Assembly (NCBI GenBank): GCA_028277945.1 | Contig: JANQFH010000008.1 | Location: 259,442 to 323,441, forward strand | DNA from: Oligoflexia bacterium | GTDB lineage: Bacteria > Bdellovibrionota_G > JANQFH01 | DNA length: 64,000 bases | Reading direction: 5' to 3' | Shown here: positions 1 through 64,000 of the stretch, piece after piece | Layout: every line of letters starts with the position of its first letter | How positions within the stretch are numbered: the first letter of the stretch is position 1 | The notes under the pieces: model-generated | Databases searched by the model: none | The model's input: the letters and a program-made list of their open reading frames with translations, nothing else | Told to the model about the DNA's origin: nothing | Translations under genes and position numbers: made by a program

Positions 1-2124
1 TTAACCGAAGCCATCGCTGACGAAAGATCGATCCAGCGACTCATTGAACGTACTTACAATGTAAGGCTCACAGCACCCCCTAAAGATCGACACCATGATG
101 TTGCCTACTCTTTTGCCAGAGACGAATTAGTAATTTTATTAAAGCTGCTTACGGATCTCTCCAAGCCGGTTGTGCGGGCGATGTCGTTGCGACAGATGGT
201 TAGGCTAAGGCCGGGCTACGTCATTAAAAAAGACGAAATTAGCTTACCAGAGGAGGTCGTTGATCAGAGCGGTGTGGTGGCTGCATACTATGATGCGAAT
301 ACAGAGACCATCTACTTTGCTGATGCGGCATTTAAGAATGGTCGTTTTCTAGGCGAGGGTACAGTTTTGCATGATCTTGGCCATGCTCTGTGGAAAGAGC
401 TGGATTTGCGCTTAAAAGAAGAGTTCATTGGCTTGAGCTGGGAGTGGCCTGAGGAGTCGGGAGCGACACTCTGGGATATCTATCGAGGTACTGGACGGAA
501 GGGTGGGCCGAAGTGGGAGTTGCGTGCGGGTATACGTCCAACCGATTTTGTTAGCATGGATCCACGACAGGAGGGTGAGCTAAGAGATGATCCCTATAGC
601 ATGACAAATCCCGCCGAAGACTTTGCAGAACACTTTGCTGCCTACGTGCGTCGACCTGAATTGCTCAAAACACAGACATCAGAGATAGAGGCAGAGACAT
701 CGAAGAAGTATGACTATTTTCGTCAGCGCATCTTTCCACGCACTCGCTATGAGACCGGAGGTTACCGTCATCACAGCACCCATCTCATGACAGACGAGGA
801 GCCTGACGAGCGAGGGCCTTACTTAATGGGCAAAGTTGAAGATGCCGTGAACATAACGGTAGAGGTAAATGAAAAAGAGGATGCTTATTTAGACTTTGTA
901 TGCACGGTAAGCGGTATTTTTGATGATCTTTCTGGGGTGGCGTGGATCTGCTTGGAGCTGCGTAGTCCGATGGGTCTCCCAGGTAGACGGGGTTTAGAAA
1001 AATTTTCGCTGTCTAAAGATTCTGACTGCATGGATGAAGAGCAGGGAATCTACCGGTCGTGTCGCACAAAGTTGCGACGGGATTTTCGTGAAAGTGAATA
1101 CGAGATAGTCACATTTTTTGCTGGAGATATGAGTGGTAAAAAGAGTTACTTTGATACTTCTGGCCTTCAAAATATCTTTGTGCCGGGAACCTATGAGCCC
1201 AAAATTGAGCCAATAGAGGAAGACCCTCGCGAACCTCGTCCAAAAGAGCACCCTCTGGACGCCATAGAACTACAGCAACAGATTGCTATTCAATCGCTTG
1301 GTGAGCTCCACGCCGATTTGGGTGAGGGCTTTGAGTTGTTTTTACCAGTAGCGCTAAGTGATGATTTGCGATTCCTTACTTTTTCGGTCTTGTTACCTGA
1401 GGACGATGGACAGGTTCTAATGTATGGAGTTTGGAACAAGCAAAGTCTGGAAAGGTCTATTCGTGCGGTTGATAGTGAGCACATGGCCATGAGATTTGTC
1501 TTGCCTAAAAAGGTGCGGTCAAGACAAGCTAAGCTCTTAAAAGTATGGCTAAGTTATAACAAGACAGAGGAACTTCGGGACGAATCATATGACATAGAAC
1601 TTCCAAGTGATCTTGCAAACCTGACTTTCGATATTACCCGGCGGGAACCGGATACAACGCCGCCCGAACTTAACTGGGATTATATTCAGTATGGTTGGGA
1701 AAAGGTTGAAAGAAACAGGAATAACGGCACGAACAATCGTATCGTAGTTGTACCGATAGAAAACATTGAACCTCAGCACGTAAGCATCGTGAAAATGTCG
1801 ATGGTAAGAGTTAAAGATGGAGCAATCTTAAACGGAAATTTAGTTAGTTCAAATGATTCTGGTAGGTTCAGAAACTTTGTATTCAGATTTCCACTGCCGC
1901 CGCATGCACAACTAGATTACCTCACTCACGAGATAGAGATTACTGAAAAGCCTGATCATGTGGAAATACCAAGGGAAGAGTGGCCAACGGGGGTTCTTGA
2001 ATCGGGCGGTTTTTACAGTTGGAAAAAGACCTTTAGGGCTACTAGTATTGATGTTGAACGCGAAGTCTTTGTCGGCACTCAAGATCCAGAAGCTCCGCCA
2101 ATCCCGGTTAATCGAGATCGGTAA
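1..2124 (+). CDS. Putative zinc-metallopeptidase-like protein, 5'-truncated by window edge
   Basis: The reading frame is open from base 1 to the stop at 2124 (707 codons visible). The GTG at 172 lies in continuous coding-like sequence, so the true start is probably left of the window. The N-terminal part holds HDLGHALW and, about 80 residues later, NPAEDFAEHFAAYV. This spacing resembles the HExxH plus downstream Glu arrangement of gluzincin-type zinc peptidases, but the catalytic Glu position of HExxH is Asp here. The remaining ~450 residues are beta-rich by appearance and match no family I recognise. It converges on the PHP-UvrD gene, 8 bp away. The peptidase role is inference; the protein could be an inactive relative or a zinc-binding scaffold. 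Confidence 0.7.
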   Translation, partial: LTEAIADERSIQRLIERTYNVRLTAPPKDRHHDVAYSFARDELVILLKLLTDLSKPVVRAMSLRQMVRLRPGYVIKKDEISLPEEVVDQSGVVAAYYDANTETIYFADAAFKNGRFLGEGTVLHDLGHALWKELDLRLKEEFIGLSWEWPEESGATLWDIYRGTGRKGGPKWELRAGIRPTDFVSMDPRQEGELRDDPYSMTNPAEDFAEHFAAYVRRPELLKTQTSEIEAETSKKYDYFRQRIFPRTRYETGGYRHHSTHLMTDEEPDERGPYLMGKVEDAVNITVEVNEKEDAYLDFVCTVSGIFDDLSGVAWICLELRSPMGLPGRRGLEKFSLSKDSDCMDEEQGIYRSCRTKLRRDFRESEYEIVTFFAGDMSGKKSYFDTSGLQNIFVPGTYEPKIEPIEEDPREPRPKEHPLDAIELQQQIAIQSLGELHADLGEGFELFLPVALSDDLRFLTFSVLLPEDDGQVLMYGVWNKQSLERSIRAVDSEHMAMRFVLPKKVRSRQAKLLKVWLSYNKTEELRDESYDIELPSDLANLTFDITRREPDTTPPELNWDYIQYGWEKVERNRNNGTNNRIVVVPIENIEPQHVSIVKMSMVRVKDGAILNGNLVSSNDSGRFRNFVFRFPLPPHAQLDYLTHEIEITEKPDHVEIPREEWPTGVLESGGFYSWKKTFRATSIDVEREVFVGTQDPEAPPIPVNRDR

Positions 2125-2132
2125 ATTTTATT

Positions 2133-5100
2133 CTATAACAGGCTTAGCTGATCATCACGGTTCTGTTTTCGCTTAGTGGCTGATGTGGAGCGGGAGTGCT
2201 GCAGTAGCTGTTGCTGGATGTCTTTGAGCAAGGGGGAGGGCTCGCGTGGTTGGAGTTGGTTGTGGAGGCGACGCTTTTGGGCCCAGGATAGAAAGAGGCG
2301 TTCTTTAGCACGAGTCATGCCGACGTAGAAGAGACGGCGCTCTTCGTCGAGATCTGTTGTATCCTTTTGGTTCCAGCGCAGGGGTAAGAGGCCATCTTCA
2401 CAGCCGAGCATAAATACCACGGGAAACTCCATGCCCTTGGCAGCGTGCAAGGTGAGTAGCGAGATGCGATCGGCTTGGGGATCCCAGCTATCGATCTCAC
2501 TGCCTAGAGCGAGTTCACTAAGAAAACGCGCCATATCGTCGCCACACGCTGTGGCGAGAGGTTTTAACAGCTCCAGGGCGCCCTCTATGGAGGCGGCAGT
2601 GAGAGAGCTTTTCTGTTTGTCTTGCTCGGAAAGTAGCTCTTTACTCATCTCTTGTAGCTGTTGCCACAAAGCCTTGGTTTGGTTTTGCTGCCGTAGTTTT
2701 TGCAAGAGCAGCTGCACGGTTGGTTGATCGCTAAGTTTGTTATGCGAGCGCTGTTGAAACGGCATACCCGAGCGTGCCAAGGCTTCGCACAGCGGCTCAG
2801 CCTGAGTATTGATGCGGTAGAGCAGGGCAAAGTCACTGAAGGAGAGGTTTGTCTGTTGCTCGCTTTGGGCACGACCGCTGTCTATAGAGAAGAAGCTGTG
2901 GCCACCCAAGATCTGCTCGATGGTGTGGACGACAAACTCGGCCTCGGCTTTTTCTGTAGTGGCTCTATGGATAGTGATGTGATGGCTAAGATCAGTGCGG
3001 GTGGCAAGGCTATCTTTCGAGTTGCCGCCAGCAGAGATCAATTGATCCGATGCCGCCACGATAGTTCGGCCACTGCGGTAGTTGCGGTTTAGACGAATGA
3101 CCTTGGCTTTGGGGTAGTCTTGTTGAAAGCGCTGTAGGAAACTAACATCCGCCCCACGAAAGCCGTAGATGGCTTGGTCCACATCACCGACAACGCAGAG
3201 GTTGGCATCAGGCGGCGCTAGCAGTTGGACTAATTGGTACTGTTGCGCATCCATGTCTTGGTATTCATCAACGGAGACCCAGGCGAAGCGTTTACGGTAG
3301 TGGGCGACTAAGCCTGGATCTGCTTGCAGTGTTTTCAGGGTAATGCTGATGAGATCATCAAAGTCAATGAGGTTGTTTTGTTCCAACAGTTTCTGGTAGG
3401 GCACAAGTTTTTCTATTGTCGTTCCCGTTCGCTTGGCGGTTGAGATGCCGATTAACAGCTTTTGTGCCTGACGTTGGCTGAGCTTTCGGTGTTGCATCAA
3501 CAGTGCACACCGCTCTGTCTCATCACTCACCCGAAAGCCACGCTGCAATCCTGCGGCGGTGTGCTGTTCGGTTAAGATTGCCAGACCCAATGAATGGAAG
3601 GTGTGGATGGGGATCTGCTGCCAGAGCTTGGGCAGCAGAGTTTGCAGGCGTTGTTGCATCTCTTCTGCGGCTCGCCGGGTAAAGGTGATGGCAAGGCAGC
3701 TTTGCGGGCTGACACCGTGCTCTTTGATGAGGTGGGCGGTACGGTGGGTGAGGGTGCGGGTTTTGCCTGAGCCTGGGCCGGCTAATATGAGCAAAGGACT
3801 GCTGATGGTTTGCACCGCTTGCAGCTGCTCAGGATCTAGATTCTGCACAACCTGATTGTCTGAAGCTACAGAGACTGTTGCAGAAGCTGTAGCGGTTTTT
3901 ACCGCTGCCGTGGTCGGTGGCTTTGGCGGGTTGTCTGCCGTTTGCCTCGACGAGACTGCTGCTTTAGCCGACATATCAAACAGCAAACCGCCGCTCTGTT
4001 GTTTGAGCTCTTGCTTCTCAAACAGACGAATCACCCCATACTGACCATCAAAGCCTGGTTCACGAATCACCTCACCACGGCGCAGACGCGAGATGGCCTC
4101 AGCGAGCAGGGGTGAGTCTTGGCGAGCAATCTCATCCGTGGGTGCTTGCTCCAAAATAAAAAGCTCCGGTCCAAGTTTAGAGACAATACGCTCATAGCTG
4201 TTTGCCACCCGTTTGCTCTTGGGGCCGACGCCTTCGAGCTCGCTGAGAATCTCTGGCAAGGGCACCAGGCTGTGCACTTCACCCGCGGTAGCTGGAGGGG
4301 TTTCCTGCTCACGGTCGGCAAGGTCTTCTACACGGTGCATAACCCCGACGGTCACGGGTTGCTTGCACACCGGGCACAATCCGCCGCGTTGCCGTGTCTC
4401 TTTGGGTGAGAGTCGCACCGCGCAGTTGCGGTGGCCATCCATATGGTACTTGCCCTCTTCAGGGAAGAACTCGGTGGTGCCCACGTAACCCTCACCAGAC
4501 TCTAAGGCGTTGCGGATGGCAAAGTAGTCGATCTCGGTATTAAACAGGCACGCTTCCCGACCTAGTTTTTGTGGTGAGTGGGCATCAGAGTTAGAGACCA
4601 AACGGTAGCGATCGAGTGAGGAGACGCGCCAGTTCATGGGTGGATCGGAAGAGAGGCCGGTCTCCACCGCAAAGATGTGATCAGCGAGATCCCCATAACA
4701 GTCGGCAATCGAATCGAAACCCGATTTGGATCCAAGCGCGGCAAACCACGGTGTCCAGATGTGTGCCGGCACTAAGTAGGAGTCCTCGCCTGATTCTAAG
4801 ACCGCTTCTAAAAGGTGGCGTGAGTCCAAACCGAGGATGGGACGACCATCGGCGTTAAGGTTGCCAATGCGATCGAGGCGCTTTACCAGGCGATCGACAG
4901 CATCAAAGTCAGCGGCGTAGATAAGATGGTGGATCTTGCGGGTTTTGTCGCCCTTTTTATAAATGGTCGAGATCTCCACGGAGAGCATAAAGTGGGTGGT
5001 GCCGTGGCAGACGCTGGGTAGTTGTTTGGCAACCTGCGCCTCAATATCCTCCTTAAGACGAAAGAGGCCGGGTTGTGCGGGCACTAGCTTCTGTTTGAGT

Positions 5101-5252
5101 TCCTCTCGCCACTTAGGGTGGGTGAAGTCACCGGTGGCAACCACGGCAATGCCCTTTTTGCGGGCCCAATAGGCGAGGTTCTCTAAATCCAGATCTCTGC
5201 TGGTAGCGCGGGAGTACTTGGAGTGGACGTGCAAATCAGCGTAGAAGAGCAT
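2133..5252 (-). CDS. PHP-domain / UvrD-type DNA helicase fusion
   Basis: The protein has 1039 residues in two blocks. The first ~400 resemble the TIGR00375 PHP-like family: it opens YADLHVHSKYSRA, has SNSDAHSPQKLGREA, a Cys-based zinc ribbon (GGLCPVC) and a helix-hairpin-helix-like LEGVGPKSKRV. The second block, from about residue 470, is a superfamily 1A helicase. It has Walker A AGPGSGKTRTLTHR, motif II DEYQDMDAQQY, GDVDQAIYGFRGAD, RNYRSGRTI, TLHAAKGMEFPVVF and VGMTRAKERLFLSW. UvrD/PcrA/Rep helicases unwind DNA with 3'-5' polarity in repair and replication restart. The PHP block may add phosphoesterase or nuclease activity. This architecture is known in deltaproteobacteria and some Firmicutes. 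The start is the ATG at 5252. Confidence 0.9.
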   Translation of the reverse strand: MLFYADLHVHSKYSRATSRDLDLENLAYWARKKGIAVVATGDFTHPKWREELKQKLVPAQPGLFRLKEDIEAQVAKQLPSVCHGTTHFMLSVEISTIYKKGDKTRKIHHLIYAADFDAVDRLVKRLDRIGNLNADGRPILGLDSRHLLEAVLESGEDSYLVPAHIWTPWFAALGSKSGFDSIADCYGDLADHIFAVETGLSSDPPMNWRVSSLDRYRLVSNSDAHSPQKLGREACLFNTEIDYFAIRNALESGEGYVGTTEFFPEEGKYHMDGHRNCAVRLSPKETRQRGGLCPVCKQPVTVGVMHRVEDLADREQETPPATAGEVHSLVPLPEILSELEGVGPKSKRVANSYERIVSKLGPELFILEQAPTDEIARQDSPLLAEAISRLRRGEVIREPGFDGQYGVIRLFEKQELKQQSGGLLFDMSAKAAVSSRQTADNPPKPPTTAAVKTATASATVSVASDNQVVQNLDPEQLQAVQTISSPLLILAGPGSGKTRTLTHRTAHLIKEHGVSPQSCLAITFTRRAAEEMQQRLQTLLPKLWQQIPIHTFHSLGLAILTEQHTAAGLQRGFRVSDETERCALLMQHRKLSQRQAQKLLIGISTAKRTGTTIEKLVPYQKLLEQNNLIDFDDLISITLKTLQADPGLVAHYRKRFAWVSVDEYQDMDAQQYQLVQLLAPPDANLCVVGDVDQAIYGFRGADVSFLQRFQQDYPKAKVIRLNRNYRSGRTIVAASDQLISAGGNSKDSLATRTDLSHHITIHRATTEKAEAEFVVHTIEQILGGHSFFSIDSGRAQSEQQTNLSFSDFALLYRINTQAEPLCEALARSGMPFQQRSHNKLSDQPTVQLLLQKLRQQNQTKALWQQLQEMSKELLSEQDKQKSSLTAASIEGALELLKPLATACGDDMARFLSELALGSEIDSWDPQADRISLLTLHAAKGMEFPVVFMLGCEDGLLPLRWNQKDTTDLDEERRLFYVGMTRAKERLFLSWAQKRRLHNQLQPREPSPLLKDIQQQLLQHSRSTSATKRKQNRDDQLSLL

Positions 5253-5343
5253 CAGTCAGCCATTCAATAGGCTTTGGCTCTATCACAGACAGTGCTAAAG
5301 GTCTACGTTTCCCGCTAGGCTGTGCCCACCAGGCAACAGAAGT

Positions 5344-6570
5344 TTAGCTGACTTCACAGCTGTCGGGGATGCTATTGTCGTTTTTATCTTCTAGGTTGCC
5401 GGACGCTATGTCTTCCAGGTCGCTTTTGCCGTTGCGGTTGCAGTCAGGAGTTGCCAGAAACGCATTCCGAGTACCATCAGGACTGAATCCGACGCCAGTG
5501 ATGAAACGAGCATCGTTGATATCCTGTGCACTCAATAGGATCCAGCGAGATTCGGGGTCATCAAAAAGATTTAGATCATATAAGCGTTCTTGGTACCAGA
5601 CAAAGGCGGTACCTTCACTGTCCTTTACAAAATCCATCTGCCCGACAATCATCGATTCATTGTTGATTCCTAACGCTCTCGCTGCAGTGGTTACGCCTTC
5701 TCCCAGCTGATTCATGGTATTGGATTTCCAGGTACAGGCCTGATTGTACCAGTTCTCTCTGCTGCCAGAACTTGGAAAGCATGAACCGGCAACAGTACCG
5801 TCGTTGTTGATAGCTTCGGCATAGCTGTGACCGACTAAATCATTGTCTCTTGCAAGGCTGGTAACCTTGTATGCTTGCGAACCCTCCTCCTGTTGCCACA
5901 AGACAGCAATATTCGATTTGCCGTCTGAAAGCATACCGACTATATCACCCTTGTCATTGATATCATTAGCCATGCCGAGAAAGGTATACGGTAGTGGTGG
6001 CAAGGCTATATCATTGGGTTCCTTCCACAGTACAGGCTGTTTTCGGCCGTCAATGATTCGGTAGCCGACGGCTACTGCCTGGTTATTCAGTCCAAGCGCA
6101 CAAGCATCTCCTACCTTGGCCGCAGATCTCTGAGGCAGGGGATAAGTTACGATGTTGTTGCCCTCGCTATTCTCGAGAAACCACAGCGTTGCCCGTGAAT
6201 TTTTTTCTCCAGCAATGACTCCATGGTCGTTGATGTCGTGGGCGATACTTTCCGTTGTTGTCAATTCGAGCTTCTCTGTAGCACCATAGGGAACAACAAC
6301 GCCGACCCGCTTTGAATTGTAAAAGTCTTGCCATAAAGAGTGATAGCCAACCACATCCCCGCGGTTGTTTATGGCCTTTGGCTGCAAGCGACCTAGATCT
6401 TTAATGATGTAGTATAGGTCGTTCGTTATGGCAGGGGCGGCAGTCTCTTGGCCTTGTACCATGTGGGTTGTGAGGCAGAGGGGGAGCAGTAGGATGAGCC
6501 GTAGTCGCCTAAACAACAGATGTTTAGCTGACTTCACAGCTGTCGGGGATGTCATTGTCGTCCTCATCAT
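5344..6570 (-). CDS. Secreted HAF-repeat protein with C-terminal calcium-binding-like tail (copy 2)
   Basis: The protein has 408 residues. A hydrophobic signal segment lies near residues 23-40 (LRLILLLPLCLTTHMVQGQ), followed by recurring INxxGxVVGxx units typical of HAF extracellular repeat proteins. The C-terminus DCNRNGKSDLEDIASG... NSIPDSCEVS is an EF-hand/dockerin-like or thrombospondin-type-3-like calcium segment common in Planctomycetes and deltaproteobacteria. It is the downstream member of a tandem pair. Its candidate ATGs (6570, 6567) lie inside the 3' end of the upstream paralogue in another frame, so the two genes overlap by 47 bp and are probably translationally coupled. Likely extracellular or periplasmic; the ligand is unknown. 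Confidence 0.8.
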   Translation of the reverse strand: MMRTTMTSPTAVKSAKHLLFRRLRLILLLPLCLTTHMVQGQETAAPAITNDLYYIIKDLGRLQPKAINNRGDVVGYHSLWQDFYNSKRVGVVVPYGATEKLELTTTESIAHDINDHGVIAGEKNSRATLWFLENSEGNNIVTYPLPQRSAAKVGDACALGLNNQAVAVGYRIIDGRKQPVLWKEPNDIALPPLPYTFLGMANDINDKGDIVGMLSDGKSNIAVLWQQEEGSQAYKVTSLARDNDLVGHSYAEAINNDGTVAGSCFPSSGSRENWYNQACTWKSNTMNQLGEGVTTAARALGINNESMIVGQMDFVKDSEGTAFVWYQERLYDLNLFDDPESRWILLSAQDINDARFITGVGFSPDGTRNAFLATPDCNRNGKSDLEDIASGNLEDKNDNSIPDSCEVS

Positions 6571-7702
6571 CTAATTCGCCAGACGCTATGTCTTCCAGGT
6601 CGCTTTTGCCGTTGCGGTTGCAGTCGGGGATAGCCAGAAACGTACTCCGAATTTTTGCAGGACTGCGTCCGATGCCAATAATGAAACGAGCATCGTTGAT
6701 ATCATAGGCGGTCCATAGTTCCCACTTCGTTTCGTCGGTAAGGGCAACGAGTTCGTATAGGAAACCTTGGTAGGTAACAAAGGCTTGCCCTTGAGCAGGA
6801 GTTGTGGATTGGATCTCACCGACAACCATCATTTCATTGTTGATTCCGTGTGGGATTGTTCCAGGAGTCGTGTAGCTTGTCAGCGTTTTCATAGTGTTTT
6901 CTTGCCAGGTGCATCCTAGGAAGAATTCGTCCCACAAGCCGAAAGACTCTGGAAGACAATGGCCTATAATAGTACTGTTGTCGTTGATAGCTTTAGCGGC
7001 AATACTACCATTGTAAATATCTGGGGGAAGTCTGATGGCTTGGTATCTGTTGAAACGCTCATCTTGTTGCCACAAAACAGCGATGGTTAGGCCGTCTTTA
7101 TCAACTAAGGTTCCGACTATATCTCCAGCTTCATTGATGTCTTCAGCCCTGCCGGTGGTGGTTTCTTCCGGTAGCCCTTCCGGCAGCGGCAGTCGTGTGT
7201 AGTTGGCATCCCTCCACAGTACAGGATGTTCGTTCCCTGCAATGCAATCGTAGCCGACCACGGCCTGCTCGTTATTCAAGGCCAAAGCCTCAGATTTTGT
7301 TCTTTCGTCCGAGAGTGGCAAAGGCAGATGGAAAGCGACGAAGTTTTCATCATCGCCGACCTGAGGAGACCATAGCGTAGCCCGAGAATTTTCTGCTCCA
7401 ACAACCACTCCATCATCGTTGATGTCGTAGGCTACACTGGCGTTTCTGGTCAATCTGAGGGTTTCGGTTGAATCAGAGGGAAAAACAAACCCGGCCGGCC
7501 TGCCATCCCACCATTTGTGCTGAGCAGTGAAATTGCCAACCATGTCGCCACCACGGTTGATCGCCTCTGGCTGGAAGCGCCCTATCTCCTTTATGAAGTA
7601 ATGAAGATGACTTTCTGCGGCTGGGGTAGGAGCGTCTTGGCCTTGTACGAGGTGTGCCGTGAGGCAGAGGGGTAACAGTAGGATGAGCCGTGGCTTTTTC
7701 AT
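6524..7702 (-). CDS. Secreted HAF-repeat protein with C-terminal calcium-binding-like tail (copy 1)
   Basis: This is a paralogue of the gene just downstream, with the same order: a short signal peptide (MKKPRLILLLPLCLTAHLVQGQ region), HAF-type units such as INEAGDIVG and INDNSTIIG, and the terminal DCNRNGKSDLEDIASG... NDIPDSCEVS. I chose the ATG at 7702; a TTG at 7714 would add four residues. The last ~110 bp of both copies are close to identical at DNA level, as are the signal-peptide regions, while the middles have diverged. This points to a tandem duplication with selection or conversion at the ends. Export through Sec is expected; the biological role is unknown. Confidence 0.8.
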   Translation of the reverse strand: MKKPRLILLLPLCLTAHLVQGQDAPTPAAESHLHYFIKEIGRFQPEAINRGGDMVGNFTAQHKWWDGRPAGFVFPSDSTETLRLTRNASVAYDINDDGVVVGAENSRATLWSPQVGDDENFVAFHLPLPLSDERTKSEALALNNEQAVVGYDCIAGNEHPVLWRDANYTRLPLPEGLPEETTTGRAEDINEAGDIVGTLVDKDGLTIAVLWQQDERFNRYQAIRLPPDIYNGSIAAKAINDNSTIIGHCLPESFGLWDEFFLGCTWQENTMKTLTSYTTPGTIPHGINNEMMVVGEIQSTTPAQGQAFVTYQGFLYELVALTDETKWELWTAYDINDARFIIGIGRSPAKIRSTFLAIPDCNRNGKSDLEDIASGELDDEDDNDIPDSCEVS

Positions 7703-7771
7703 GGTAGCAGACAAGATATCACCTTTATATGCGTTGTGTCAAACAGCGTCTATACCAACGAAGCATGCTGG

Positions 7772-8098
7772 CTAATGCCACGGGGGTGATTTGCCTTGGA
7801 CGCCTTTGAGCCAAGCGTGGTTGCCCACTACTTCCGGCGAGTAGCCGGTGCAGATGTAGAGGCGGTGAAAACCCTGTTGGTACAGCTGTTTGCCAATATC
7901 CACGCCGGTGATGGCTTCACCGAGGTCGTAATCAATATAGATGGGGACGTCTTTACTGAGTTCACTTGCCATGGCAAAGAAATCTGCGGGCTTAGCAAAG
8001 AGACGTATGCTCTTATGGTGAGTGCGTGCTGAAAGCTCCCAGGTTGCTCGGACGATGTCATCGTCGTCGATTAGTATGGCATCGATGTTGTCGGTCAT
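7772..8098 (-). CDS. Single-domain response-regulator receiver protein
   Basis: The protein has 108 residues from the ATG at 8098, which overlaps the TGA of the kinase-like gene as ATGA, a sign of translational coupling. A receiver fold is indicated by the acidic cluster DDDD at residues 11-14, a probable phosphoacceptor Asp56 in IYIDYDLGE, Thr84 in YICTGYSP and Lys103 in VQGKSPP. The protein ends right after the conserved Lys and so lacks the usual last helix. There is no output domain, so it would act as a phosphate sink or a protein-protein switch. It is the last gene of a three-gene signalling operon. Confidence 0.8.
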   Translation of the reverse strand: MTDNIDAILIDDDDIVRATWELSARTHHKSIRLFAKPADFFAMASELSKDVPIYIDYDLGEAITGVDIGKQLYQQGFHRLYICTGYSPEVVGNHAWLKGVQGKSPPWH

Positions 8099-8772
8099 CG
8101 ACGGCACGGCTCTGTTACTGGAAGGGTGATGTGATAACGTCCGCCGGTTTTATTGCTGATGGCCTTGAAAGTGCCACCATGAAGAGCAACTATTTTCTCG
8201 CAAAGATAGTAGGCAAGGTTTTGGTTTGGCAGGCGTAGTTGGTTTTGATTGGGCTCTGTCTGGTTGCTAGCGGTGATCTCGAGGTTGACGGATTGACCGT
8301 CGGCTGCAGGTTTTGCCTGCACCAAAAAGGGTGTTAACGCCTCGAGGCTATGGTTGCCATCACGAAAGGCAAACTCGGAAAACTTAGTAAAGAAGAGCTG
8401 TAACAGCGCTCCCTCGCCATGGACAGTTAAGTCTGTGGGTTCGCTCCAGCAGTAGACTCTCTGTGGCGTGGATTCATTGATATTGTCTAGGAGTCGCGCC
8501 AGAGATACTTCGCTAGTCACTTTTAGTTCGGTTTGTGTCAGGATGCTAATCTCATTGAGTTTGTCTTCAAGGGCGTTGAAGGAGGCGATAAGGTTGTTTT
8601 TCCATAGGATGAGGTCCTGGGGATGTTTGGCGATCTCATCAAGGATGTCGACAAACATCTTTGCGGTGTTCTGGGGTTTGGCCACCTCGTGGCGGATGAG
8701 ATGCACAAGGTCAGTGACCACTTGGTCCCGTTGTGTTGCTCTATTCATGGTTGTTCTCTCGTTTGCTAACAT
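8095..8772 (-). CDS. Sensorless histidine-kinase-like protein with degenerate ATPase domain
   Basis: The protein has 225 residues, no membrane segment and no sensor domain. A DHp-like helix near the N-terminus carries LIRHEVAKPQNTAK, similar to the H-box His-Glu-x-x-x-Pro of histidine kinases. The second half resembles an HATPase_c domain, with a conserved-looking tail (LHGGTFKAISNKTGGRYHITLPV). The N-box is poorly preserved, with LQLFFTKFSEFAF where Asn residues are expected. It starts 2 nt after the stop of the NtrC-type gene and overlaps the receiver gene. It may be a weak kinase, a phosphatase or a phosphotransfer (Hpt-like) protein in the same pathway. Confidence 0.7.
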   Translation of the reverse strand: MLANERTTMNRATQRDQVVTDLVHLIRHEVAKPQNTAKMFVDILDEIAKHPQDLILWKNNLIASFNALEDKLNEISILTQTELKVTSEVSLARLLDNINESTPQRVYCWSEPTDLTVHGEGALLQLFFTKFSEFAFRDGNHSLEALTPFLVQAKPAADGQSVNLEITASNQTEPNQNQLRLPNQNLAYYLCEKIVALHGGTFKAISNKTGGRYHITLPVTEPCRR

Positions 8773-8774
8773 GG

Positions 8775-10220
8775 TTAAACGTAATCAATGCCCAACTCGA
8801 CCATCTTGCGGTAGAGCTTGTTACGCTTGATGCCGATATCACGACAGGTTTTGCTCTTGTTCCACTTGTTTCTCTCCAAGCTGCGCAGAATGACCTCACG
8901 CTCTACCTTGTGCATGACTTCATCGTAGCTGCCGTTTAAGGTGAGTCGATCCGCGGTGTTTACGGACTCTGGGTGCCCTGGCGCGGATGGGCTTTTGGCT
9001 TCTACGACCGCAGTGGCCATAGGCTGACCATTTTTAAGGAAGGGGATGTCGCCAACCTGAATGGTGCTGCCTTTGGCGAAAATGATCATGTTCTCCACGG
9101 TATTCTTAAGCTCACGCACATTACCACGCCAATGGTGTTGGATGAGCAACTCCTTGACCTCTGGCGAGAGCTTCTTGGGTTCAGGAGTACGGCGGTATCG
9201 GTTCAAGAAGTACTCTACTAGGGGAATGATGTCCTGTTTGCGTTCGTTAAGCGCCGGCAGTTGTAAGGTAACAGTATTGAGACGGTAGAAGAGATCCTTA
9301 CGAAACCTGCCGGCTGCTACCAACTCAATGATGTTGTCATTGGATGCGGAGATTACCCGGAAGTCAATGCGCTTAGTTGTGTTGCCGCCCACCCGTTCAA
9401 TCTCTTTTTCTTCGAGCACGCGTAGCAGCTTTGCCTGCAGCTCCGGACTGAGGCAGCTAATCTCATCGAGGAAGAGATCGCCTCCATGGGCGAGCTCAAA
9501 CTTACCAAGACGCCGTTCCGTGGCGCCGGTAAAGGCGCCGCGCTCATGTCCAAACAGCGTCGATTCAAGCAGGTTCTCTGGGATGGCGGCGCAGTTGATG
9601 GAGATGAACGGACGTGTGGGGTTATTCTCCTGGTCATGAATAAGGCGGGCAAACTTCTCTTTACCCGTGCCCGTATCGCCAACAATAAAGACGTTGACGT
9701 TTTGGTGTTTTAGCTCGGCGGCCATCTCTTTGAGCTGTGTAATCGCTGCAGAGTCACCAATAATTTCATCGGCAGCCTGTTTTTGCCGCAGTTCTTCACG
9801 CAGTCGAGTGTTGCTCGTCTGCAGGTGGCGCTGTTTGATAACACGATCGAGCGCAAGAAAGAGCGTCTCTTTCTCAATGGGTTTGTTGATATAATCGGCA
9901 GCGCCGAGTTGGATGGCTTGGACTACGGTTTGCACCATCTGCACGCCGCTGATAACAATGACATCAAGATCAGCCTGCTTCTGCCGCAGCTCCTTGAGCA
10001 GCTCGAGGCCGTTCTCACCACTGCCCAAAAGGATATCGAGCAGAACCATGTCGATCGGGTGGCGCTGCAGAAGCGCTAAAGCCTCCTGACGGTTGCGGGC
10101 GAGATGAACCTTGTAGTGGGGTTGCAACAACGTCTTCAGATAGAAGAGCGTCGTTTGTTCATCATCGATGAGGAGGATGGAGAGCTGTGTGGTGGTAGCT
10201 GCTGCACCTGGCGACTTCAT
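8775..10220 (-). CDS. NtrC-family sigma-54-dependent response regulator
   Basis: The protein has 481 residues in the standard three-part order. The receiver has Asp62 in VLLDILLG and Lys near 114 in INKPIE. The AAA+ domain has Walker A GDTGTGKE at 181-188, the sigma-54-contact loop GAFTGA at 228-233, LFLDEIS as Walker B, and arginine-finger region FRKDLFYRLN. The C-terminal Fis-type helix-turn-helix contains SKTCRDIGIKRNKLYRKM. Such proteins use ATP hydrolysis to open sigma-54 RNA polymerase promoters after phosphorylation. It heads an operon with a kinase-like protein and a lone receiver. A good sigma-54 promoter match lies at 43657, but a link between the two is only conjecture. Confidence 0.93.
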   Translation of the reverse strand: MKSPGAAATTTQLSILLIDDEQTTLFYLKTLLQPHYKVHLARNRQEALALLQRHPIDMVLLDILLGSGENGLELLKELRQKQADLDVIVISGVQMVQTVVQAIQLGAADYINKPIEKETLFLALDRVIKQRHLQTSNTRLREELRQKQAADEIIGDSAAITQLKEMAAELKHQNVNVFIVGDTGTGKEKFARLIHDQENNPTRPFISINCAAIPENLLESTLFGHERGAFTGATERRLGKFELAHGGDLFLDEISCLSPELQAKLLRVLEEKEIERVGGNTTKRIDFRVISASNDNIIELVAAGRFRKDLFYRLNTVTLQLPALNERKQDIIPLVEYFLNRYRRTPEPKKLSPEVKELLIQHHWRGNVRELKNTVENMIIFAKGSTIQVGDIPFLKNGQPMATAVVEAKSPSAPGHPESVNTADRLTLNGSYDEVMHKVEREVILRSLERNKWNKSKTCRDIGIKRNKLYRKMVELGIDYV

Positions 10221-10489
10221 GTGGAACCCCTTTCGTCCTAGGAACTAAAGCCTTTCAAGAATGATACCAGCCTCTGTTATGATGAGGCGCCATTGTATGG
10301 GGTGCTTGTCATGCATGCATATATCAGAGTGTTCAAAAAAGCAATAGACTGTCGGTTTTTGAAACAGACTGTTTGTAAACTAGACAGTTTAGGGAGGAAA
10401 TTATTGAGGCTCATCGCCATCTTACCAGCCTCATAGCCTGTGGCATTGGTGAGCAGCAGGGCAGCAAGGCAGAGACAGCCCTGCACTCG

Positions 10490-11611
10490 GTGCATCGCTG
10501 GCTTATTGAGGATAGCCAGGCATTGCCGCTGCTGCGCCAGCATGGGCTTGATATCATGGCGCATGATCTCTTGCAGCAGGCTGGTTGTGAGCCAACACCA
10601 GAACCACTGCAAACGCGTTACCGCCTTGGCGTGGTGGCACGTCTTGCCAGCGAAAAGATCTATGGCGAGCTCATAGCTGCGTTGGTGGCCAAGGGTGTTG
10701 GCTTTGTGGTGCAAAAGGGCGTTTGGTTGTCCTGCCAAGTCTATCCCGTGCCACACTGGCGGCAGTATGCGGATATTGATCTGCTGGTGGCCGCGCAAGA
10801 GATGCGCAAAATCGATACGCTGCTCAGAGCTTCAGGGTTTAGAGTGATCTACTCAGCTCTACCAGGGAGAGAGGAGCTACCCACATGGGTAGATGGGCAG
10901 GTCATCGATGTTACCGAGTACAAGCAGGATCTCTACAGCGTGGATGTGCACTACAACCTAGTGCCGCACCAGCTGCCGCATCGGGTCTGCATGGCAGCGG
11001 TGTGGGGGGATCGTTGTCGAGGAACTCTTAAGTTGAGCGATGAGCCGAGGGAGTTTCCCATCTGGCTGCTCTCTCCAGAGGATACGGTTTTGCACCTACT
11101 GCAGCATGCTGCCTACCATCGCATGGAGGCAGGCTTTCGGGTTTTTTTGGATCTGCTCTACACGTTGCAGTACTTCCGCCAAGAGTGGGATTGGGATCGG
11201 TTTGCGGCCCGTTGCCAGCAGTTTGAAGTGGGTTACCTGGTGGTTGGTCCATTGGCGCTGATGTTAGATCTGCTCGACTTTGCTGCGGCTTGGGTACCAC
11301 GGCAGCTCTTACGGCGTTTAGATCCAAGCGGCAGGGTGCTGGCGAGCTATGCTAGTAAAGAGTTTTTGCGTAAATTTGTCATGGCCCCAGCGAGCTTGGC
11401 AGCTGGGCAACGACATTTTTTTGCCGTGGTGCAAACGGCAGGCATGGGCAAACAGCTACGGGCTGCGTGGCACCATCTCTTCCCGGGACCGCGACGGATG
11501 GCTGCACGCTATAATCTTCACCCCTACGATCCACGCACTTACCTTATGTATTTAGCGCGGCCGCTGGCATTGGCCTACCGCTATCTACCGCGCCTGATAA
11601 AGGCTCCCTAG
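10490..11611 (+). CDS. Nucleotidyltransferase-family protein (NTP_transf_5-like)
   Basis: The visible frame from GTG 10490 gives 373 residues resembling the PF14907 nucleotidyltransferase family, often found near peptide-modification or polysaccharide genes. The core is VVQKGVWLSCQVYP followed by YADIDLLVA, matching the K-G and DxDLL pattern of the minimal nucleotidyltransferase fold. The frame stays open upstream to 10379 with coding-like sequence (IIEAHRHLTSLIACGIGEQ), and a strong Shine-Dalgarno AGGGAGG lies at 10391-10397 just before ATT codons at 10400 and 10403. The true start may therefore be a non-canonical ATT, giving ~402 residues. Its TAG stop lies inside an inverted repeat. The substrate is unknown. 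Confidence 0.75.
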   Translation: MHRWLIEDSQALPLLRQHGLDIMAHDLLQQAGCEPTPEPLQTRYRLGVVARLASEKIYGELIAALVAKGVGFVVQKGVWLSCQVYPVPHWRQYADIDLLVAAQEMRKIDTLLRASGFRVIYSALPGREELPTWVDGQVIDVTEYKQDLYSVDVHYNLVPHQLPHRVCMAAVWGDRCRGTLKLSDEPREFPIWLLSPEDTVLHLLQHAAYHRMEAGFRVFLDLLYTLQYFRQEWDWDRFAARCQQFEVGYLVVGPLALMLDLLDFAAAWVPRQLLRRLDPSGRVLASYASKEFLRKFVMAPASLAAGQRHFFAVVQTAGMGKQLRAAWHHLFPGPRRMAARYNLHPYDPRTYLMYLARPLALAYRYLPRLIKAP

Positions 11612-11673
11612 AAGGTACGGCCTTACTTTTAGGGAATAGACATTCCCTAAAAGTGAGGCCGTACCTTCTAGGG
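11606..11673. repeat. Perfect-looking 32-bp-arm inverted repeat (copy A), likely bidirectional terminator or REP/MITE-like element
   Basis: Two ~32-bp arms (11606-11637 and 11642-11673) separated by about 4 nt are complementary except for one position that can form G-U. The element fills the gap between two convergent genes. It contains the TAG stop of the nucleotidyltransferase gene (11609-11611), and the HAMP gene stop (11675-11677) follows directly. A second, partial copy sits at 40788-40828: the segment 11642-11674 matches 40796-40828 at 30 of 33 positions. As RNA it would form a very stable hairpin on either strand. A run of T is not present in the classic terminator position. Confidence 0.85.
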
Positions 11674-11674
11674 A

Positions 11675-12265
11675 TTAGATGGAAGCGGGTTGCGGACGAT
11701 CCGGGGCAGTGGCTTCGTCGTCAATGGAGGATTCGATTTCGTGGCAGAGGTGGTTGATTTTTTGGATGGCTGTCTGGTTGTCGATGCTGTCACGGATGGT
11801 TTTCAGCGCAGTAATTTCATCACGGTGGCGTTGGCGTATGGTGTGCAACACCTCGTTGATACCCTTGGCAACACCTTGAAAGTGATCTGAGCGACGCAGC
11901 TTGAGTTGGCCGCTGAGATCTCCGTTGGCTGCCCTTCGTAGAAACTTCTCCATCGCATAAACCGGGCCAACAAGACGGTGGCTAAAGAAGAGGCCAAAGA
12001 TACCGACCAAAAACATATTGAGGATAAGATAGGCAAAGAGTTTCAGCAACAGGGCTTTCTGTTGCACGATGATAAACGACAGAGCAATGGGATTTTTATC
12101 CAGACCGTACTTGGCAGCCTCATCAACCACGTTGTTGTCGACAAGCAGCATATAGGCCAGCAGTTGGATAGCCGTGAGCATGGCAATAAATACCAGCAGA
12201 GCGGCAAAGCGAATCTGTATCTCTTTATTGATAAAGTAGCGCCGGCGGCGATTTTTACTAGCCAT
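11675..12265 (-). CDS. Membrane-anchored HAMP-domain protein without output domain
   Basis: The protein has 196 residues. A first transmembrane helix lies at about 20-42 (IRFAALLVFIAMLTAIQLLAY region), then a short periplasmic loop, and a second helix at about 73-95 (LLLKLFAYLILNMFLVGIF region). A HAMP linker follows (FSHRLVGPVYAMEKFLRRAANGDL region). The C-terminal ~80 residues look helical and coiled-coil-like. No kinase, methyl-accepting or cyclase domain follows. HAMP domains relay conformational signals across the membrane; here the signal would have to go to a partner protein. It converges with the nucleotidyltransferase gene across the inverted repeat. Confidence 0.8.
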   Translation of the reverse strand: MASKNRRRRYFINKEIQIRFAALLVFIAMLTAIQLLAYMLLVDNNVVDEAAKYGLDKNPIALSFIIVQQKALLLKLFAYLILNMFLVGIFGLFFSHRLVGPVYAMEKFLRRAANGDLSGQLKLRRSDHFQGVAKGINEVLHTIRQRHRDEITALKTIRDSIDNQTAIQKINHLCHEIESSIDDEATAPDRPQPASI

Positions 12266-12387
12266 AGGCCCCCCTGGGTTAAACGAAGAAATTCGAATAG
12301 TTGTAGTTTATGGCCATGGTGGTGAATGTCAACGCAAAAGGTTTGTGCTCGCGACTTTTGGCTTGAGCCTCTAAGGTCATTCTGCCG

Positions 12388-12611
12388 ATGTCGCTCCTCT
12401 ACACGATTTTGACTCTTGCTCTGTTGGGCAACGACGCGCTGGCTGAAGCGCCGCAGGCGAACGCCGACGGGAATGAATCCGCTTGGTCTTGGACTTTACT
12501 GAAGATCATAAGTTAAACACCAGCGTTCCCTGTGCTCCGTGGATGTACGCAACTACCGAAGAGTTTTTCAACCGTGAAAGAGAGCGGCTCTACAACTTTG
12601 CCAAGCACTAA
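12388..12611 (+). pseudogene. Possible frameshifted small secreted-protein gene
   Basis: This is what the 346-bp gap between 12266 and 12611 holds. An ATG at 12388 opens a signal-peptide-like stretch (MSLLYTILTLALLG... DALAEAPQ) that stops at 12514-12516. The next frame, open from 12477, gives coding-like sequence (LVLDFTEDHKLNTSVPCAPW, then YATTEEFFNRERERLYNFAK) ending at the TAA 12609-12611. Joined by a one-step frame change near 12475-12490, the two make a ~73-residue secreted protein. It abuts the stop of the convergent acyltransferase-M20 gene at 12612. It may be a decayed gene, a sequencing error or two unrelated short frames. Confidence 0.4.
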
Positions 12612-14780
12612 TCAACCTGCATAGCGGTTGATAAAATTGCTGACAATGCGATAGGCGAGCTGCAGTTGCTCGACGCTGATGCGTTCATCTGCGCCGTGGA
12701 TGCGGTTGAGGTCGTCCTGTTTGAAGAGAGCAGGGAAGATGCCAAAACAGGGGAGCTCATGCTGACGGAAAAAACCGAGGCTGGTGTGAACGGGTAGCAG
12801 ACAGGGGCAGACCGTCGCCTGCGGACACTCCTCTTCAATAGCCAGACGTAGTTTGCGAAAGTTTTCATCGGTGAACGAGGTCTCGTTAGGAGGGGCACTG
12901 TGAGTGATGTCGATTTCAACCCGTTTGTCATCGATGTTCTTTTGCAGTTTGCGGACAAAGGCCTGAGTTTCTACTCCAGGTAGTAGACGACAGTCGAGTG
13001 TGGCCGAGGCATCTTGGGCAAGGACGTTTTCTGCTTCACCCGCAACCACTTGCGTGACGGCAATGCTGTTACGAAACATCGCGCGCAAAAAGGGTTGGTT
13101 GGCAAGCGGGCCGCGCAGTTGATTGGCAAAGATCGGCACCTGTAGGGCTTGGCTGACAATGCGGCTAAAGAGGCTGCTCTTCTGACGTATGGAGGCCAAC
13201 AGCTGCTCGGTGACCGGTAGCACCACGAGTTCGCTCTCCATGGTGGTTATGCGCTGCAGGGCATTCATGAGAATCTGTAGCGGATACTCCTCAGGTGGGG
13301 TGGCGCTATGGGCACTGGTATCGAGTTTGACATGTAAGCGCAGCCAGAGGCTGCCCTTCTCGGCCGTATCAATAAGAAAGATCGGCTGCTCCGATCCAAG
13401 CAGGTCGGTAAAACCAAAACCACCGTGGCTAATGAGAACTTTAGCGCGTAGCTGATCCAGTTGACTCTGGGCGATGAAGTGACCACCCTCACGACCACCG
13501 CGTTCTTCATCAGCCACACAGATAAAGTGTAGCGGCACACTCTTGGGTGCGGTGAGAAAAGCCGTGAGGTAGACAACCAACAGCCCCTTCATATCGATGC
13601 TGCCACGACCCCAGATATAGCCATCTTGTTGGGCGCCGGAGAAAGGTGGTTTGTGCCAACCTGCAACTTCCGTGGCAACAACATCGCCGTGGCTTAACAG
13701 CACCACATAACAGTGCTGGTGGTCCAAGGTGTTGACCGAAGGCTTGCCTTTGGTGGCCACGAGGTTGGTGTGTCCAGCGGGGGAGAGGTGTAACTTGCTG
13801 GGAACATAGTTGGCATCCAGAACGTTGGTGAGGATCTGGCAGATCTGTCGCTCGCCAGCTGCGTTGGAAGAGTCAACCTGCAGCAGTAATGAGAGTAGCC
13901 GCGCCATGAAGTTACTCCGCTCGGTTTCATTGGCAGAGGGTTTGAGCCGGTAGTCTTGCCAGTCAACCGCGGCAAGACGGGCTGAGGCGCGCATGCCAAA
14001 GTGGATCAACATGGTGTTGATCACCTGCCAAGCGTCCTCAGCCATATCGACCGAATCTCTATAAGTCGAGCTGCCCATGAGCTCACCGATGTGGACGCGT
14101 ACGTCCATGTGATCTCTCTGGCCTATTTTGTAGAGCGTCCGCACAAAGTTGCCGGACCAACTCATCAGTTCTGGATCTCCATAGTTTATCGCCACTGGCA
14201 GAACCGGTTTGTTGGCCTTGATCGCTAGATCAAAGGCGCCGTACCGAAACGGCAGTAGCGTATGCCCGTCGCTGGTTTTCCCCTCAGGAAAGAGAATGAT
14301 GTTTTGGTTGAAATGGAGACGTTGTAGGATCTCATCGCGTACGCGTTGGCGTGACTCTTTTGAGGAGCGATCAACAAAAATTGTCCCGATCATCATGGCG
14401 CCAAGACCAACAACCGGCCAAAACCGCACCTGCGACATGGACAAAAAGATTCCCGGCATCACCGTGCCGATGACGATAATATCAATAAAGGTTGTATGGT
14501 TGGCGACCACCAAGTAACCAGGTTGGTAGGGAATAGGATGGCCTTCGTTACGGACGCGCAGCTGATAAACCAGGCAGAGCATGCGGCACCAGAACTGGCA
14601 GAGCAGCATGTTGGCTCGGCGCTTCTGTTGTTGTGGCAACAAAAAGACAAAGACGCCAAAACCCATGATCAGCGATGTATAGAAGACAAGACCGAACAGG
14701 CGGATGATGCTACGGGCCTTTAGGTAGCCATTATGGCAGCGCTTTTTCCAGGCAGCGCGATCAAACCAAGCAGAGTTCAT
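12612..14780 (-). CDS. PlsC-type acyltransferase fused to M20-family peptidase/amidohydrolase
   Basis: One uninterrupted frame gives 722 residues from the ATG at 14780, which has a GGAG about 10 nt upstream; a TTG at 14822 would add 14. After a membrane segment (residues ~28-48), an LPLAT/PlsC domain shows NHTTFID (94-100), FVDRSSKESRQR, FPEGKTSDG (164-172) and PVAINYGD. From ~305 to the end it is an M20 metallohydrolase: HGDVV (364-368), WGRGSIDMKG with Asp396, ADEERGG with Glu-Glu at 425-426, and a C-terminal HGADERIS His at ~695. PlsC enzymes transfer fatty acyl chains. M20 enzymes hydrolyse amide bonds, and PM20D1-type members make or cleave N-acyl amino acids. The fusion suggests linked acyl transfer and deacylation at the inner membrane; the substrate is unknown. 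Confidence 0.88.
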   Translation of the reverse strand: MNSAWFDRAAWKKRCHNGYLKARSIIRLFGLVFYTSLIMGFGVFVFLLPQQQKRRANMLLCQFWCRMLCLVYQLRVRNEGHPIPYQPGYLVVANHTTFIDIIVIGTVMPGIFLSMSQVRFWPVVGLGAMMIGTIFVDRSSKESRQRVRDEILQRLHFNQNIILFPEGKTSDGHTLLPFRYGAFDLAIKANKPVLPVAINYGDPELMSWSGNFVRTLYKIGQRDHMDVRVHIGELMGSSTYRDSVDMAEDAWQVINTMLIHFGMRASARLAAVDWQDYRLKPSANETERSNFMARLLSLLLQVDSSNAAGERQICQILTNVLDANYVPSKLHLSPAGHTNLVATKGKPSVNTLDHQHCYVVLLSHGDVVATEVAGWHKPPFSGAQQDGYIWGRGSIDMKGLLVVYLTAFLTAPKSVPLHFICVADEERGGREGGHFIAQSQLDQLRAKVLISHGGFGFTDLLGSEQPIFLIDTAEKGSLWLRLHVKLDTSAHSATPPEEYPLQILMNALQRITTMESELVVLPVTEQLLASIRQKSSLFSRIVSQALQVPIFANQLRGPLANQPFLRAMFRNSIAVTQVVAGEAENVLAQDASATLDCRLLPGVETQAFVRKLQKNIDDKRVEIDITHSAPPNETSFTDENFRKLRLAIEEECPQATVCPCLLPVHTSLGFFRQHELPCFGIFPALFKQDDLNRIHGADERISVEQLQLAYRIVSNFINRYAG

Positions 14781-14958
14781 TTCTAAGCAGCTCCATTCTG
14801 ACAGAAACCAGCCAGTTGGCAACTACGTAGCATGGTTTGGTTCGTAAACAGATCCATATCCGTGCGGATTTCGCACTGCTGCAGCTCAGCTGCATGGGGG
14901 TTTGGTTCTCTTTTGCCGTAGTTGCGATTGGCCCCACTCTTGCTAACTCGGAGGCAGC

Positions 14959-15618
14959 ATGTCCTCCTGCCTGATAGCAAAGGGAGTTGCTAGTCTGAGT
15001 GAGCAAGAGCTCTTGGCGCTGGTCATCGGCTCACCCCATGCCAAGCAGCTTGCTGCCGACCTCTTGCAGCGGGCTGGGTCGCTTGTCGCTCTAGAACGGT
15101 TAGGTCTACAGCAGCTGCGCCGATTTTACGGAATGGGTGTTGCCCGTAGTCTCCGGGTCAAGGCAGCGCTCGAACTTGGTCGCCGCCTGCTGGCTGGCGA
15201 CGAGCGGCAACCCATCTGTTTTCACAGTAGCGACGCCGTCGTCGACCATCTTCGTCCGCAATTGGCTTGGCAGCAGCGTGAGCACTTCGTGGTGTTGCTG
15301 CTAGACAGCCGTCATCGCCTCCTGCGACAAGAGAGGCTCACTATGGGTACAACAAACTGTTTGCACGTGCACCCGCGTGATGTCTTTCACCTTGCAGCGC
15401 AGGAGATGGCAACAGCGGTCATCGTCGTTCACAACCATCCCGGCGGGGATCCGCAACCGAGTTCTGAGGATGTCGCGCTTACCGCACGGCTGCTAGAGGC
15501 GGGCCAGCTGCTTGGCATCGTGCTGCTCGATCATATTATTGTTGCCGACGCTGGTTGCTTCTATAGCTTTAGGGACAGCGGCACATTGACAGTGCTCGAG
15601 GCGCCGGCTACGCTATAG
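14959..15618 (+). CDS. radC: RadC-family JAB/MPN-domain protein
   Basis: The protein has 219 residues, close to the usual ~225. The N-terminal part holds the UPF0758 helix-hairpin-helix-like region (SLSEQELLALVIGSP... LERLGLQQLRRFYGMG). The C-terminal JAMM metal motif is HNHPGGDPQPSSEDV, followed by LLDHIIVAD and a GCFYSFRD end. RadC-type proteins are predicted zinc hydrolases with a debated role, since the E. coli protein is not the repair factor it was named for. The gene starts at ATG 14959 and is followed 8 bp later by the RHS gene, so the two may be co-transcribed. Confidence 0.9.
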   Translation: MSSCLIAKGVASLSEQELLALVIGSPHAKQLAADLLQRAGSLVALERLGLQQLRRFYGMGVARSLRVKAALELGRRLLAGDERQPICFHSSDAVVDHLRPQLAWQQREHFVVLLLDSRHRLLRQERLTMGTTNCLHVHPRDVFHLAAQEMATAVIVVHNHPGGDPQPSSEDVALTARLLEAGQLLGIVLLDHIIVADAGCFYSFRDSGTLTVLEAPATL

Positions 15619-15626
15619 GCTTGACT

Positions 15627-17351
15627 ATGCTCAAAGGCAACTATCGCTTCGTTGTTCTGACGGTTTTGGCACTGTTGCTAGGGCTGCTTATCCGTAGCGA
15701 TACGGCTCCTATGGCTGCAGTCGAACGTGGTTGGGGTAGTGGCAGCAGCCACTTCATTGTGCACTACCCGCCTGATCCGGTGAACGTACAGAACGGCAAC
15801 TTCTTTTTGCCAATCCAAGATCTCTTTTTACCCTGCTATGGCTTTCCTTTGGAAGTTTACCGCGCCTATAATAGCGTCTCACGCGATACAGGTTCGTTTG
15901 GATATGGTTGGAGCTTTAACTACAAGGTCCGTATTGCTGTGGCTCCAGGAGAAAAACTCACCGTAGTTGAGCCCGATGGTTTTATAAATGTCTATACGGC
16001 CGTTGGCAGTGACAAGGTGGATAGCAAACAGATCGACGCTATCCTTACTGCCAAACGCAAAGAGGATGAGCGTTACCTTGGGCAGCAACGTAATGACGCC
16101 CACTACGAGAAGATCCGTAAGAAGTTGGCCAGTGATGCAAAGTACTTTCGGCGTCAGAGTGCGCGCTATCTGCCGCGTACGGAGAAGAGCGTTGAAGTTG
16201 GCAAATTTGTCTCACGGCGCCGGGGCACGACCTATATCTATCGGCAAAAGAATGGCTACGAACGTCGTACTCAAGATGGCCGTGTTGAGCGCTATAGTTT
16301 AGATGGCCTGCTGCGTAACATTCAAGACCGCAATGGCAATGAAACGCGGCTTCGCTACGATCGCCAGTCGCGCCTAACCCAGGTGTTCGATGCCTGTGGT
16401 CAGTATCTCAAGTTTGGCTACAGCCGTCAGGGGCGCATCCAATCGGTCATCGACAACTACCTACGCACGCTCTCCTATACCTACGATGATGAGGGCCGTA
16501 TGACCAGCTCGCGTGGTCTAGACGGCAAGATCGTCCGCTACGACTACGAGAAAAAGAGCGGCAAGATGAACAAGATTGTCTTTCCAGACGGCAAGCAGAC
16601 GAAGATCTTCTATGACAAGAAGAGCGGCCGAGTTCGGCGCCAACAGGGTCCAGGAAAGAAAGTCACCAACTACAAGTACCGGAGCCGTGGGCGTAACTAT
16701 CTAGCCGCTGAGGTCAGTGACAGCGATGGGGGTTATGGCAAGTACGAGTACTTTCCTAAGGAGAATAAGTCAATCCAAACGGATAAGAGTGGCCGCAAAA
16801 CCGTTACCATTACCTCAGCTTGTTGCGGCAAACCAGTCAGCATAACCGACGATAAAGGTAAGGGAGAGTTTTATAAGTACGATGACAGCAGTAATCTTAT
16901 AGAGAAGTACAGCAGTGATGGGCGGACAACGCTTTACACCTACGAACCACGCTACTATCAGATCAGCTCGGTAACGACCCCAGATGAGGTAACCACACGC
17001 TTCTTCTACGATGGCAAAGGCAACCTCAATCGAGTAAGCAACAGTAAGGAGGAGGAGTTGTCCCTGAGCTACAACAGCCGTGGTAAGATCGGCTCGGTCT
17101 CTGACAAGCAGGGTAACCTGGTGGTGTTTGAATACAACAAGACAGGCAAGACTACGCGGGTGGCCAAGAATCGCGTTAAAGATGGTAAGGAGAGACGTAT
17201 TGGCGAGATTCGTGTTGCCTACCTTGCGCATGGCGATGTTGACCAGGTCACCTACAAGCCAGATGATGCCAAGGTTGTCGAAGATATCCGTGCGACCTTG
17301 GTAGACTTTATGCGGATACTGGGGCCGGCGGGGATCTCGTTTGGGATTTGA
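15627..17351 (+). CDS. RHS/YD-repeat protein with DUF6531-like N-terminal domain
   Basis: The protein has 574 residues from ATG 15627 (a TTG at 15621 is possible). A signal anchor (FVVLTVLALLLGLLIRS) precedes a DUF6531-like region, VNVQNGNFFLPIQDLFLPCYG with the characteristic GYGWSFNYKV. YD repeats follow (LRYDRQSRLTQVFDACGQYL, YTYDDEGRMTSSRGLDGKIV, FFYDGKGNLNRVSNSKEEEL). RHS proteins form beta-shells that enclose toxic C-termini in effectors, but this one ends without the usual core-closing DPxGxxxxxN motif and has no toxin-like tail. It is short for the family and could be a surface protein or a truncated RHS gene. The rhodanese gene begins immediately after its stop. Confidence 0.8.
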   Translation: MLKGNYRFVVLTVLALLLGLLIRSDTAPMAAVERGWGSGSSHFIVHYPPDPVNVQNGNFFLPIQDLFLPCYGFPLEVYRAYNSVSRDTGSFGYGWSFNYKVRIAVAPGEKLTVVEPDGFINVYTAVGSDKVDSKQIDAILTAKRKEDERYLGQQRNDAHYEKIRKKLASDAKYFRRQSARYLPRTEKSVEVGKFVSRRRGTTYIYRQKNGYERRTQDGRVERYSLDGLLRNIQDRNGNETRLRYDRQSRLTQVFDACGQYLKFGYSRQGRIQSVIDNYLRTLSYTYDDEGRMTSSRGLDGKIVRYDYEKKSGKMNKIVFPDGKQTKIFYDKKSGRVRRQQGPGKKVTNYKYRSRGRNYLAAEVSDSDGGYGKYEYFPKENKSIQTDKSGRKTVTITSACCGKPVSITDDKGKGEFYKYDDSSNLIEKYSSDGRTTLYTYEPRYYQISSVTTPDEVTTRFFYDGKGNLNRVSNSKEEELSLSYNSRGKIGSVSDKQGNLVVFEYNKTGKTTRVAKNRVKDGKERRIGEIRVAYLAHGDVDQVTYKPDDAKVVEDIRATLVDFMRILGPAGISFGI

Positions 17352-17352
17352 A

Positions 17353-17679
17353 ATGAGTCAGATCAAAGAGCTATCTCCAAGGGAATACGTTGATTCATGT
17401 GCCTCAGGCTTCAAGGCGCAACTAGTAGATGTACGTGAGGGGTTTGAGCGTAACATCTGTAAGCTTGAAGATGACCTGCACATCCCCATGGGCGAGATAC
17501 AGCAGCGGTTGCATGAGATGAATCGTGACAGCGCCATTGTCCTCTACTGCCGAAGTGGGTCACGCTCTCTAGCGGTAGGTCAGTTTTTGCTGAACCAGGG
17601 TTTTAGCGAGGTCTACAATCTAAAAGGAGGCATTCTTGCCTGGGCCGATGAGATCGATCCACAAATACAGCAGTACTAA
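17353..17679 (+). CDS. Rhodanese-domain sulfurtransferase-like protein
   Basis: The protein has 108 residues from the ATG at 17353, 1 nt after the RHS stop codon; an earlier TTG at 17341 would overlap the RHS gene. It is a single rhodanese domain with LVDVREGFERNICKLEDDLH, the active-site loop YCRSGSRS with its Cys, and the C-terminal NLKGGILAWADEID. These are the hallmarks of GlpE/PspE-like small sulfurtransferases that move sulfane sulfur from thiosulfate or persulfides to acceptors. No targeting signal is visible, so it is probably cytoplasmic. The lipoprotein gene overlaps its 3' end by 32 bp. Confidence 0.88.
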   Translation: MSQIKELSPREYVDSCASGFKAQLVDVREGFERNICKLEDDLHIPMGEIQQRLHEMNRDSAIVLYCRSGSRSLAVGQFLLNQGFSEVYNLKGGILAWADEIDPQIQQY

Positions 17680-18079
17680 GTATTTGTGGTTGTTAGCCGT
17701 GTTGTTAGTAACGCTAACCACCTGTACGTCGCGACAGGGTGGTGGTGGTTACTCCTTGACAGAGGCAGAACGTCAGGGAGAGAAGGGCGATGCCGAGCCC
17801 TTTAGTTGTACTGAACTGCTTCGCCTCTTTAATGAACAACTCGATGCCTCACAGGCGTGCACCAATGATGCCGAGTGTGCCTACTTTGATGTTTGCGCTG
17901 CAGGCTGTTGGCGACTTTACAATCGAAAGTTTCATGCACGGCTCCTGGAGTTGAGCAGGCCTTTAGAGCAGCCACGCTGCCGCGTTTTTCTGCCGATGTA
18001 CAAGTGTGATCTCAAGCCAGGAGAGCCTGTGTGTGATCAGGGGCGTTGCCAGTGGCAAAAAAGAGCAGCACAATCCTAA
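17648..18079 (+). CDS. Small Cys-rich lipoprotein
   Basis: From the ATG at 17648 the protein has 143 residues. A signal sequence ends in a lipobox-like LVTLTTC, predicting lipidation and membrane anchoring. The mature part has regularly spaced cysteines (CTNDAECAYFDVCAAGCW, then CRVFLPMYKCD and CDQGRCQW), the type of disulfide-rich module often seen in secreted proteins of Myxococcota and relatives. The start lies inside the rhodanese gene and the stop (18077-18079) leads directly into the Shine-Dalgarno of the methyltransferase gene, so the three genes look like one transcription unit. Function unknown. Confidence 0.75.
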   Translation: MRSIHKYSSTKYLWLLAVLLVTLTTCTSRQGGGGYSLTEAERQGEKGDAEPFSCTELLRLFNEQLDASQACTNDAECAYFDVCAAGCWRLYNRKFHARLLELSRPLEQPRCRVFLPMYKCDLKPGEPVCDQGRCQWQKRAAQS

Positions 18080-18092
18080 GGAGTTGTTAGAG

Positions 18093-18677
18093 GTGCAACC
18101 AAACTCCAAAGAGTGGTGGGAAGCCAGGTATGCCGAGACGGAGTGGCTCTATGGTAAGCAGCCGTCGCAGTTTGTCGTTGACAACGTTGAGCAGATAAAA
18201 CCGGGCAAGGTGCTCGATCTGGCCATGGGCGAGGGGCGCAATGCTGTCTATCTGGCGAGCAAGGGTTATGAGGTTGATGGGGTGGATTTTAGCGACACCG
18301 CTCTAAAGCGTGCGGAAAAGCTTGCAGCGGAAAGCGGAGTCAGCATCAAAGCGCAGAACAAAGATATCGATATGTTTTTGTTGCCGTTGATGACCTATGA
18401 GGCGGTGGTCATCACCGACTACAAGCCGAGTCTGCGTTTTTTTAAAGACATCAACCGCGGTCTCAAGCAGGGTGGGCTTATTCTCTTAGACGCCTTTACC
18501 GTAGAGCAGTTGCGCCGTGGTCAAGGGCCGAAGCCAGAGATGTTTGAGTGTTTCCAGCCCAACGAGGTGCTACACCATCTCAAAAACGTCCACGTGATCT
18601 TTTATCAAGAGCGGCCCTTGGAGAATGGTCAGATCCGCGTGCAGTGTTTGGCGAGAAAGACAACGCTAGTGGGTTGA
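18093..18677 (+). CDS. Class I SAM-dependent methyltransferase (TehB-like)
   Basis: I chose GTG 18093 because AAGGAG at 18078-18083 lies 9 nt upstream; the longer frame would overlap the lipoprotein gene. The protein has 194 residues. Motif I is VLDLAMGEGRNAVYLASKGY, typical of the TehB/Methyltransf_11 group, followed by VDGVDFSDTALKRAEKLA with the acidic ribose-binding residue, and GGLILLDAF as the post-motif strand. An upstream WWEARYAETEWLYGKQPSQF matches the lead-in of small thiol or tellurite methyltransferases. The acceptor is unknown. Clustering with a rhodanese makes a sulfur or metalloid substrate conceivable, but this is only inference. Confidence 0.88.
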   Translation: MQPNSKEWWEARYAETEWLYGKQPSQFVVDNVEQIKPGKVLDLAMGEGRNAVYLASKGYEVDGVDFSDTALKRAEKLAAESGVSIKAQNKDIDMFLLPLMTYEAVVITDYKPSLRFFKDINRGLKQGGLILLDAFTVEQLRRGQGPKPEMFECFQPNEVLHHLKNVHVIFYQERPLENGQIRVQCLARKTTLVG

Positions 18678-18696
18678 TTAACACCATTGCGCAGCG

Positions 18697-19608
18697 TTAT
18701 TCCTCTCCATCCTTGTCGTTCTTGTTGCCGAAACCGAAGAAGTTCATGATGCTTTCCTGAATGCCCTGTTGCAGCTGCGGCAAGATCGATTCCGGCGATT
18801 GCCGCTGCTGGCCACGCTGTTGTCCTAATCCAACTCCTGGCCAACCGTTTAGCAATGAACTTGGTCCTTGGCCCGTTTGCACGCCGCCTGGCGTAGCCGG
18901 GTGTTGCGGTAGTCTGCCTTGATGACGTCGTTGGTAAGGGGGGCGGTTGCGTAGATCGTTTCGATCGATATCATCCCGTCTGTCGAATTCATCCTCTTGG
19001 TTTTCCCGTGATTCAATCCATGGCTCGGCACAGACTCTACATTCAAGCAGCTCACCGGGTGAATCGGGTCTTCTCTGTAGATCCTCAACGCTTTCACGAA
19101 TTTTCGCGTAGATGGTGTAGCGGTAGCGCTCTTCATCATCAGGTAGTACTACATAATCCGTTGGCAGAGGCACATAGATCGCTTCGATTTCTAGTTGTCC
19201 ACCATCTTCTTTGGCAGAAACATCGGTCATCATGGTTTGGCTGGAAGAATCTTCGGCTGCATAAAATCCTTGCAAGTAACGTAGGTCTTCATCGGCAAGA
19301 TCAGCATTTGCACCCGCTCTGGAGATGAACTTAAGTGCTTTTTCCTCTTCATCGTTGATGTTATCAAGACACATCTCAAAGAGATCGCCATCCACATCTC
19401 GATATTGATCATTTAACGTAGCGGCTGCTTTTCTTTTGAGACGAAGATCCGGGGTATCGTTGTCACGAAAAGCCTTAAATTCATCGCGACAGAGGCTGCG
19501 CTCTTGTGCGAGTGCCTCAACCGTGAAGAGGGAGCAGACAAAGAGAGCACCACCTACCAGGCGTAGAACCAAGCGAGCTTTGTTCTCTATGGGTAGTGAT
19601 CTCTTCAT
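18697..19608 (-). CDS. Secreted protein of unknown function
   Basis: The protein has 303 residues. The N-terminus is a signal peptide (KARLVLRLVGGALFVCSLFT, cleaved near ALAQE). The mature region is acidic and helical at first (RDNDTPDLRLKRKAAATLND), with four cysteines. It then turns into a low-complexity, Arg/Pro/Gln-rich C-terminus (PPYQRRHQGRLPQHPATPGG, GLGQQRGQQRQSPES). No family is recognised. The gene converges with the methyltransferase gene, 19 bp away, and has a 373-bp gap upstream. A periplasmic or surface location is expected. Codon use looks like its neighbours. Confidence 0.7.
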   Translation of the reverse strand: MKRSLPIENKARLVLRLVGGALFVCSLFTVEALAQERSLCRDEFKAFRDNDTPDLRLKRKAAATLNDQYRDVDGDLFEMCLDNINDEEEKALKFISRAGANADLADEDLRYLQGFYAAEDSSSQTMMTDVSAKEDGGQLEIEAIYVPLPTDYVVLPDDEERYRYTIYAKIRESVEDLQRRPDSPGELLECRVCAEPWIESRENQEDEFDRRDDIDRNDLRNRPPYQRRHQGRLPQHPATPGGVQTGQGPSSLLNGWPGVGLGQQRGQQRQSPESILPQLQQGIQESIMNFFGFGNKNDKDGEE

Positions 19609-19981
19609 CGCGTCCTCTCTTTCTTGCCTTTCTTTACAGCAAACCCCGTGCCAAAAATTAACACAATAAAATCATATACTTATGAAGATAAAGGGTGTGA
19701 CCCGCGGCGCCCATGGGCGAGGCAAAATTGTCGCAACCACCCGTAACCTGTTAATATGTCGGCTGGGTGACCTGATAGGCGTATTATTTTACCCGCTTTC
19801 TTTAATTTTTTTACGCATTGTGATAGAGAAGGGGGCAGTAGGGGACTTTTAAAGCCTGAGTTCGATTACCGCTGTTGTAGCGTCGAATGTAGAGGCTCTC
19901 TATTAAGTTGACGTTCATTTAGATCTGCTGCACACGCTGTCATAACCCATACAGTTCCATAGGCCCCGCAAGGCAGACGTT
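19609..19981. other. 373-bp divergent intergenic region, no gene seen
   Basis: The region lies between two divergently transcribed secreted-protein genes, so it should hold both promoters. It is A+T-richer than its surroundings. A short hairpin-capable CGCCCATGGGCG is present near 19707. I could not identify a convincing promoter pair, riboswitch, tRNA or conserved small frame. Confidence 0.5.
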
Positions 19982-21943
19982 ATGCATCGAGGCAAATGTA
20001 TAGGGTGGCGGTTACAGATAATACTTTCATCCTGGTTTGTCGTCAGCGTTGTTTGTGTGACTATTTGTCAGGGGTTTGCAGGTTATGCTGAGACAGAATT
20101 TTATCCGCAGCTACCAGCCGACTTACTGCCCTTAACACCAACTTTTACCGTAGTGCCTGAACAGATAGATGACGACTTGGAGGCAAAAGAGCACTATGCT
20201 TTTCCTGTCGACTATCCACACTTAGAACACTACAGTCCTATTGAACACGGTTTTAGGGTTCCTATTCGTGTTAATCGTCTACCCACTGATCCACTCCTAG
20301 AGCATATCAAATGGCTTACGGTAATACCGCTAACAGAGCTCAACGACGAGACAGACGGCCCATTCTATGCAGACCTTTATCTATATGGAGAGTCGGGTGC
20401 TAGCATCGTCATTCGTGAGTTTGACTTTCGTAAGCTTATGCATCAGACGGTTCCTCAAGCCACCAACTGTATACAACAGCTGCATAGCTGGTTTGGTGAG
20501 TTTGAACGGCGTGAGCGCAGACTCCATGTAACATTGTCAAAAGGGAAGCATGGCAGTGGAGTGGGGAGTTGGATCTCTGGCATTGGTTCTTGGATGGGCA
20601 GTCTGTTTCGTGAAGAAGAAGGGATATCCAAACAGCAAAGAGAGCCTGCCATACCCTGGTATACCGTTGAGGTCACCGTTACCAATAACTGCCAGACAGC
20701 CGCAAATATTGAAATCGACATCGTTGCCTATCTCGAGAACTATGAGGGTGGCAGCAAAGAGTTGTCCGCGCATGCTGTTTTTCCGCCGATCTTTTTTGAT
20801 CAGGTGATGCGGGGATACTGCAATGCTTCCATTGGTAGCGCTGGTAATGGACTTCGCTACCCTGTTCATCTTGAAAACGGTAGTGTCGTCTATTTGCCCT
20901 TCAAACAGCTTGCGGGTGAAGAGCTGCATCAGGCATTTCCCTCTTGCTCCGTGCACGAACTAACTGAAGGTTTTGGTATGGACCCGAAACCATGGAGCTA
21001 TGCTATTACTGAGGTAAAGGTGTCACGTGACGAACCGATTACCCTCTTATATGGGTCTTTGAAGAAGCTGGCGATTTATCCGCCTCGCAGCAAATCTTTA
21101 GCATACTATTTTTGGGAGGATCTTGGCATCTCGCTACCGATTATTGAGCGGCCCGATTCTGAACACATTATTGTAAGAAGACCCAATTATAGCAGCTTGA
21201 ACCATGGACCGCTTGAATCTCGATATACAGAAGTACGTCTAGATCTACCCCTGGATTCTTACTTCTCTCCTGAGGAGATGCCTTGGTTTAGCGACCTCTG
21301 GACAGCAGCAGACGATAACTTTCGCATTCGCTATAGCCGTTTTACAGAGGATGGTATTTATCCGGCCAGCAAAGAGGCGTTTCACCCGCGTGATATGGGT
21401 GATGAACAGAAGTGGCAGCTTGATATGGAGCAGGCTTACCTCAACCGTTGGGGTGACCCTGAAAACATACGTGTCAAGCAGACAGCATATGGTCGTCTAC
21501 AACTCGAGCTCCTCGATCCTGATAGAGAAGTGAATTTGGTGGTTGGTAATCCCTATCCGCGTTATCGGTACATGATTCAACCAGATAGGTATCTAACCTT
21601 TGGTCCACGACACGGCGATGTAGCGGCTAAAGATCGTCTTTCCCACTCAAGCCATTTGCTTGGGCTGGCCACACAACAGCGTAGTATCACTTATTGGCAC
21701 GATCCCTATCAGCCGCATCCCTTTTTCGCCGTTCTCTTTGATGCCGTAGGCAAGGTCCTAAACCATCATTCGCTTGGCGTGGAGACGGTCTCTATTACTG
21801 CTTATCCGCATCCAGAAAGATCTAAAGAGGTTGTTTTGGCAGTGAGGCTGCTCTCCTATGAAGATATCATTACTTTAAGATTGCATTTGACCCGTCGAGA
21901 AAGCGTATCATCCCTATTTCACAGCGAACCGCAAGCGACATAG
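19982..21943 (+). CDS. Large secreted protein of unknown function
   Basis: The protein has 653 residues. A hydrophobic signal segment (LQIILSSWFVVSVVCVTICQ) is followed by a mature chain rich in Tyr, Pro and Glu. It looks beta-rich, with a Gly/Ser-rich tract near residue 200 (GSGVGSWISGIGSWMGSLF) that might be a membrane-active or flexible insert. No catalytic motif or known domain is recognised. It is the largest orphan in the window. The next gene, 132 bp downstream, is a CcmH-like biogenesis factor, but no heme motif is present here. Likely periplasmic or surface exposed. Confidence 0.7.
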   Translation: MHRGKCIGWRLQIILSSWFVVSVVCVTICQGFAGYAETEFYPQLPADLLPLTPTFTVVPEQIDDDLEAKEHYAFPVDYPHLEHYSPIEHGFRVPIRVNRLPTDPLLEHIKWLTVIPLTELNDETDGPFYADLYLYGESGASIVIREFDFRKLMHQTVPQATNCIQQLHSWFGEFERRERRLHVTLSKGKHGSGVGSWISGIGSWMGSLFREEEGISKQQREPAIPWYTVEVTVTNNCQTAANIEIDIVAYLENYEGGSKELSAHAVFPPIFFDQVMRGYCNASIGSAGNGLRYPVHLENGSVVYLPFKQLAGEELHQAFPSCSVHELTEGFGMDPKPWSYAITEVKVSRDEPITLLYGSLKKLAIYPPRSKSLAYYFWEDLGISLPIIERPDSEHIIVRRPNYSSLNHGPLESRYTEVRLDLPLDSYFSPEEMPWFSDLWTAADDNFRIRYSRFTEDGIYPASKEAFHPRDMGDEQKWQLDMEQAYLNRWGDPENIRVKQTAYGRLQLELLDPDREVNLVVGNPYPRYRYMIQPDRYLTFGPRHGDVAAKDRLSHSSHLLGLATQQRSITYWHDPYQPHPFFAVLFDAVGKVLNHHSLGVETVSITAYPHPERSKEVVLAVRLLSYEDIITLRLHLTRRESVSSLFHSEPQAT

Positions 21944-22045
21944 TCGGCAGCCAATTGGCTCAGGGTGCTATTAGACGCAGGTAAGATGGCTGCGGACGAC
22001 GGTGTTGGGTCTGCTCGATTTGAGTACGCAAATGAATATTGCAAT

Positions 22046-22067
22046 GCACTATCTGTTAGGATAGTGC
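22046..22067 (+). promoter_or_regulatory. Hairpin just upstream of the CcmH-like start codon
   Basis: An 8-bp perfect stem (GCACTATC/GATAGTGC) with a 6-nt loop ends 8 nt before the ATG at 22076. In mRNA it would sit across the expected ribosome-binding region and could damp translation, or it could be an operator on DNA. No strong Shine-Dalgarno is visible outside it. Confidence 0.4.
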
Positions 22068-22075
22068 TACTACTC

Positions 22076-22540
22076 ATGACTCGCTTTAGCCTGTTGTTGG
22101 GTTATGTCGTTATCAGCTGCACCATGGCAAATGCCTTGCGGGCCGAGCAGAGTACTGTTGAACGGCAAGCAAAAGCGCTTGAGAAAGAAGTTGTCGCTCC
22201 CTGCTGTTGGACCAACCCAATTAGCGAACACTACTCCGAGTCCGCTTATCAGCTGCGGCGCAAGATCCGCCATCTGCTGGGTGAAGGTAATAGCCCGGCG
22301 GTAGTCAAGCAGCTGCTTGTGGATGAGTATGGTGAGCGTATCTTGGCAAGGCCACGGGCTATCGGCTTTACCTTGCTCGTCTGGGTGGTCCCACCGCTTG
22401 GCTTGCTTGTTGCGGTTTTTCTGGTAGGTGGGTATTTACGTTCGCGACTGGAGAGAGGGGAGTCGTTACCGCGGGCACCTGAAGATAAGGAGCGCCAAGT
22501 GGTTGAAGCTGAGCTGAAGAAGTTTGACCGTATTGCCTGA
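22076..22540 (+). CDS. CcmH/NrfF-family cytochrome c biogenesis protein, CC-motif variant
   Basis: From the ATG at 22076 the protein has 154 residues with a signal anchor (FSLLLGYVVISCTMANALRA). The CcmH core follows: APCCWTNPISEHYSESAYQL, LRRKIRHLLGEG, VVKQLLVDEYGERILARP, and a C-terminal membrane helix (LLVWVVPPLGLLVAVFLVGG). In standard CcmH the redox motif is RCxxCQ; here adjacent cysteines (PCCW) replace CxxC, a variant also seen in some Acidobacteria-type proteins. CcmH keeps apocytochrome c thiols reduced for heme attachment at the outer face of the inner membrane. No other ccm gene is nearby. A CxxCH-bearing secreted protein lies at 26.6 kb. Confidence 0.82.
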   Translation: MTRFSLLLGYVVISCTMANALRAEQSTVERQAKALEKEVVAPCCWTNPISEHYSESAYQLRRKIRHLLGEGNSPAVVKQLLVDEYGERILARPRAIGFTLLVWVVPPLGLLVAVFLVGGYLRSRLERGESLPRAPEDKERQVVEAELKKFDRIA

Positions 22541-22557
22541 ATGAGGGTGGATGACGC

Positions 22558-23556
22558 ATGATCATTGGTTTGGTGGGTAAGAACAGCGCTGGCAAAGGTG
22601 AGGTGGCAAAATTCTTACAAGACCTCGCTTATAGCTATTTGTCATTATCTGATGTGATCCGCGCTGAGCTTAAGAAGCGTAAGCTGGAGGTTACGCGTGA
22701 TCAGCTGATTGCGATGGGGCGACAGTTGCGCAAGCAGGGTGGTGATGGCGTGCTTGCTGAGGAGGTACGTAACCAGCTTAAGAGCGATCAAAACTACGTC
22801 ATTGATTCCATTCGCAATCCAGCCGAAGTAGCGTGTTTGCGCCAAGAGCCAGACTTTTTTCTAGTGGCGGTGGCAGCAGAATCGCAGCTACGATTTGAGA
22901 GGATGCGCGCTCGTGGGCGTGAGAACGATCCAGCGACTTTGGATCAATTTCTTGCGGTTGAAGCGCGCGAATCCGATGATGGCGATTCCTCAGCACAGCA
23001 AGTGGCGCAGACAGAGAAGCTAGCTGATTACACTCTAGACAACAACGGTAGCCTCGAGAAGTTGCACGAGCAGGTGCGTAAACTACTGCAAGAGGTTACA
23101 AAAAAAAACTCTAGACCAGACTGGGATCAATACTTCATGGATATTGCTCGTGCTGCAACTCGTCGCAGTAACTGCAGCAAGCGGCGGGTGGCAGCTGTAC
23201 TAGTTAAAGATCGACGCATCATCTCTACAGGTTACAACGGTACACCGCGCGGTGTACGCAATTGCAATGAGGGTGGTTGTCCGCGTTGCTTTAGCTTCCA
23301 ACCCTCGGGAAAAAATCTTTCGGAGTGTATCTGTTCGCACGCCGAAGAAAACGCCATCGTACAGGCAGCTTATCACGGTGTTTCTGTAGCCGCCGCAACC
23401 TTGTACACGACCTTTTCTCCCTGCCTACTCTGCACCAAGATGATTCTCAACAGTGGCATCGAGGAGGTAGTCTACTCTAAGGCATACACGCTGGATGAAA
23501 CCTCGTTGGAGTTGCTACGCGAGGCTGGCGTCCATGTTCGCCAAATCGACGACTAA
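22558..23556 (+). CDS. P-loop kinase-like / deoxycytidylate deaminase fusion protein
   Basis: The protein has 332 residues. The N-terminal ~180 form a nucleotide-kinase-like domain with P-loop GLVGKNSAGKGEV (4-16) and a dephospho-CoA-kinase-like VIDSIRNPAEVACL. The C-terminal domain is a cytidine/dCMP deaminase with HAEEN (261-265) and PCLLC (288-292) as zinc-site motifs, plus extra Cys residues (GYNGTPRGVRNCNEGGCPRC) as in ComEB/DCD-type enzymes. Yeast Dcd1 has a similar layout and makes dUMP from dCMP. Phage-defence dCTP deaminases (DcdV/AvcD) also pair a P-loop domain with a deaminase but are larger. The metabolic role is more likely. The start ATG is 18 nt after the CcmH-like stop. Confidence 0.88.
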   Translation: MIIGLVGKNSAGKGEVAKFLQDLAYSYLSLSDVIRAELKKRKLEVTRDQLIAMGRQLRKQGGDGVLAEEVRNQLKSDQNYVIDSIRNPAEVACLRQEPDFFLVAVAAESQLRFERMRARGRENDPATLDQFLAVEARESDDGDSSAQQVAQTEKLADYTLDNNGSLEKLHEQVRKLLQEVTKKNSRPDWDQYFMDIARAATRRSNCSKRRVAAVLVKDRRIISTGYNGTPRGVRNCNEGGCPRCFSFQPSGKNLSECICSHAEENAIVQAAYHGVSVAAATLYTTFSPCLLCTKMILNSGIEEVVYSKAYTLDETSLELLREAGVHVRQIDD

Positions 23557-23581
23557 AACCCGTTTATTTCCAGTGAGGTTG

Positions 23582-25084
23582 TCAATAGGACAAGATCCAG
23601 TTGGCTAAGAGCTGATCTTGAGTTTTGCGTGCTCTTTTGATCCAAGCGGTTGCGTCTTGGTCTAAATCTTTTTTCTGAGCCATGGTACTCGCGTCATACC
23701 GTGTTCGTCGTTCGATATCCGTCATAAAGAGCACAAAGAGCAGCTCTCGATGCGATCCTGAGTAGAGACTTCCTGCAAGAGCCGATGCATAGTAGATCGT
23801 CCCCGTCTTTGCCCAGACATGAAAAGCAACCTCCGGCGTTTTCATCCTCCGTTTAAGCGAGCCCTTCCACCCTGCAATGGGCAGGAGGGAGAGATAAGAA
23901 CGATCCAGCTTAAGATCTCGATCGGCAAATTTTAGTATCTCCAGCATCTGATTAGGAGAGATGCGGTTAGAAACGGTTAATCCCGAGCCGTTTTCTAAGT
24001 GAAATCCAGACCAGTCAACAGTGGGAATCTTTTTTGCCAACCAATGCCTCACAGTGTGCGCCGCTTCCGGTAAACCAGAAACGTCGTTGCGAAGTTTCTT
24101 AGCAGTGGCTAGCAAAACAAGCTCTGCCATTAGGTTGTTACTACTCTTAAGAATCTCTGCAACAATGTTTAACAGCGGCTTACTCTCAATGGTATATATC
24201 GGTAAGGTATTCCCCGCATCTGTTGTCGGTCGTGGTGAAGGCAGCGAGATGCCGCGCATGCGGCCAAAGTCGGCAAACAGCTCAGCAGTAAAACTCCCGG
24301 GCCGCTTCACCGGCAGGCGTTCCGATCCATCTTTTTGCACGGTAGGTAAGAGAAGCCAGCGGTCGAATGCTGCGTTTCTCTCATACAAGAAGTTGCCATG
24401 CTCTGGTTCAACGTCGGCGGCAAGTCCAAGACGCAAAGAGGGAAGCTGCGGAATGGAAAAGACTTCCATCGTTCCCCGCTTATCTGTTTTGCTCCACGCT
24501 ATGTAAAAGCGGTTTGAGTCTAGGGATAGAGCGCCTAGCCCTGGGTTGTAGGCGGTGTCGTTACCAAACTGGGTGTCGATGGCTTCTTGGCCAGCAAATA
24601 GGCTGTCGTCGAAAAAGAGATTGCCAACCACCTTCTGGATGCCGTTCTCTTTTAGCTTCTCTACCATAACCATAAGGTCTGCGGCTGTAAGCGTGGGATC
24701 CCCTCCACCTCTCAAAAACAGATCTCCTAAGAGCAGACCATCCTTGATGCTGCCACTGTAAGCTAGAGAAGTCTTAAAGCGGTAGTCAGCTCCAAGCACT
24801 TTGAGTGCTGCCAACGTGATAATGATTTTAGTAACAGAGGCAGGAATAAAGAGTTGATCCGCATTGTGGACTTTAACAACTCTGTTGTGTTCCCTATCGT
24901 AAAGCACAAAACCCAAATGATGTGGGTCTATCTCATGTGTCGATAGAATCTCTTCTTCGCCAAGGATCTCTCCAGGAGTTTCATAAGTTTTTATGGCAAT
25001 AATAGTCTGTGGACGGCGGTGACACGCGATCAGGAGCAAGAGAGAAACACTAAAGAGAGTGAGAAGAAAGACAAGCCGTCTCAT
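23582..25084 (-). CDS. dacB: D-alanyl-D-alanine carboxypeptidase/endopeptidase, PBP4 (S13) family
   Basis: The protein has 500 residues. The N-terminus (FLLTLFSVSLLLLIACHRRP) is a signal peptide with a lipobox-like LLIAC, so it may be a lipoprotein. All three penicillin-binding motifs are visible: SxxK as SVTK (83-86), SxN as SSNNLMAE, and KTG in WAKTGTIYYASAL. The inserted domain between the first two motifs is typical of class C type-4 PBPs, for example GDLFLRGGGDPTLTAADL. These enzymes trim or cleave peptidoglycan cross-links in the periplasm. The gene is followed 6 bp upstream by the GltD-like gene on the same strand, so the two could share a transcript although the functions look unrelated. 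Confidence 0.93.
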   Translation of the reverse strand: MRRLVFLLTLFSVSLLLLIACHRRPQTIIAIKTYETPGEILGEEEILSTHEIDPHHLGFVLYDREHNRVVKVHNADQLFIPASVTKIIITLAALKVLGADYRFKTSLAYSGSIKDGLLLGDLFLRGGGDPTLTAADLMVMVEKLKENGIQKVVGNLFFDDSLFAGQEAIDTQFGNDTAYNPGLGALSLDSNRFYIAWSKTDKRGTMEVFSIPQLPSLRLGLAADVEPEHGNFLYERNAAFDRWLLLPTVQKDGSERLPVKRPGSFTAELFADFGRMRGISLPSPRPTTDAGNTLPIYTIESKPLLNIVAEILKSSNNLMAELVLLATAKKLRNDVSGLPEAAHTVRHWLAKKIPTVDWSGFHLENGSGLTVSNRISPNQMLEILKFADRDLKLDRSYLSLLPIAGWKGSLKRRMKTPEVAFHVWAKTGTIYYASALAGSLYSGSHRELLFVLFMTDIERRTRYDASTMAQKKDLDQDATAWIKRARKTQDQLLANWILSY

Positions 25085-25090
25085 CTACTG

Positions 25091-26518
25091 TCATTTCTCC
25101 TTCGGGTGCAGGTAGCGGTCGATGCCGCCAGCGGCCTTACGGCCATCAGCCATTGCCGTGACAATGAGATCAGCGCCGCGAACGTTGTCGCCACCGGCAA
25201 AGACCCCTGGCCATGAGGTCATAAAGTTTTCATCCACCTTGAGTCCTTGCCAACTGCTGGTCTCTAGCTGACGGTCGCCTTTGCCGGTAATCGAGGTGGG
25301 ATCAAAGCCAAAGGCGATGATGGCAAAGTTGCTGCGGATGGTAAACTCGGAATTTGCCATCGGCAGTGGTCGTCTCCTGCCTTCGTCATCAGGTTCGCCC
25401 AGCTGCATCTTTTGACAGGTGATACTCTGCAGTTTTCCTTGGCTATCGGCTTGAAAGCGCAGTGGCTGTGTGTAAAAGAGGAACTTCACGCCTTCCTCTT
25501 TTGCCGCCTTAATCTCACGACGAGATCCTGGCATGTTTTCTTCGTCACGACGGTAGACGCAGGTCACAGACTTTGCCTGTAGGCGTGCGGAGGTGCGCAC
25601 ACAGTCCATGGCAGTGTCGCCACCACCGAGTACGACAACCTCTTTGCCTTGCAGGTTGAGGCGTGGTGTTTGCTGGCTATCAATGTAGGGTTCTCTGAGG
25701 TTGTTGCGGATGAGAAAGGGGATGGCCTCGTAGATGCCCTCGATGTCATCGCCAGGCAGGCCAGGGACTTTGGGTTGCATAGCACCGTGACCGAGGTAGA
25801 TGGCGGCAAAACCTTGGTTGAAGAGGTCGGTTAGGGTGATGTCTTTACCAATGCGTCTGTTACAGACAAACTTGACCCCAAGGTTACGGATAAAGCCAAT
25901 ACGTCTCTCCACCACCTCTTTTTCGAGCTTAAAGCCAGGGATGCCGTAGATCAGTAGACCTCCTGGCTCTTTGTAGGCATCAAAGACCGTCACAGCGTAG
26001 CCCCGCTGGGCCAACTCTTCAGCACAGGCCAGTCCTGCGGGGCCGGCACCCACTACAGCAACCTTTTCGCTGTGTTGGGGTCGCTCGGGATTGAGCTCTG
26101 GTCGATAACCATTGGCAAAGGCCCATTCGTTGATGAAGGCCTCAATCGCACCGATCGGTACAGGATCACCCTTAATGCCGATGACACAGTCCTTTTCACA
26201 GAGACGGTCTTGGGGGCAGATACGTCCGCAAATCTCAGGAAGGTTACTGGTCTCATGGCTCAGCTTGGCAGCATCCATGAACTTGCCATCCGCACAGAGC
26301 TCCAACCACTGCGGGATGTGGTTCTCTGCTGGGCAGGCAACCACGCAAGGTTCGTGTTTGCAGAGGATGCAGCGGTTGGCCTGTTCAATGGCTCTCTCTG
26401 CATCCAAGAGAGCGTAGATCTCACGAAAGTCGCCAATCCGCTCCTTAGCAGGCCGAGTTACCGGGTCCTGGCGAGGCAGTTTGAGGCGATCGCGCTTAGG
26501 GATCATCGACGCCACCAT
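25091..26518 (-). CDS. gltD: GltD-type NADPH-dependent oxidoreductase (glutamate synthase small-subunit family)
   Basis: The protein has 475 residues, the family length. The N-terminal Fe-S cluster region has CILCKHEPCVVACP and ICGRICPQDRLCEKDC. FAD binding is indicated by VAVVGAGPAGLACAEELAQR and NADPH binding by VVVLGGGDTAMDCVRTSARL. The C-terminal VFAGGDNVRGADLIVTAMAD is the second FAD contact. The family includes glutamate synthase small subunits and stand-alone electron-bifurcating or sulfide-dehydrogenase-like enzymes. No large GOGAT subunit is in the window, so the acceptor partner is open. The ATG at 26518 was taken; ATG 26506 is an alternative. Confidence 0.9.
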   Translation of the reverse strand: MVASMIPKRDRLKLPRQDPVTRPAKERIGDFREIYALLDAERAIEQANRCILCKHEPCVVACPAENHIPQWLELCADGKFMDAAKLSHETSNLPEICGRICPQDRLCEKDCVIGIKGDPVPIGAIEAFINEWAFANGYRPELNPERPQHSEKVAVVGAGPAGLACAEELAQRGYAVTVFDAYKEPGGLLIYGIPGFKLEKEVVERRIGFIRNLGVKFVCNRRIGKDITLTDLFNQGFAAIYLGHGAMQPKVPGLPGDDIEGIYEAIPFLIRNNLREPYIDSQQTPRLNLQGKEVVVLGGGDTAMDCVRTSARLQAKSVTCVYRRDEENMPGSRREIKAAKEEGVKFLFYTQPLRFQADSQGKLQSITCQKMQLGEPDDEGRRRPLPMANSEFTIRSNFAIIAFGFDPTSITGKGDRQLETSSWQGLKVDENFMTSWPGVFAGGDNVRGADLIVTAMADGRKAAGGIDRYLHPKEK

Positions 26519-26645
26519 AGCAGATTTGCCAAATAGGTCTATTTTATGGCTTGGCCCACAGCGCCTGTCATAGCCTGTAAACGGTGGGCCAGTTGATAAC
26601 GCACCACATTAGTGCTATAAACTGTCTTCTTTGAAGGAGTTGACC

Positions 26646-28046
26646 ATGCTATCTTTTCGCCACCTTTGCCGTCCTCTAGTTGTCTTTCTAGCCATCGCTT
26701 TACTCGCCACGACGCTAGCGGCCGACGACAAGAGTCGGCGTGAACGGATTGTCAAAGCGTGGGGCGATCGTGCCTCCCGATTCAGTGAACCACAGCTCAA
26801 AGCCCTAGAAGAGCTCGTTCTAATTACCGATTATGTCGACGCACAGCTGTATGCCGATTTAGAAGAGGTGCAACAGGAATTTCCCATCGAATATCCCTTT
26901 ACCGAATACGAAGCCGGTCTAAAACCGACCGATCCTAGTCGCATTGCCATGGAGTGGCATATTAACGAAGATCATGCTCCTCCGGGGATGGACCTACCTG
27001 AATCCATGCAACAGAGGCTGTTACCAATCCTTGGACGCCGGCAGGTGAACCTGGCTCCTACAGCGCCGCATATGGAGTCTTTAGATAGCGAAGAGAGTGA
27101 GTTCATCAACCATCGCATGTTTGTTCACCATCACGTCATCGCCCTGCCTAAGGATAAAAAAATCGAGCGCTTCATCTATAAGAGACCAGATGATTATGAC
27201 CCCGAGTTGGAAGAAGAACCACTGCCGCTTGAGTATGAAGTCTGGTCGATGCCTATTGGTACACGACTGATTCACCGTATTGATTTCAAGATGTTCAATG
27301 ACGAGGGTGATAAAATCATCCCTGCCCCGTTAGGTGTTGTCGGTCGTACTGCCGATAGTGGTGATAATGTGGAATCCAAGCACGTTGAGCTTCCCGTGCT
27401 TGAAGTGTTCACACGCCGCGGCCTTTTTCCTTACGAGCTACGCATTTTGGAAAAGGTCAAGCAGCCAAACCAGGCGGAACGTTGGATCGCTTATACCTCA
27501 CAGTTTGCAGCTGATGGATCGGCACGCTGGATACGCATCAAGGATCCCTCTGGTAGGCGCCGATTTGTGGATGGGCCGGCAATCGATGAATTGAGATCTG
27601 AGAGACGCTTTCAATTTAGCAGCTCGTATTTTGGTCGTGAAGGCGAGCGCTTTCAAGTCCATCAGCTTGCTATCCAATCACAATCCTGTCTTGGCTGCCA
27701 CGGTGCGACAACCATAGCCACCCACCAGTTGCCATTGCTTATTGTTGAAGGTTTTGAATTTTTTTCTGCTGCCGCAGTTGAAAGGATACCCTTTCCTGCG
27801 CGTGGACAGGTGAATAGAGTGCGAGGCCGTATGCGTCGCGCTCTTATGGCGCTAAACAGTGGGCCCATTAGCTTTGCGCCGACCAACCCGACGATTTTAG
27901 CTGAGGGCTCTAAACTGCGCGTTCTCTTTAATGAAAAGCCAGAGGAAAAGGAGTGGCCGGAGCATCTCGAAGTTGACGATCCCTTTTCACCTGAAGAGGC
28001 GATCTATAGTAAGAAGCAGATTAAGAAATTTTTAGGCGAAAAGTGA
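26646..28046 (+). CDS. Secreted protein with single CxxCH heme-binding motif
   Basis: I chose ATG 26646 because AAGGAG lies 6 nt upstream (26634-26639). The protein has 466 residues with a signal peptide (LVVFLAIALLATTLAA, cleavage near AADDK). No known domain is recognised over most of the length, but QSCLGCHGATTIATHQ, about three quarters along, is a typical c-type heme attachment site. That makes it a likely periplasmic monoheme protein. A run of His residues (MFVHHHVIALP) could supply metal or heme ligands. The CcmH-like gene 4 kb upstream fits a cell that matures c-type cytochromes. Electron partners are unknown. Confidence 0.75.
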   Translation: MLSFRHLCRPLVVFLAIALLATTLAADDKSRRERIVKAWGDRASRFSEPQLKALEELVLITDYVDAQLYADLEEVQQEFPIEYPFTEYEAGLKPTDPSRIAMEWHINEDHAPPGMDLPESMQQRLLPILGRRQVNLAPTAPHMESLDSEESEFINHRMFVHHHVIALPKDKKIERFIYKRPDDYDPELEEEPLPLEYEVWSMPIGTRLIHRIDFKMFNDEGDKIIPAPLGVVGRTADSGDNVESKHVELPVLEVFTRRGLFPYELRILEKVKQPNQAERWIAYTSQFAADGSARWIRIKDPSGRRRFVDGPAIDELRSERRFQFSSSYFGREGERFQVHQLAIQSQSCLGCHGATTIATHQLPLLIVEGFEFFSAAAVERIPFPARGQVNRVRGRMRRALMALNSGPISFAPTNPTILAEGSKLRVLFNEKPEEKEWPEHLEVDDPFSPEEAIYSKKQIKKFLGEK

Positions 28047-28171
28047 TAAGAGTTACTAATTCAGCATGGTAGACCGCCAAAAGGACTCCCGTGGCCATCT
28101 TACAGCTCGCCGACCCAAGGACAAGGGTAGGTTTGCATGTGCAGCCTAAGGTGTGTTAAAAACTACGCGTT

Positions 28172-29308
28172 TTGAAGGTGGTAATCTTAAGCGGTACCTT
28201 TCGCGAAAGGGCAGATGGCGTCGCGCGAACGCTCTATCGTCTGAGCGCCACTCTATCCATGCAGCAGATTCATCACTGGGTCTTTGCGCCGTTGGTGGAT
28301 GAGGTTGAGGGCGACTACCTCAAGGTTCACAAGGTCAGCTCGGTGCCCTTGCCGCTCTATCGTGAGTATCGATTCTCTGTGCCAACTTCGCGGCTCGCGC
28401 ACCAACTCGACAGCATCAATCCAGATGTTTTGCAGATTGCCACACCAGACTGTCTTGGCCTCTTTGGCTTGCGCTATGCCAAGAGGCGCCAGCTACCCGT
28501 GGTGAGCGTTTACCACACCAATTTCCCCTCCTATTTGCGTTACTACAAGCTGGGTTGGTTGGAGGCATCGGTGTGGCGTTACCTGCGTTATTTCTATCAT
28601 CGTTGTGATGTGGTGCTGGCTCCTAGTGAGCGAATGCGTCTGCTACTTGCAGAAAAGGGTGTCTCTGGAGTACGGCTCTGGGGTCGTGGTATCGAGGCCA
28701 ATCTCTTTCATCCTCGCAGGCGTGACAAGGGAGTGCGGCAGGGTTGGGGAGGTGACAACTGCCGCTACGTTGCTTTCCTGGGACGGTTGGTGTGGTACAA
28801 GGGTCTGGATATATTTCGTGAGGTTTATCGTCGGCTACAGCCAAAACACAAAGAGTTGCGGTTTGTTCTTATTGGTGATGGTCCGGCCGCCCCTGAATTA
28901 AAGAAAACCATGCCCAAGGCGATCTTTCTAGGTCATGTGGACAAGCAGGAGGTTGGCAGGGTTTTGGCAAGTTGCGATCTGCTACTCTTTCCATCCAGCA
29001 CAGAGACCTTTGGGCAATCGGTGTTGGAGTCTATGGCAGTAGGTGTACCGATGGTTGTCTCTGATGTTGGTGGGCCTGGTGAACTTGTTTCCGAATCCCA
29101 GGCTGGGATAGTGGTAAAGGCGAACGATGTGGAAGCTTTCAGCGGTGCCATCGAGAAGCTACTAAACGACACTACGTTGCTAGAGAAGTGTCGACAACGC
29201 GGCTTTGACTTTACCAAGAACCGTGATTGGCACGCCATCAATGATGGTATCATCGACATCTATAACGAATTGCTCAATGGTCAAAAGGCTAAGGCCTTGT
29301 CGCGATAA
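28172..29308 (+). CDS. Group 1 (GT4) glycosyltransferase
   Basis: The protein has 378 residues from a TTG start (28172; GTG 28178 is possible). The N-terminal Rossmann domain begins VVILSGTFRERADGVARTLY, and the central VSVYHTNFPSYLRYY matches the SQD2/MgtA-like GT4 group. The C-terminal nucleotide-sugar domain has VAFLGRLVWYKGLDIFREVY and the EX7E motif in SSTETFGQSVLESMAVGVPM. GT4 enzymes transfer sugars with retention, often to lipids at the cytoplasmic membrane face. The last 28 bp overlap the convergent deacetylase gene. It is the first of several envelope-glycan and lipid genes. The donor and acceptor cannot be told. Confidence 0.9.
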   Translation: MKVVILSGTFRERADGVARTLYRLSATLSMQQIHHWVFAPLVDEVEGDYLKVHKVSSVPLPLYREYRFSVPTSRLAHQLDSINPDVLQIATPDCLGLFGLRYAKRRQLPVVSVYHTNFPSYLRYYKLGWLEASVWRYLRYFYHRCDVVLAPSERMRLLLAEKGVSGVRLWGRGIEANLFHPRRRDKGVRQGWGGDNCRYVAFLGRLVWYKGLDIFREVYRRLQPKHKELRFVLIGDGPAAPELKKTMPKAIFLGHVDKQEVGRVLASCDLLLFPSSTETFGQSVLESMAVGVPMVVSDVGGPGELVSESQAGIVVKANDVEAFSGAIEKLLNDTTLLEKCRQRGFDFTKNRDWHAINDGIIDIYNELLNGQKAKALSR

Positions 29309-30051
29309 GGCTCTCGGACGTAGTCGGCGTAGGTGGTTGGCTGGTAGCCTGCGGCAAGCGCACGTGCAATGATAGCAAGAGCTGTACGGCGTACCGTTGC
29401 GTGCTGGAAGTCAGGTGGATGTAGAGCCAGACGCAGTGGCTGCTGCTGTGACATGATCCGTTGACTCATGCGTGGTAAGAATAGGTTGGAGAGGCAACGC
29501 AGGTACTTTCGGTTCCACCAGACAATGGCCCGACTGGGAATGCGGCTGGGAGGATCGGTGGTGCAGATGTGGTAGAGGGTTGTGTAGTACTCTAAGCCAT
29601 TATCGCTGATTGCCGCGACGCTGTCTTTGCTGTAGAGCCACGCCGGAGCAACAAAGCCGGTAGGAGAAAAGCCAAGACGGCGTAAGCACTCTAGTCCAGA
29701 GGCAATTCTTTTTCTCGCCTCTTCTCGGTGTAAACGCAAGAACTCTCCCTCACCTCGAGTGTGCAACCTCGCCAGTAGAAATTCACGAACCCCGCCACGA
29801 TCAGGCTGGGCGTCCTCTAAATGGTAGAGAGCGTGCAGGACGATCTCATGTCCTTGATCTTGTAGGCGGCGTAGTTCGTAGATCAACGCTTGGTTAGCGG
29901 TGATGGGTTCGTGGCGATGAAAGTTGGGTATAACAAGGAGCGAGGTGCGAGAGATACCGATTTGAGCCAGTGTCGACATCATCTGTTGTATTTCAGGCAG
30001 CAGGCCAGGACGCACATCGTGAATCGAGACGATTAGACTCTTTTTATGCAT
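29281..30051 (-). CDS. Polysaccharide deacetylase-like protein (DUF2334)
   Basis: I chose ATG 30051, which overlaps the stop of the upstream glycosyltransferase by 8 nt and indicates translational coupling; the longer frame adds ten residues. The protein has 256 residues. LIVSIHDVRPG near the N-terminus carries the His-Asp metal/catalytic pair of the NodB-like fold. Further motifs are GHEIVLHALYHLED with the second His pair, and GFVAPAWLYSKDSV. A late LRLALHPPDF supplies the distal His. Family members remove acetyl groups from glycans or sugar-lipids. The pairing with a GT4 enzyme suggests modification of the same glycan. Confidence 0.85.
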   Translation of the reverse strand: MHKKSLIVSIHDVRPGLLPEIQQMMSTLAQIGISRTSLLVIPNFHRHEPITANQALIYELRRLQDQGHEIVLHALYHLEDAQPDRGGVREFLLARLHTRGEGEFLRLHREEARKRIASGLECLRRLGFSPTGFVAPAWLYSKDSVAAISDNGLEYYTTLYHICTTDPPSRIPSRAIVWWNRKYLRCLSNLFLPRMSQRIMSQQQPLRLALHPPDFQHATVRRTALAIIARALAAGYQPTTYADYVREPYRDKALAF

Positions 30052-31231
30052 GGGTAGCGTATTGGTGGTGAGAGATCGCATGTTTTTCGTAGACTTTGCA
30101 GAGTTGGGAAAATCTAGTGTTTTGATGAAAGTGCTTCACGACAAAATCTCTTACCTGTGGTCGCATCTGGTTTAGCTTTGTCTTTGATAGTTGTTTGAGA
30201 AAGGGAACGAACGCTGAGAGCTCCTCGCCGAGAAGAAAGCCAGTCTGAAGGTTGACAAAGGTCTCAATGCCACCGTGGCCGTTTAGGCTAGCGACTGGAG
30301 TACCGCAGGCCATAGCTTCAAGTGCACTCCTGCAGAAGGTCTCCCATGGGTTGGGAACAATGTAGAGGTCATGCATGGCATAGAGCCGAGCGAGCTCCTG
30401 ATCGTTTTGAATTGCCGGACGCAACTTCAAGTAGGGAGCGCCATCCGCCTGTTTGTGTAGTTTCTCTTGCAGGTTGCCGCTACCGACCACGGTCAACGTG
30501 ATATCCTTTCTTGTAGTGGCAACAGAGTGCATGAGTTGCACAAAGGGCAAGATGCCCTTTTCAGCAGAAAGCCTGCCAACGTAGAGCAGGCGTAAGATAT
30601 CGTCGTCAATCCTCAGCTGTTCTTGCGGTTGAAAGGTGTCGACGTCAACGCCAAAGGGTAGGGCTGCGGTGTTGGTTACTCCCGTTGCCCGCAACCTCTG
30701 CTCTATTCTTGTTGAGGAGCAGAGACAGAGGTCGAGCCGGTTGTAGAGAGACTTGGCATACCGTTTTGCCAGCCATCGCAGTAAACGGGCCATGGCTGGT
30801 GAGATGGGTTGGAGTAGGCGGTAGATGTCCTGCTGCGGAAAGTCAGCATGGTAAAAGCCAAACATTTGCGGTCGTGGTCCATTTTTTTTGGCGTAGATAC
30901 GTCGAACCATCCAGGGAAGATTGTAGGGGCAGCCAAACTCAATGATGTCTGGTTGAAATTCATCGATGGCCGCCTTTACTTTCGTTGCTGCGAGCAATAG
31001 ACGGTAGTCTCGGTTCCAGGGGAGTCTTGGCGATTGGATGGCAAAGTGGTAGTCCCGCTCGTTATGACACTGTGTTGCTGACCTCTCTGCTGGAACGATG
31101 CTGGCATGGATATGGTCGGTGTGGCGTAGTAGATAGGCCTTCTTGGCTAGAATGTAGTTCTTGACGCCACTGGCTGTGGAGCTGGGATAGAACATGGTGA
31201 TGTCACAGATACGCAGCGCCATGGTTTTCAT
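30044..31231 (-). CDS. Group 1 (GT4) glycosyltransferase
   Basis: The protein has 395 residues from ATG 31231 (ATG 31222 is also possible). It opens ALRICDITMFYPSSTASGVK, a GT4-like first strand and glycine loop. The donor domain has LRLLYVGRLSAEKGILPFVQ, LTVVGSGNLQEKL and NPWETFCRSALEAMACGTPV with the EX7E pair. It forms an operon with the overlapping deacetylase gene. The preceding intergenic region is occupied by an inverted-repeat element. It is likely a cytoplasmic or membrane-associated enzyme acting on a lipid or polysaccharide acceptor. The specific sugar is not deducible. Confidence 0.9.
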   Translation of the reverse strand: MKTMALRICDITMFYPSSTASGVKNYILAKKAYLLRHTDHIHASIVPAERSATQCHNERDYHFAIQSPRLPWNRDYRLLLAATKVKAAIDEFQPDIIEFGCPYNLPWMVRRIYAKKNGPRPQMFGFYHADFPQQDIYRLLQPISPAMARLLRWLAKRYAKSLYNRLDLCLCSSTRIEQRLRATGVTNTAALPFGVDVDTFQPQEQLRIDDDILRLLYVGRLSAEKGILPFVQLMHSVATTRKDITLTVVGSGNLQEKLHKQADGAPYLKLRPAIQNDQELARLYAMHDLYIVPNPWETFCRSALEAMACGTPVASLNGHGGIETFVNLQTGFLLGEELSAFVPFLKQLSKTKLNQMRPQVRDFVVKHFHQNTRFSQLCKVYEKHAISHHQYATHA

Positions 31232-31284
31232 GGCTATGGCATAGTTTAGAAGCAATGGCAAATTGGGTTGGGTTGTTCGTGACG

Positions 31285-31484
31285 GCAACGTGCAGATTTT
31301 CGCATCTCTGCGTTGGGCCCGCTCATCCGGGTCCTCACGTACGTTTTCAGTACGTCAGAGGATCATCGCTGCGCCGGCTCGCGATAGTCATTGAGCGACT
31401 TTCCCCTCGTCGCCTCCGGCTCCTCGGTCAGTCGCTGGTCCGTCTGAGCGTCCCCGCCTTGATCTGCAAAAATCTGCACGTTGC
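31285..31484. repeat. ~200-bp element bounded by inverted repeats
   Basis: This element fills most of the 334-bp gap between divergent genes at 31232-31565. The left end (from 31285, GCAACGTGCAGATTTT) is repeated inverted at the right end (31461-31484), with at least 16 matching bases. Inside, CACGTACG... CAGTACGT near 31333-31358 forms a smaller hairpin. It has no convincing gene. The layout resembles palindrome-ended intergenic repeats (REP/MITE-like) seen in many proteobacteria. I recall similar end sequences from other genomes but cannot verify this. Confidence 0.65.
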
Positions 31485-31565
31485 TGCTAGGTTGTAGCGT
31501 CTCGTGAGCAATGGTAGAGCCAGCCTAGCTGGACTTTTACAGGGGTTTCTGGAATAAGGGCGGCT

Positions 31566-33956
31566 ATGTTGTTCACACGGCTCATTGGCTGGCTGATTCG
31601 AAAACGTTTTTGGGTACTTACAGCTTTGATCGGCGTGACGGCGGTCTCTGCCTGGCTTACCAGTCGACTGCAGCTGCGCAGTGGTTTTGAGGACCTCCTA
31701 CCTCCTGAATTTCAAAGCGTGAAGATTCTCAAGGAGATTCCCAAACGGGTGGGCGGACCTGGATTTCTTATCCTCGGTGTTGTTGGTGAAGACCTTGCAG
31801 CATTGCAACGGTTTGCAGAAGCCTTAACACCGCGTCTCGAAGAGCTGAGCACGTTACGCTATGTTATCTACAAACGGGAGAATGACTTTATTTCTGATCA
31901 CCGTATGCTCTATCTCGGTGTCGAGGATCTTGAGGACATACACACCGAGTTGGTTGAAGAGATAGATCGGCAAAAACTCGATAAGAACCCCTTTTACTTT
32001 TCCCTGGAGGAGGAAGAAGAGGCCAGCAATCTCAAGAGTCAGATTGAGAGTTATGAAGAGCAGCTCTTTGGGTCGGATCTCTACTTTGTGACGCCAGAGA
32101 ACAAGCGACGTCAGCAGATCATGTTGGCGATGTTGCTCAAACCACGTGGTTTTCCTTCGGACATTCCCTTTTCACGTCGCCTGCTTGCAGAGGTCGACGA
32201 CGCAATCAACGCCACGAAATCAGAGAGCTTTCACCCGTCGATCTATGTCTATCCATTGGGCGCATACCGCTTCAATGAGATGGAGTACACTCAGCTAAAA
32301 AGAGATATTGGTTCGAGCCTATTCCTGGCCCTGGTTTTGATCGCTATGATGTTGCTGCTCTATTTTAAGAGTTGGCGGCTGCTGGCCTGGATTGCCTTAC
32401 CCCCGCTGACCGGTCTGATTTGGACCTTTGGTCTTACCTATCTGCTTATCGGCTACCTGACAACCCAGACGGCGTTTATGGCGGCCATACTACTCGGTCT
32501 CGTGGTCGATGCTTCGATTCACCTCTCCAATCACTACCTGCAGGCAAAGGATCGACTCAAAGGTGATAACGTTGCGGCGGTGAAGCAGGCCATGCAGTCA
32601 AGTTTCAGGCCCATTGCTGCAGCCATCTTTACTACCAGTGGCGCCTTTTTCACCCTAACACTGACAGACTTTCTCGCCTTCAAACACTTTGGTATTATTG
32701 GCGGGCTTGGTCTTATTCTCTGTGCTATCTCCACCTACTTTGTCTTTGGACTTTTAGCAGTGTTCTTCCCACTGCAGCGAGTTATCTTTCGTCGTAATCT
32801 CTGGGTGCGCTTTATCCGTTTTCTTAGCAGTGATCGGGTACCGCTGCGTGCGCCTATAACTCTGCTGGCCGTAGTAGCTATTGTTGTGGTGTGGTCCGTC
32901 GTCAATACAGCCAACATCCAATTCGAATACAATATCGACAATCTCAAGGCACGTAGCGTAGAGAACGAACGCCATCTAGATATGCTCAAAGAGGTATTTC
33001 CGCAGGGCCTAACACCAACGGTGATGATGCCAAAAAACCTTGAACAGGCCCGTGAAATTCAGCAGCTTCTCGATGCCAAGATAGAGCGTGGTGAGATTAC
33101 TACGGTAGATCGTGTTGAGACCGTCTATTCCATCGTGCCAGACAACCAAGAGGAGAAATTGGCGGTTGTTGCCAAGATTCGTGCGCTCTTTAGCCGACAT
33201 CGCAAGACTCTAGAGAAAGAGTACGGTGCTGAAGAGGTCAACCTCTGGGAGAGGTGGCTCAATGTCAGCAGCATTGGTCTTGAGGATTTGCCTGAATCGC
33301 TGCGTCGCCTCTTTGTTGGTGTGGATGGCTCCTTCGGCCTGTTTGTGAATATCTATCCCAATGTCAATACCAACGACGGCAAGAATCTCGCGCGTTATGC
33401 GGGTGAGGTCTATTCTGTAGAAACCAGTCAGGGTAGGGTCTACAGTGGTGGTGAGCAGATCATCTTTGCCGACATGCTGGATTTGATGAACCGCGATGGC
33501 AAGCGTGCGCTTATCTATTCGTTGCTCTTTATCGTCTTTATTCTCTTTGTCCTCTACCGGCGTGTAGTAGCTGTAGTCACGGTGCTGACGCCTCTCTTGG
33601 TCGGTACTATACTACTGTGTGGTTGTATGGCCTACTTTGATATCAAACTCAATTTTTTTAATTTTATTGTTTTTCCTTCGATCATTGGTATTGGCGTTGA
33701 CAACGGCATTCACATTTACAACCGTTTTCAACGCTTCCCAAACGATAGGATACGGATTATCATGCAGACCACTGGTGGGGCCATTACCATGACCTCGCTG
33801 ACCACCGTTATTGGTTTTGCCACACTGATGTTAGCGAAGAACCAGGCGCTTGTCTCTGTAGGCTTGTTGGCCGTTGTCGGTGTGGGGCTTTGCTGGATCT
33901 GCTCTATAACGGTGCTACCTGCTATTCTTAAGCTGCAGAGAAGACTAACACCGTGA
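31566..33956 (+). CDS. RND/MMPL-family lipid exporter
   Basis: The protein has 796 residues with an RND-superfamily topology: a first membrane helix at ~15-32, a large periplasmic loop, a cluster of helices (SLFLALVLIAMMLLLYF, LLGLVVDASIHLSNHYLQA, FFTLTLTDFLAFKHFGIIGG), and a second half repeating the pattern (RALIYSLLFIVFILFVLY, IIGIGVDNGIHIYNRF, TTVIGFATLMLAKNQALVSV). The paired GLVVD and GIGVDN motifs are the proton-relay helices of MMPL/HpnN-like proteins, which move hydrophobic lipids toward the outer membrane. It overlaps the next gene by 4 bp (GTGA). The position beside lipid-synthesis genes supports lipid export. Confidence 0.9.
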   Translation: MLFTRLIGWLIRKRFWVLTALIGVTAVSAWLTSRLQLRSGFEDLLPPEFQSVKILKEIPKRVGGPGFLILGVVGEDLAALQRFAEALTPRLEELSTLRYVIYKRENDFISDHRMLYLGVEDLEDIHTELVEEIDRQKLDKNPFYFSLEEEEEASNLKSQIESYEEQLFGSDLYFVTPENKRRQQIMLAMLLKPRGFPSDIPFSRRLLAEVDDAINATKSESFHPSIYVYPLGAYRFNEMEYTQLKRDIGSSLFLALVLIAMMLLLYFKSWRLLAWIALPPLTGLIWTFGLTYLLIGYLTTQTAFMAAILLGLVVDASIHLSNHYLQAKDRLKGDNVAAVKQAMQSSFRPIAAAIFTTSGAFFTLTLTDFLAFKHFGIIGGLGLILCAISTYFVFGLLAVFFPLQRVIFRRNLWVRFIRFLSSDRVPLRAPITLLAVVAIVVVWSVVNTANIQFEYNIDNLKARSVENERHLDMLKEVFPQGLTPTVMMPKNLEQAREIQQLLDAKIERGEITTVDRVETVYSIVPDNQEEKLAVVAKIRALFSRHRKTLEKEYGAEEVNLWERWLNVSSIGLEDLPESLRRLFVGVDGSFGLFVNIYPNVNTNDGKNLARYAGEVYSVETSQGRVYSGGEQIIFADMLDLMNRDGKRALIYSLLFIVFILFVLYRRVVAVVTVLTPLLVGTILLCGCMAYFDIKLNFFNFIVFPSIIGIGVDNGIHIYNRFQRFPNDRIRIIMQTTGGAITMTSLTTVIGFATLMLAKNQALVSVGLLAVVGVGLCWICSITVLPAILKLQRRLTP

Positions 33957-35032
33957 GACAGTGGCTATTTACCTCACTGCTGACGCTGTTGACATTCGGA
34001 CTGCTTATCCTCTGGCTAAAGCAGAGTTATGATTTTGATCTACGGGCTTTGTTGCAGGTGAGCCCCCTCTTCCTTGCCATGGGCGTTATGCTATCGTTAC
34101 TAGATTTGGCGCTGCGCGGGGCACGCATTCAGCTGGTAACCAATCAGGTCGGTGGCGCCATTCGTTTTTGGCAGGGTGTGCGCATTGTCCTGGCAGTTGA
34201 TTTCTTTGCAGCGATTTCACCCTCGCGCATAGCGGGTGAGCCGGCAAGAGTGGCCGGCCTCATGCGCTATGGCGTGGGTGGTAGCAAAGCTCTTGTCGTT
34301 GCAGGCGTTGAAGCGGTTCTAGACCTTGGCTATCTGTTTATTGCCTTGCCCTTTTTCTTTTGGTTGACCCGTGGTGAAGATTCCAACCTCTTGCAGATTG
34401 TGCGTTTTATTGCTGTGGCGGCGATCGGCGTTGTTTTTGTGTTCATCTTGGTTCTGTTTTTGCGCGACTCTGTGGTGGCACGGCTGGTAGGCCGATTAAA
34501 GCAGTGGGCGCCTGGACTCTATCGACTGCTCTCTAGGCGAGAGCGCTGGAATCTGGTGGAAGGCGTGCAGGAGTTGCGGGCCAATCTCTTTCGTCTGTTA
34601 CGTGGTCCCTGGTGGTGTTTGCCACTCGGTGTTTTGCTTACCTGTGGTTGGTGGGTGGTGCGATTTGGCGCGCTCTTTTGGATTGCCATGGTACTAGGAT
34701 TTCATCTCTCAGTAGTGGAGATCTTTTGGCCACAGTTTCTTATTCATAACTCTATCATTCTCACACCCATGCCTGTGAGCGGTGGTCTGTTTGAAGCGAG
34801 CTTTCTCTTTATCTACCAAGAGATGATTCCACGTTATCTACTGCCAAGTGCCATGGTGTTGTGGCGCTTTTTTACCTACTATGTTTTTGTCGTCTTTGGT
34901 GCGGTAACGACAACGCGGCTGATGTGGCGGGTTGTGACTGAGCGTTTAGCGATACAGCGGGTGCAGCGTCGACAGCGGTCTCAGGACGAAGATCTCACTG
35001 GCCTGTCTGTGCCGCAGCCGCCACTGAGTTAG
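33953..35032 (+). CDS. LPG-synthase transmembrane-domain (flippase-like) protein
   Basis: The protein has 359 residues starting at the GTG that overlaps the exporter stop. Around eight membrane helices are visible (for example LFTSLLTLLTFGLLILWL, FLAMGVMLSLLDLALRG, YLFIALPFFFWLT, IGVVFVFILVLFL). The signature ISPSRIAGEPARVAGLMRYG matches the conserved loop of UPF0104/LPG_synthase_TM proteins, which include the flippase half of MprF. No synthase domain follows. It could flip a lipid or help load the neighbouring RND exporter. The final 38 bp overlap the convergent SPT-like gene. Confidence 0.87.
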   Translation: MRQWLFTSLLTLLTFGLLILWLKQSYDFDLRALLQVSPLFLAMGVMLSLLDLALRGARIQLVTNQVGGAIRFWQGVRIVLAVDFFAAISPSRIAGEPARVAGLMRYGVGGSKALVVAGVEAVLDLGYLFIALPFFFWLTRGEDSNLLQIVRFIAVAAIGVVFVFILVLFLRDSVVARLVGRLKQWAPGLYRLLSRRERWNLVEGVQELRANLFRLLRGPWWCLPLGVLLTCGWWVVRFGALFWIAMVLGFHLSVVEIFWPQFLIHNSIILTPMPVSGGLFEASFLFIYQEMIPRYLLPSAMVLWRFFTYYVFVVFGAVTTTRLMWRVVTERLAIQRVQRRQRSQDEDLTGLSVPQPPLS

Positions 35033-36221
35033 ATCGGCCAATAAGTCCAAACTCCTCGCCCACCTCGGCGAAGACCTGCAGCACCTTTTTAATGTCTTCT
35101 TCGCTATGCGATGCCATGTAGCTGGTGCGGATGGCGCTCTTACCCGGTGGAGTGGCTGGCGGTATGACCGGCGTGGAAAAGAGCCCTCTATCAAACAACG
35201 CCTGGGCCACAGTGAAGGTAAAGTCTCGTTCACAGTCGAGGTTAACTGGTACGATCGCAGCCTCTCCAGAGCCAACGTTATAGCCAAGCTCTTTCAATCC
35301 CTCTTTGGCCATATCGGTATTGCGGTGCAGTTTTTCTCGCAGCTCTGGTTCGCGTTCCATGATCTCCAAGCTCTTGAGTGCGACGGCAATCGATGCCGGT
35401 GGCGGGCTGGCGCTAAAGATGAGCGGCCGGGCGTGGTGTTTGACGTAAGAGATGACTTCGTAGGGTCCAGCAAGAAAACCGCCAATGGATGCAAGCGATT
35501 TACTAAAGGTACCCATGACTAGATCGACTTCCTGTTGCAGCTTGAAGTGCTCCCCAGTGCCGCGACCGTGATCCCCAAGCACACCCAAGGCATGCGCTTC
35601 ATCAATCAGAAGTTTGGCGCCATACTGCTTGGCGAGGCGAACCATATCGGCAAGCCGGCAAACCTCACCGCTCATGCTGAAGACACCGTCTGAGACAATG
35701 AGTTTTTCTTTGACCTCTTGCTGTCTCTTTAGATGTGCCTCTAAAGCATCCATGTCACTGCTCTGGTAGCGGATAACCTTACCCAAGGAGAGTTGGCAAC
35801 CCTCAGCAATGCTGGCGTGGTTTTCCCGATCGGACAAGATCACGGAATGGCGTGAGGTGATGGTAGGGATGGTGCCTGCGTTGACGAAAAAACCTGTACT
35901 GAAGACAATCGCAGCCTCCTTTTGGACAAAGCGGGCCAATCGCTCTTCGAGTTCATCGTGGATATCCATATTGCCGTTTAAGAAGCGCGATCCCGTACAG
36001 CCGGCGCCATAGCGATCCACGGCCTCTTTGGCTGCAGCCAACACCTCGGGGTGGTTTGCCAACCCAAGGTAGTTGTTGGAGCCGATCATAATCTTCTCTT
36101 TGCCATCGACAATGACATGGGGGCCGGCACAACCAGCAATCGGGCGGAAGTAGGGGTAGATGCCAGCGGCACGAGCCTCCTCAGGGTCGCGGTAGTCGTA
36201 ACACTTTTTGAACAGTGACAT
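34995..36221 (-). CDS. spt: Alpha-oxoamine synthase, serine palmitoyltransferase-like
   Basis: The protein has 408 residues, a PLP enzyme of the BioF/KBL/HemA/SPT family. His135 (ENHAS) stacks on PLP, DEAH at 207-210 holds the cofactor Asp and His, and Lys241 in GTFSKSLASIGGF forms the Schiff base. The segment GAGCTGSRFLNGNMDIHDEL resembles bacterial serine palmitoyltransferase more than BioF (GSGGSR...SGT) or KBL. SPT condenses serine with an acyl thioester to 3-ketosphinganine, the first step to ceramides. It is the last gene of an operon with a GNAT protein and an outer-membrane protein. The sphingolipid assignment is strong inference, not proof; acyl-CoA or glycine/alanine substrates remain possible. 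Confidence 0.85.
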   Translation of the reverse strand: MSLFKKCYDYRDPEEARAAGIYPYFRPIAGCAGPHVIVDGKEKIMIGSNNYLGLANHPEVLAAAKEAVDRYGAGCTGSRFLNGNMDIHDELEERLARFVQKEAAIVFSTGFFVNAGTIPTITSRHSVILSDRENHASIAEGCQLSLGKVIRYQSSDMDALEAHLKRQQEVKEKLIVSDGVFSMSGEVCRLADMVRLAKQYGAKLLIDEAHALGVLGDHGRGTGEHFKLQQEVDLVMGTFSKSLASIGGFLAGPYEVISYVKHHARPLIFSASPPPASIAVALKSLEIMEREPELREKLHRNTDMAKEGLKELGYNVGSGEAAIVPVNLDCERDFTFTVAQALFDRGLFSTPVIPPATPPGKSAIRTSYMASHSEEDIKKVLQVFAEVGEEFGLIGRSNSVAAAAQTGQ

Positions 36222-36292
36222 AGGTGGCTTCCGGCTTAAGTTCCCGAGATATTAGGTAAATTTCCCTAGGATGTCAACTCTGCAGCAAAGTC

Positions 36293-37444
36293 CTAAACCC
36301 CGAAGATCCTGTAGGTTTTATAGGGCTGACCACCCATGGCGATCGTCTCGCGCAGCATAGGCTCATTGTCTTCAAGAATCCAGCCACACTCGCCATAGCG
36401 GTAGCCCACTTTACGTCCACACTTTAATGACTGCTGAAACAACAGGCTCTCGATTCCCCGCTTACGAAAATCCTCACGCACACCAAAAACAAAGGTTCTC
36501 CCGCGTGAAATCGTTCGCTTGCGCCATAACAGCATGATAAGACGTAGCCAATCCCAGTTCATGCGGCTACCAGGGCGAATGCGTAGGGCCCAGTTGAGGT
36601 CGGGAAAGCTACCAATCGTAGCAACCACTTCGCCCTCAACTTCTGCAAAGAGAAAGATTCGCGGATCCAGGGCAATTTTTAGGTTCTCGGCAATATGATC
36701 GGCTTCGGCCTCACTCACAGGCACAAAACCCCAGTTTTCCTTCCAGGTATCATTGTAGAGCGCCACGAAGATCTTTGTCTCTTCCTTTAAACGTTTTACA
36801 TTAAAAGGCCGGATAGAGAGGTTGAGGCGTTTTTGGATCTTAGCACCGATTCTCTCCAAACGCTCGGCGCGCTTATTGTCGCGGCTGGACAGTATCTTAA
36901 AGGAGAGTAGGTCCTTGCGTTTTTTAAGGCCGAAGGCGGTCAAGAGGTTGGCGTAATAGGGCGGGTTGTAAGTCATCTCGATCATCGGCGGGTCATCAAA
37001 ACCGTCGATGAGCAGACCACAGGTGTGGTTGCTAGTAAAATTAAAGGGTCCCATAAAGTCTTGGGCTCCCTCGTTTTGGCACCAGCTCTGTGCCGCATGC
37101 AGCAACTTCTGTGCAATGTTGTTATCGTCTATGCATTCAAAGAAGCCAAAAGTCCCGAGACGCTGTTTGTGAAACTTCTCATAATCCTCATCTATAGAAG
37201 CGGTGATGCGGCCAACGATCTCGCTATTTTCTTTGGCAATAAAAAAACGTGTTTTGGCATGGTCATGATAGGGGAATTCAGCTTGAAACATGCCGACCTG
37301 ACCGAGCAGGCGATTGCCCAAATATTCCAAGTTGAGCCTGGGTATCCAGTTGCGATCGTGGCGATAGATTCTGTAAGGAAACTTTACAAACGTCTTGAGC
37401 GCCTTACGATCGTCTAAGCCAAAGTCTATTAATTGGATAGCCAT
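36293..37444 (-). CDS. GNAT-fold N-acyltransferase, possible ceramide-synthase-type partner of SPT
   Basis: The protein has 383 residues starting with ATG 37444. It resembles the long GNAT-fold proteins of the YghO type: FVKFPYRIYRHDRNWIPRLN at the start, FFIAKENSEIVGRITASID, a conserved FMGPFNFTSNHTCGLLIDGF, and the acyl-CoA-site-like FVFGVREDFRKRGIESLLFQ. In Caulobacter an acyltransferase gene near spt was shown to act as a bacterial ceramide synthase. I believe it belongs to this type, but that identity needs confirmation. The gene lies 71 bp upstream of the SPT-like gene on the same strand. Confidence 0.75.
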   Translation of the reverse strand: MAIQLIDFGLDDRKALKTFVKFPYRIYRHDRNWIPRLNLEYLGNRLLGQVGMFQAEFPYHDHAKTRFFIAKENSEIVGRITASIDEDYEKFHKQRLGTFGFFECIDDNNIAQKLLHAAQSWCQNEGAQDFMGPFNFTSNHTCGLLIDGFDDPPMIEMTYNPPYYANLLTAFGLKKRKDLLSFKILSSRDNKRAERLERIGAKIQKRLNLSIRPFNVKRLKEETKIFVALYNDTWKENWGFVPVSEAEADHIAENLKIALDPRIFLFAEVEGEVVATIGSFPDLNWALRIRPGSRMNWDWLRLIMLLWRKRTISRGRTFVFGVREDFRKRGIESLLFQQSLKCGRKVGYRYGECGWILEDNEPMLRETIAMGGQPYKTYRIFGV

Positions 37445-37456
37445 TCTTCGTCTGTA

Positions 37457-39034
37457 TCAGAACGTGTAGTTCAACCTTGAATCCGCCATCACAGTAAAGA
37501 GATTGTCATCCAAGAAGTTGAAGTCATCAATGTGCTGCAAACCAAATTCAAAGTCAAAGCGTAAGTGGCGCCACAGCTGATAGCGCATTCCACCTTTGAC
37601 GAGATAACTCACCTCTTCAAGAGAGCTATCGGCAAAGTTACGCAGCCCAATGCGGGTTGCGACCGTGGTGGTTAGCAGAGTTCGGGGTAGAAAGAGCTTG
37701 TTGGCTTTGACAAGGAAGTTCAGCGTACGCGGACCATGATTGAAGCCCAGTATCTGCATCTCATTGGTTAGGCCAGATTTGAAGATACCGTGGTGGTAAT
37801 TGACCCGTGGTGAGTAGCCAGCTTCAAACAGCAACTGCCAGTCGCCAGCGCGAGTGAGACGCGGTATCCAAAAACCAAGGTGGATGCCAAGGTTACGTCG
37901 CCAGCCATCGATGCCAAGGGGGTCTTCATCGTAGAACTCAACAAAGAGCTCCGAGCGGCGTAGCGATTCAATGGTCCAGCGGATGTCCCAGCCAAGGAAG
38001 TTGTTGTTAAAGCTCGAGCCTTCGCCTTTAAACCGAGTGATCGGTAGACTCCAGAACTTACCCTCGTCGACACGAATGCCGACAAATTCAGCCAGTGGCT
38101 CAAGAAAGAAAAAACTTGGCGCGCCATCACCACCAAATTCCATACTGCGGGTAATGCCCACCTCAACGTTTTTGGTCGGTTTAAACATCAACCTGCCGGT
38201 GGCCAGCAGTGGGTGTGGAAAAATCTGTTCACCATCGAGCTTTGCTAAGGAGAGGCGGTATTGCGCTGGGCCTAGGTATTTGAAGATCCACGGCAGTATA
38301 AAGAACTGGGGTGAGCCAATCTGGATAATATCGAGCGGCCGGGTATTGATGCCCAGGAGAATGCGGGCGTCACTCTGGGTCTGTCCCCAGTACATGTGCG
38401 CACGGCCAACCTTAAGCTCAAAGTTGTTCAGGGTGAACTTAATATTGCCGCTGTGGAGGTCCAATTCAGTGTCGCCCACTTCTCGCACCAGCAGCAGTGG
38501 TTCAATGTTAACAGAGAACCATCGAGCTGCAGAGAGTGCCCACTCACCAATGAACAGGCCATTGTGCCCAGGATTAAACTTAATACCCTCTTGGTAGGCC
38601 TTCCAGCTGCTGACGTTTGCAGTTATTTCAGGTTGATCTACCGGACGGATGTCGTCTTCAAAGTAGAAGTGCCTTGCCTGGAGCCATGGTTTTCTAAATA
38701 GGAGTTTATTTGGTCTGTCTGTAGCTTGCTGTGCTGGCTTCACAAACTGCTGCGACATATTGACAATCAGCTGGTGTAGGTGGTTGGGGAGCTCAGGGTT
38801 ATCGATACATCGCGAGCTATGTCGTAGCAGACGCGCCAGTTGTTGCTCGGTTGTCAGGGTATCACCGCGGAGGACCTCAACATCAAAACAGTCAAACGCC
38901 ACTAGCAGATCAAGCGCCTCTCTAACGTTCAGGGTGGATCCTATGACTGGAGTTTTTGGCGACACATCAGGGGATGCAACAGCTTGGTTGATACCAATGC
39001 AGAGCAGAATGGCGATGCGTATGAGCAGGGTCAC
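37457..39034 (-). CDS. Outer-membrane beta-barrel protein (Wzi/porin-like)
   Basis: The protein has 525 residues. A signal peptide (LIRIAILLCIGINQAVA) precedes a ~100-residue helical lead region. The rest has alternating amphipathic strands with aromatic girdles (FNPGHNGLFIGEWALSAARW, LRRSELFVEFYDEDPLG) and ends in ...DSRLNYTF. A terminal Phe is the BAM recognition signal of outer-membrane barrels. It resembles capsule-assembly Wzi-type barrels in length and style, but I cannot confirm the family. Only 12 bp separate it from the downstream GNAT gene, so it is probably co-transcribed with the lipid genes. Confidence 0.7.
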   Translation of the reverse strand: MTLLIRIAILLCIGINQAVASPDVSPKTPVIGSTLNVREALDLLVAFDCFDVEVLRGDTLTTEQQLARLLRHSSRCIDNPELPNHLHQLIVNMSQQFVKPAQQATDRPNKLLFRKPWLQARHFYFEDDIRPVDQPEITANVSSWKAYQEGIKFNPGHNGLFIGEWALSAARWFSVNIEPLLLVREVGDTELDLHSGNIKFTLNNFELKVGRAHMYWGQTQSDARILLGINTRPLDIIQIGSPQFFILPWIFKYLGPAQYRLSLAKLDGEQIFPHPLLATGRLMFKPTKNVEVGITRSMEFGGDGAPSFFFLEPLAEFVGIRVDEGKFWSLPITRFKGEGSSFNNNFLGWDIRWTIESLRRSELFVEFYDEDPLGIDGWRRNLGIHLGFWIPRLTRAGDWQLLFEAGYSPRVNYHHGIFKSGLTNEMQILGFNHGPRTLNFLVKANKLFLPRTLLTTTVATRIGLRNFADSSLEEVSYLVKGGMRYQLWRHLRFDFEFGLQHIDDFNFLDDNLFTVMADSRLNYTF

Positions 39035-39297
39035 AAGCCCGCTAGTCTAGTGGCCATCAGGCATTTTGGCAAAGTCTTTATGGGTAGCGGACGGGAAGCG
39101 GGTCCCTCCGGCGCGTCACCCACTACCCTGTTTGAGCTGCTGAACCCGTTACGAGTTTCATTAAAGTTATGAAATGAGTTCTAGGTTGTTTTGCGACGCT
39201 CCTACGTTTTTAGGACGATTTCTGTTATTATTTTGACCACATAAGACGAATTTGGTAGGAGTTAAGAGGTGGACCCACTGGGGTAAGGAGTCGTGCT
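39035..39297. other. 263-bp divergent intergenic region with structured segment
   Basis: This lies between the divergent outer-membrane-protein and SH3-protein genes. A G+C-rich stretch at about 39080-39130 begins GGGTAGCGG and ends CCCACTACCC, so it can fold into a stem. Its location is not typical of a terminator for either gene. No small gene or convincing promoter was identified; AAGGAG at 39286 is the ribosome-binding site of the SH3 gene. Confidence 0.4.
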
Positions 39298-39813
39298 ATG
39301 AAGAAGATCGTGACATTCTTGTCGGTAATGTTGGTAGGTGTTTTTTTGTTGGCGCTTACGTCGGCAGCGACAGATCTCTTTGTCGTCACCAAACCTAATA
39401 AGGCAAACATCCGCTCTCTGCCTGCTCTGGGCGAATCTGTGTTGACCAAGGTAGATGCGGGTACCCGGTTGCGGGTTCTTGCTCGTAACAGTGCTACCGA
39501 TATCAACAAGGTCTGGCTCAAGGTGGAGACCCCGCAAGGGCAGGTGGGGTGGATTGCTGCACGCATCACCCAATACGTCAAGCGTCGTCGGGCTCCGGAA
39601 CCAGAACTGCCAGCGTCACTACAGGAGTATGAAGTTGGCACGCCGCTAACAACAGAGCCGGCGCCAGCGGCTGTTCCGGAACCGCCGGCAGCCCCTCCAT
39701 CTGCAGTAGAACCGATTGAGACAACGCCCGAGTTCGACATCTTTGCCGATGACGAAGATCTACCTGAGATTAAGATTCTCGAAGAAGAGGATGAGGTAGA
39801 GAGCACGCCTTAA
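39298..39813 (+). CDS. Secreted SH3-domain protein with acidic tail
   Basis: The protein has 171 residues. The signal peptide is KIVTFLSVMLVGVFLLALTS. A bacterial SH3_3-like domain follows: VTKPNKANIRSLPALGESVL, VDAGTRLRVLARN, VETPQGQVGWIAARIT. The C-terminal third is Pro/Ala-rich then strongly acidic (EFDIFADDEDLPEIKILEE). Such domains bind peptidoglycan or peptides in the periplasm. The start ATG has AAGGAG 8 nt upstream. It sits 29 bp before the AhpD-like gene on the same strand. No partner enzyme is obvious. Confidence 0.82.
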   Translation: MKKIVTFLSVMLVGVFLLALTSAATDLFVVTKPNKANIRSLPALGESVLTKVDAGTRLRVLARNSATDINKVWLKVETPQGQVGWIAARITQYVKRRRAPEPELPASLQEYEVGTPLTTEPAPAAVPEPPAAPPSAVEPIETTPEFDIFADDEDLPEIKILEEEDEVESTP

Positions 39814-39841
39814 GCGGTTCTTCTTTATTATCTGAGGCAGC

Positions 39842-40180
39842 ATGGGTAAAAAGGAAGAGTTTGAGCGCGAGCGTGAGCGTCTGAATCAGCTTGTGCTGAA
39901 ACAAGACCATCTCGGCATCAAGCGGTTTTTTAATTTAGACAGCGCCGCCTACCAAGACGGCGAGCTCTCAGGCAAGAGCAAGGAGCTTCTGGGGCTTGTC
40001 GCCTCCACGGTGCTACGCTGTGATGACTGCATTCGCTACCACCTCATCCGTTGTGTGGAGGCGGGCTATACCCAGACCGAACTCAACGAGGCTCTCAACG
40101 TTGCTTTGGTGGTGGGGGGCTCGATCACCATTCCGCATCTGCGCCGCGCCTATGAGCTCCTCGACGAGTTAGCCTCCTAG
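39842..40180 (+). CDS. Carboxymuconolactone decarboxylase-family protein (AhpD-like)
   Basis: The protein has 112 residues, a single CMD domain. The redox signature ASTVLRCDDCIRYHLIRCVE matches the CxxCxxxH active site of AhpD-type peroxidase partners rather than true decarboxylases. A following EAGYTQTELNEALNVALVVG and SITIPHLRRAYELL are typical of the family helices. It would reduce peroxides or act as a thiol-disulfide helper in the cytoplasm. The stop codon overlaps the convergent DUF924 gene by 4 bp. Confidence 0.87.
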   Translation: MGKKEEFERERERLNQLVLKQDHLGIKRFFNLDSAAYQDGELSGKSKELLGLVASTVLRCDDCIRYHLIRCVEAGYTQTELNEALNVALVVGGSITIPHLRRAYELLDELAS

Positions 40181-40797
40181 AATGACGAGTTGGGTTGTTG
40201 GAGGAATTCATGCTCTTCCGCTGTTGATACCCGACCAAGAATGCTGTTGCGATGTGGGAAACGACCGAAACGTTCGATAATTTCGCAGTGACGTTTAACA
40301 TGAACATAACTCTCTTCGAAGACGGGACGCATGACTTCTGGGCACTTCTCAAGCAACTCCTTTGCTAAGCGTACGGCCTCTCTCTGGGTCGCAAGCGCTT
40401 CGCTGTGTACAAACGGCAAATAGCAAAAGATGCGCTCAACAAAACTGAGCTGTTGATCCATGCCACTTTGAACGGCATTACGACTTATGGACAGGGCTTT
40501 GGTGTCGTTGCTGAAGGCGTTCGGCTGGTCGCGGTAGATGTGTCTTGGGAATTGGTCGAGCAGTAAGATGAGCGCTAAAGTGCCGGAGGCTGTTTCTTGC
40601 CAGTGCTCAAGTTCACCTGCGGCTGCTTGCTCAAGGTCAGCGAGAAAATTTTCGCGTAGGTAGGCATCTACTTTGGGATCCTTTCTCCTAAACCAAAAGT
40701 CCATTTGCTCTTCCGAAGGTGGCTCAGCAGCTTGCAGGCCCGCAAACCAGTAATCTAGAATAGTCTGTGCGCGCTTAGGTATCAAAAGGGAATGCAT
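40177..40797 (-). CDS. DUF924-family protein
   Basis: The protein has 206 residues and resembles the DUF924 family: AQTILDYWFAGLQ near the start, MDFWFRRKDPKVDAYLRENF, LALILLLDQFPRHIYRDQPN, and a downstream FVERIFCYLPFVHSEALATQ. The family has a TPR-like helical fold and unknown function. The ATG at 40797 lies inside a copy of the inverted-repeat family, so the start region is shared with that element and no good Shine-Dalgarno is seen. The gene follows the DUF2914 lipoprotein by 24 bp. Confidence 0.85.
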   Translation of the reverse strand: MHSLLIPKRAQTILDYWFAGLQAAEPPSEEQMDFWFRRKDPKVDAYLRENFLADLEQAAAGELEHWQETASGTLALILLLDQFPRHIYRDQPNAFSNDTKALSISRNAVQSGMDQQLSFVERIFCYLPFVHSEALATQREAVRLAKELLEKCPEVMRPVFEESYVHVKRHCEIIERFGRFPHRNSILGRVSTAEEHEFLQQPNSSF

Positions 40798-40828
40798 TCC
40801 CTAAAAGTAAGGCCGTACCTTTCAGGGA
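40788..40828. repeat. Partial copy (copy B) of the 11.6-kb inverted-repeat family
   Basis: Bases 40796-40828 match one arm of the element at 11642-11674 at 30 of 33 positions. The left arm is reduced to GGGAAT, forming a 14-bp palindrome GGGAATGCATTCCC at 40788-40801. The TGA stop of the DUF2914 gene (40822-40824) and the ATG of the DUF924 gene (40795-40797) both lie within it. Confidence 0.8.
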
Positions 40829-41343
40829 GTTGCGGCTTTGACCTCGAAGTTTAGTTGGTTCAAGAGGGCGCCGCCCTGGTCCTTGACTTCGACTCTCCAG
40901 TTGCCTGTAGCGCCTGGCCAGATGTTCTTGGAGCTGTAGGTGCGATAGGCAGAGCTTTTGACGTCGAGGTTGACCATGGCTACCTGTTCGTTGTTGTAGT
41001 ACCACACATGCGTGATCTGCGTTGGTTCAGCGGCACCAAGCACTTTTGTAAAACAGTAGAGTGTGCCCACGCCATCATCAAAGGAACTGCCACTGTCGAC
41101 AGGTGTGAGGTTTGCAACACTCTTGGCAATAGCAGCATCAGCAACGTTTAGCGGACTTGGTGTCGTGGTAGCACCAGTCTTTACCTCAGATTCTGCCTTG
41201 GCAGCGGTTGACTCTTGCTGCATCTCTTGCTTGGCTGGGTCGGTCTTTGCCGCCTTACTCTTGTGGCGTGGCGCGCATGCGGCTAGCGTAAATACCGCAG
41301 CAAAAACCACAATTAAAACAATTGAAGTAATATCTCTTTTCAT
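40822..41343 (-). CDS. DUF2914-domain lipoprotein
   Basis: The protein has 173 residues. The N-terminus SIVLIVVFAAVFTLAACAPR is a lipoprotein signal with lipobox TLAAC. A Lys/Ala/Thr-rich linker leads to a DUF2914 domain: GVGTLYCFTKVLGAAEPTQI, THVWYYNNEQVAMVNLDVKS, WPGATGNWRVEVKDQGGALL. The domain is a small beta-sandwich common in deltaproteobacteria, of unknown role. The stop codon lies in the inverted-repeat copy. It lies 8 bp downstream of the heme-oxygenase-like gene, likely in the same transcript. Confidence 0.85.
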   Translation of the reverse strand: MKRDITSIVLIVVFAAVFTLAACAPRHKSKAAKTDPAKQEMQQESTAAKAESEVKTGATTTPSPLNVADAAIAKSVANLTPVDSGSSFDDGVGTLYCFTKVLGAAEPTQITHVWYYNNEQVAMVNLDVKSSAYRTYSSKNIWPGATGNWRVEVKDQGGALLNQLNFEVKAATP

Positions 41344-41351
41344 TTTTCCTC

Positions 41352-42272
41352 CTATGCGGCGAGTTTCTTGCGCTCGTCGTCAAGGCCATCCCAAAACGCG
41401 GCAACACCGTCAAGCATTTCATTGCCATACTTGATGAAATTGTCTTCGTTGAGGCCATGATGTTCGAAGTAGTATTCCTCTAATTCCTCTTGCGTATGTG
41501 CGGCGTGTTGTGCCTCCAGACGATTATGAAAGGTCCAAAATCCTAGCGGCAGATCTGGCTGCTCGGTTTCTTTGAAGGCGGTCAAGCCATCCACAAGCTC
41601 CTGCCAGAAACCAGCATTGGCCCAGTTCTCCACAGCGTAGCTTGCTGCCTGAGAGGTTTGGTAGTTCTCACTACCGTAGAGTCGTGCCAATTCATCGCAG
41701 AAGAAGATGGTTGGCTTGCGTCCAAGACTGCGTTTGCCCATGTCGTTGAAGGTAAGCCCTAACTTTTCACCCATCTGCAGTAACCACTCAAAGTGACCAG
41801 CCTTAAAACGAAAGGTGCCGCCATCCACCGTTCCTTCTGTAGAAACAATTTCCGGATCGGTATCATCGCTCGCTGCCCGTTGCTTATCGCTCTTGAAGAC
41901 CACACCGATTTCATTGGCGAGGATCTCTTTGGACGCCCGCATTCCCTCTAAAGAGTCGGCATGGATGGTCTTTAGAAGTTGCGCAATGAGAAAGAGGTTG
42001 GAAAAGACCGAGAACTGCACCACCAGATCTTTGACCTGATGACGGTTCATGCCGCCCTGCTGTACCCACTTGGTGTAGGTGTTGTTGCTGATTACCCGGT
42101 GGGTAAGGAGCTCGCGGTTGATGCGGTCTTGAAAGGTGAGAAACTTCTTGCCACGCTCGATGGTGTATCCTTCGTTGCCTGCCCGTACAGCCTTTAGAGA
42201 GGGTGCGGTCAGGCCGGTGAGGTCGTTTTTGGCAGCAAACTCCTTAAGATCCAAGGGTATTTCTCTGCTCAT
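41352..42272 (-). CDS. Helical protein, possibly heme-oxygenase-like (HDO) diiron fold
   Basis: I chose ATG 42272 because AAGGAG lies about 9 nt upstream; the longer frame adds 52 unlikely residues. The protein has 306 residues and appears all-helical without signal peptide. The last third, ENWANAGFWQELVDGLTAF then FHNRLEAQHAAHTQEELEEYY, carries Glu and His residues spaced as in iron-containing heme-oxygenase-like oxidases (CADD, UndA and relatives). The N-terminal half (RGKKFLTFQDRINRELLTHR) is not recognised. The metal-enzyme idea is inference. It heads an operon with a DUF2914 lipoprotein and a DUF924 gene. Confidence 0.65.
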   Translation of the reverse strand: MSREIPLDLKEFAAKNDLTGLTAPSLKAVRAGNEGYTIERGKKFLTFQDRINRELLTHRVISNNTYTKWVQQGGMNRHQVKDLVVQFSVFSNLFLIAQLLKTIHADSLEGMRASKEILANEIGVVFKSDKQRAASDDTDPEIVSTEGTVDGGTFRFKAGHFEWLLQMGEKLGLTFNDMGKRSLGRKPTIFFCDELARLYGSENYQTSQAASYAVENWANAGFWQELVDGLTAFKETEQPDLPLGFWTFHNRLEAQHAAHTQEELEEYYFEHHGLNEDNFIKYGNEMLDGVAAFWDGLDDERKKLAA

Positions 42273-42404
42273 CGTGGTCTCTCCTTGTGAATGGGCAAAA
42301 TGTCCCTCCTTTATTAATGAAACTGAGCAAGAAATCAATGATTCCGAGCCATACAAAGGGTTGGTGCTTGAGCGGCTTTTTTGGTAGGCAGAGAGCCGGA
42401 TCCC

Positions 42405-43520
42405 ATGGTAGTGCCCACTCCTAAACACCTGCTTGGTTTAAAGCCTTACAGACCGGGTAAACCCATCGAAGAGCTGGCTCGAGAGAAACAGCTCAAACGT
42501 ATCGTCAAACTCGCCTCCAATGAAAATCCGCTTGGACCATCGCCCAAGGCAATGGCAGCTATGCGTGAGGCTATGGCCGGTATTCACCGTTATCCAGACG
42601 CCGGCGCCTACAACCTGGTGCAGGCTTTGGCAGACAGGTTTGGCCGGCCAGCGAGCGAGATCGTTTGCGGCAGTGGTACCGATGCCCTGCTGGAATACAT
42701 TGTCATGGCCTTTAGTGAGCCGGGCGGACAGGTGCTCACCTCAGCTGGTAGCTTTATTGGTATGCAGGTCAACACTCAAAAGTTAGCGCGCCAGCTTGTC
42801 GAGGTACCACTGCGCGACTATCATTTTGACTTGGATGCGTTGACCGCAGCCATCCAACCACAAACGCGAATCCTCTATCTTGCCAACCCCAACAACCCGA
42901 CGGGCTCGATGTTTTCAAAACAAGAGTTTGAGGCGTTGATGTGTAAGGTGCCGTCAGAGGTGTTGGTGGTTTTGGATGAGGCCTACTATGAGTACGCCAA
43001 GGAGCTTCCAGAATACCCCAACGGATTGGAGTACCGCTTTGACAACCTCATTGTCACGCGTACGCTCTCGAAAATCTACGGTCTTGCCGGTATTCGGGTT
43101 GGTTTTGCTCTCGGTCCAGAGAGTTTGATCCGTGAACTCTACAAGGTGAAGCTGCCGTTTGAACCGAATAACCTGGCCCAAGCAGCAGCCATCGGTGCGT
43201 TGGCTGATGACGAATTTTTAACAGAGACCATAACACTCAATCGTCGCATGCTTACAGAGATGGGCAAGAGGTTTGATGCGCTTGGCATTCCTTACGTCAA
43301 GAGTGCGGCGAACTTTTTGATGTTGATCTTTGCTGATGAGAACCGTGCCACAGCCTTTAGCAACGCCTGCCTCAACCGAGGTTTGATCGTCCGCCACGTC
43401 GGTGCTTTTGGAGTACCTAATGGGGTTCGCATCAATACCGGCACTGAAGATGAGACCCATTTTGCTCTGGAGGTGATTGAGCAGGTCCACCCCCTCTGTG
43501 GCAAAGTGCCCCATGGTTGA
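42405..43520 (+). CDS. hisC: Histidinol-phosphate aminotransferase
   Basis: The protein has 371 residues from ATG 42405. It is a fold-type I PLP aminotransferase with VKLASNENPLGPSPKAMAAM near the start, the phosphate loop GSGTDALLEYIV, YLANPNNPTGSMFSK, VVLDEAYYEY and the PLP lysine in TRTLSKIYGLAGIRVG. The C-terminal VRHVGAFGVPNGVRINTG holds the substrate Arg. HisC moves the amino group from glutamate to imidazole-acetol phosphate in histidine synthesis. No other his gene is near, so a related aromatic aminotransferase activity is possible. Confidence 0.92.
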   Translation: MVVPTPKHLLGLKPYRPGKPIEELAREKQLKRIVKLASNENPLGPSPKAMAAMREAMAGIHRYPDAGAYNLVQALADRFGRPASEIVCGSGTDALLEYIVMAFSEPGGQVLTSAGSFIGMQVNTQKLARQLVEVPLRDYHFDLDALTAAIQPQTRILYLANPNNPTGSMFSKQEFEALMCKVPSEVLVVLDEAYYEYAKELPEYPNGLEYRFDNLIVTRTLSKIYGLAGIRVGFALGPESLIRELYKVKLPFEPNNLAQAAAIGALADDEFLTETITLNRRMLTEMGKRFDALGIPYVKSAANFLMLIFADENRATAFSNACLNRGLIVRHVGAFGVPNGVRINTGTEDETHFALEVIEQVHPLCGKVPHG

Positions 43521-43656
43521 CTCAGTGTATTATTGAGGTATTGAGCCTCGGCAGCTTTCTCGACGGTGTTCCCGCCAGTATTTACAGATTACCATTTGAT
43601 TTTAAATAGTTACCATTAGAACCGGAGTTGGATTCTGTACTGCGGTGATCTCGTTA

Positions 43657-43672
43657 TGGCATGCCAATTGCG
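43657..43672 (+). promoter_or_regulatory. Sigma-54 (RpoN) promoter candidate
   Basis: TGGCATGCCAATTGCG matches the consensus TGGCACG-N4-TTGCW in the invariant GG and GC pairs with the correct 10-bp spacing; only the C at position 6, the R at 8 and the W at 16 differ. It lies 38 bp before the ATG of the secreted orphan at 43711, and a GGGAG ribosome site sits at 43699-43703. The sigma-54 activator at 8775-10220 shows that the cell likely uses this sigma factor. Confidence 0.6.
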
Positions 43673-43710
43673 TAAGCTAACAGGGAGCTATCATCTTTGG
43701 GAGTATCTTC

Positions 43711-44766
43711 ATGGCACGGCTACCCCGCTGCTTGGTTATACTAGGAGTTTTCACGGCAACCTTGGGCCTCTTTGATTCGTTTTTGGCACAAGCAAACGAC
43801 GTTCAGCTGGTGTTGTTAGAAATTCCCTTTGGAGACGATGCCGATGTGCCCGAATGGAACGGACAGGTTGCCGAGAGGCTCAAAGATGAGTTCGAAAGCT
43901 CCAAACTCTTCCCGGTGGTACCTCTCATCGGTTATCACAGCTATGATCCGAGCGACGGTGGACGAGGTTTTCTAGTTGTAATTGCAACCATGCAAACCGT
44001 TGATGCCGTTTTGGGTAAGATCGAAGCGACAAAACTACGCGCTGCTGGCCGTCTCGTCAATGTTACAACTCATAAGCACCGCATTCTTCCTTATAGAAGT
44101 GCAATAGCTTGCTTAGCGAACCTAGATCCGAGCGATGTCTCTTCGCCCGATTTAATACGTTTTGAAAATTCTGATGCATTTTTTACTACAAGCAGACCCA
44201 CTCTTAACGGGGTTGAGTATGACGTCGTCAAACCCGAGCTTAATGTTGCAATCACTCTTGTGACAAATCCAATGCAGGTAGAAGAGATGTATGAAAAGGC
44301 ATTTGATTCATTTGTCACCTATGACTCTATGGATGACTATTATGAATACTGGGACGATCTGGATGACAAGCTGTGGGATTTGAGCGATTCCGTAAGGTAC
44401 TCGGAATATGAACCATCCATGTGTTTTGAGCCAGTACGAGTGCAGGGCGCCTTTGCCGCAGGCACTTTTGACAGTGCAGCATATGATGTGGTGCATATTT
44501 CTGCATACAGTGACAATGCCCAAATGCTCAAGTTTTTCAACGCAGACGATTCTGAGCTCAGCTATGAGTTTCCACGTGTTGTCCTACGGTCAGATGTAAG
44601 ATTGCAAATGGCAGTAGACAGCAAAAGTGATCCGCAAAGGTATGTCGGTATTGCCCGGGAGGGCCGTTGTATCCCAATTACTAACCGTTTGAACACTCCA
44701 GCAGCAAATAATTTAGCGTGGCAGCTGGCGCTGCAACAGCCAGAAGCATCAAACAACCATCGTTAG
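43711..44766 (+). CDS. Secreted protein of unknown function under a putative sigma-54 promoter
   Basis: The protein has 351 residues. A signal peptide (CLVILGVFTATLGLFDSFLA) is followed by an acidic, Tyr/Asp-rich chain (VTYDSMDDYYEYWDDLDDKL). VQLVLLEIPFGDDADVP and FEPVRVQGAFAAGTFDSAAY are beta-like segments. No family is recognised. The start ATG 43711 has a GGGAG about 7 nt upstream. The predicted sigma-54 promoter points to regulated expression, for example by nitrogen or surface signals. It converges on the CopD-like membrane gene, 3 bp away. Confidence 0.72.
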   Translation: MARLPRCLVILGVFTATLGLFDSFLAQANDVQLVLLEIPFGDDADVPEWNGQVAERLKDEFESSKLFPVVPLIGYHSYDPSDGGRGFLVVIATMQTVDAVLGKIEATKLRAAGRLVNVTTHKHRILPYRSAIACLANLDPSDVSSPDLIRFENSDAFFTTSRPTLNGVEYDVVKPELNVAITLVTNPMQVEEMYEKAFDSFVTYDSMDDYYEYWDDLDDKLWDLSDSVRYSEYEPSMCFEPVRVQGAFAAGTFDSAAYDVVHISAYSDNAQMLKFFNADDSELSYEFPRVVLRSDVRLQMAVDSKSDPQRYVGIAREGRCIPITNRLNTPAANNLAWQLALQQPEASNNHR

Positions 44767-44769
44767 TAC

Positions 44770-45225
44770 CTAGATCCCCCGTGGAATCGTATGCAGGAGT
44801 CCAGCAATAAGGATGATAGTGATGCCCAGTGCAACCAGGCCAAGCATCCAGTGGCGGGCATGGGGTTGCATCCACGTTGGCATGCCCTGCTTTGCGGTTA
44901 CAAGAATGGCAATGGCAAACAGCATCAACGAGAGAAGGAATTTGGCAGCAAAGAGCAGGTGGTAGACCGGTTCTGGATCACTCTGCATGGCGAGCCAGAG
45001 GTTGTAGAAGCCTGTGAGCAGCAGCAAAAAGATACAGCTGTGAATGACTATACGCCAGCGTCCAAGTAAATTCGTGCGTAAGGATTCATGCGCTTCAGCG
45101 CTTAAGCTCTTCTGTGCCATGGGTAGAAGTATAAGGCGGATAAAAAACGAACCACCCACAGCAATGACAACGGCGAGGATGTGAACCCAGCGACTCAAGA
45201 TTCCTAAGAGTGAAACCTCTGCCAT
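44770..45225 (-). CDS. Four-helix integral membrane protein, CopD-like
   Basis: I chose ATG 45225 because AGGAGG lies 7 nt upstream. The protein has 151 residues with four predicted helices (ILAVVIAVGGSFFIRLILL, IVIHSCIFLLLLTGFYNLWL, LLFAAKFLLSLMLFAIAILV, HWMLGLVALGITIILIAGLL). Each of the first three has a His or Arg near an end, including SRWVHILAVV, as in CopD/DUF4149-type or HemJ-like small membrane proteins that bind heme or copper. The exact family is uncertain. It is a single gene between convergent and divergent neighbours. Confidence 0.75.
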   Translation of the reverse strand: MAEVSLLGILSRWVHILAVVIAVGGSFFIRLILLPMAQKSLSAEAHESLRTNLLGRWRIVIHSCIFLLLLTGFYNLWLAMQSDPEPVYHLLFAAKFLLSLMLFAIAILVTAKQGMPTWMQPHARHWMLGLVALGITIILIAGLLHTIPRGI

Positions 45226-45348
45226 GGAAATCCTCCTATTCAAAAGCCGTCCTTTGTCTACATGAAATTTCCTGTTTTTGAAAGGGCTTGACGAGGGTGA
45301 TCTTCTGTGGCGTGGATAGGCAGGGCCTACGTCGGCTAGGAAAGAAAA

Positions 45349-46779
45349 ATGTCTGCACCACCTTTCACCAAACTCGATGCCCAGCTTATTTCTGAGTTAG
45401 AAAAGACCATCAGCCAAGCTGATGGAAACGGTTGTCTGACTTGCGAGCGAGACCAGCTGCATTTGGCTGCAAGTGATGAGAGCGAAGATCTATCTTTTTT
45501 ACCAGAGGCTGTCGTCTTTGCTGACACGGCCGCGGAGGTGAGCGCCGTGTTAAAGTTTGCCAACCGTCACCGCGTTGCTGTAACGCCCCGGGGTGGTGGT
45601 ACAGGACTGTCCGGTGGCGCTCTGCCCGTACACGGTGGCGTGGTACTCTCGCTTGCGAAGATGAACCGTATTGTCGAGATCGATGCCGAGAACTTCTTTG
45701 CCGTGGTGGAGCCCGGTGTAATCACCCAACAGTTTCAAGAAGAAGTGGAGCAAAGAGGGCTGTTTTATCCGCCTGATCCTGCCAGCCGTGGCTCTTGCAC
45801 CCTTGGCGGTAATCTGGCCGAGTGTGCTGGCGGACCGCGGGCTTTAAAGTATGGGGTTACCAAAGACTATGTCTACGGTGTGGAGGCGGTTCTGCCCAGT
45901 GGTGAGATCATCCAAACGGGGGGCAAACGGCTCAAGGATGTTACCGGCTACAACCTCACGCAGCTTCTCATCGGCAGCGAGGGCACCCTTGGCGTGATTA
46001 CCAAGGTTACTCTTAAGCTGCTGGCGCGACCGCGCTACCGGCAAACACTGATGGTTCCCTTTAACAGCATTGACGCCGCGGCAAAGACCGTTGCGCCGGT
46101 TTTTATGCAGGGATTTGTGCCAGCGGCCATGGAGATTATGGAGGGCGAAGTGGTCCGCTGTGCTGCCGCGCACCTCGGCAAGAGCTATCCACACCAAGAG
46201 GTGGCCGCACAACTGTTAGTCGAGGTAGACGGACATGAGGAAGAGCGGCTGCTGAAGGAGTGTGACGCCATAGGCGAGGTGATGCTTCAGGGTGGCGCCA
46301 TCGATGTCTTGCTGGCGGATAGTAACGCCAAGCAAGAGGAGCTCTGGGCCGTACGACGCGCCTGTGGTGAGGCAATCAAGGCTTTGGCGCCTTACCGCGA
46401 GTTGGACACCGTGGTGCCGCGAGCCAATCTACCGCAGCACTTTCGCGGGGTAAAAGAGATCTGCGATCGTTACGACTTCTCCAGCTACTGTTATGGCCAC
46501 GCCGGTGACGGCAATTTGCACGTCAATATTTTAAAATCGGGTAGGTCCGAGCAGCAGTGGCAACAGCAACTGCCCGAGTTGGTACACAAGGTCTTTGCCC
46601 TCACCATCAGCCTTGGCGGGACGATCAGTGGTGAGCACGGCATTGGCTGGGTACAGCGGGACTATTTGCCGATGGCGCTCAATCGGGCGACGGTCCGGGT
46701 GCAGCAGCAGATCAAGCAGAGCTTAGATCCGGCCAGCATCCTTAATCCTGGTAAGCTCTTTCCAGATTCAGTAAGTTGA
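45349..46779 (+). CDS. glcD: FAD-linked 2-hydroxyacid oxidase/dehydrogenase (GlcD / D-lactate dehydrogenase type)
   Basis: The protein has 476 residues in the usual range for GlcD. The FAD_binding_4 domain shows [40 protein letters not shown] and [20 protein letters not shown]. The C-terminal FAD-oxidase domain has [13 protein letters not shown] and [16 protein letters not shown], the His-based active site. It oxidises glycolate or D-lactate to the 2-oxo acid, feeding electrons to quinone or a GlcEF-type partner, which is not present here. The pcm gene follows closely (18 bp to the chosen ATG), so the two may share a transcript. Confidence 0.92.
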
Positions 46780-46796
46780 TCTTACTAAGGAGCAAG

Positions 46797-47555
46797 ATGC
46801 TGCAGGTTTCATGGTATGCTCACATTGGCCGTAGGCTGTTACCGGTTTGTCTGCTGGTTATTGTCGGCAGTGTGTATGGCCCGTTCGTTATTGCTGGTTG
46901 GGATCAGATGAAACGTGAAATGATCGACAGGCAGATTGCCGCGCGTGGAGTCAAAGATCCACGCGTGCTGGCCGCCCTGCACAAGGTGGATCGCCATCTG
47001 TTTGTGCCCGAGCGGCATCGGCAGCAGTCTTATGTAGACCATCCACTGCCCATTGGCGAGGGGCAGACTATCTCGCAACCCTATATCGTTGCCTATATGA
47101 CCGAGGCGCTGGGGCTGCAGGGGGGTGAGAAGGTGTTGGAGATCGGTACCGGCTCCGGTTACCAAGCCGCCATCCTTGCTGAGGTGGTTGGCCGGGAGGG
47201 AAAGCAGGCCGGCAAGGTCTACTCGATTGAGATCGTTCCGTCGCTTGCCAAATCTGCGACCAAACTCTTGCAAGAGCTACAATACACCAACGTCTTTGTG
47301 AAGGAGGGGGATGGTTACCTGGGTTGGCCAGAGCATGCGCCTTTTGATGCCATCATGGTGACCGCAGCGCCTGAGCAGATCCCCAAGCCCTTGATTGAAC
47401 AGCTTAAGGTGGGTGGGCGCCTGATCATACCTGTAGGCCGGTTTATGCAGCAGCTCAAGCTCATTACGAAGAAGAAAAGCGGTGTAAGAGATGAGACGCT
47501 TCTCGACGTTCGCTTCGTACCCATGACGGGCAGAGCCATGCAGGATAAACCCTAG
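46797..47555 (+). CDS. pcm: Protein-L-isoaspartate O-methyltransferase
   Basis: I chose ATG 46797 because AAGGAG at 46788 lies just upstream; a TTG at 46776 would overlap the previous gene. The protein has 252 residues. An N-terminal hydrophobic segment ([19 protein letters not shown]) suggests export or membrane anchoring, unusual for cytosolic Pcm but known in some species. The core has [40 protein letters not shown], motif [21 protein letters not shown] and [19 protein letters not shown]. The enzyme repairs isoaspartyl damage using SAM. Confidence 0.93.
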
Positions 47556-47563
47556 CCATTTCT

Positions 47564-49639
47564 ATGAGCAGAGAGAGTGAGACCAAAGCGGTTACCGAGC
47601 TTTCAGCCAACGACCCACTAAGGAAGTTTGTTCTCGATCTTGCCAAGGCGCTGTTGCAAGCTGGCTACTACAGTGCCGACCATCCGCACGCCAAGAAGTT
47701 TCTCCATGTTTTGCATGAATCCTTTCAGCAGGTATTGGGTCAGCGTCAAGAGCTCACCTTTGTTAGGAAGACCATCGGCGAGCAGCATGAAATTCTTGTC
47801 GATGGCTTTGACCCGCAAGCCGACGTTAGCCTGAGTGAAATCCTGCCGGCAGATGTTGCTCAGCTTTTTCTGCCAAAGTTTGTCGACTTCTTTCTCCGTA
47901 AGCGTCTGCTCAGTTTCTCCATCAAATCTCATGTCAGCCTAAAAGATTTTATTCAGTTCATTACACTGATGACAGACAGCTACGTGCCACAAGAGGTTGT
48001 TCGACTGTTGCAGCAGCAAGGTATTACTTCTATCTCCATCGTAGTTGAGGAGGATTTGCTCTATGTCAGAGGCAAACTGCCATGGCGAGTTGAACTGGCC
48101 TTGGCAAGGCTACGCCGCGACATGAGCGTAATTCCTTACTTTCGTAGCAAGGACAGAGAGACCATCCGCAAGCTCAAGCATGAATTGGTAGAGGATATTA
48201 TGCGACCAATTCGTGATCCCGACTTTGTGCGCGATATCCTCTTACACATTGACCTGGTGTATAAGGCAGGTGATCTCAGCTACGAAGAGAATCTCGAGGA
48301 GTATATTGTTACCGTTACTGAAGAGTCTATTGCTTATGAGGCCATTGCTAGCTTGATTGAGTTTTGTAACAGAAAGGGTGATGCAAAGCTTGTTTCAGAG
48401 ATGACGTTACGGCAGCGTACAGAGGAGCTTATAAGCCTGATTTTCCCATCCCTTCAACAAAAACTCCAGACAACAGGACACAGCCTGCTACGCGATCTCT
48501 ACTCTGCTAACCTGATTGACTATGAAAAACTACCTAAGAGTCTGCAGCGGGATGTGTTGCTCGATAAGATGGTCGATGAATTTGTGGCGGAGCCAGAACA
48601 GTTCCTGCAGCGTTTAGCGCGCTGTGATGATGAAAACGAATACAAACGTCTGATGAAACAGTCGGTCGCCATGTCGCAGATCATGGTGGCAAAGCGATAC
48701 TTTGCCGCTCTACGCCAGTTGGTGGCAACCATCCATCTGCACGACGTCTCCGAAAGCACGACGTTGCCGCAACGACAACCTCTGGCGGCAAAGACCCTAG
48801 AGTATCTGTTTAAGAAAACACCAATTCTTGAGAATGCGTTTGCAGAGGGTGACAAGGAGAAACCTGAAGATGTTGAGGCCATTCTCTTGCTCTGCCAGCT
48901 TGCTGGTTCCGGGGCCATAGAACAGCTGCTCGGCATGCTGAGCGATGTACGCAGCGAAAAGCAGCGTGAACAGATATGTGAACTCTTGGGTGGTGTCGAT
49001 CGACAGGGACAGATTCGTCTTATCTCTATATTGCTTAAAGATGATGTCACTGAGATTACGGCAAGGTATCTGCTGCGAGCCCTGGCACGCACAGGTGCCG
49101 TAGACGGCAAAGCTGCCGTGTTAAAACAGCTGCACAGCCGCCATTCCTCAGTACGTAGTGAGGCGGTGGAGGTCTTATTTCAACTAGGCGGCGGGCAGAC
49201 CGACAGTGAAATCGCGCAGCTTTTCGCAGCAGACTTTGAGGATGTCACGCTTAAGGCAATAGAGGTTATTAGTCGCAGTAAGACGCTTTCACTCAAAGCC
49301 GTCTACCTAGTTGTGCGTAAACTGTTTGCTAGTCAGAATGCAAACATGCAGGCTGCTCTCATTCACCTGCTGTCTCACGCGGGCAATCCGGACGTCGGCA
49401 AGGGGCAACGATTAGAGGATGTCCTCATCGAGTGGTGGCAACTCAAGAGTTCTGGTTGGATACCGTTGGGTCAGCACCCATTGCCATCAACAACCAACCA
49501 GGCCATCTGTTTTTTACTAGGTAAGATTGGCACGCAAAAGTCAGTGCCGATTTTACAACAGATGGCTAAATCCAAAGATGAGCAGCTACGCAAACATGCG
49601 ACAGCAGCTGCGAAGTTTCTGCAAAAACGTCTGCAGTAG
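47564..49639 (+). CDS. Large HEAT-repeat-like protein
   Basis: The protein has 691 residues, no signal peptide or membrane segment. The first ~120 residues (FVLDLAKALLQAGYYSADHP, VSLKDFIQFITLM) form a helical domain. The remainder is built of helical hairpins, with HEAT-like units toward the C-terminus such as LKQLHSRHSSVRSEAVEVLF and ILQQMAKSKDEQLRKHATAA. Related proteins occur widely in deltaproteobacteria and are thought to be scaffolds. The gene starts 8 bp after the pcm stop. A binding partner cannot be named. Confidence 0.78.
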   Translation: MSRESETKAVTELSANDPLRKFVLDLAKALLQAGYYSADHPHAKKFLHVLHESFQQVLGQRQELTFVRKTIGEQHEILVDGFDPQADVSLSEILPADVAQLFLPKFVDFFLRKRLLSFSIKSHVSLKDFIQFITLMTDSYVPQEVVRLLQQQGITSISIVVEEDLLYVRGKLPWRVELALARLRRDMSVIPYFRSKDRETIRKLKHELVEDIMRPIRDPDFVRDILLHIDLVYKAGDLSYEENLEEYIVTVTEESIAYEAIASLIEFCNRKGDAKLVSEMTLRQRTEELISLIFPSLQQKLQTTGHSLLRDLYSANLIDYEKLPKSLQRDVLLDKMVDEFVAEPEQFLQRLARCDDENEYKRLMKQSVAMSQIMVAKRYFAALRQLVATIHLHDVSESTTLPQRQPLAAKTLEYLFKKTPILENAFAEGDKEKPEDVEAILLLCQLAGSGAIEQLLGMLSDVRSEKQREQICELLGGVDRQGQIRLISILLKDDVTEITARYLLRALARTGAVDGKAAVLKQLHSRHSSVRSEAVEVLFQLGGGQTDSEIAQLFAADFEDVTLKAIEVISRSKTLSLKAVYLVVRKLFASQNANMQAALIHLLSHAGNPDVGKGQRLEDVLIEWWQLKSSGWIPLGQHPLPSTTNQAICFLLGKIGTQKSVPILQQMAKSKDEQLRKHATAAAKFLQKRLQ

Positions 49640-49646
49640 GGTTTAT

Positions 49647-51269
49647 TTATTTCGAGTCCACACAAACTTTTTTGGGTATGTGGTCATGCTGCTTTTTACA
49701 GAGATATTGCAATACCCTGCGCGCGGGAAGATAGTTTCTGTCAAGCTTGTATGCCCGCAGTAGAGCAGCAATGCTCTTTTCGTCCTCTCCTATTCCTTTC
49801 AGTGCCAGGGCATGGTTATAAAAGTAGCGCGGTTTTGAGTCATCAAGGACAATGAGCTTGTCTAACAACTGCCTTGCTGCCTCTGGCTTGCCAAGATCGA
49901 GCAGTGCTACAGCGAGGTTGTTCATCGCCATAAGGTGGTTTGGCTCTTTATTGAGGATGTGACGGTAGATGGTGATTGCCTCTTGTTTGCTTTTTTGGCG
50001 GTAAAGAGTGTTGGCAAGGTTGTACTCCGCCTCTGTGTAGCCAGGACGTTGCTCCAGGATGTTTTGATAAAATGAGACTTCCGTACGGTAAGCAGCGCCA
50101 ACACGAATAGAGGTGATGGCATAAAAACAAAACAAGACAATGGTCAAAATGTTGCCAAAGATGCGCAGCTTCGGCATGTTGCTCAACTGCTTCAAAGCGA
50201 TAGTCAAAATCAAAACCCCGCCGGCTACCGCGGCATAGCCATAACGTGGATTGAACACCTCATTCAACGTACTGCCAATGGCACTCGGTAGAAGTAGGAG
50301 CAATATCCACAGCCAGCCGTAACCTGCTGCCCAGCGTTTTTTTAGACAGCCAAAGAGGATGGCAGCGAAAGCACTGTATAGAAACACTGCCTTGATCCAC
50401 GCACCCCAATCTGTGAGCGTGTGTACAGCAGCAAAGTGTTGCATCGGCATATTGTTGATTGGGATGAGAAAACAGGACAACCAGAGGAGAACATAGCTTG
50501 GGAAGTTTAGGATAAGCTCAAGTGCGTGACTTGAATCCTCCAGGCCCTTAGCGCCTCCCAGGGCTTGCAGTCGGAGAACAGCGTAGACCATGAGGCTTCC
50601 AGCCAGCCAGCACATAGGCTTAAACCAAGAGTCTGTAGTTGTCTGGTGTTCTCTGGTCAGGAACACCGCTAGCAAGAATATCGGCAGTAAGATGGCGGTC
50701 TCTTTAGTCAGCAGGGCGAGTAAAAAGGCGAGTGCCATCCATAAGTCACGCCATTTCAACTGCTGTTTAGACTGTAGGCCAAAGAAAAGAGAGAGAAACA
50801 GAAACAGCGCTGTTATCGATTCCGATCTCGCCGAGGCATAGTGAATCGGTTCGGCACAGAGCGGAAAGAGAGCAAACAGCGCACTCCCTAACCAGGCAAA
50901 ACGAGATGGCAGTAGGTGCAAAAAGAGCAGATAGAGCAGCAGCGTGTTGGCGAGGTGGATAAGAAGGTTGGTGAGATGAAAGCCCGCGCTCTGTTTGCCC
51001 CAGATTTGGTAGTCGATAAAGAGCGAGAGGTTGAACAGCGGTCGGTAGATGTCCACTTGAGTGCCGGGCGCACGCTCCCCCATATCGACGTTGTACCAAA
51101 CCTCATGCTGAAACATCTTGGGGATGGCATCGAGCTCATGCAAGAGCTTACCTTGCAGTATCTGTGGGCGGTCATCCCAATAGAACTCGTTTTTAAGCGT
51201 AGTTATGTGTATTGCCACTACCAGGATAGCTAACGTGGCTATATGCCGTCGTCGGCAGATCAGCGTCAA
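49647..51269 (-). CDS. TMTC-like polytopic membrane protein with C-terminal TPRs
   Basis: The protein has 540 residues. It starts with a membrane helix (ATLAILVVAIHITTLKN), then the FYWDDRPQILQG acidic pair that resembles the catalytic Asp region of GT-C glycosyltransferases. Further helices are visible (LIHLANTLLLYLLFLHLL, LALLTKETAILLPIFLLAVF). A TPR block follows at about residues 410-520 (YTEAEYNLANTLYRQKSKQE, LMAMNNLAVALLDLGKPEAA, ALALKGIGEDEKSIAALLRA). This order matches TMTC/DUF1736-type proteins, O-mannosyltransferase-like in eukaryotes. The bacterial substrate is unknown. Confidence 0.82.
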   Translation of the reverse strand: MTLICRRRHIATLAILVVAIHITTLKNEFYWDDRPQILQGKLLHELDAIPKMFQHEVWYNVDMGERAPGTQVDIYRPLFNLSLFIDYQIWGKQSAGFHLTNLLIHLANTLLLYLLFLHLLPSRFAWLGSALFALFPLCAEPIHYASARSESITALFLFLSLFFGLQSKQQLKWRDLWMALAFLLALLTKETAILLPIFLLAVFLTREHQTTTDSWFKPMCWLAGSLMVYAVLRLQALGGAKGLEDSSHALELILNFPSYVLLWLSCFLIPINNMPMQHFAAVHTLTDWGAWIKAVFLYSAFAAILFGCLKKRWAAGYGWLWILLLLLPSAIGSTLNEVFNPRYGYAAVAGGVLILTIALKQLSNMPKLRIFGNILTIVLFCFYAITSIRVGAAYRTEVSFYQNILEQRPGYTEAEYNLANTLYRQKSKQEAITIYRHILNKEPNHLMAMNNLAVALLDLGKPEAARQLLDKLIVLDDSKPRYFYNHALALKGIGEDEKSIAALLRAYKLDRNYLPARRVLQYLCKKQHDHIPKKVCVDSK

Positions 51270-51320
51270 ACCCTCTATGCCAGTTGTAACAGCTTGCTTA
51301 GAAAGGGCAACACTCTCAGA

Positions 51321-51349
51321 TTGACGTATAAATGTGGATTTGCTATGAG
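51321..51349 (+). promoter_or_regulatory. Sigma-70-type promoter for the VOC-DapA-dioxygenase operon
   Basis: TTGACG (51321-51326) and TATGAG (51344-51349) are separated by 17 bp. Transcription would start near 51356, about 20 nt before the GGAGGA ribosome site at 51367 and the ATG at 51378. This is a good spacing but a middling -10 box. Confidence 0.5.
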
Positions 51350-51377
51350 CGCAGTGCAGTCGGATTGGAGGATTCTT

Positions 51378-52001
51378 ATGGGATTGTTAAAGAAAGTCGA
51401 TCATGTCACCTACGCCGTGGCCAAGGGAATGATAGAAAAATGGACCTGGTTTCACGTAGAAGTAGAGGGCGGTACCTTAATCAACCGTATCGATGATGTT
51501 AGGCCTGATGACCCTGACAGCAGCATGAAGATCTGGTGTATTGACTATGGTGACTTCGGGGTTGCTCTGGTAGAAGGCATTGATCGTAACAAGGTCTCTC
51601 AGGTAACCCGGTTTGTCGAAAAGCACGGTGACCATGCCTGCCAACACGTTGCCTACGACTGCCACAGTCTAGAAAAATTTCAGGATCATCTAAAAAAATT
51701 CAGCGCCAGACCACGTGGTGAGACCCTGGTGCGCAACGATGGTTTTGGTATTCTCAAGCAGATGTTTGCCAAAGGTTACTCTGAAGGCGACGCTGCCGAG
51801 GCCTCCTTTCCTGAGTATGTGGAACGTCCGCGTGGCAAAGCCCTAGAGGAGGTCAACATCACCTTTTCCAAGCAGGCAGGTAAGGGTTTTTACCAACAGA
51901 TTGAAGATGCCCGTGAAAGTGGTGATACTGAGCCCTTTATCGATTTCTCGAAGATGCCAGCTGGCTGGCAAGTTCCGGAAGCAAAGCCCAAGGGCCAATA
52001 G
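51378..52001 (+). CDS. VOC-superfamily protein, half-size HPPD-like
   Basis: I chose ATG 51378 because GGAGGA lies 5 nt upstream and it follows a promoter; longer frames run into the divergent gene. The protein has 207 residues. LKKVDHVTYAVAKGMIEKWT resembles the opening of a vicinal-oxygen-chelate module, and GDHACQHVAYDCHSLEKFQD matches the second strand with a His. 4-Hydroxyphenylpyruvate dioxygenase has two such modules in ~350 residues; this protein is shorter and lacks an obvious C-terminal Glu ligand. It is the first gene of a likely aromatic-catabolic operon. It may be a degraded HPPD relative or a distinct lyase. Confidence 0.75.
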   Translation: MGLLKKVDHVTYAVAKGMIEKWTWFHVEVEGGTLINRIDDVRPDDPDSSMKIWCIDYGDFGVALVEGIDRNKVSQVTRFVEKHGDHACQHVAYDCHSLEKFQDHLKKFSARPRGETLVRNDGFGILKQMFAKGYSEGDAAEASFPEYVERPRGKALEEVNITFSKQAGKGFYQQIEDARESGDTEPFIDFSKMPAGWQVPEAKPKGQ

Positions 52002-52019
52002 ATTAAGGAGCAGCCCATC

Positions 52020-52937
52020 ATGAGTGATTTCAAGTTGGCACGTGGTATCTATGCCATGCTGGTCACCCCCTTCAACCAAGCTGAAGAGGTGGATCATGAG
52101 GCGTTGCGCGCCGAGATTGACTGGTGTGCCGAGCAAGGTGTTGATGGCGTAGTGGCAACGCCAAGCATTGGTGAGTTTGCCTGTCTTAGCAACTCAGAAC
52201 GTTGGAAGTGTTTTGAGGTGGTGAGTGAACAAGTTAGCAAACACAGCGGCATGCAGAAAATCGGTACCATTGCCGGTCCCTGCAGCCGTGAGGTGGTAGA
52301 GCACGCCCGAGTTTGCAAGGAGCTTGGCTATGCTGCAGCCCAGTTAATACCTCCTTACTACTGGGTGCCGGACGAAGATGAGGTCTACCGCCACTATCAA
52401 ATAGCTGCGGAGACGGGGCTGCCTATCGTTGTTTACCATAATCCAGCGCTTTCGAAGTTTTTCATGCAGCGTGAGTTTGTTGGCAGGCTGGCGGACATTC
52501 CCGGCATTGTTGGTATGAAAGAGGTCAAGACCGATCGCCAACGCGAACTGGAGCCGCTGTTTAACACTATAGCCGGTAGAATTCCGATCTTTACCACCTT
52601 TCGCGTCTTTACCACCGGGCTGATCCTTGGCTCCAGCGGCGGTTTTATCAACGCCTTTGCCGTGCCCGCCTGCATGAAGATGTGGCGGCTCTTTAACGAA
52701 GGCGGAGAGCGGGTGGATCGTCAGCGTTTGGAGGCGATTCAAAACATGGTCAACGAAGTCTTTCCCCGTGGCGGTGAAGACAACAAACGCCACATAGGTA
52801 CCACCAAGATGGCTACCTCAGCCGTATCCGGCATTAACATGGGGCCACCCCGTGCGCCCTATCTGCTCCCTGAAGAGCGTTTTGTGGCGCAGTTGCAGGA
52901 AAACCTACCCAAACTCAACGAGTTGATCTCTGACTAA
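52020..52937 (+). CDS. DapA/NAL-family class I lyase
   Basis: The protein has 305 residues with the (beta/alpha)8 DHDPS pattern: GIYAMLVTPFNQAEEVDHEA at the start, VVATPSIGEFACLSNSERW in place of the GTTGE loop, YHNPAL with the catalytic Tyr, and the Schiff-base Lys in IVGMKEVKTD. A GSSGGFINAFAVPACM loop follows. Since the GTTGE motif is changed, it is more likely an aldolase/hydratase-aldolase such as those acting on aromatic ring-cleavage intermediates than a lysine-biosynthesis DapA. It sits 18 bp after the VOC gene and 15 bp before the dioxygenase gene. Confidence 0.88.
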   Translation: MSDFKLARGIYAMLVTPFNQAEEVDHEALRAEIDWCAEQGVDGVVATPSIGEFACLSNSERWKCFEVVSEQVSKHSGMQKIGTIAGPCSREVVEHARVCKELGYAAAQLIPPYYWVPDEDEVYRHYQIAAETGLPIVVYHNPALSKFFMQREFVGRLADIPGIVGMKEVKTDRQRELEPLFNTIAGRIPIFTTFRVFTTGLILGSSGGFINAFAVPACMKMWRLFNEGGERVDRQRLEAIQNMVNEVFPRGGEDNKRHIGTTKMATSAVSGINMGPPRAPYLLPEERFVAQLQENLPKLNELISD

Positions 52938-52952
52938 GGCGGAGTGTGATTG

Positions 52953-53942
52953 GTGGTCGATTTCAACATTACTCGTGCTGCGCATGTAGAGTTTGGGGTT
53001 ACCGATTTGGCACGTGCACGCGCCTTCTATGTCGATGCACTTGGCTTCATCGAAGTCGACCGTGACAATGAAACGCTCTATCTCGGCGGTTTAGAAGAGC
53101 GGGATAAATACTCGTTGGTGTTACGCAAAGCAAAGAGCGGTGGTGCCAACCACATTGCCTTTCGCGTGGCAGCTGCCGAAGATCTAGAGAAAATCGCGCG
53201 TCTCTACAAACAGCATGATTTACCGACTCGTTGGATTGAAGCAAACAGTTTAGAGTCAGGACAGGGCAAGGCATTACGCACGCATGATCCCAGTGGTCTG
53301 GCAGTGGAGTTTTTTCATGAGATCGAGCAACGCGATCGGCTGCTACAGCAGTTTGATAAGTATCGTGGTGCCAATATCATGCGTATGGACCACTTCAACT
53401 GTCAGGTGCCGCACGTACAGTCCGCGTTTGATTGGTGGACACAAAAGATGGGCTTTATGCTCTCTGAGTCCATGGTTACCGATGTTGGCGAGCACATCTG
53501 GGCTGCCTGGATCCACCGCAAGCAGAACGTCCATGACCTTGCGCTGATGAACGGTATTGGTCCCCGTTTGCATCATGCTGGTTTTTGGGCGCAAGACACG
53601 CAGAGTATTCTGCGCGCCTGTGACATTCTTGCCTCTTTGGATATGCGGAACTGTTTAGAGCGTGGTCCAGGTAGGCATGGTTTGAGCAATGCCTTTTTTC
53701 TCTATCTGCGCGATCACGATCTCAACCGCATTGAGATCTATACCAGCGATTACATTATTGCCGACCCTGACTTCAAACCAGTCAAGTGGCCCATGAGCCA
53801 TCCTGGTCGTGCCACCTTTTGGGGCCATCAGGCACCCAAGAGCTGGTTTGAAGAGGCGATGTTACTCCAAAATATCCACACTGGTGAGTTCTTGCCGACC
53901 CAAGATCCCATCGAACCCGGCCAACCCAATACCGCACACTAG
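52953..53942 (+). CDS. Extradiol catechol dioxygenase (HpaD/type I VOC family)
   Basis: The protein has 329 residues from GTG 52953 (a TTG at 52950 is equally possible). Two VOC repeats are visible: ITRAAHVEFGVTDLARARAF and MDHFNCQVPHVQSAFDWW. The C-terminal repeat carries the metal triad: His in IMRMDHFNC, His in RLHHAGFWAQ, and Glu in DLNRIEIYTSDY. Such enzymes open catechol-type rings next to the hydroxyls; homoprotocatechuate 2,3-dioxygenase has this size. The neighbouring lyase and aldehyde dehydrogenase fit a meta-cleavage route. The exact substrate is unknown. Confidence 0.9.
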   Translation: MVDFNITRAAHVEFGVTDLARARAFYVDALGFIEVDRDNETLYLGGLEERDKYSLVLRKAKSGGANHIAFRVAAAEDLEKIARLYKQHDLPTRWIEANSLESGQGKALRTHDPSGLAVEFFHEIEQRDRLLQQFDKYRGANIMRMDHFNCQVPHVQSAFDWWTQKMGFMLSESMVTDVGEHIWAAWIHRKQNVHDLALMNGIGPRLHHAGFWAQDTQSILRACDILASLDMRNCLERGPGRHGLSNAFFLYLRDHDLNRIEIYTSDYIIADPDFKPVKWPMSHPGRATFWGHQAPKSWFEEAMLLQNIHTGEFLPTQDPIEPGQPNTAH

Positions 53943-53955
53943 GGCTTGCATCAGT

Positions 53956-54204
53956 TCAGGCGGCTTTCTTAAGTTTCTCAACAATCCACATCTTGATAAG
54001 CGACTGGTACGGTACATCCCTTTCGTCTGCAATTATTCGTATTTGATTGAGTACCTCTCGAGGTAGGCGGATGCTGATGGATTGAGTCGGAGATGGAAAC
54101 TCTATATTGAGATCTAGAGGTTCAAGCTTGGCAAGCAAATCGCCAAAGTCCTGGTTCAAATACTTTTCACGCTCAGCTTTTTCTTTGTTTACTTTTTTCT
54201 TCAT
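53956..54204 (-). CDS. brnA: BrnA-type ribbon-helix-helix antitoxin
   Basis: The protein has 82 residues. The C-terminal half, SISIRLPREVLNQIRIIADE and VPYQSLIKMWIVEKLKKA, is a ribbon-helix-helix motif like the BrnA/CopG antitoxins. The N-terminal half is charged. Its start lies inside the toxin gene (32-bp overlap), the usual order for toxin-first brnTA pairs. The antitoxin binds the toxin and represses the shared promoter. Confidence 0.85.
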   Translation of the reverse strand: MKKKVNKEKAEREKYLNQDFGDLLAKLEPLDLNIEFPSPTQSISIRLPREVLNQIRIIADERDVPYQSLIKMWIVEKLKKAA

Positions 54205-54469
54205 AGACTTGCCGCTCCTTTCGGCTTGCGGGACGTGCTGAAATAATGCGTACCTTGTCCCTTCGTAGTGTCCACGCTACAAAGAGAGTTCTTGGACGGT
54301 TACTGCTTCCTAGCGTAATATATCTCTTTTCTCTGCCTGAATGGGTTGGGTCTGAAAAATCCACACGTGATCTATCCTGAAACACGGACTCTGCCTCGAG
54401 CCGGGAGACTCCATGCTTGGAGTAACTCTTGAGATCATTGCCCTTATCCCATTCAAACGATACCCGCAT
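54173..54469 (-). CDS. brnT: BrnT-type toxin (predicted RNase)
   Basis: The protein has 98 residues, close to the family size. It opens VSFEWDKGNDLKSYSKHGVS, typical of BrnT, followed by VDFSDPTHSGREKRYITLGS, RTLFVAWTLRRDKVRIISAR and ASRKERQVYEE. BrnT is a RelE-fold ribonuclease that halts translation and is neutralised by BrnA. The pair interrupts the catabolic cluster between the dioxygenase and the aldehyde dehydrogenase genes, suggesting later insertion. Confidence 0.9.
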   Translation of the reverse strand: MRVSFEWDKGNDLKSYSKHGVSRLEAESVFQDRSRVDFSDPTHSGREKRYITLGSSNRPRTLFVAWTLRRDKVRIISARPASRKERQVYEEKSKQRKS

Positions 54470-54472
54470 AGT

Positions 54473-54514
54473 GTATATGAGACTCTATACAAAATTGTAT
54501 ATGCCGTTCTATAC
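54473..54514 (-). promoter_or_regulatory. Tandem palindromic operators upstream of brnTA
   Basis: Two 18-bp sites of the form GTATATGnnnnTCTATAC lie at 54473-54490 and 54497-54514, with starts 24 bp apart. Each is a GTATA...TATAC palindrome, and they lie immediately before the brnT start. This fits autoregulation by a ribbon-helix-helix dimer. Confidence 0.7.
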
Positions 54515-54535
54515 GATGTCAAGCCCCGAACAAGG

Positions 54536-56044
54536 CTAGCAAGATTCGACTGGGTAAGGTAGGCAGATCATCTTCGGCTGCGTGAAGAACTCCAAGCTGT
54601 AGCGACCGCCTTCAGAGCCAATTCCGCTCTCTTTTACCCCGCCAAAGGGGGCACGCAGATCACGGACAAAGTGGCTGTTGATCCACACCATGCCCGCCTC
54701 AATAGCATTGGCAACTGCCAGGGCGCGTTCCAAGTTGGTGGTCCAGACACTCGAGGAGAGTCCAAAGCGGCTGTCGTTGGCAAGGGCAATGGCCTCCTCG
54801 GTAGTGCCAAAGGGCATGACCACCAGTACCGGTCCAAAGACCTCTTCTTGCCATATATTCATCTCAGTGGTGACCTTTTCAAAAATAGTCGGCTCTAAGA
54901 AGTTTCCCTGAGACAGCTTGGGGTCATCCGGTCGCTTGCCGCCGGTTGTCAGCTTGGCGCCCGCATCGATTGCCGTAGCAATAAAGCCTTCGACTTTTTC
55001 TAGGTGTTGTTTCGTAATCAACGGGCCGATGTTGCTCTCAGGATCAAACTGGCTGCCGATCTTCATCGACTCAGTTTCTTTCAGTAGCCTTTGCATAAAA
55101 GCGTCGTAAACGGAGTCTTGCAGTAGTAGGCGCGAACCTGCGACACAGGACTGGCCTTGGCTGCGAAAGATACCGCGGGCAACGCCTTTGGCGGCAAAAT
55201 CGAGATCGGCATCGGCAAAAACTACGGTTGGTGATTTACCACCCAGCTCCAAAGAGATCGGCGCGACTCTTGTGGCTGCATTCGCCTGGGCAATGGCCTT
55301 GCCCACAGGAACACTACCGGTGAACGAAATCCGATCCACCAGGGGATCTGTCACCAGTGCTTTGCCGCCTTCAGCATCTCCAGGAACGATGTTCAGCACG
55401 CCTGGCGGGATACCCGCTTCATTGGCAAGCTCACCCAACTGCAAGACGCTAAGCAGCGCCCAAGGTGAGGGTTTGAGCACGCAGCAGTTGCCAGTAGCCA
55501 GGCAGGGTCCAAGCTTCCAGGTTGAGAGCATCAACGGACTGTTCCACGGGGCGATAAGACCAGCCACACCAATGGGATACCGCTTGGTAACGCTGATGGT
55601 TTTTATCTTCTTACCAAGAAAGTTGGCATCGTTAAAAAAGGTCTCGTCACCTTGTTGTTGCACCGCACTGGCAAAGAAACGGATATTGGCAGAGGCCCGG
55701 GCGACATCGTGATCGATACACTCTTTTAGTAGCTTGCCAACGTTACACGCTTCAATCGTGCCCAACTGGGTGGCGTTGGCTTGGATGAGCTCGGCAAAGC
55801 GGTTTAAGATCTTTACCCGTTCTTTAGTAGCCATGCGTGGCCACGGTCCTGAGTCAAACGCCTGACGAGCTGCTTGCACCGCCCGTTGCATGTCTTTTGC
55901 TCCAGCAAGGGCAAAGGTGGCAATGGGTTCCTGATCTGCCGGGTTGAGGGAGGTGTGGGTTGCACTGGCAATTGCTTTGCAACGCTTGCCATCGATAAAC
56001 GGGTCGGTTTTGATTTGCACCCGCAGCTCATCCAGCTTAGCCAT
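54536..56044 (-). CDS. NAD(P)-dependent aldehyde dehydrogenase (semialdehyde type)
   Basis: The protein has 502 residues. The catalytic Glu is in SLELGGKSPTVVFADADLDF and the nucleophilic Cys in FRSQGQSCVAGSRLLLQDSV. The cofactor loop ISFTGSVPVGKAIAQANAAT is standard. The C-terminal PFGGVKESGIGSEGGRYSLE closes the family pattern. Similarity to hydroxymuconic or carboxymethyl-hydroxymuconic semialdehyde dehydrogenases (XylG/HpaE) is plausible given the extradiol dioxygenase next door. It is transcribed on the opposite strand, divergently from korA. Confidence 0.9.
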   Translation of the reverse strand: MAKLDELRVQIKTDPFIDGKRCKAIASATHTSLNPADQEPIATFALAGAKDMQRAVQAARQAFDSGPWPRMATKERVKILNRFAELIQANATQLGTIEACNVGKLLKECIDHDVARASANIRFFASAVQQQGDETFFNDANFLGKKIKTISVTKRYPIGVAGLIAPWNSPLMLSTWKLGPCLATGNCCVLKPSPWALLSVLQLGELANEAGIPPGVLNIVPGDAEGGKALVTDPLVDRISFTGSVPVGKAIAQANAATRVAPISLELGGKSPTVVFADADLDFAAKGVARGIFRSQGQSCVAGSRLLLQDSVYDAFMQRLLKETESMKIGSQFDPESNIGPLITKQHLEKVEGFIATAIDAGAKLTTGGKRPDDPKLSQGNFLEPTIFEKVTTEMNIWQEEVFGPVLVVMPFGTTEEAIALANDSRFGLSSSVWTTNLERALAVANAIEAGMVWINSHFVRDLRAPFGGVKESGIGSEGGRYSLEFFTQPKMICLPYPVESC

Positions 56045-56196
56045 GTTTATTTCTCCAATATAAACAGTAGGTTTTTAACAGTGGCCGTGGCGCTCCTATA
56101 ACAAGATTTGCCACAACACTCAAGGCCAGTTGCAAATCTAGCTCGTGGGCGTATGATCGGCTGCAATTGGGCAGGCTGGGGGACCCTTCAACGAGT

Positions 56197-58092
56197 ATGG
56201 CCGAACTCCTGCAGAAGCAGAGAAAAACCAAATCAAAACCAAGACGCGGCAATGGCTCGAAAAACAGCCGCAGTATCCAAGAGCTCGACAGTGTGACCGT
56301 CCGTTTTGCCGGTGACTCGGGCGACGGCATGCAGCTTGCCGGCAGCCAGTTCACCCAGACTGCTGCCATCATCGGTAACGACGTGGCGACGCTGCCCGAC
56401 TTTCCCGCGGAGATACGCGCTCCAGCTGGCTCACTACCTGGAGTGAGTGCCTTTCAAGTGCACTTTTCCGATCATGACATCCACACCGCTGGAGACTGTG
56501 CCGATGTGCTTGTAGCCATGAATCCAGCGGCGCTCAAGATGCATATTGGCGATCTAGAGGGTGATGGTATTCTTATTGTCAATACCGATGGCTTTTCAGA
56601 AAACAACCTCAGAAAGGCGGGTTGTTCTACCAATCCACTTGAAGATGGCTCTTTAGAATCCTACCGTTGCTTTGAAGTGCCCGTAACCAAACTGACGCAC
56701 GAGGCACTGCAAGATCTCTCTTTGACAAAAAAAGAGAAAGACCGCTGCAAAAACTTCTTTGCCTTGGGACTGACCTTGTGGATGTTTGACCGCACCTTGG
56801 ACTCCACGCTGCGTTGGATTGATCAGAAGTTTACTGCCATGCCAGAGATGGCCGAAGCCAACCGTCGCGCTTTAAAAGCGGGCTACTTTTTTGGCGATAC
56901 CACCGAGGCTTTTGCCTCGATCCACTACCGTGTTGCCGAAGCCACCCTGCCCAAAGGACTCTATCGGCAAGTAACAGGCAATCAGGCTATGGCCATGGGT
57001 TTAGCTGTTGGCGCCCACCTAGCCAAAAAGCAGTTGTTTTACGCCAGCTATCCCATCACCCCGGCGAGCGACATATTGCATGAGATGGCACGTTACAAAA
57101 ACTATAACGTCGCTACCTTTCAAGCCGAGGACGAAATTGCTGCCATCGGTGCGGCGATCGGCGCATCTTTTGGCGGTCACCTAGGAGTCACAGCCAGTAG
57201 TGGGCCAGGCATTGCCCTCAAGACCGAAGCAATCAACCTTGCGGTCATGGTAGAGCTGCCCGTCGTCATTATCGACGTGCAGCGTGGTGGGCCAAGTACA
57301 GGGCTGCCAACCAAAACCGAGCAGGGCGATCTGCTCCAGGCCATCCATGGCCGTAACAGCGAATCTCCGGTGGCTGTGTTGGCGCCGGCAACCCCGGGCG
57401 AGTGTTTTGAATACGCCATCACCGCCCTACGCCTGGCGGTGAAGTACATGACCCCGGTTTTCTTGCTCTCCGATGGTAGCCTTGCCAACGGTGCAGAGCC
57501 GTGGCGCATTCCATCGTTTGATGACCTTCCCAAGTTTGACTGCCATCACCTAGTGGATGCCAAAGACTTTCAGCCATACCGGCGTGACAAAACCACCTTA
57601 GCCAGGCCCTGGGTACTTCCGGGCACTCCGGGATTGGAGCACACCATCGGCGGGTTGGAGAAAGAAGATGTTACCGGTGCAGTCAGTTATGATCCGCGCA
57701 ATCATGAGGCCATGTGTCGGCTGCGTGCACAAAAGATCGCCGGCATGGTACAGGACATCCCTGATGTTGCTCTCTTTGGCGCAAACTCTGGCAAGGTTTT
57801 GGTGGTGGGGTGGGGAAGTACTTACGGAGCCATCACCACAGCCGTAGAAAAACAGCAGGCTGCAGGGAAATCTGTTTCCAGTATGCACCTACGCTACCTA
57901 AATCCACTACCGGCTAATACGGGATCGCTGCTCAAGAACTTCGAAAAAGTCCTGGTGCCAGAACTCAACCTTGGTCAGTTGCGATCGATCTTACGCGATC
58001 AATATCTGGTTGATGCCGTCGGATTAAATAAGGTACGCGGCCAGCCCTTAACGGTTGCGGAAGTCACCCAGGCAATTGAGGGGTTACTCTGA
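56197..58092 (+). CDS. korA: 2-Oxoacid:ferredoxin oxidoreductase, fused gamma-alpha subunit
   Basis: The protein has 631 residues from ATG 56197 (a TTG at 56167 adds ten). The gamma domain comes first (VTVRFAGDSGDGMQLAGSQF), then the alpha-subunit pyrimidine-binding domain with TGNQAMAMGLAVGAHLAKKQ, YASYPITPASDILHEMARYK and FQAEDEIAAIGAAIGASFGG. The alpha C-domain contains VVIIDVQRGGPSTGLPTKTE, characteristic of KorA. With KorB it converts 2-oxoglutarate plus CoA to succinyl-CoA while reducing ferredoxin. korB starts at the last base of its stop (TGATG). Confidence 0.93.
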   Translation: MAELLQKQRKTKSKPRRGNGSKNSRSIQELDSVTVRFAGDSGDGMQLAGSQFTQTAAIIGNDVATLPDFPAEIRAPAGSLPGVSAFQVHFSDHDIHTAGDCADVLVAMNPAALKMHIGDLEGDGILIVNTDGFSENNLRKAGCSTNPLEDGSLESYRCFEVPVTKLTHEALQDLSLTKKEKDRCKNFFALGLTLWMFDRTLDSTLRWIDQKFTAMPEMAEANRRALKAGYFFGDTTEAFASIHYRVAEATLPKGLYRQVTGNQAMAMGLAVGAHLAKKQLFYASYPITPASDILHEMARYKNYNVATFQAEDEIAAIGAAIGASFGGHLGVTASSGPGIALKTEAINLAVMVELPVVIIDVQRGGPSTGLPTKTEQGDLLQAIHGRNSESPVAVLAPATPGECFEYAITALRLAVKYMTPVFLLSDGSLANGAEPWRIPSFDDLPKFDCHHLVDAKDFQPYRRDKTTLARPWVLPGTPGLEHTIGGLEKEDVTGAVSYDPRNHEAMCRLRAQKIAGMVQDIPDVALFGANSGKVLVVGWGSTYGAITTAVEKQQAAGKSVSSMHLRYLNPLPANTGSLLKNFEKVLVPELNLGQLRSILRDQYLVDAVGLNKVRGQPLTVAEVTQAIEGLL

Positions 58093-59105
58093 TGGCAAGC
58101 ACCACCCTAACGCGAAAAGACTTTGCCAGCGACCAAGAGGTGCGTTGGTGTCCTGGTTGTGGTGACTATGCCATCCTCGCTTCCATGCAGCGACTGGCAC
58201 CCTCGCTTGGCATTGCCAAAGAGAAGTTTGTCTTTATCTCCGGCATTGGTTGTTCGAGCCGTTTTCCCTATTACATGAATACCTATGGTTTCCACACCAT
58301 TCATGGTCGTGCCATGACCATTGCCACCGGCCTCAAGTGTACGCGGCCGGATCTCTCCGTATGGGTGATTACCGGTGATGGTGATGGCCTCTCCATTGGC
58401 GGCAACCACTTTATCCATACGCTGCGGCGCAACCTTGATATTAACATCTTGCTGTTCAACAATCGGATTTATGGTTTAACCAAGGGGCAGTACTCTCCCA
58501 CCTCAGAACAGGGTAAGAAGACCAAGTCCACGCCCATGGGTTCGATTGATTATCCTGTCAACGCGCTCTCTCTGGCACTTGCCTCAGAAGCAACGTTTAT
58601 TGCCCGTTCTATCGATGTCTACAGCAACCATCTGCAGGAGGTTATCCGGCAGGCGGCGGCTCATAGAGGTGTTTCGTTTGTGGAGATTTATCAGAATTGT
58701 AACATCTTTAACGATGGTGCATTTAGTGCGTTCAGCGAGCGTGACGTTCGGAATGAACGGCTGTTGGAGTTAGAGGACGGTAGGCCGATGCTGTTTGGCA
58801 AAGAGAAGCGCGAGGGTATTCGTATCCAGGGTGGCAAGCCAGAGGTGATCAAGGTTGGCCAAGCGGGTGTGCGTGAGCAAGATGTCTTGGTCCATGACGC
58901 CGCCACAGCGAACATGACCATTCCTTTCTTGCTCAGCCGCATGGATTACCCAGATTTTCCGGTACCCATTGGTGTGTTTCGTAGAGTAGAGCGGCCCACC
59001 TACGATGAGTTGCTACAGGGGCAGATCAACACCGTCAAAAAGCAGAAAGGCGCAGGCGACATCGTTAAGCTCCTCAAAGGCAGCCAAACCTGGGAAGTGC
59101 ACTGA
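58092..59105 (+). CDS. korB: 2-Oxoacid:ferredoxin oxidoreductase, beta subunit
   Basis: The protein has 337 residues. The thiamine-diphosphate domain has RWCPGCGDYAILASMQRLAP, FISGIGCSSRFPYYMNTYGF, IHGRAMTIATGLKCTRPDLS and VWVITGDGDGLSIGGNHFIH with the Mg/TPP GDGD motif. NNRIYGLTKGQYSPTSEQG is the usual KorB substrate loop. It is translationally coupled to korA. The enzyme runs in the oxidative or reductive TCA direction in ferredoxin-dependent bacteria; 2-oxoglutarate is the best guess, but other 2-oxoacids are possible. Confidence 0.93.
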   Translation: MASTTLTRKDFASDQEVRWCPGCGDYAILASMQRLAPSLGIAKEKFVFISGIGCSSRFPYYMNTYGFHTIHGRAMTIATGLKCTRPDLSVWVITGDGDGLSIGGNHFIHTLRRNLDINILLFNNRIYGLTKGQYSPTSEQGKKTKSTPMGSIDYPVNALSLALASEATFIARSIDVYSNHLQEVIRQAAAHRGVSFVEIYQNCNIFNDGAFSAFSERDVRNERLLELEDGRPMLFGKEKREGIRIQGGKPEVIKVGQAGVREQDVLVHDAATANMTIPFLLSRMDYPDFPVPIGVFRRVERPTYDELLQGQINTVKKQKGAGDIVKLLKGSQTWEVH

Positions 59106-59106
59106 T

Positions 59107-59502
59107 TCAATCAGTCAGACGCAGATACTTGGAGGCGATGTTCTCGAGCTCTTCCGATGAAAAGGGTTTGCAAAGGTAGTCAGCTGCGCCTGCGGCCAAG
59201 CCTTGCGCTTTGACCTCTTCGCTTCCCTCAACCGTAACCAAGATGATAGGCGTGTCCAAACGAATCTGCTCTTCTTGTCTCCGGCGCAGAAATTCCAGCC
59301 CGTTCATCACTGGCATGTTGACATCGAGAAAGACCATGGAGATATCGGGTTCAGAGACAAAGAGCGAGTAGCCCTCTCTGCCGTCATAAGCATGGATGAT
59401 CTTACAGCCGGCAAACTTACCGCCTGAAAGCACGAGATCATAGAGCTGATGGTGCAGCTTGGAGTCTTCAACAATCAGGAAGGTGGGTGGGTTGTTAGGC
59501 AA
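59107..59502 (-). CDS. CheY-like single-domain response regulator
   Basis: The protein has 131 residues, a stand-alone receiver. The acidic pair is in FLIVEDSKLHHQLYDLVL, the phosphoacceptor Asp in MVFLDVNMPVMNGLEFLRRR, the Thr in PIILVTVEGSEEV and the Lys in YLCKPFSSEEL. There is no output domain. It converges with korB, 1 bp away. No kinase is adjacent; the sensorless kinase-like protein at 8 kb is a possible but untested partner. Confidence 0.9.
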   Translation of the reverse strand: MPNNPPTFLIVEDSKLHHQLYDLVLSGGKFAGCKIIHAYDGREGYSLFVSEPDISMVFLDVNMPVMNGLEFLRRRQEEQIRLDTPIILVTVEGSEEVKAQGLAAGAADYLCKPFSSEELENIASKYLRLTD

Positions 59503-59822
59503 GTAACCCCGTCACTCTGTAACCCTGAAGGAAAATAACGGGGAAGGTGAGATCGTTTATATCATGGTTTGTGGAGGAGTTGTACTCTTGGTTCTGAACC
59601 TCGGACCCCTTGCACCCCATAATAAAACCCACAAAAATAACGACGATAACTAGCTGATATTATGGGTTCTCAACACAGGGTGTCGTAAGGTATTGAGATG
59701 TTTTTGGCGCCATTTTGACACCGCTATTTAAAAGATGTTGACGCAGCGCATTTACCATGTTAGTCAGTGATTGAGCTTGGAATAAAAGAGGCTTCTGTTT
59801 AACTTGCTAGGGCAGAGCTCCG
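59503..59822. other. 320-bp intergenic region with tRNA-like fragment
   Basis: The region separates the CheY-like gene from a secreted orphan. Its only recognised element is the tRNA-Pro(GGG)-like fragment at 59596-59620. The rest is A+T-rich, with no convincing gene. A GTTGACGCAGCGC near 59737 could be a -35 box, but I see no good -10. Confidence 0.5.
59596..59620. repeat. tRNA-Pro(GGG) 3'-half fragment, candidate attachment-site scar
   Basis: GAACC, three differing bases, then GACCCCTTGCACCCCAT (59604-59620, 17 bp) match the intact tRNA-Pro gene at 60879-60903 with the same spacing. The match covers the T-loop to anticodon segment and ends in the anticodon loop. It is in the same orientation as the tRNA and lies on its 3' side. 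This is the form of an att duplication left by integration at a tRNA gene. Confidence 0.7.
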
Positions 59823-60656
59823 GTGAATATCAAAAAACTCATAGTGGTCGTTTCTTTTTTGGTTGGACTTTCTTTCTGTCCCTCCATGTCCACTGCCGAT
59901 GATGCTGACTTTGATGGCCTCGCAGAAGAATTTGCTGAAGCGGAAGTTCCTTCGATAAAGGTTGTGTGGTCCGATGCGACGGTTTTTGCGAAGACTCGCA
60001 ACCAAACGTGGCAAGGTGTTTGCTCAAGAATCTATCTTCCAGACCAATCCTTTCCAGCCTTACTTCACATTTTTACGGAAAGAAATACAAATGACTCGGC
60101 GTCAGACCGTCAAGCCCACACTTGGTTCATTCCTGTGTTTTATGAGGCTAAAGAGTTGCCAGAGATAGAACAAGAAATTGTAGCAGCTCGAAAGAGGATG
60201 GCCAAAGCAAAACCCTTGATAGCCCCAGTCACAGAAAGGGTCCCGAAACACGCTGACTCGGCCACAGAAAAAGAGGAATTTTCAGATGCTTTGTTCAGTA
60301 GCCTAGTGATTTATGATCCCGATGCGCATGATTTTAGGAGAGCTGGTTTTCGGTTTCGTGCGCAAAGCCAATCCCGTGCTTTAAGCGTGGTCGCTGGTTA
60401 CAGTGAAAGTAGATCTCTCGGTGCTGCTATTGCCGACCCGCTTGAAAAGATCTATATGGAAGGATACTGCCCGCTTGATAGGGAAGAGGAATGTAAGTTT
60501 GATGACGACGTAACTGTAGAATTTTTACAAGCCGTTACTTATTGCCGGTTTGATAAATTATTGTATAGTGAAACCCAGATCGAGGCTGATGAAAACAAGG
60601 AATCGATATTCCAAGCCATTTTGCGTGGTCTCTCGGCGCCACTCTCAGCTCGTTAG
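59823..60656 (+). CDS. Secreted protein of unknown function between tRNA-Pro repeats
   Basis: The protein has 277 residues with a GTG start. The signal peptide is KLIVVVSFLVGLSFCPSMST. The mature chain is acidic at first (DADFDGLAEEFAEAEV), then mixed, with a Lys-rich middle (ARKRMAKAKPLIAPVTERVP) and a C-terminal EECKFDDDVTVEFLQAVTYC. No family is recognised. It lies between the tRNA fragment at 59.6 kb and the intact tRNA-Pro gene, so it may be cargo of a small, decayed island. Confidence 0.65.
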   Translation: MNIKKLIVVVSFLVGLSFCPSMSTADDADFDGLAEEFAEAEVPSIKVVWSDATVFAKTRNQTWQGVCSRIYLPDQSFPALLHIFTERNTNDSASDRQAHTWFIPVFYEAKELPEIEQEIVAARKRMAKAKPLIAPVTERVPKHADSATEKEEFSDALFSSLVIYDPDAHDFRRAGFRFRAQSQSRALSVVAGYSESRSLGAAIADPLEKIYMEGYCPLDREEECKFDDDVTVEFLQAVTYCRFDKLLYSETQIEADENKESIFQAILRGLSAPLSAR

Positions 60657-60657
60657 G

Positions 60658-60738
60658 TGCTCAGGGTACCTGCTCAGGGTACCCGCTTCCTTTTGAAAAT
60701 TGTACCTGCTCAGGGTACCCGCTTCCTTTTGAAAATTG
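60658..60738. repeat. 36-bp perfect tandem duplication with a partial third unit
   Basis: Two identical 36-bp units run at 60667-60702 and 60703-60738, preceded by a 13-bp piece of the same unit at 60658-60670. Each unit contains GGGTACC. They start right after the orphan gene stop and run into a 12-bp tRNA-Pro-like match (60738-60749). Confidence 0.85.
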
Positions 60739-60750
60739 GGCGACTGGATG

Positions 60751-60861
60751 TACGAAATCGCTGGCCGCGATTTCGTAATCCTAGGGTATTCGCGGGCCAA
60801 CGGTCGTTGGCCCGTTGATTATACGGCGCCCCGACATCGACTTTGCTTCGCAAAGCCGGAG

Positions 60862-60869
<8 letters not shown>
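60751..60869. other. Array of three strong hairpins downstream of tRNA-Pro
   Basis: Hairpin 1 at 60751-60777 has a perfect 10-bp stem (TACGAAATCG/CGATTTCGTA). Hairpin 2 at 60793-60814 pairs CGGGCCAACG with CGTTGGCCCG. Hairpin 3 pairs CGCCCCGAC at 60827-60835 with GTCGGGGCG at 60861-60869 and encloses CTTTGC/GCAAAG. The right arm of hairpin 3 is the tRNA 3' acceptor, so tRNA precursor and hairpin would compete. Termination or processing of the tRNA is one reading; a recombination site is another. Confidence 0.6.
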
Positions 60870-60936
<67 letters not shown>

Positions 60937-61023
60937 CTCTTAAATTGTTTAATGATTGTTACGTCTTATGTCCACACAAAATTTGTCCATGTCACGCTGC
61001 ATCCATCAGGTCTCATATAGGTC

Positions 61024-62289
61024 TCAATGTACCGTCTCATTTTGCATCACACTCTCGGCAACCTCAGTCAAATCAGTAGGGAAATCAGCCATCTTTCTTT
61101 TAAGTTCTGATTCGACCGTATTGCTGTAATGCGCCTGATTCACTTCTCTGCTGTTCCTTAAAACTTTGCAGGCTTCATCCTGGGTCAGCCCACAGAAGGA
61201 TTTCAGGTAGCTGTTTGCTGTTGAGCGTAGATCCTTGATTGTATATTGCCCCTGTAGACCAGCGTTCTTCAATAGTTTATTCCATGCTCTTTTTACAGTG
61301 TCCAGTCTCATGTAGGTGTCTCTTTTTTTTCGTGCAAATACAAAATCAGTAGCCATTATTTTTATGTCACCACCGTCCTTGTACCTACCAAAAACGGACT
61401 GACCCCTGGTGGGTAGAGATTCCAGTAATGATTTGGCTAAAGGACTCAATGGTATTTTGCCCTCAACACCGCTTTTGGGCTTCCAACCCAAGCCACTAGT
61501 TGTAGGGCAATCAGGTTTTGATTTGATATCAATTTGGTCTAGAGAAAAGTCAATATCCGACCACTGAAGGTGAAAAAGTTCACCTTTGCGTATTCCTGTA
61601 GCAGTTAAAAAGATGACAATCTTCTTAATATCAAATCCAAAACCCTCTGGCTCTGGGGCAGACAATATTCTTTTCCAATGCTCTGGTGGGATTACTTTAG
61701 CTCTAACTTTTTCTGATTTTGAAAGTTTTGGGATAGCTATATGCTTTAATGGATTTTCTTCAAGGTACTTCTGTCTCACAAACCAATTAAATGCAGTATT
61801 TATCCACTTTTGGTAGCGCACGAGCGTAATTTTCTTAACAGGGCGAAGAAAGCCTTTGTGTTTAAGGTGGGTTTTTAATTCCGTGAAATCCCGCTCTGTA
61901 ATTTCATCAAGGTATGTCTTCTTGCAAACTTCTTGAAAATACCTAAATAGTCGTTCTATTGTAGGTCCAACGCTTTTCTTTCCATTAGCAGAGTAATGTT
62001 CCATTCCTATTTCGAGATAGCGTTCCACACCGTCGGCAATGGTAAGTCTAATATCTGGGGCAACGCCCATTTTTTTTCTATCCCAATCGTCAAATACGCC
62101 ACGGACCAGTTGCGCTTCCTTAAGCTTACCTTGGCTTTCAGCAAGCCTCTTATCATTACCAATAGGACGCCAAAAGCGTATGTAAGCTTTACTAACTGGA
62201 AGATAGTACACCCACCAGTATTTCGTCTTCTTACCCTTGCGGAATTGTGTTTTTAAGCGTGGTCGATATGCCAAAAGATGTGAATTCAT
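61024..62289 (-). CDS. int: Tyrosine-type site-specific integrase
   Basis: The protein has 421 residues. The N-terminal half is a DNA-binding and core-binding region (FRYFQEVCKKTYLDEITERD). The catalytic domain has the first Arg in TGIRKGELFHLQWSDIDF, then YTIKDLRSTANSYLKSF, where Lys replaces the usual His of HxxR, and the nucleophilic Tyr in VNQAHYSNTVESEL. It is expected to integrate a mobile element at or near the adjacent tRNA-Pro gene. A 3-bp gap separates it from the excisionase-like gene, so they form one operon. Confidence 0.92.
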   Translation of the reverse strand: MNSHLLAYRPRLKTQFRKGKKTKYWWVYYLPVSKAYIRFWRPIGNDKRLAESQGKLKEAQLVRGVFDDWDRKKMGVAPDIRLTIADGVERYLEIGMEHYSANGKKSVGPTIERLFRYFQEVCKKTYLDEITERDFTELKTHLKHKGFLRPVKKITLVRYQKWINTAFNWFVRQKYLEENPLKHIAIPKLSKSEKVRAKVIPPEHWKRILSAPEPEGFGFDIKKIVIFLTATGIRKGELFHLQWSDIDFSLDQIDIKSKPDCPTTSGLGWKPKSGVEGKIPLSPLAKSLLESLPTRGQSVFGRYKDGGDIKIMATDFVFARKKRDTYMRLDTVKRAWNKLLKNAGLQGQYTIKDLRSTANSYLKSFCGLTQDEACKVLRNSREVNQAHYSNTVESELKRKMADFPTDLTEVAESVMQNETVH

Positions 62290-62292
62290 AAC

Positions 62293-62700
62293 TCAACCCC
62301 ACTTACTACCTTTTCTTCGTTTTTCCCATGCTCTATCTAGGTCCTTCTTTTTGAAGACTTTCCTGCCTTTACCGAAGGGCGCAAATGCAAGCTCTTTGAT
62401 TCGTACTAAATACAAAATATTTTCAACATCTACTCGCAGGTACTTGGCAGCTTCTTCCTTAGTAAAGTAGAGCTGTTCTGTCCATAGACGGCGAAGGGTT
62501 AGTAGTTCAGCAATCAGTGAAGGTACTTGTTGCAGCCATTCTGGTGAATTGTGTCCATCAAGAGCAGATGAGAGTATTACAAAGCGCACGTCACTTGTTT
62601 CAGCGAATTTTGCATTATCAACACACACTTCAGCACCAACCCCTTCTTCAAGGGTTTCAGCCTTTGCCGCTAGGGCTATATTTTGCTGCTTCGTGCTCAT
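62293..62700 (-). CDS. Excisionase-like helix-turn-helix protein
   Basis: The protein has 135 residues. The C-terminal half contains LYFTKEEAAKYLRVDVENIL and FGKGRKVFKKKDLDRAWEKR, the HTH_17/AlpA-MerR pattern of excisionases and prophage regulators. The N-terminal ~70 residues are not recognised. It lies between the integrase gene and small element genes. Its likely role is to direct excision or control the integrase. Confidence 0.82.
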   Translation of the reverse strand: MSTKQQNIALAAKAETLEEGVGAEVCVDNAKFAETSDVRFVILSSALDGHNSPEWLQQVPSLIAELLTLRRLWTEQLYFTKEEAAKYLRVDVENILYLVRIKELAFAPFGKGRKVFKKKDLDRAWEKRRKGSKWG

Positions 62701-62716
62701 GTGTGTGCTTACAATC

Positions 62717-62944
62717 CTATTCTTGGCTTTCTGGGTTTTTGGGGAAGTATTTCAACACTTCTGATGTCGTCAGACCTGTATCTCTAGCGATTATTATGAC
62801 AAGATCTTCCAGTGCTTTTTTATACATCGGCAACAAATCGCGACGTATCGGAATATACTTGTACGACATGTCTCTTCCTGGTTCGTTGCTATGCCATTTA
62901 TTTTGATTAGCCATCTTCTGATTCCCCATATCCTTAAGCTGCAA
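62717..62944 (-). CDS. Small element-encoded protein of unknown function
   Basis: The protein has 75 residues; starts further in (for example the Met of MGNQK) are possible. The C-terminal part (YKKALEDLVIIIARDTGLTT, SEVLKYFPKNPE) looks helical and could bind DNA or protein. The 5' end overlaps the primase gene by 11 bp on the same strand, so translation is probably coupled. No family is recognised. Confidence 0.55.
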   Translation of the reverse strand: MQLKDMGNQKMANQNKWHSNEPGRDMSYKYIPIRRDLLPMYKKALEDLVIIIARDTGLTTSEVLKYFPKNPESQE

Positions 62945-64000
62945 TACTCATGTTGGGTTTTAGGGTGATGCCTATCCAACAGTAGCCAGCACTCTGACGC
63001 TTTTGATGGAAACCACGTTCTTTTAACATCGGTGCAAAGCGCTTACGCGAAAAAGGACGTTGATTGTTTTGCTCACACCATTGGCAATACCTACTGTATA
63101 AAACACTTGCTGGGCATGTGAGGTTGGCACCTACATCACATGCACAATTGATGAAGTCCCCTAGCACATCCATTTCCTCTTGGTACTCTTGAGTAGCTTT
63201 GAGGACTCTCGCAGGTGGATTCAGCCCTATACGTTGATATTCAAGACAGCCCTTTACAGCCCATGAAAGTATGCCTGGCAGCTCTTTCTTTAGCTTGGCT
63301 TCAAGATGTTTGTCCTGGTTGTCTTTTTGAAAAGTGACTAAAAACGGTACCAAGACAATTCGACGCCAGATCCCGTGATCGGCACCACGAATGATCGGCT
63401 TATGGTTGACAGCAAGATAGACCGTAAACACAGGACTAAATTCAAAGTATTCTTTATGAAGAAATCTGGCAGTGATGGGATCGCCACCAGTAATCTGCTT
63501 GATAAGAGCTTCATCCAAACGCTGACCAGCATTGGGTTCTGTAGCTGTAACTAGACGTACAGACGCTAGACGAGCTAGATCATTTCTAATCGTAGGATTA
63601 CCTTTTTGCAAAAATGTGTTGATGTCCGTTGATCTGCTGTAATCGCCGAATACAGCTTGTAGGACGTTCAGGAAGGTGCTCTTGCCATTTGCGCCTGTAC
63701 CGTAAAGCACAAAGAAGACCTGTTCTGGTATCGCACCAAGCAGCGTATAACCTATGGCGCGCTGTATGAAGGCTATAAGCTCTGCATCTTCGTCAAAAAT
63801 GGAGTCGAGAAAGGCTTCCCATGTTGGGCATTGAGCATCTTGAATGTATTCAGTGCCAGACATTTTAGTGATTAGATCAGCTGGATTATGTGGTCTAAGT
63901 TTTGCTGTTTTCAGGTCGATGGTACCGTTGACACAGTTGTATAGGTACAGGTCTTCATCGAGCTGAGACGGCTCTACAATGACCCTGGGGTCGCTCTCTG
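62934..64000 (-). CDS. P4-type primase/helicase (D5/SF3 family), cut by right window edge
   Basis: The frame is open from the stop at 62934 to the last base of the window, so the gene begins beyond it; an ATG at 63863 is internal. Visible motifs are VNGTIDLKTAKLRPHNPADL (the D5_N lead-in), Walker A LYGTGANGKSTFLNVLQAVF, TATEPNAGQRLDEALIKQIT, FTVYLAVNHKPIIRGADHGI and the arginine WRRIVLVPF. These are the SF3 helicase motifs of P4-like primases that start replication of satellites, plasmids and prophages. It marks the element as a P4-like or satellite-type mobile element. Confidence 0.9.
   Translation of the reverse strand, partial: ESDPRVIVEPSQLDEDLYLYNCVNGTIDLKTAKLRPHNPADLITKMSGTEYIQDAQCPTWEAFLDSIFDEDAELIAFIQRAIGYTLLGAIPEQVFFVLYGTGANGKSTFLNVLQAVFGDYSRSTDINTFLQKGNPTIRNDLARLASVRLVTATEPNAGQRLDEALIKQITGGDPITARFLHKEYFEFSPVFTVYLAVNHKPIIRGADHGIWRRIVLVPFLVTFQKDNQDKHLEAKLKKELPGILSWAVKGCLEYQRIGLNPPARVLKATQEYQEEMDVLGDFINCACDVGANLTCPASVLYSRYCQWCEQNNQRPFSRKRFAPMLKERGFHQKRQSAGYCWIGITLKPNMSIAA

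Follow-up and report, generated by a model that had tools for sequence, protein, structure and literature searches.

A single uninterrupted open reading frame of 722 codons and a stop occupies positions 12612–14780, minus strand, of the window (the whole 64,000-nucleotide stretch of DNA analysed here), and reading the sequence reveals neither an internal stop nor a frameshift in it. The encoded protein matches PF01553, PF01546, and PF07687 above the cut-offs, which confirms the single-frame fusion of an acyltransferase with an M20 hydrolase claimed in an earlier sequence-only reading. A Shine–Dalgarno-like GGAG (14791–14794, minus strand) precedes the ATG by 10 nt, and the GC and GC3 values (0.52 and 0.63 for the N-terminal half, 0.55 and 0.62 for the C-terminal half) are like those of neighboring genes. 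The gene, complete as judged by its frame, its Pfam matches and its mid-contig position, lies inside a 514-kb contig, away from the contig edges; the genome assembly comprises 2.86 Mb in 92 contigs and is estimated to be 96% complete and less than 0.1% contaminated.

On one side of the fusion gene lies a divergent RadC gene (14959, plus strand) and, on the other, a gene for a 196-aa protein with no Pfam match (11675–12265, minus strand); Pfam annotation of the neighboring frames identified no adjoining lipid genes. Directly after RadC, a gene for a short RHS-repeat protein with DUF6531 (15621–17351, plus strand) overlaps a rhodanese gene, and three large frames of the window (172–2124, 19982–21943, and 26631–28046, all plus strand) have no Pfam match at the thresholds used. 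At 31566–35032 (plus strand), the gene for an HpnN-like MMPL transporter overlaps that for a flippase-like LPG_synthase_TM protein, the two probably forming a lipid transport pair, and 34995–36221 (minus strand) encodes a PLP enzyme of the serine palmitoyltransferase/BioF group, possibly a sphingolipid gene, with 489 bits to the SerpalmtaseCFB model, below its cut-off of 640.

Pfam places PF01553 at residues 79–198 (E 6.7e-25), PF01546 at 361–718 (E 6.4e-21), and PF07687 at 472–620 (E 1.4e-8), all above curated cut-offs; the OlsB-like domain PF13444 is absent from the protein in the same scan. The acyltransferase half covers residues about 20–245 (14046–14723; Pfam, NCBIfam, and alignment with the Thermotoga maritima PlsC structure, TmPlsC, 5kym) and is followed by a linker of about residues 246–280 (13941–14045), predicted with low confidence up to about residue 264, and by the M20A half, residues about 281–722 (12615–13940; Pfam, NCBIfam, Foldseek, and structure prediction). 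In the AlphaFold2 model, built with 43 sequences, pLDDT is mostly above 90 over residues 271–722, and the whole chain has mean pLDDT 83.8 and pTM 0.67, so that structure prediction, which had been suggested as a check, returned an M20 fold. By profile and by prediction, then, both folds are present in one chain. The membrane segment noted from sequence corresponds to two predicted N-terminal helices, 18–46 and 50–71 (together residues 18–71, 14568–14729), which lie in the region aligned with TmPlsC and fit the two-helix, one-sided membrane motif of PlsC; the predicted attachment is of this kind, and a through-membrane span is no part of the result.

Both catalytic motifs of the acyltransferase half are intact, as had been noted: the HX4D motif NHTTFID (residues 94–100, 14481–14501) and FPEG (164–167) within FPEGKT (164–169, 14274–14291), which is followed by SDG to give TSDG, the same as in OlsA of Sinorhizobium meliloti. 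Sequence search among solved structures returned a single relative, TmPlsC, which shares with this half the two-helix motif, the acyltransferase core and the catalytic His and Asp and differs from it at two positions: Lys105 is replaced by Met115 (14436–14438) and Arg159 by Thr169, according to the alignment (PMC6688108, PMC8319176). A role in holding the phosphate of lysophosphatidic acid has been suggested for Lys105 and Arg159 (PMC6688108), although a somewhat different role has been given to Lys105 (PMC8319176). Their replacement argues against lysophosphatidic acid as the acceptor. The Arg is also absent from the aligned OlsA and from SalA, an aminolipid O-acyltransferase (PMC8319176), whereas the Lys is kept in OlsA as in PlsC, Met115 being peculiar to the fusion protein.

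Model scores point the same way. The best NCBIfam model for this half is that of OlsA, the lyso-ornithine lipid O-acyltransferase (NF052553, NF052552), with 110 bits against a cut-off of 300 and 91 bits for the second OlsA model, compared with 80 bits for the acylglycerol-phosphate acyltransferase model. The same order is seen for the S. meliloti protein in L061, to which the half is about 30% identical (433 bits for OlsA vs. 78 for acylglycerol-phosphate), and for a Methylomagnum acyltransferase encoded beside a GNAT N-acyltransferase (128 vs. 76), and it is reversed for Escherichia coli PlsC (45 vs. 173) and for the PlsC-like protein encoded elsewhere in this genome (36 vs. 77). As far as scores and motifs allow one to judge, the N-terminal half therefore resembles OlsA, with which it shares the PF01553 fold, HX4D, FPEG, and TSDG, more than PlsC, while falling short of the OlsA family cut-off; of the two proteins, only the fusion protein is joined to an M20 domain.

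The C-terminal half contains both the Peptidase_M20 and the M20_dimer domain, consistent with M20A membership, and Foldseek groups it with carnosinases, DapE, and ArgE. Its best NCBIfam model is PRK07906 (NF005913), an uncharacterised M20 group, with 213 bits over the full model length, below the cut-off of 382. Active-site residues were assigned via the residue table of PMC13058870, in which the dizinc site of M20A enzymes has five ligands (H80, D113, E148, E175, and H373 of hAcy1; Table 2). Four of them are present: His364, in HGD (364–366, 13683–13691) together with Asp366; the bridging Asp396 (13593–13595); Glu426, next to the general base Glu425 (13503–13508); and His695 (12696–12698). 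These are the residues on which the metal motifs had been called complete, with the same numbering wherever a number had been given; the description fails at the remaining ligand, fourth in sequence order (hAcy1 E175, MsAA E185), which is Glu in all 36 aligned homologues, an invariant feature of PRK07906 as well, and His452 here (13425–13427), its CAC codon being two base changes away from any Glu codon. Further active-site residues are kept, namely, Asp366, the oxyanion residue His491, Asn585, Asp596, and Arg598, the last four within the dimerisation domain (472–620, 12921–13367).

The second alteration concerns the substrate loop GxTDxR, replaced by VHTSLG (664–669, 12774–12791), where Asp has become Ser667 and the position of hAcy1 R348 is Gly669. 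Among the 36 relatives this position holds Arg in 20, His in eight, and Lys in three; hAcy1 R348A is inactive, and MsAA has Lys there (PMC13058870). In total, the fusion protein departs from seven of 34 near-invariant M20 columns, compared with 0.64 on average and at most six (L011) for the others in a leave-one-out count. The half thus appears, from its alignment, to have an altered yet far from erased site. It has in common with the M20A aminoacylases MsAA, SmAA, hAcy1, and PM20D1 the fold, four of the five ligands, the general base and the dimerisation-domain His, Asn, and Arg, and it differs from them in His452, in Gly669, and in the attached membrane acyltransferase. A PM20D1-like synthase or hydrolase, as initially suggested, is accordingly less plausible: one of five ligands is replaced, the Arg348 contact is lost, and the PM20D1-type model is not the best match (at best 125 bits for PRK08262 vs. 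213 for PRK07906).

The full protein was searched against 533 genomes (G000 to G532), a sample in which no large phylum is densely covered and the source phylum is represented by five species, each in its own family. No second fusion occurs among the 532 other genomes, including the other four of the source phylum and the phyla of G009, G060, G280, G024, G018, and G196. Homologues of both halves are separate genes, with identity of up to 34% over most of the M20 domain and up to 37% for the acyltransferase, the latter being widespread in the phylum of G009. Always-separate homologues had been named as an observation that would speak against the fusion; they are what this sample contains, and they leave no conservation to argue from, but they do not undo the fusion present here. 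Peptide-pattern scans, which need near-exact peptides and are insensitive, yielded one M20-only relative (L023) and no fusion in genome contigs and no match in viral contigs; none of the plasmid and phage records covers 80% of the query. No described PlsC–M20 fusion was found in the literature, which is weak evidence, as most subscription papers lie outside the search. The fusion is apparently very rare, a singleton in the sample searched. Long M20 frames in G376 (717 aa), G336 (982 aa), and G123 (562 aa) were considered and rejected, their N-terminal parts not being acyltransferases by eye. In G065 (L063, 5255–7641), an acyltransferase gene lies 290 bp downstream of an M20 dipeptidase-like gene on the same strand; since this M20 resembles the dipeptidase-type M20 of the source genome (L003) rather than PRK07906, the lone case was taken as chance and not as a split counterpart.

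Taking these features together, we tentatively propose, with a probability of about 0.4, that the protein pairs OlsA-like O-acylation of a lipid without phosphate, probably an amide-linked one, with M20 chemistry on the amide of that same lipid. In such a membrane-bound, two-domain lipid enzyme, the N-terminal half would move an acyl chain from acyl-ACP or acyl-CoA (by analogy) onto the hydroxyl of a lysolipid with a phosphate-free head group, for which N-acyl amines and N-acyl amino acid lipids are the likeliest candidates, and the tethered M20A half, cytosolic at the membrane, would either make this N-acyl acceptor or take it apart. The proposal is favored by the OlsA-over-PlsC scores, by TSDG, and by the R159 to Thr and K105 to Met replacements. 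N-acyl amino acids are both formed and cleaved by M20A enzymes, MsAA and PM20D1 among them (PMC13058870, PMC7145423), and their formation can proceed by condensation of fatty acid and amino acid (PMC13058870). As OlsA-like activity depends on an acceptor that is already N-acylated, and M20A chemistry on N-acyl bonds runs both ways, joining of the halves on one substrate would be the most economical account. The earlier suggestion of an N-acyl or O-acyl lipid made at the inner membrane is partly supported by the OlsA-like half and by the N-acyl chemistry of M20A, and is plausible in outline.

In known pathways, N-acylation is carried out by OlsB/OlsF or by GH3. Pfam search of the genome, 96% complete so that absence is not absolute, found neither PF13444, the N-acyltransferase domain of OlsF and of the OlsA partner OlsB, nor GH3 (PF03321); hence another enzyme would be needed if the organism makes such a lipid, aminolipid production being a premise of the proposal. 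The whole protein would then be a functional analogue, built from different parts, of the bifunctional ornithine lipid synthase OlsF, likewise one chain with an O-acyltransferase and an amide-bond-handling domain. OlsF combines a PF19576 N-terminal half (PMC11631085) with an OlsB-like C-terminal half, compared with PF01553 and M20 here. An unrelated pair, OlsH/OlsI of Singulisphaera, reaches an aminolipid from free fatty acid (PMC12493201); it consists of GH3 and an alpha/beta-hydrolase encoded by separate genes, and the source genome lacks GH3.

Several observations weigh against the proposed joint action on one lipid: His452 at a metal ligand, the GxTDxR loop destroyed by D667S and Gly669, the seven departures from near-invariant columns, Met115 in place of a Lys common to OlsA and PlsC, and the lack of both an orthologue with a conserved fusion and an adjacent lipid gene. 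With the metal site and the loop altered, a serious rival, itself doubtful, is that only the acyltransferase works and that the M20 half, no longer an enzyme, persists for dimerisation, for placing the protein at the membrane or for sensing a ligand, perhaps with a single bound metal. The intact fold and dimerisation domain would suit such a role; on the other hand, the general base, the bridging Asp, three more ligands, His491, and Arg598/Asn585 are kept, beyond what drift would be expected to spare, and His can bind zinc. A bolder variant, which we consider unlikely, makes the protein a one-chain lipid synthase or remodeller, in which the M20 half with its His-changed metal site forms or cleaves an amide whose amine lacks the carboxylate contact usual for amino acids, and the second chain is supplied by the fused O-acyltransferase. 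Judging from the alignment, the lost TDxR contact would fit an amine that lacks a free carboxylate, and the serine palmitoyltransferase-like gene 20 kb away makes sphingoid bases conceivable, although nothing ties it to the fusion gene.

Another reading of the N-terminal half, an ordinary lysophosphatidic acid acyltransferase with a peptidase attached, agrees with TmPlsC as its sole solved-structure relative, but both proposed phosphate-binding residues are gone, the OlsA model outscores the acylglycerol-phosphate model, and the genome carries a separate, EGTR-type PlsC candidate, which makes this reading quite improbable. It is also rather unlikely that both halves are active on unrelated substrates and were joined by chance in this lineage, with little consequence for function: the singleton status of the fusion among 533 genomes, with stand-alone homologues of each half, is what an accident would leave, but the frame is intact, and changes unseen in relatives occur in each of the two active sites, which may mean joint adaptation once fused. 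A further explanation, an assembly or sequencing artefact, draws on the fragmented state of a single assembly (92 contigs) and the absence of a second genome with the fusion; a mid-contig position in 514 kb, a frame open over 2.2 kb, even composition and a plausible ribosome-binding site render it very improbable indeed.

Although both constituent families are well known, their combination is new. By one estimate, the known genes enable roughly half of the bacteria sequenced so far to make ornithine lipids (PMC12493201), and some aminolipid pathways (SAL) still have an enzyme that awaits identification (PMC11631085); an OlsA-like O-acyltransferase fused to an amidohydrolase, encoded in a genome where OlsB, OlsF, and GH3 were not found, is a concrete one-gene candidate for another route. 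Were the bolder one-chain variant true, acyloxyacyl amide lipids would have a fourth biosynthetic solution, unrelated to those of OlsBA, OlsF, and OlsH/OlsI. Independently of that, the Glu to His change at an otherwise invariant zinc ligand offers a natural test of the tolerance of the M20 metal site.

A separate observation concerns stand-alone OlsA-like acyltransferases in the phylum of G009. In two genomes (L064, 4195–8743; L067, 848–6299), such a gene lies in a shared order comprising an FtsK-like protein, an unannotated protein with an LLGASNLARG motif, the acyltransferase, and a gamma-carbonic-anhydrase-like protein, the FtsK and anhydrase names having been assigned by eye.
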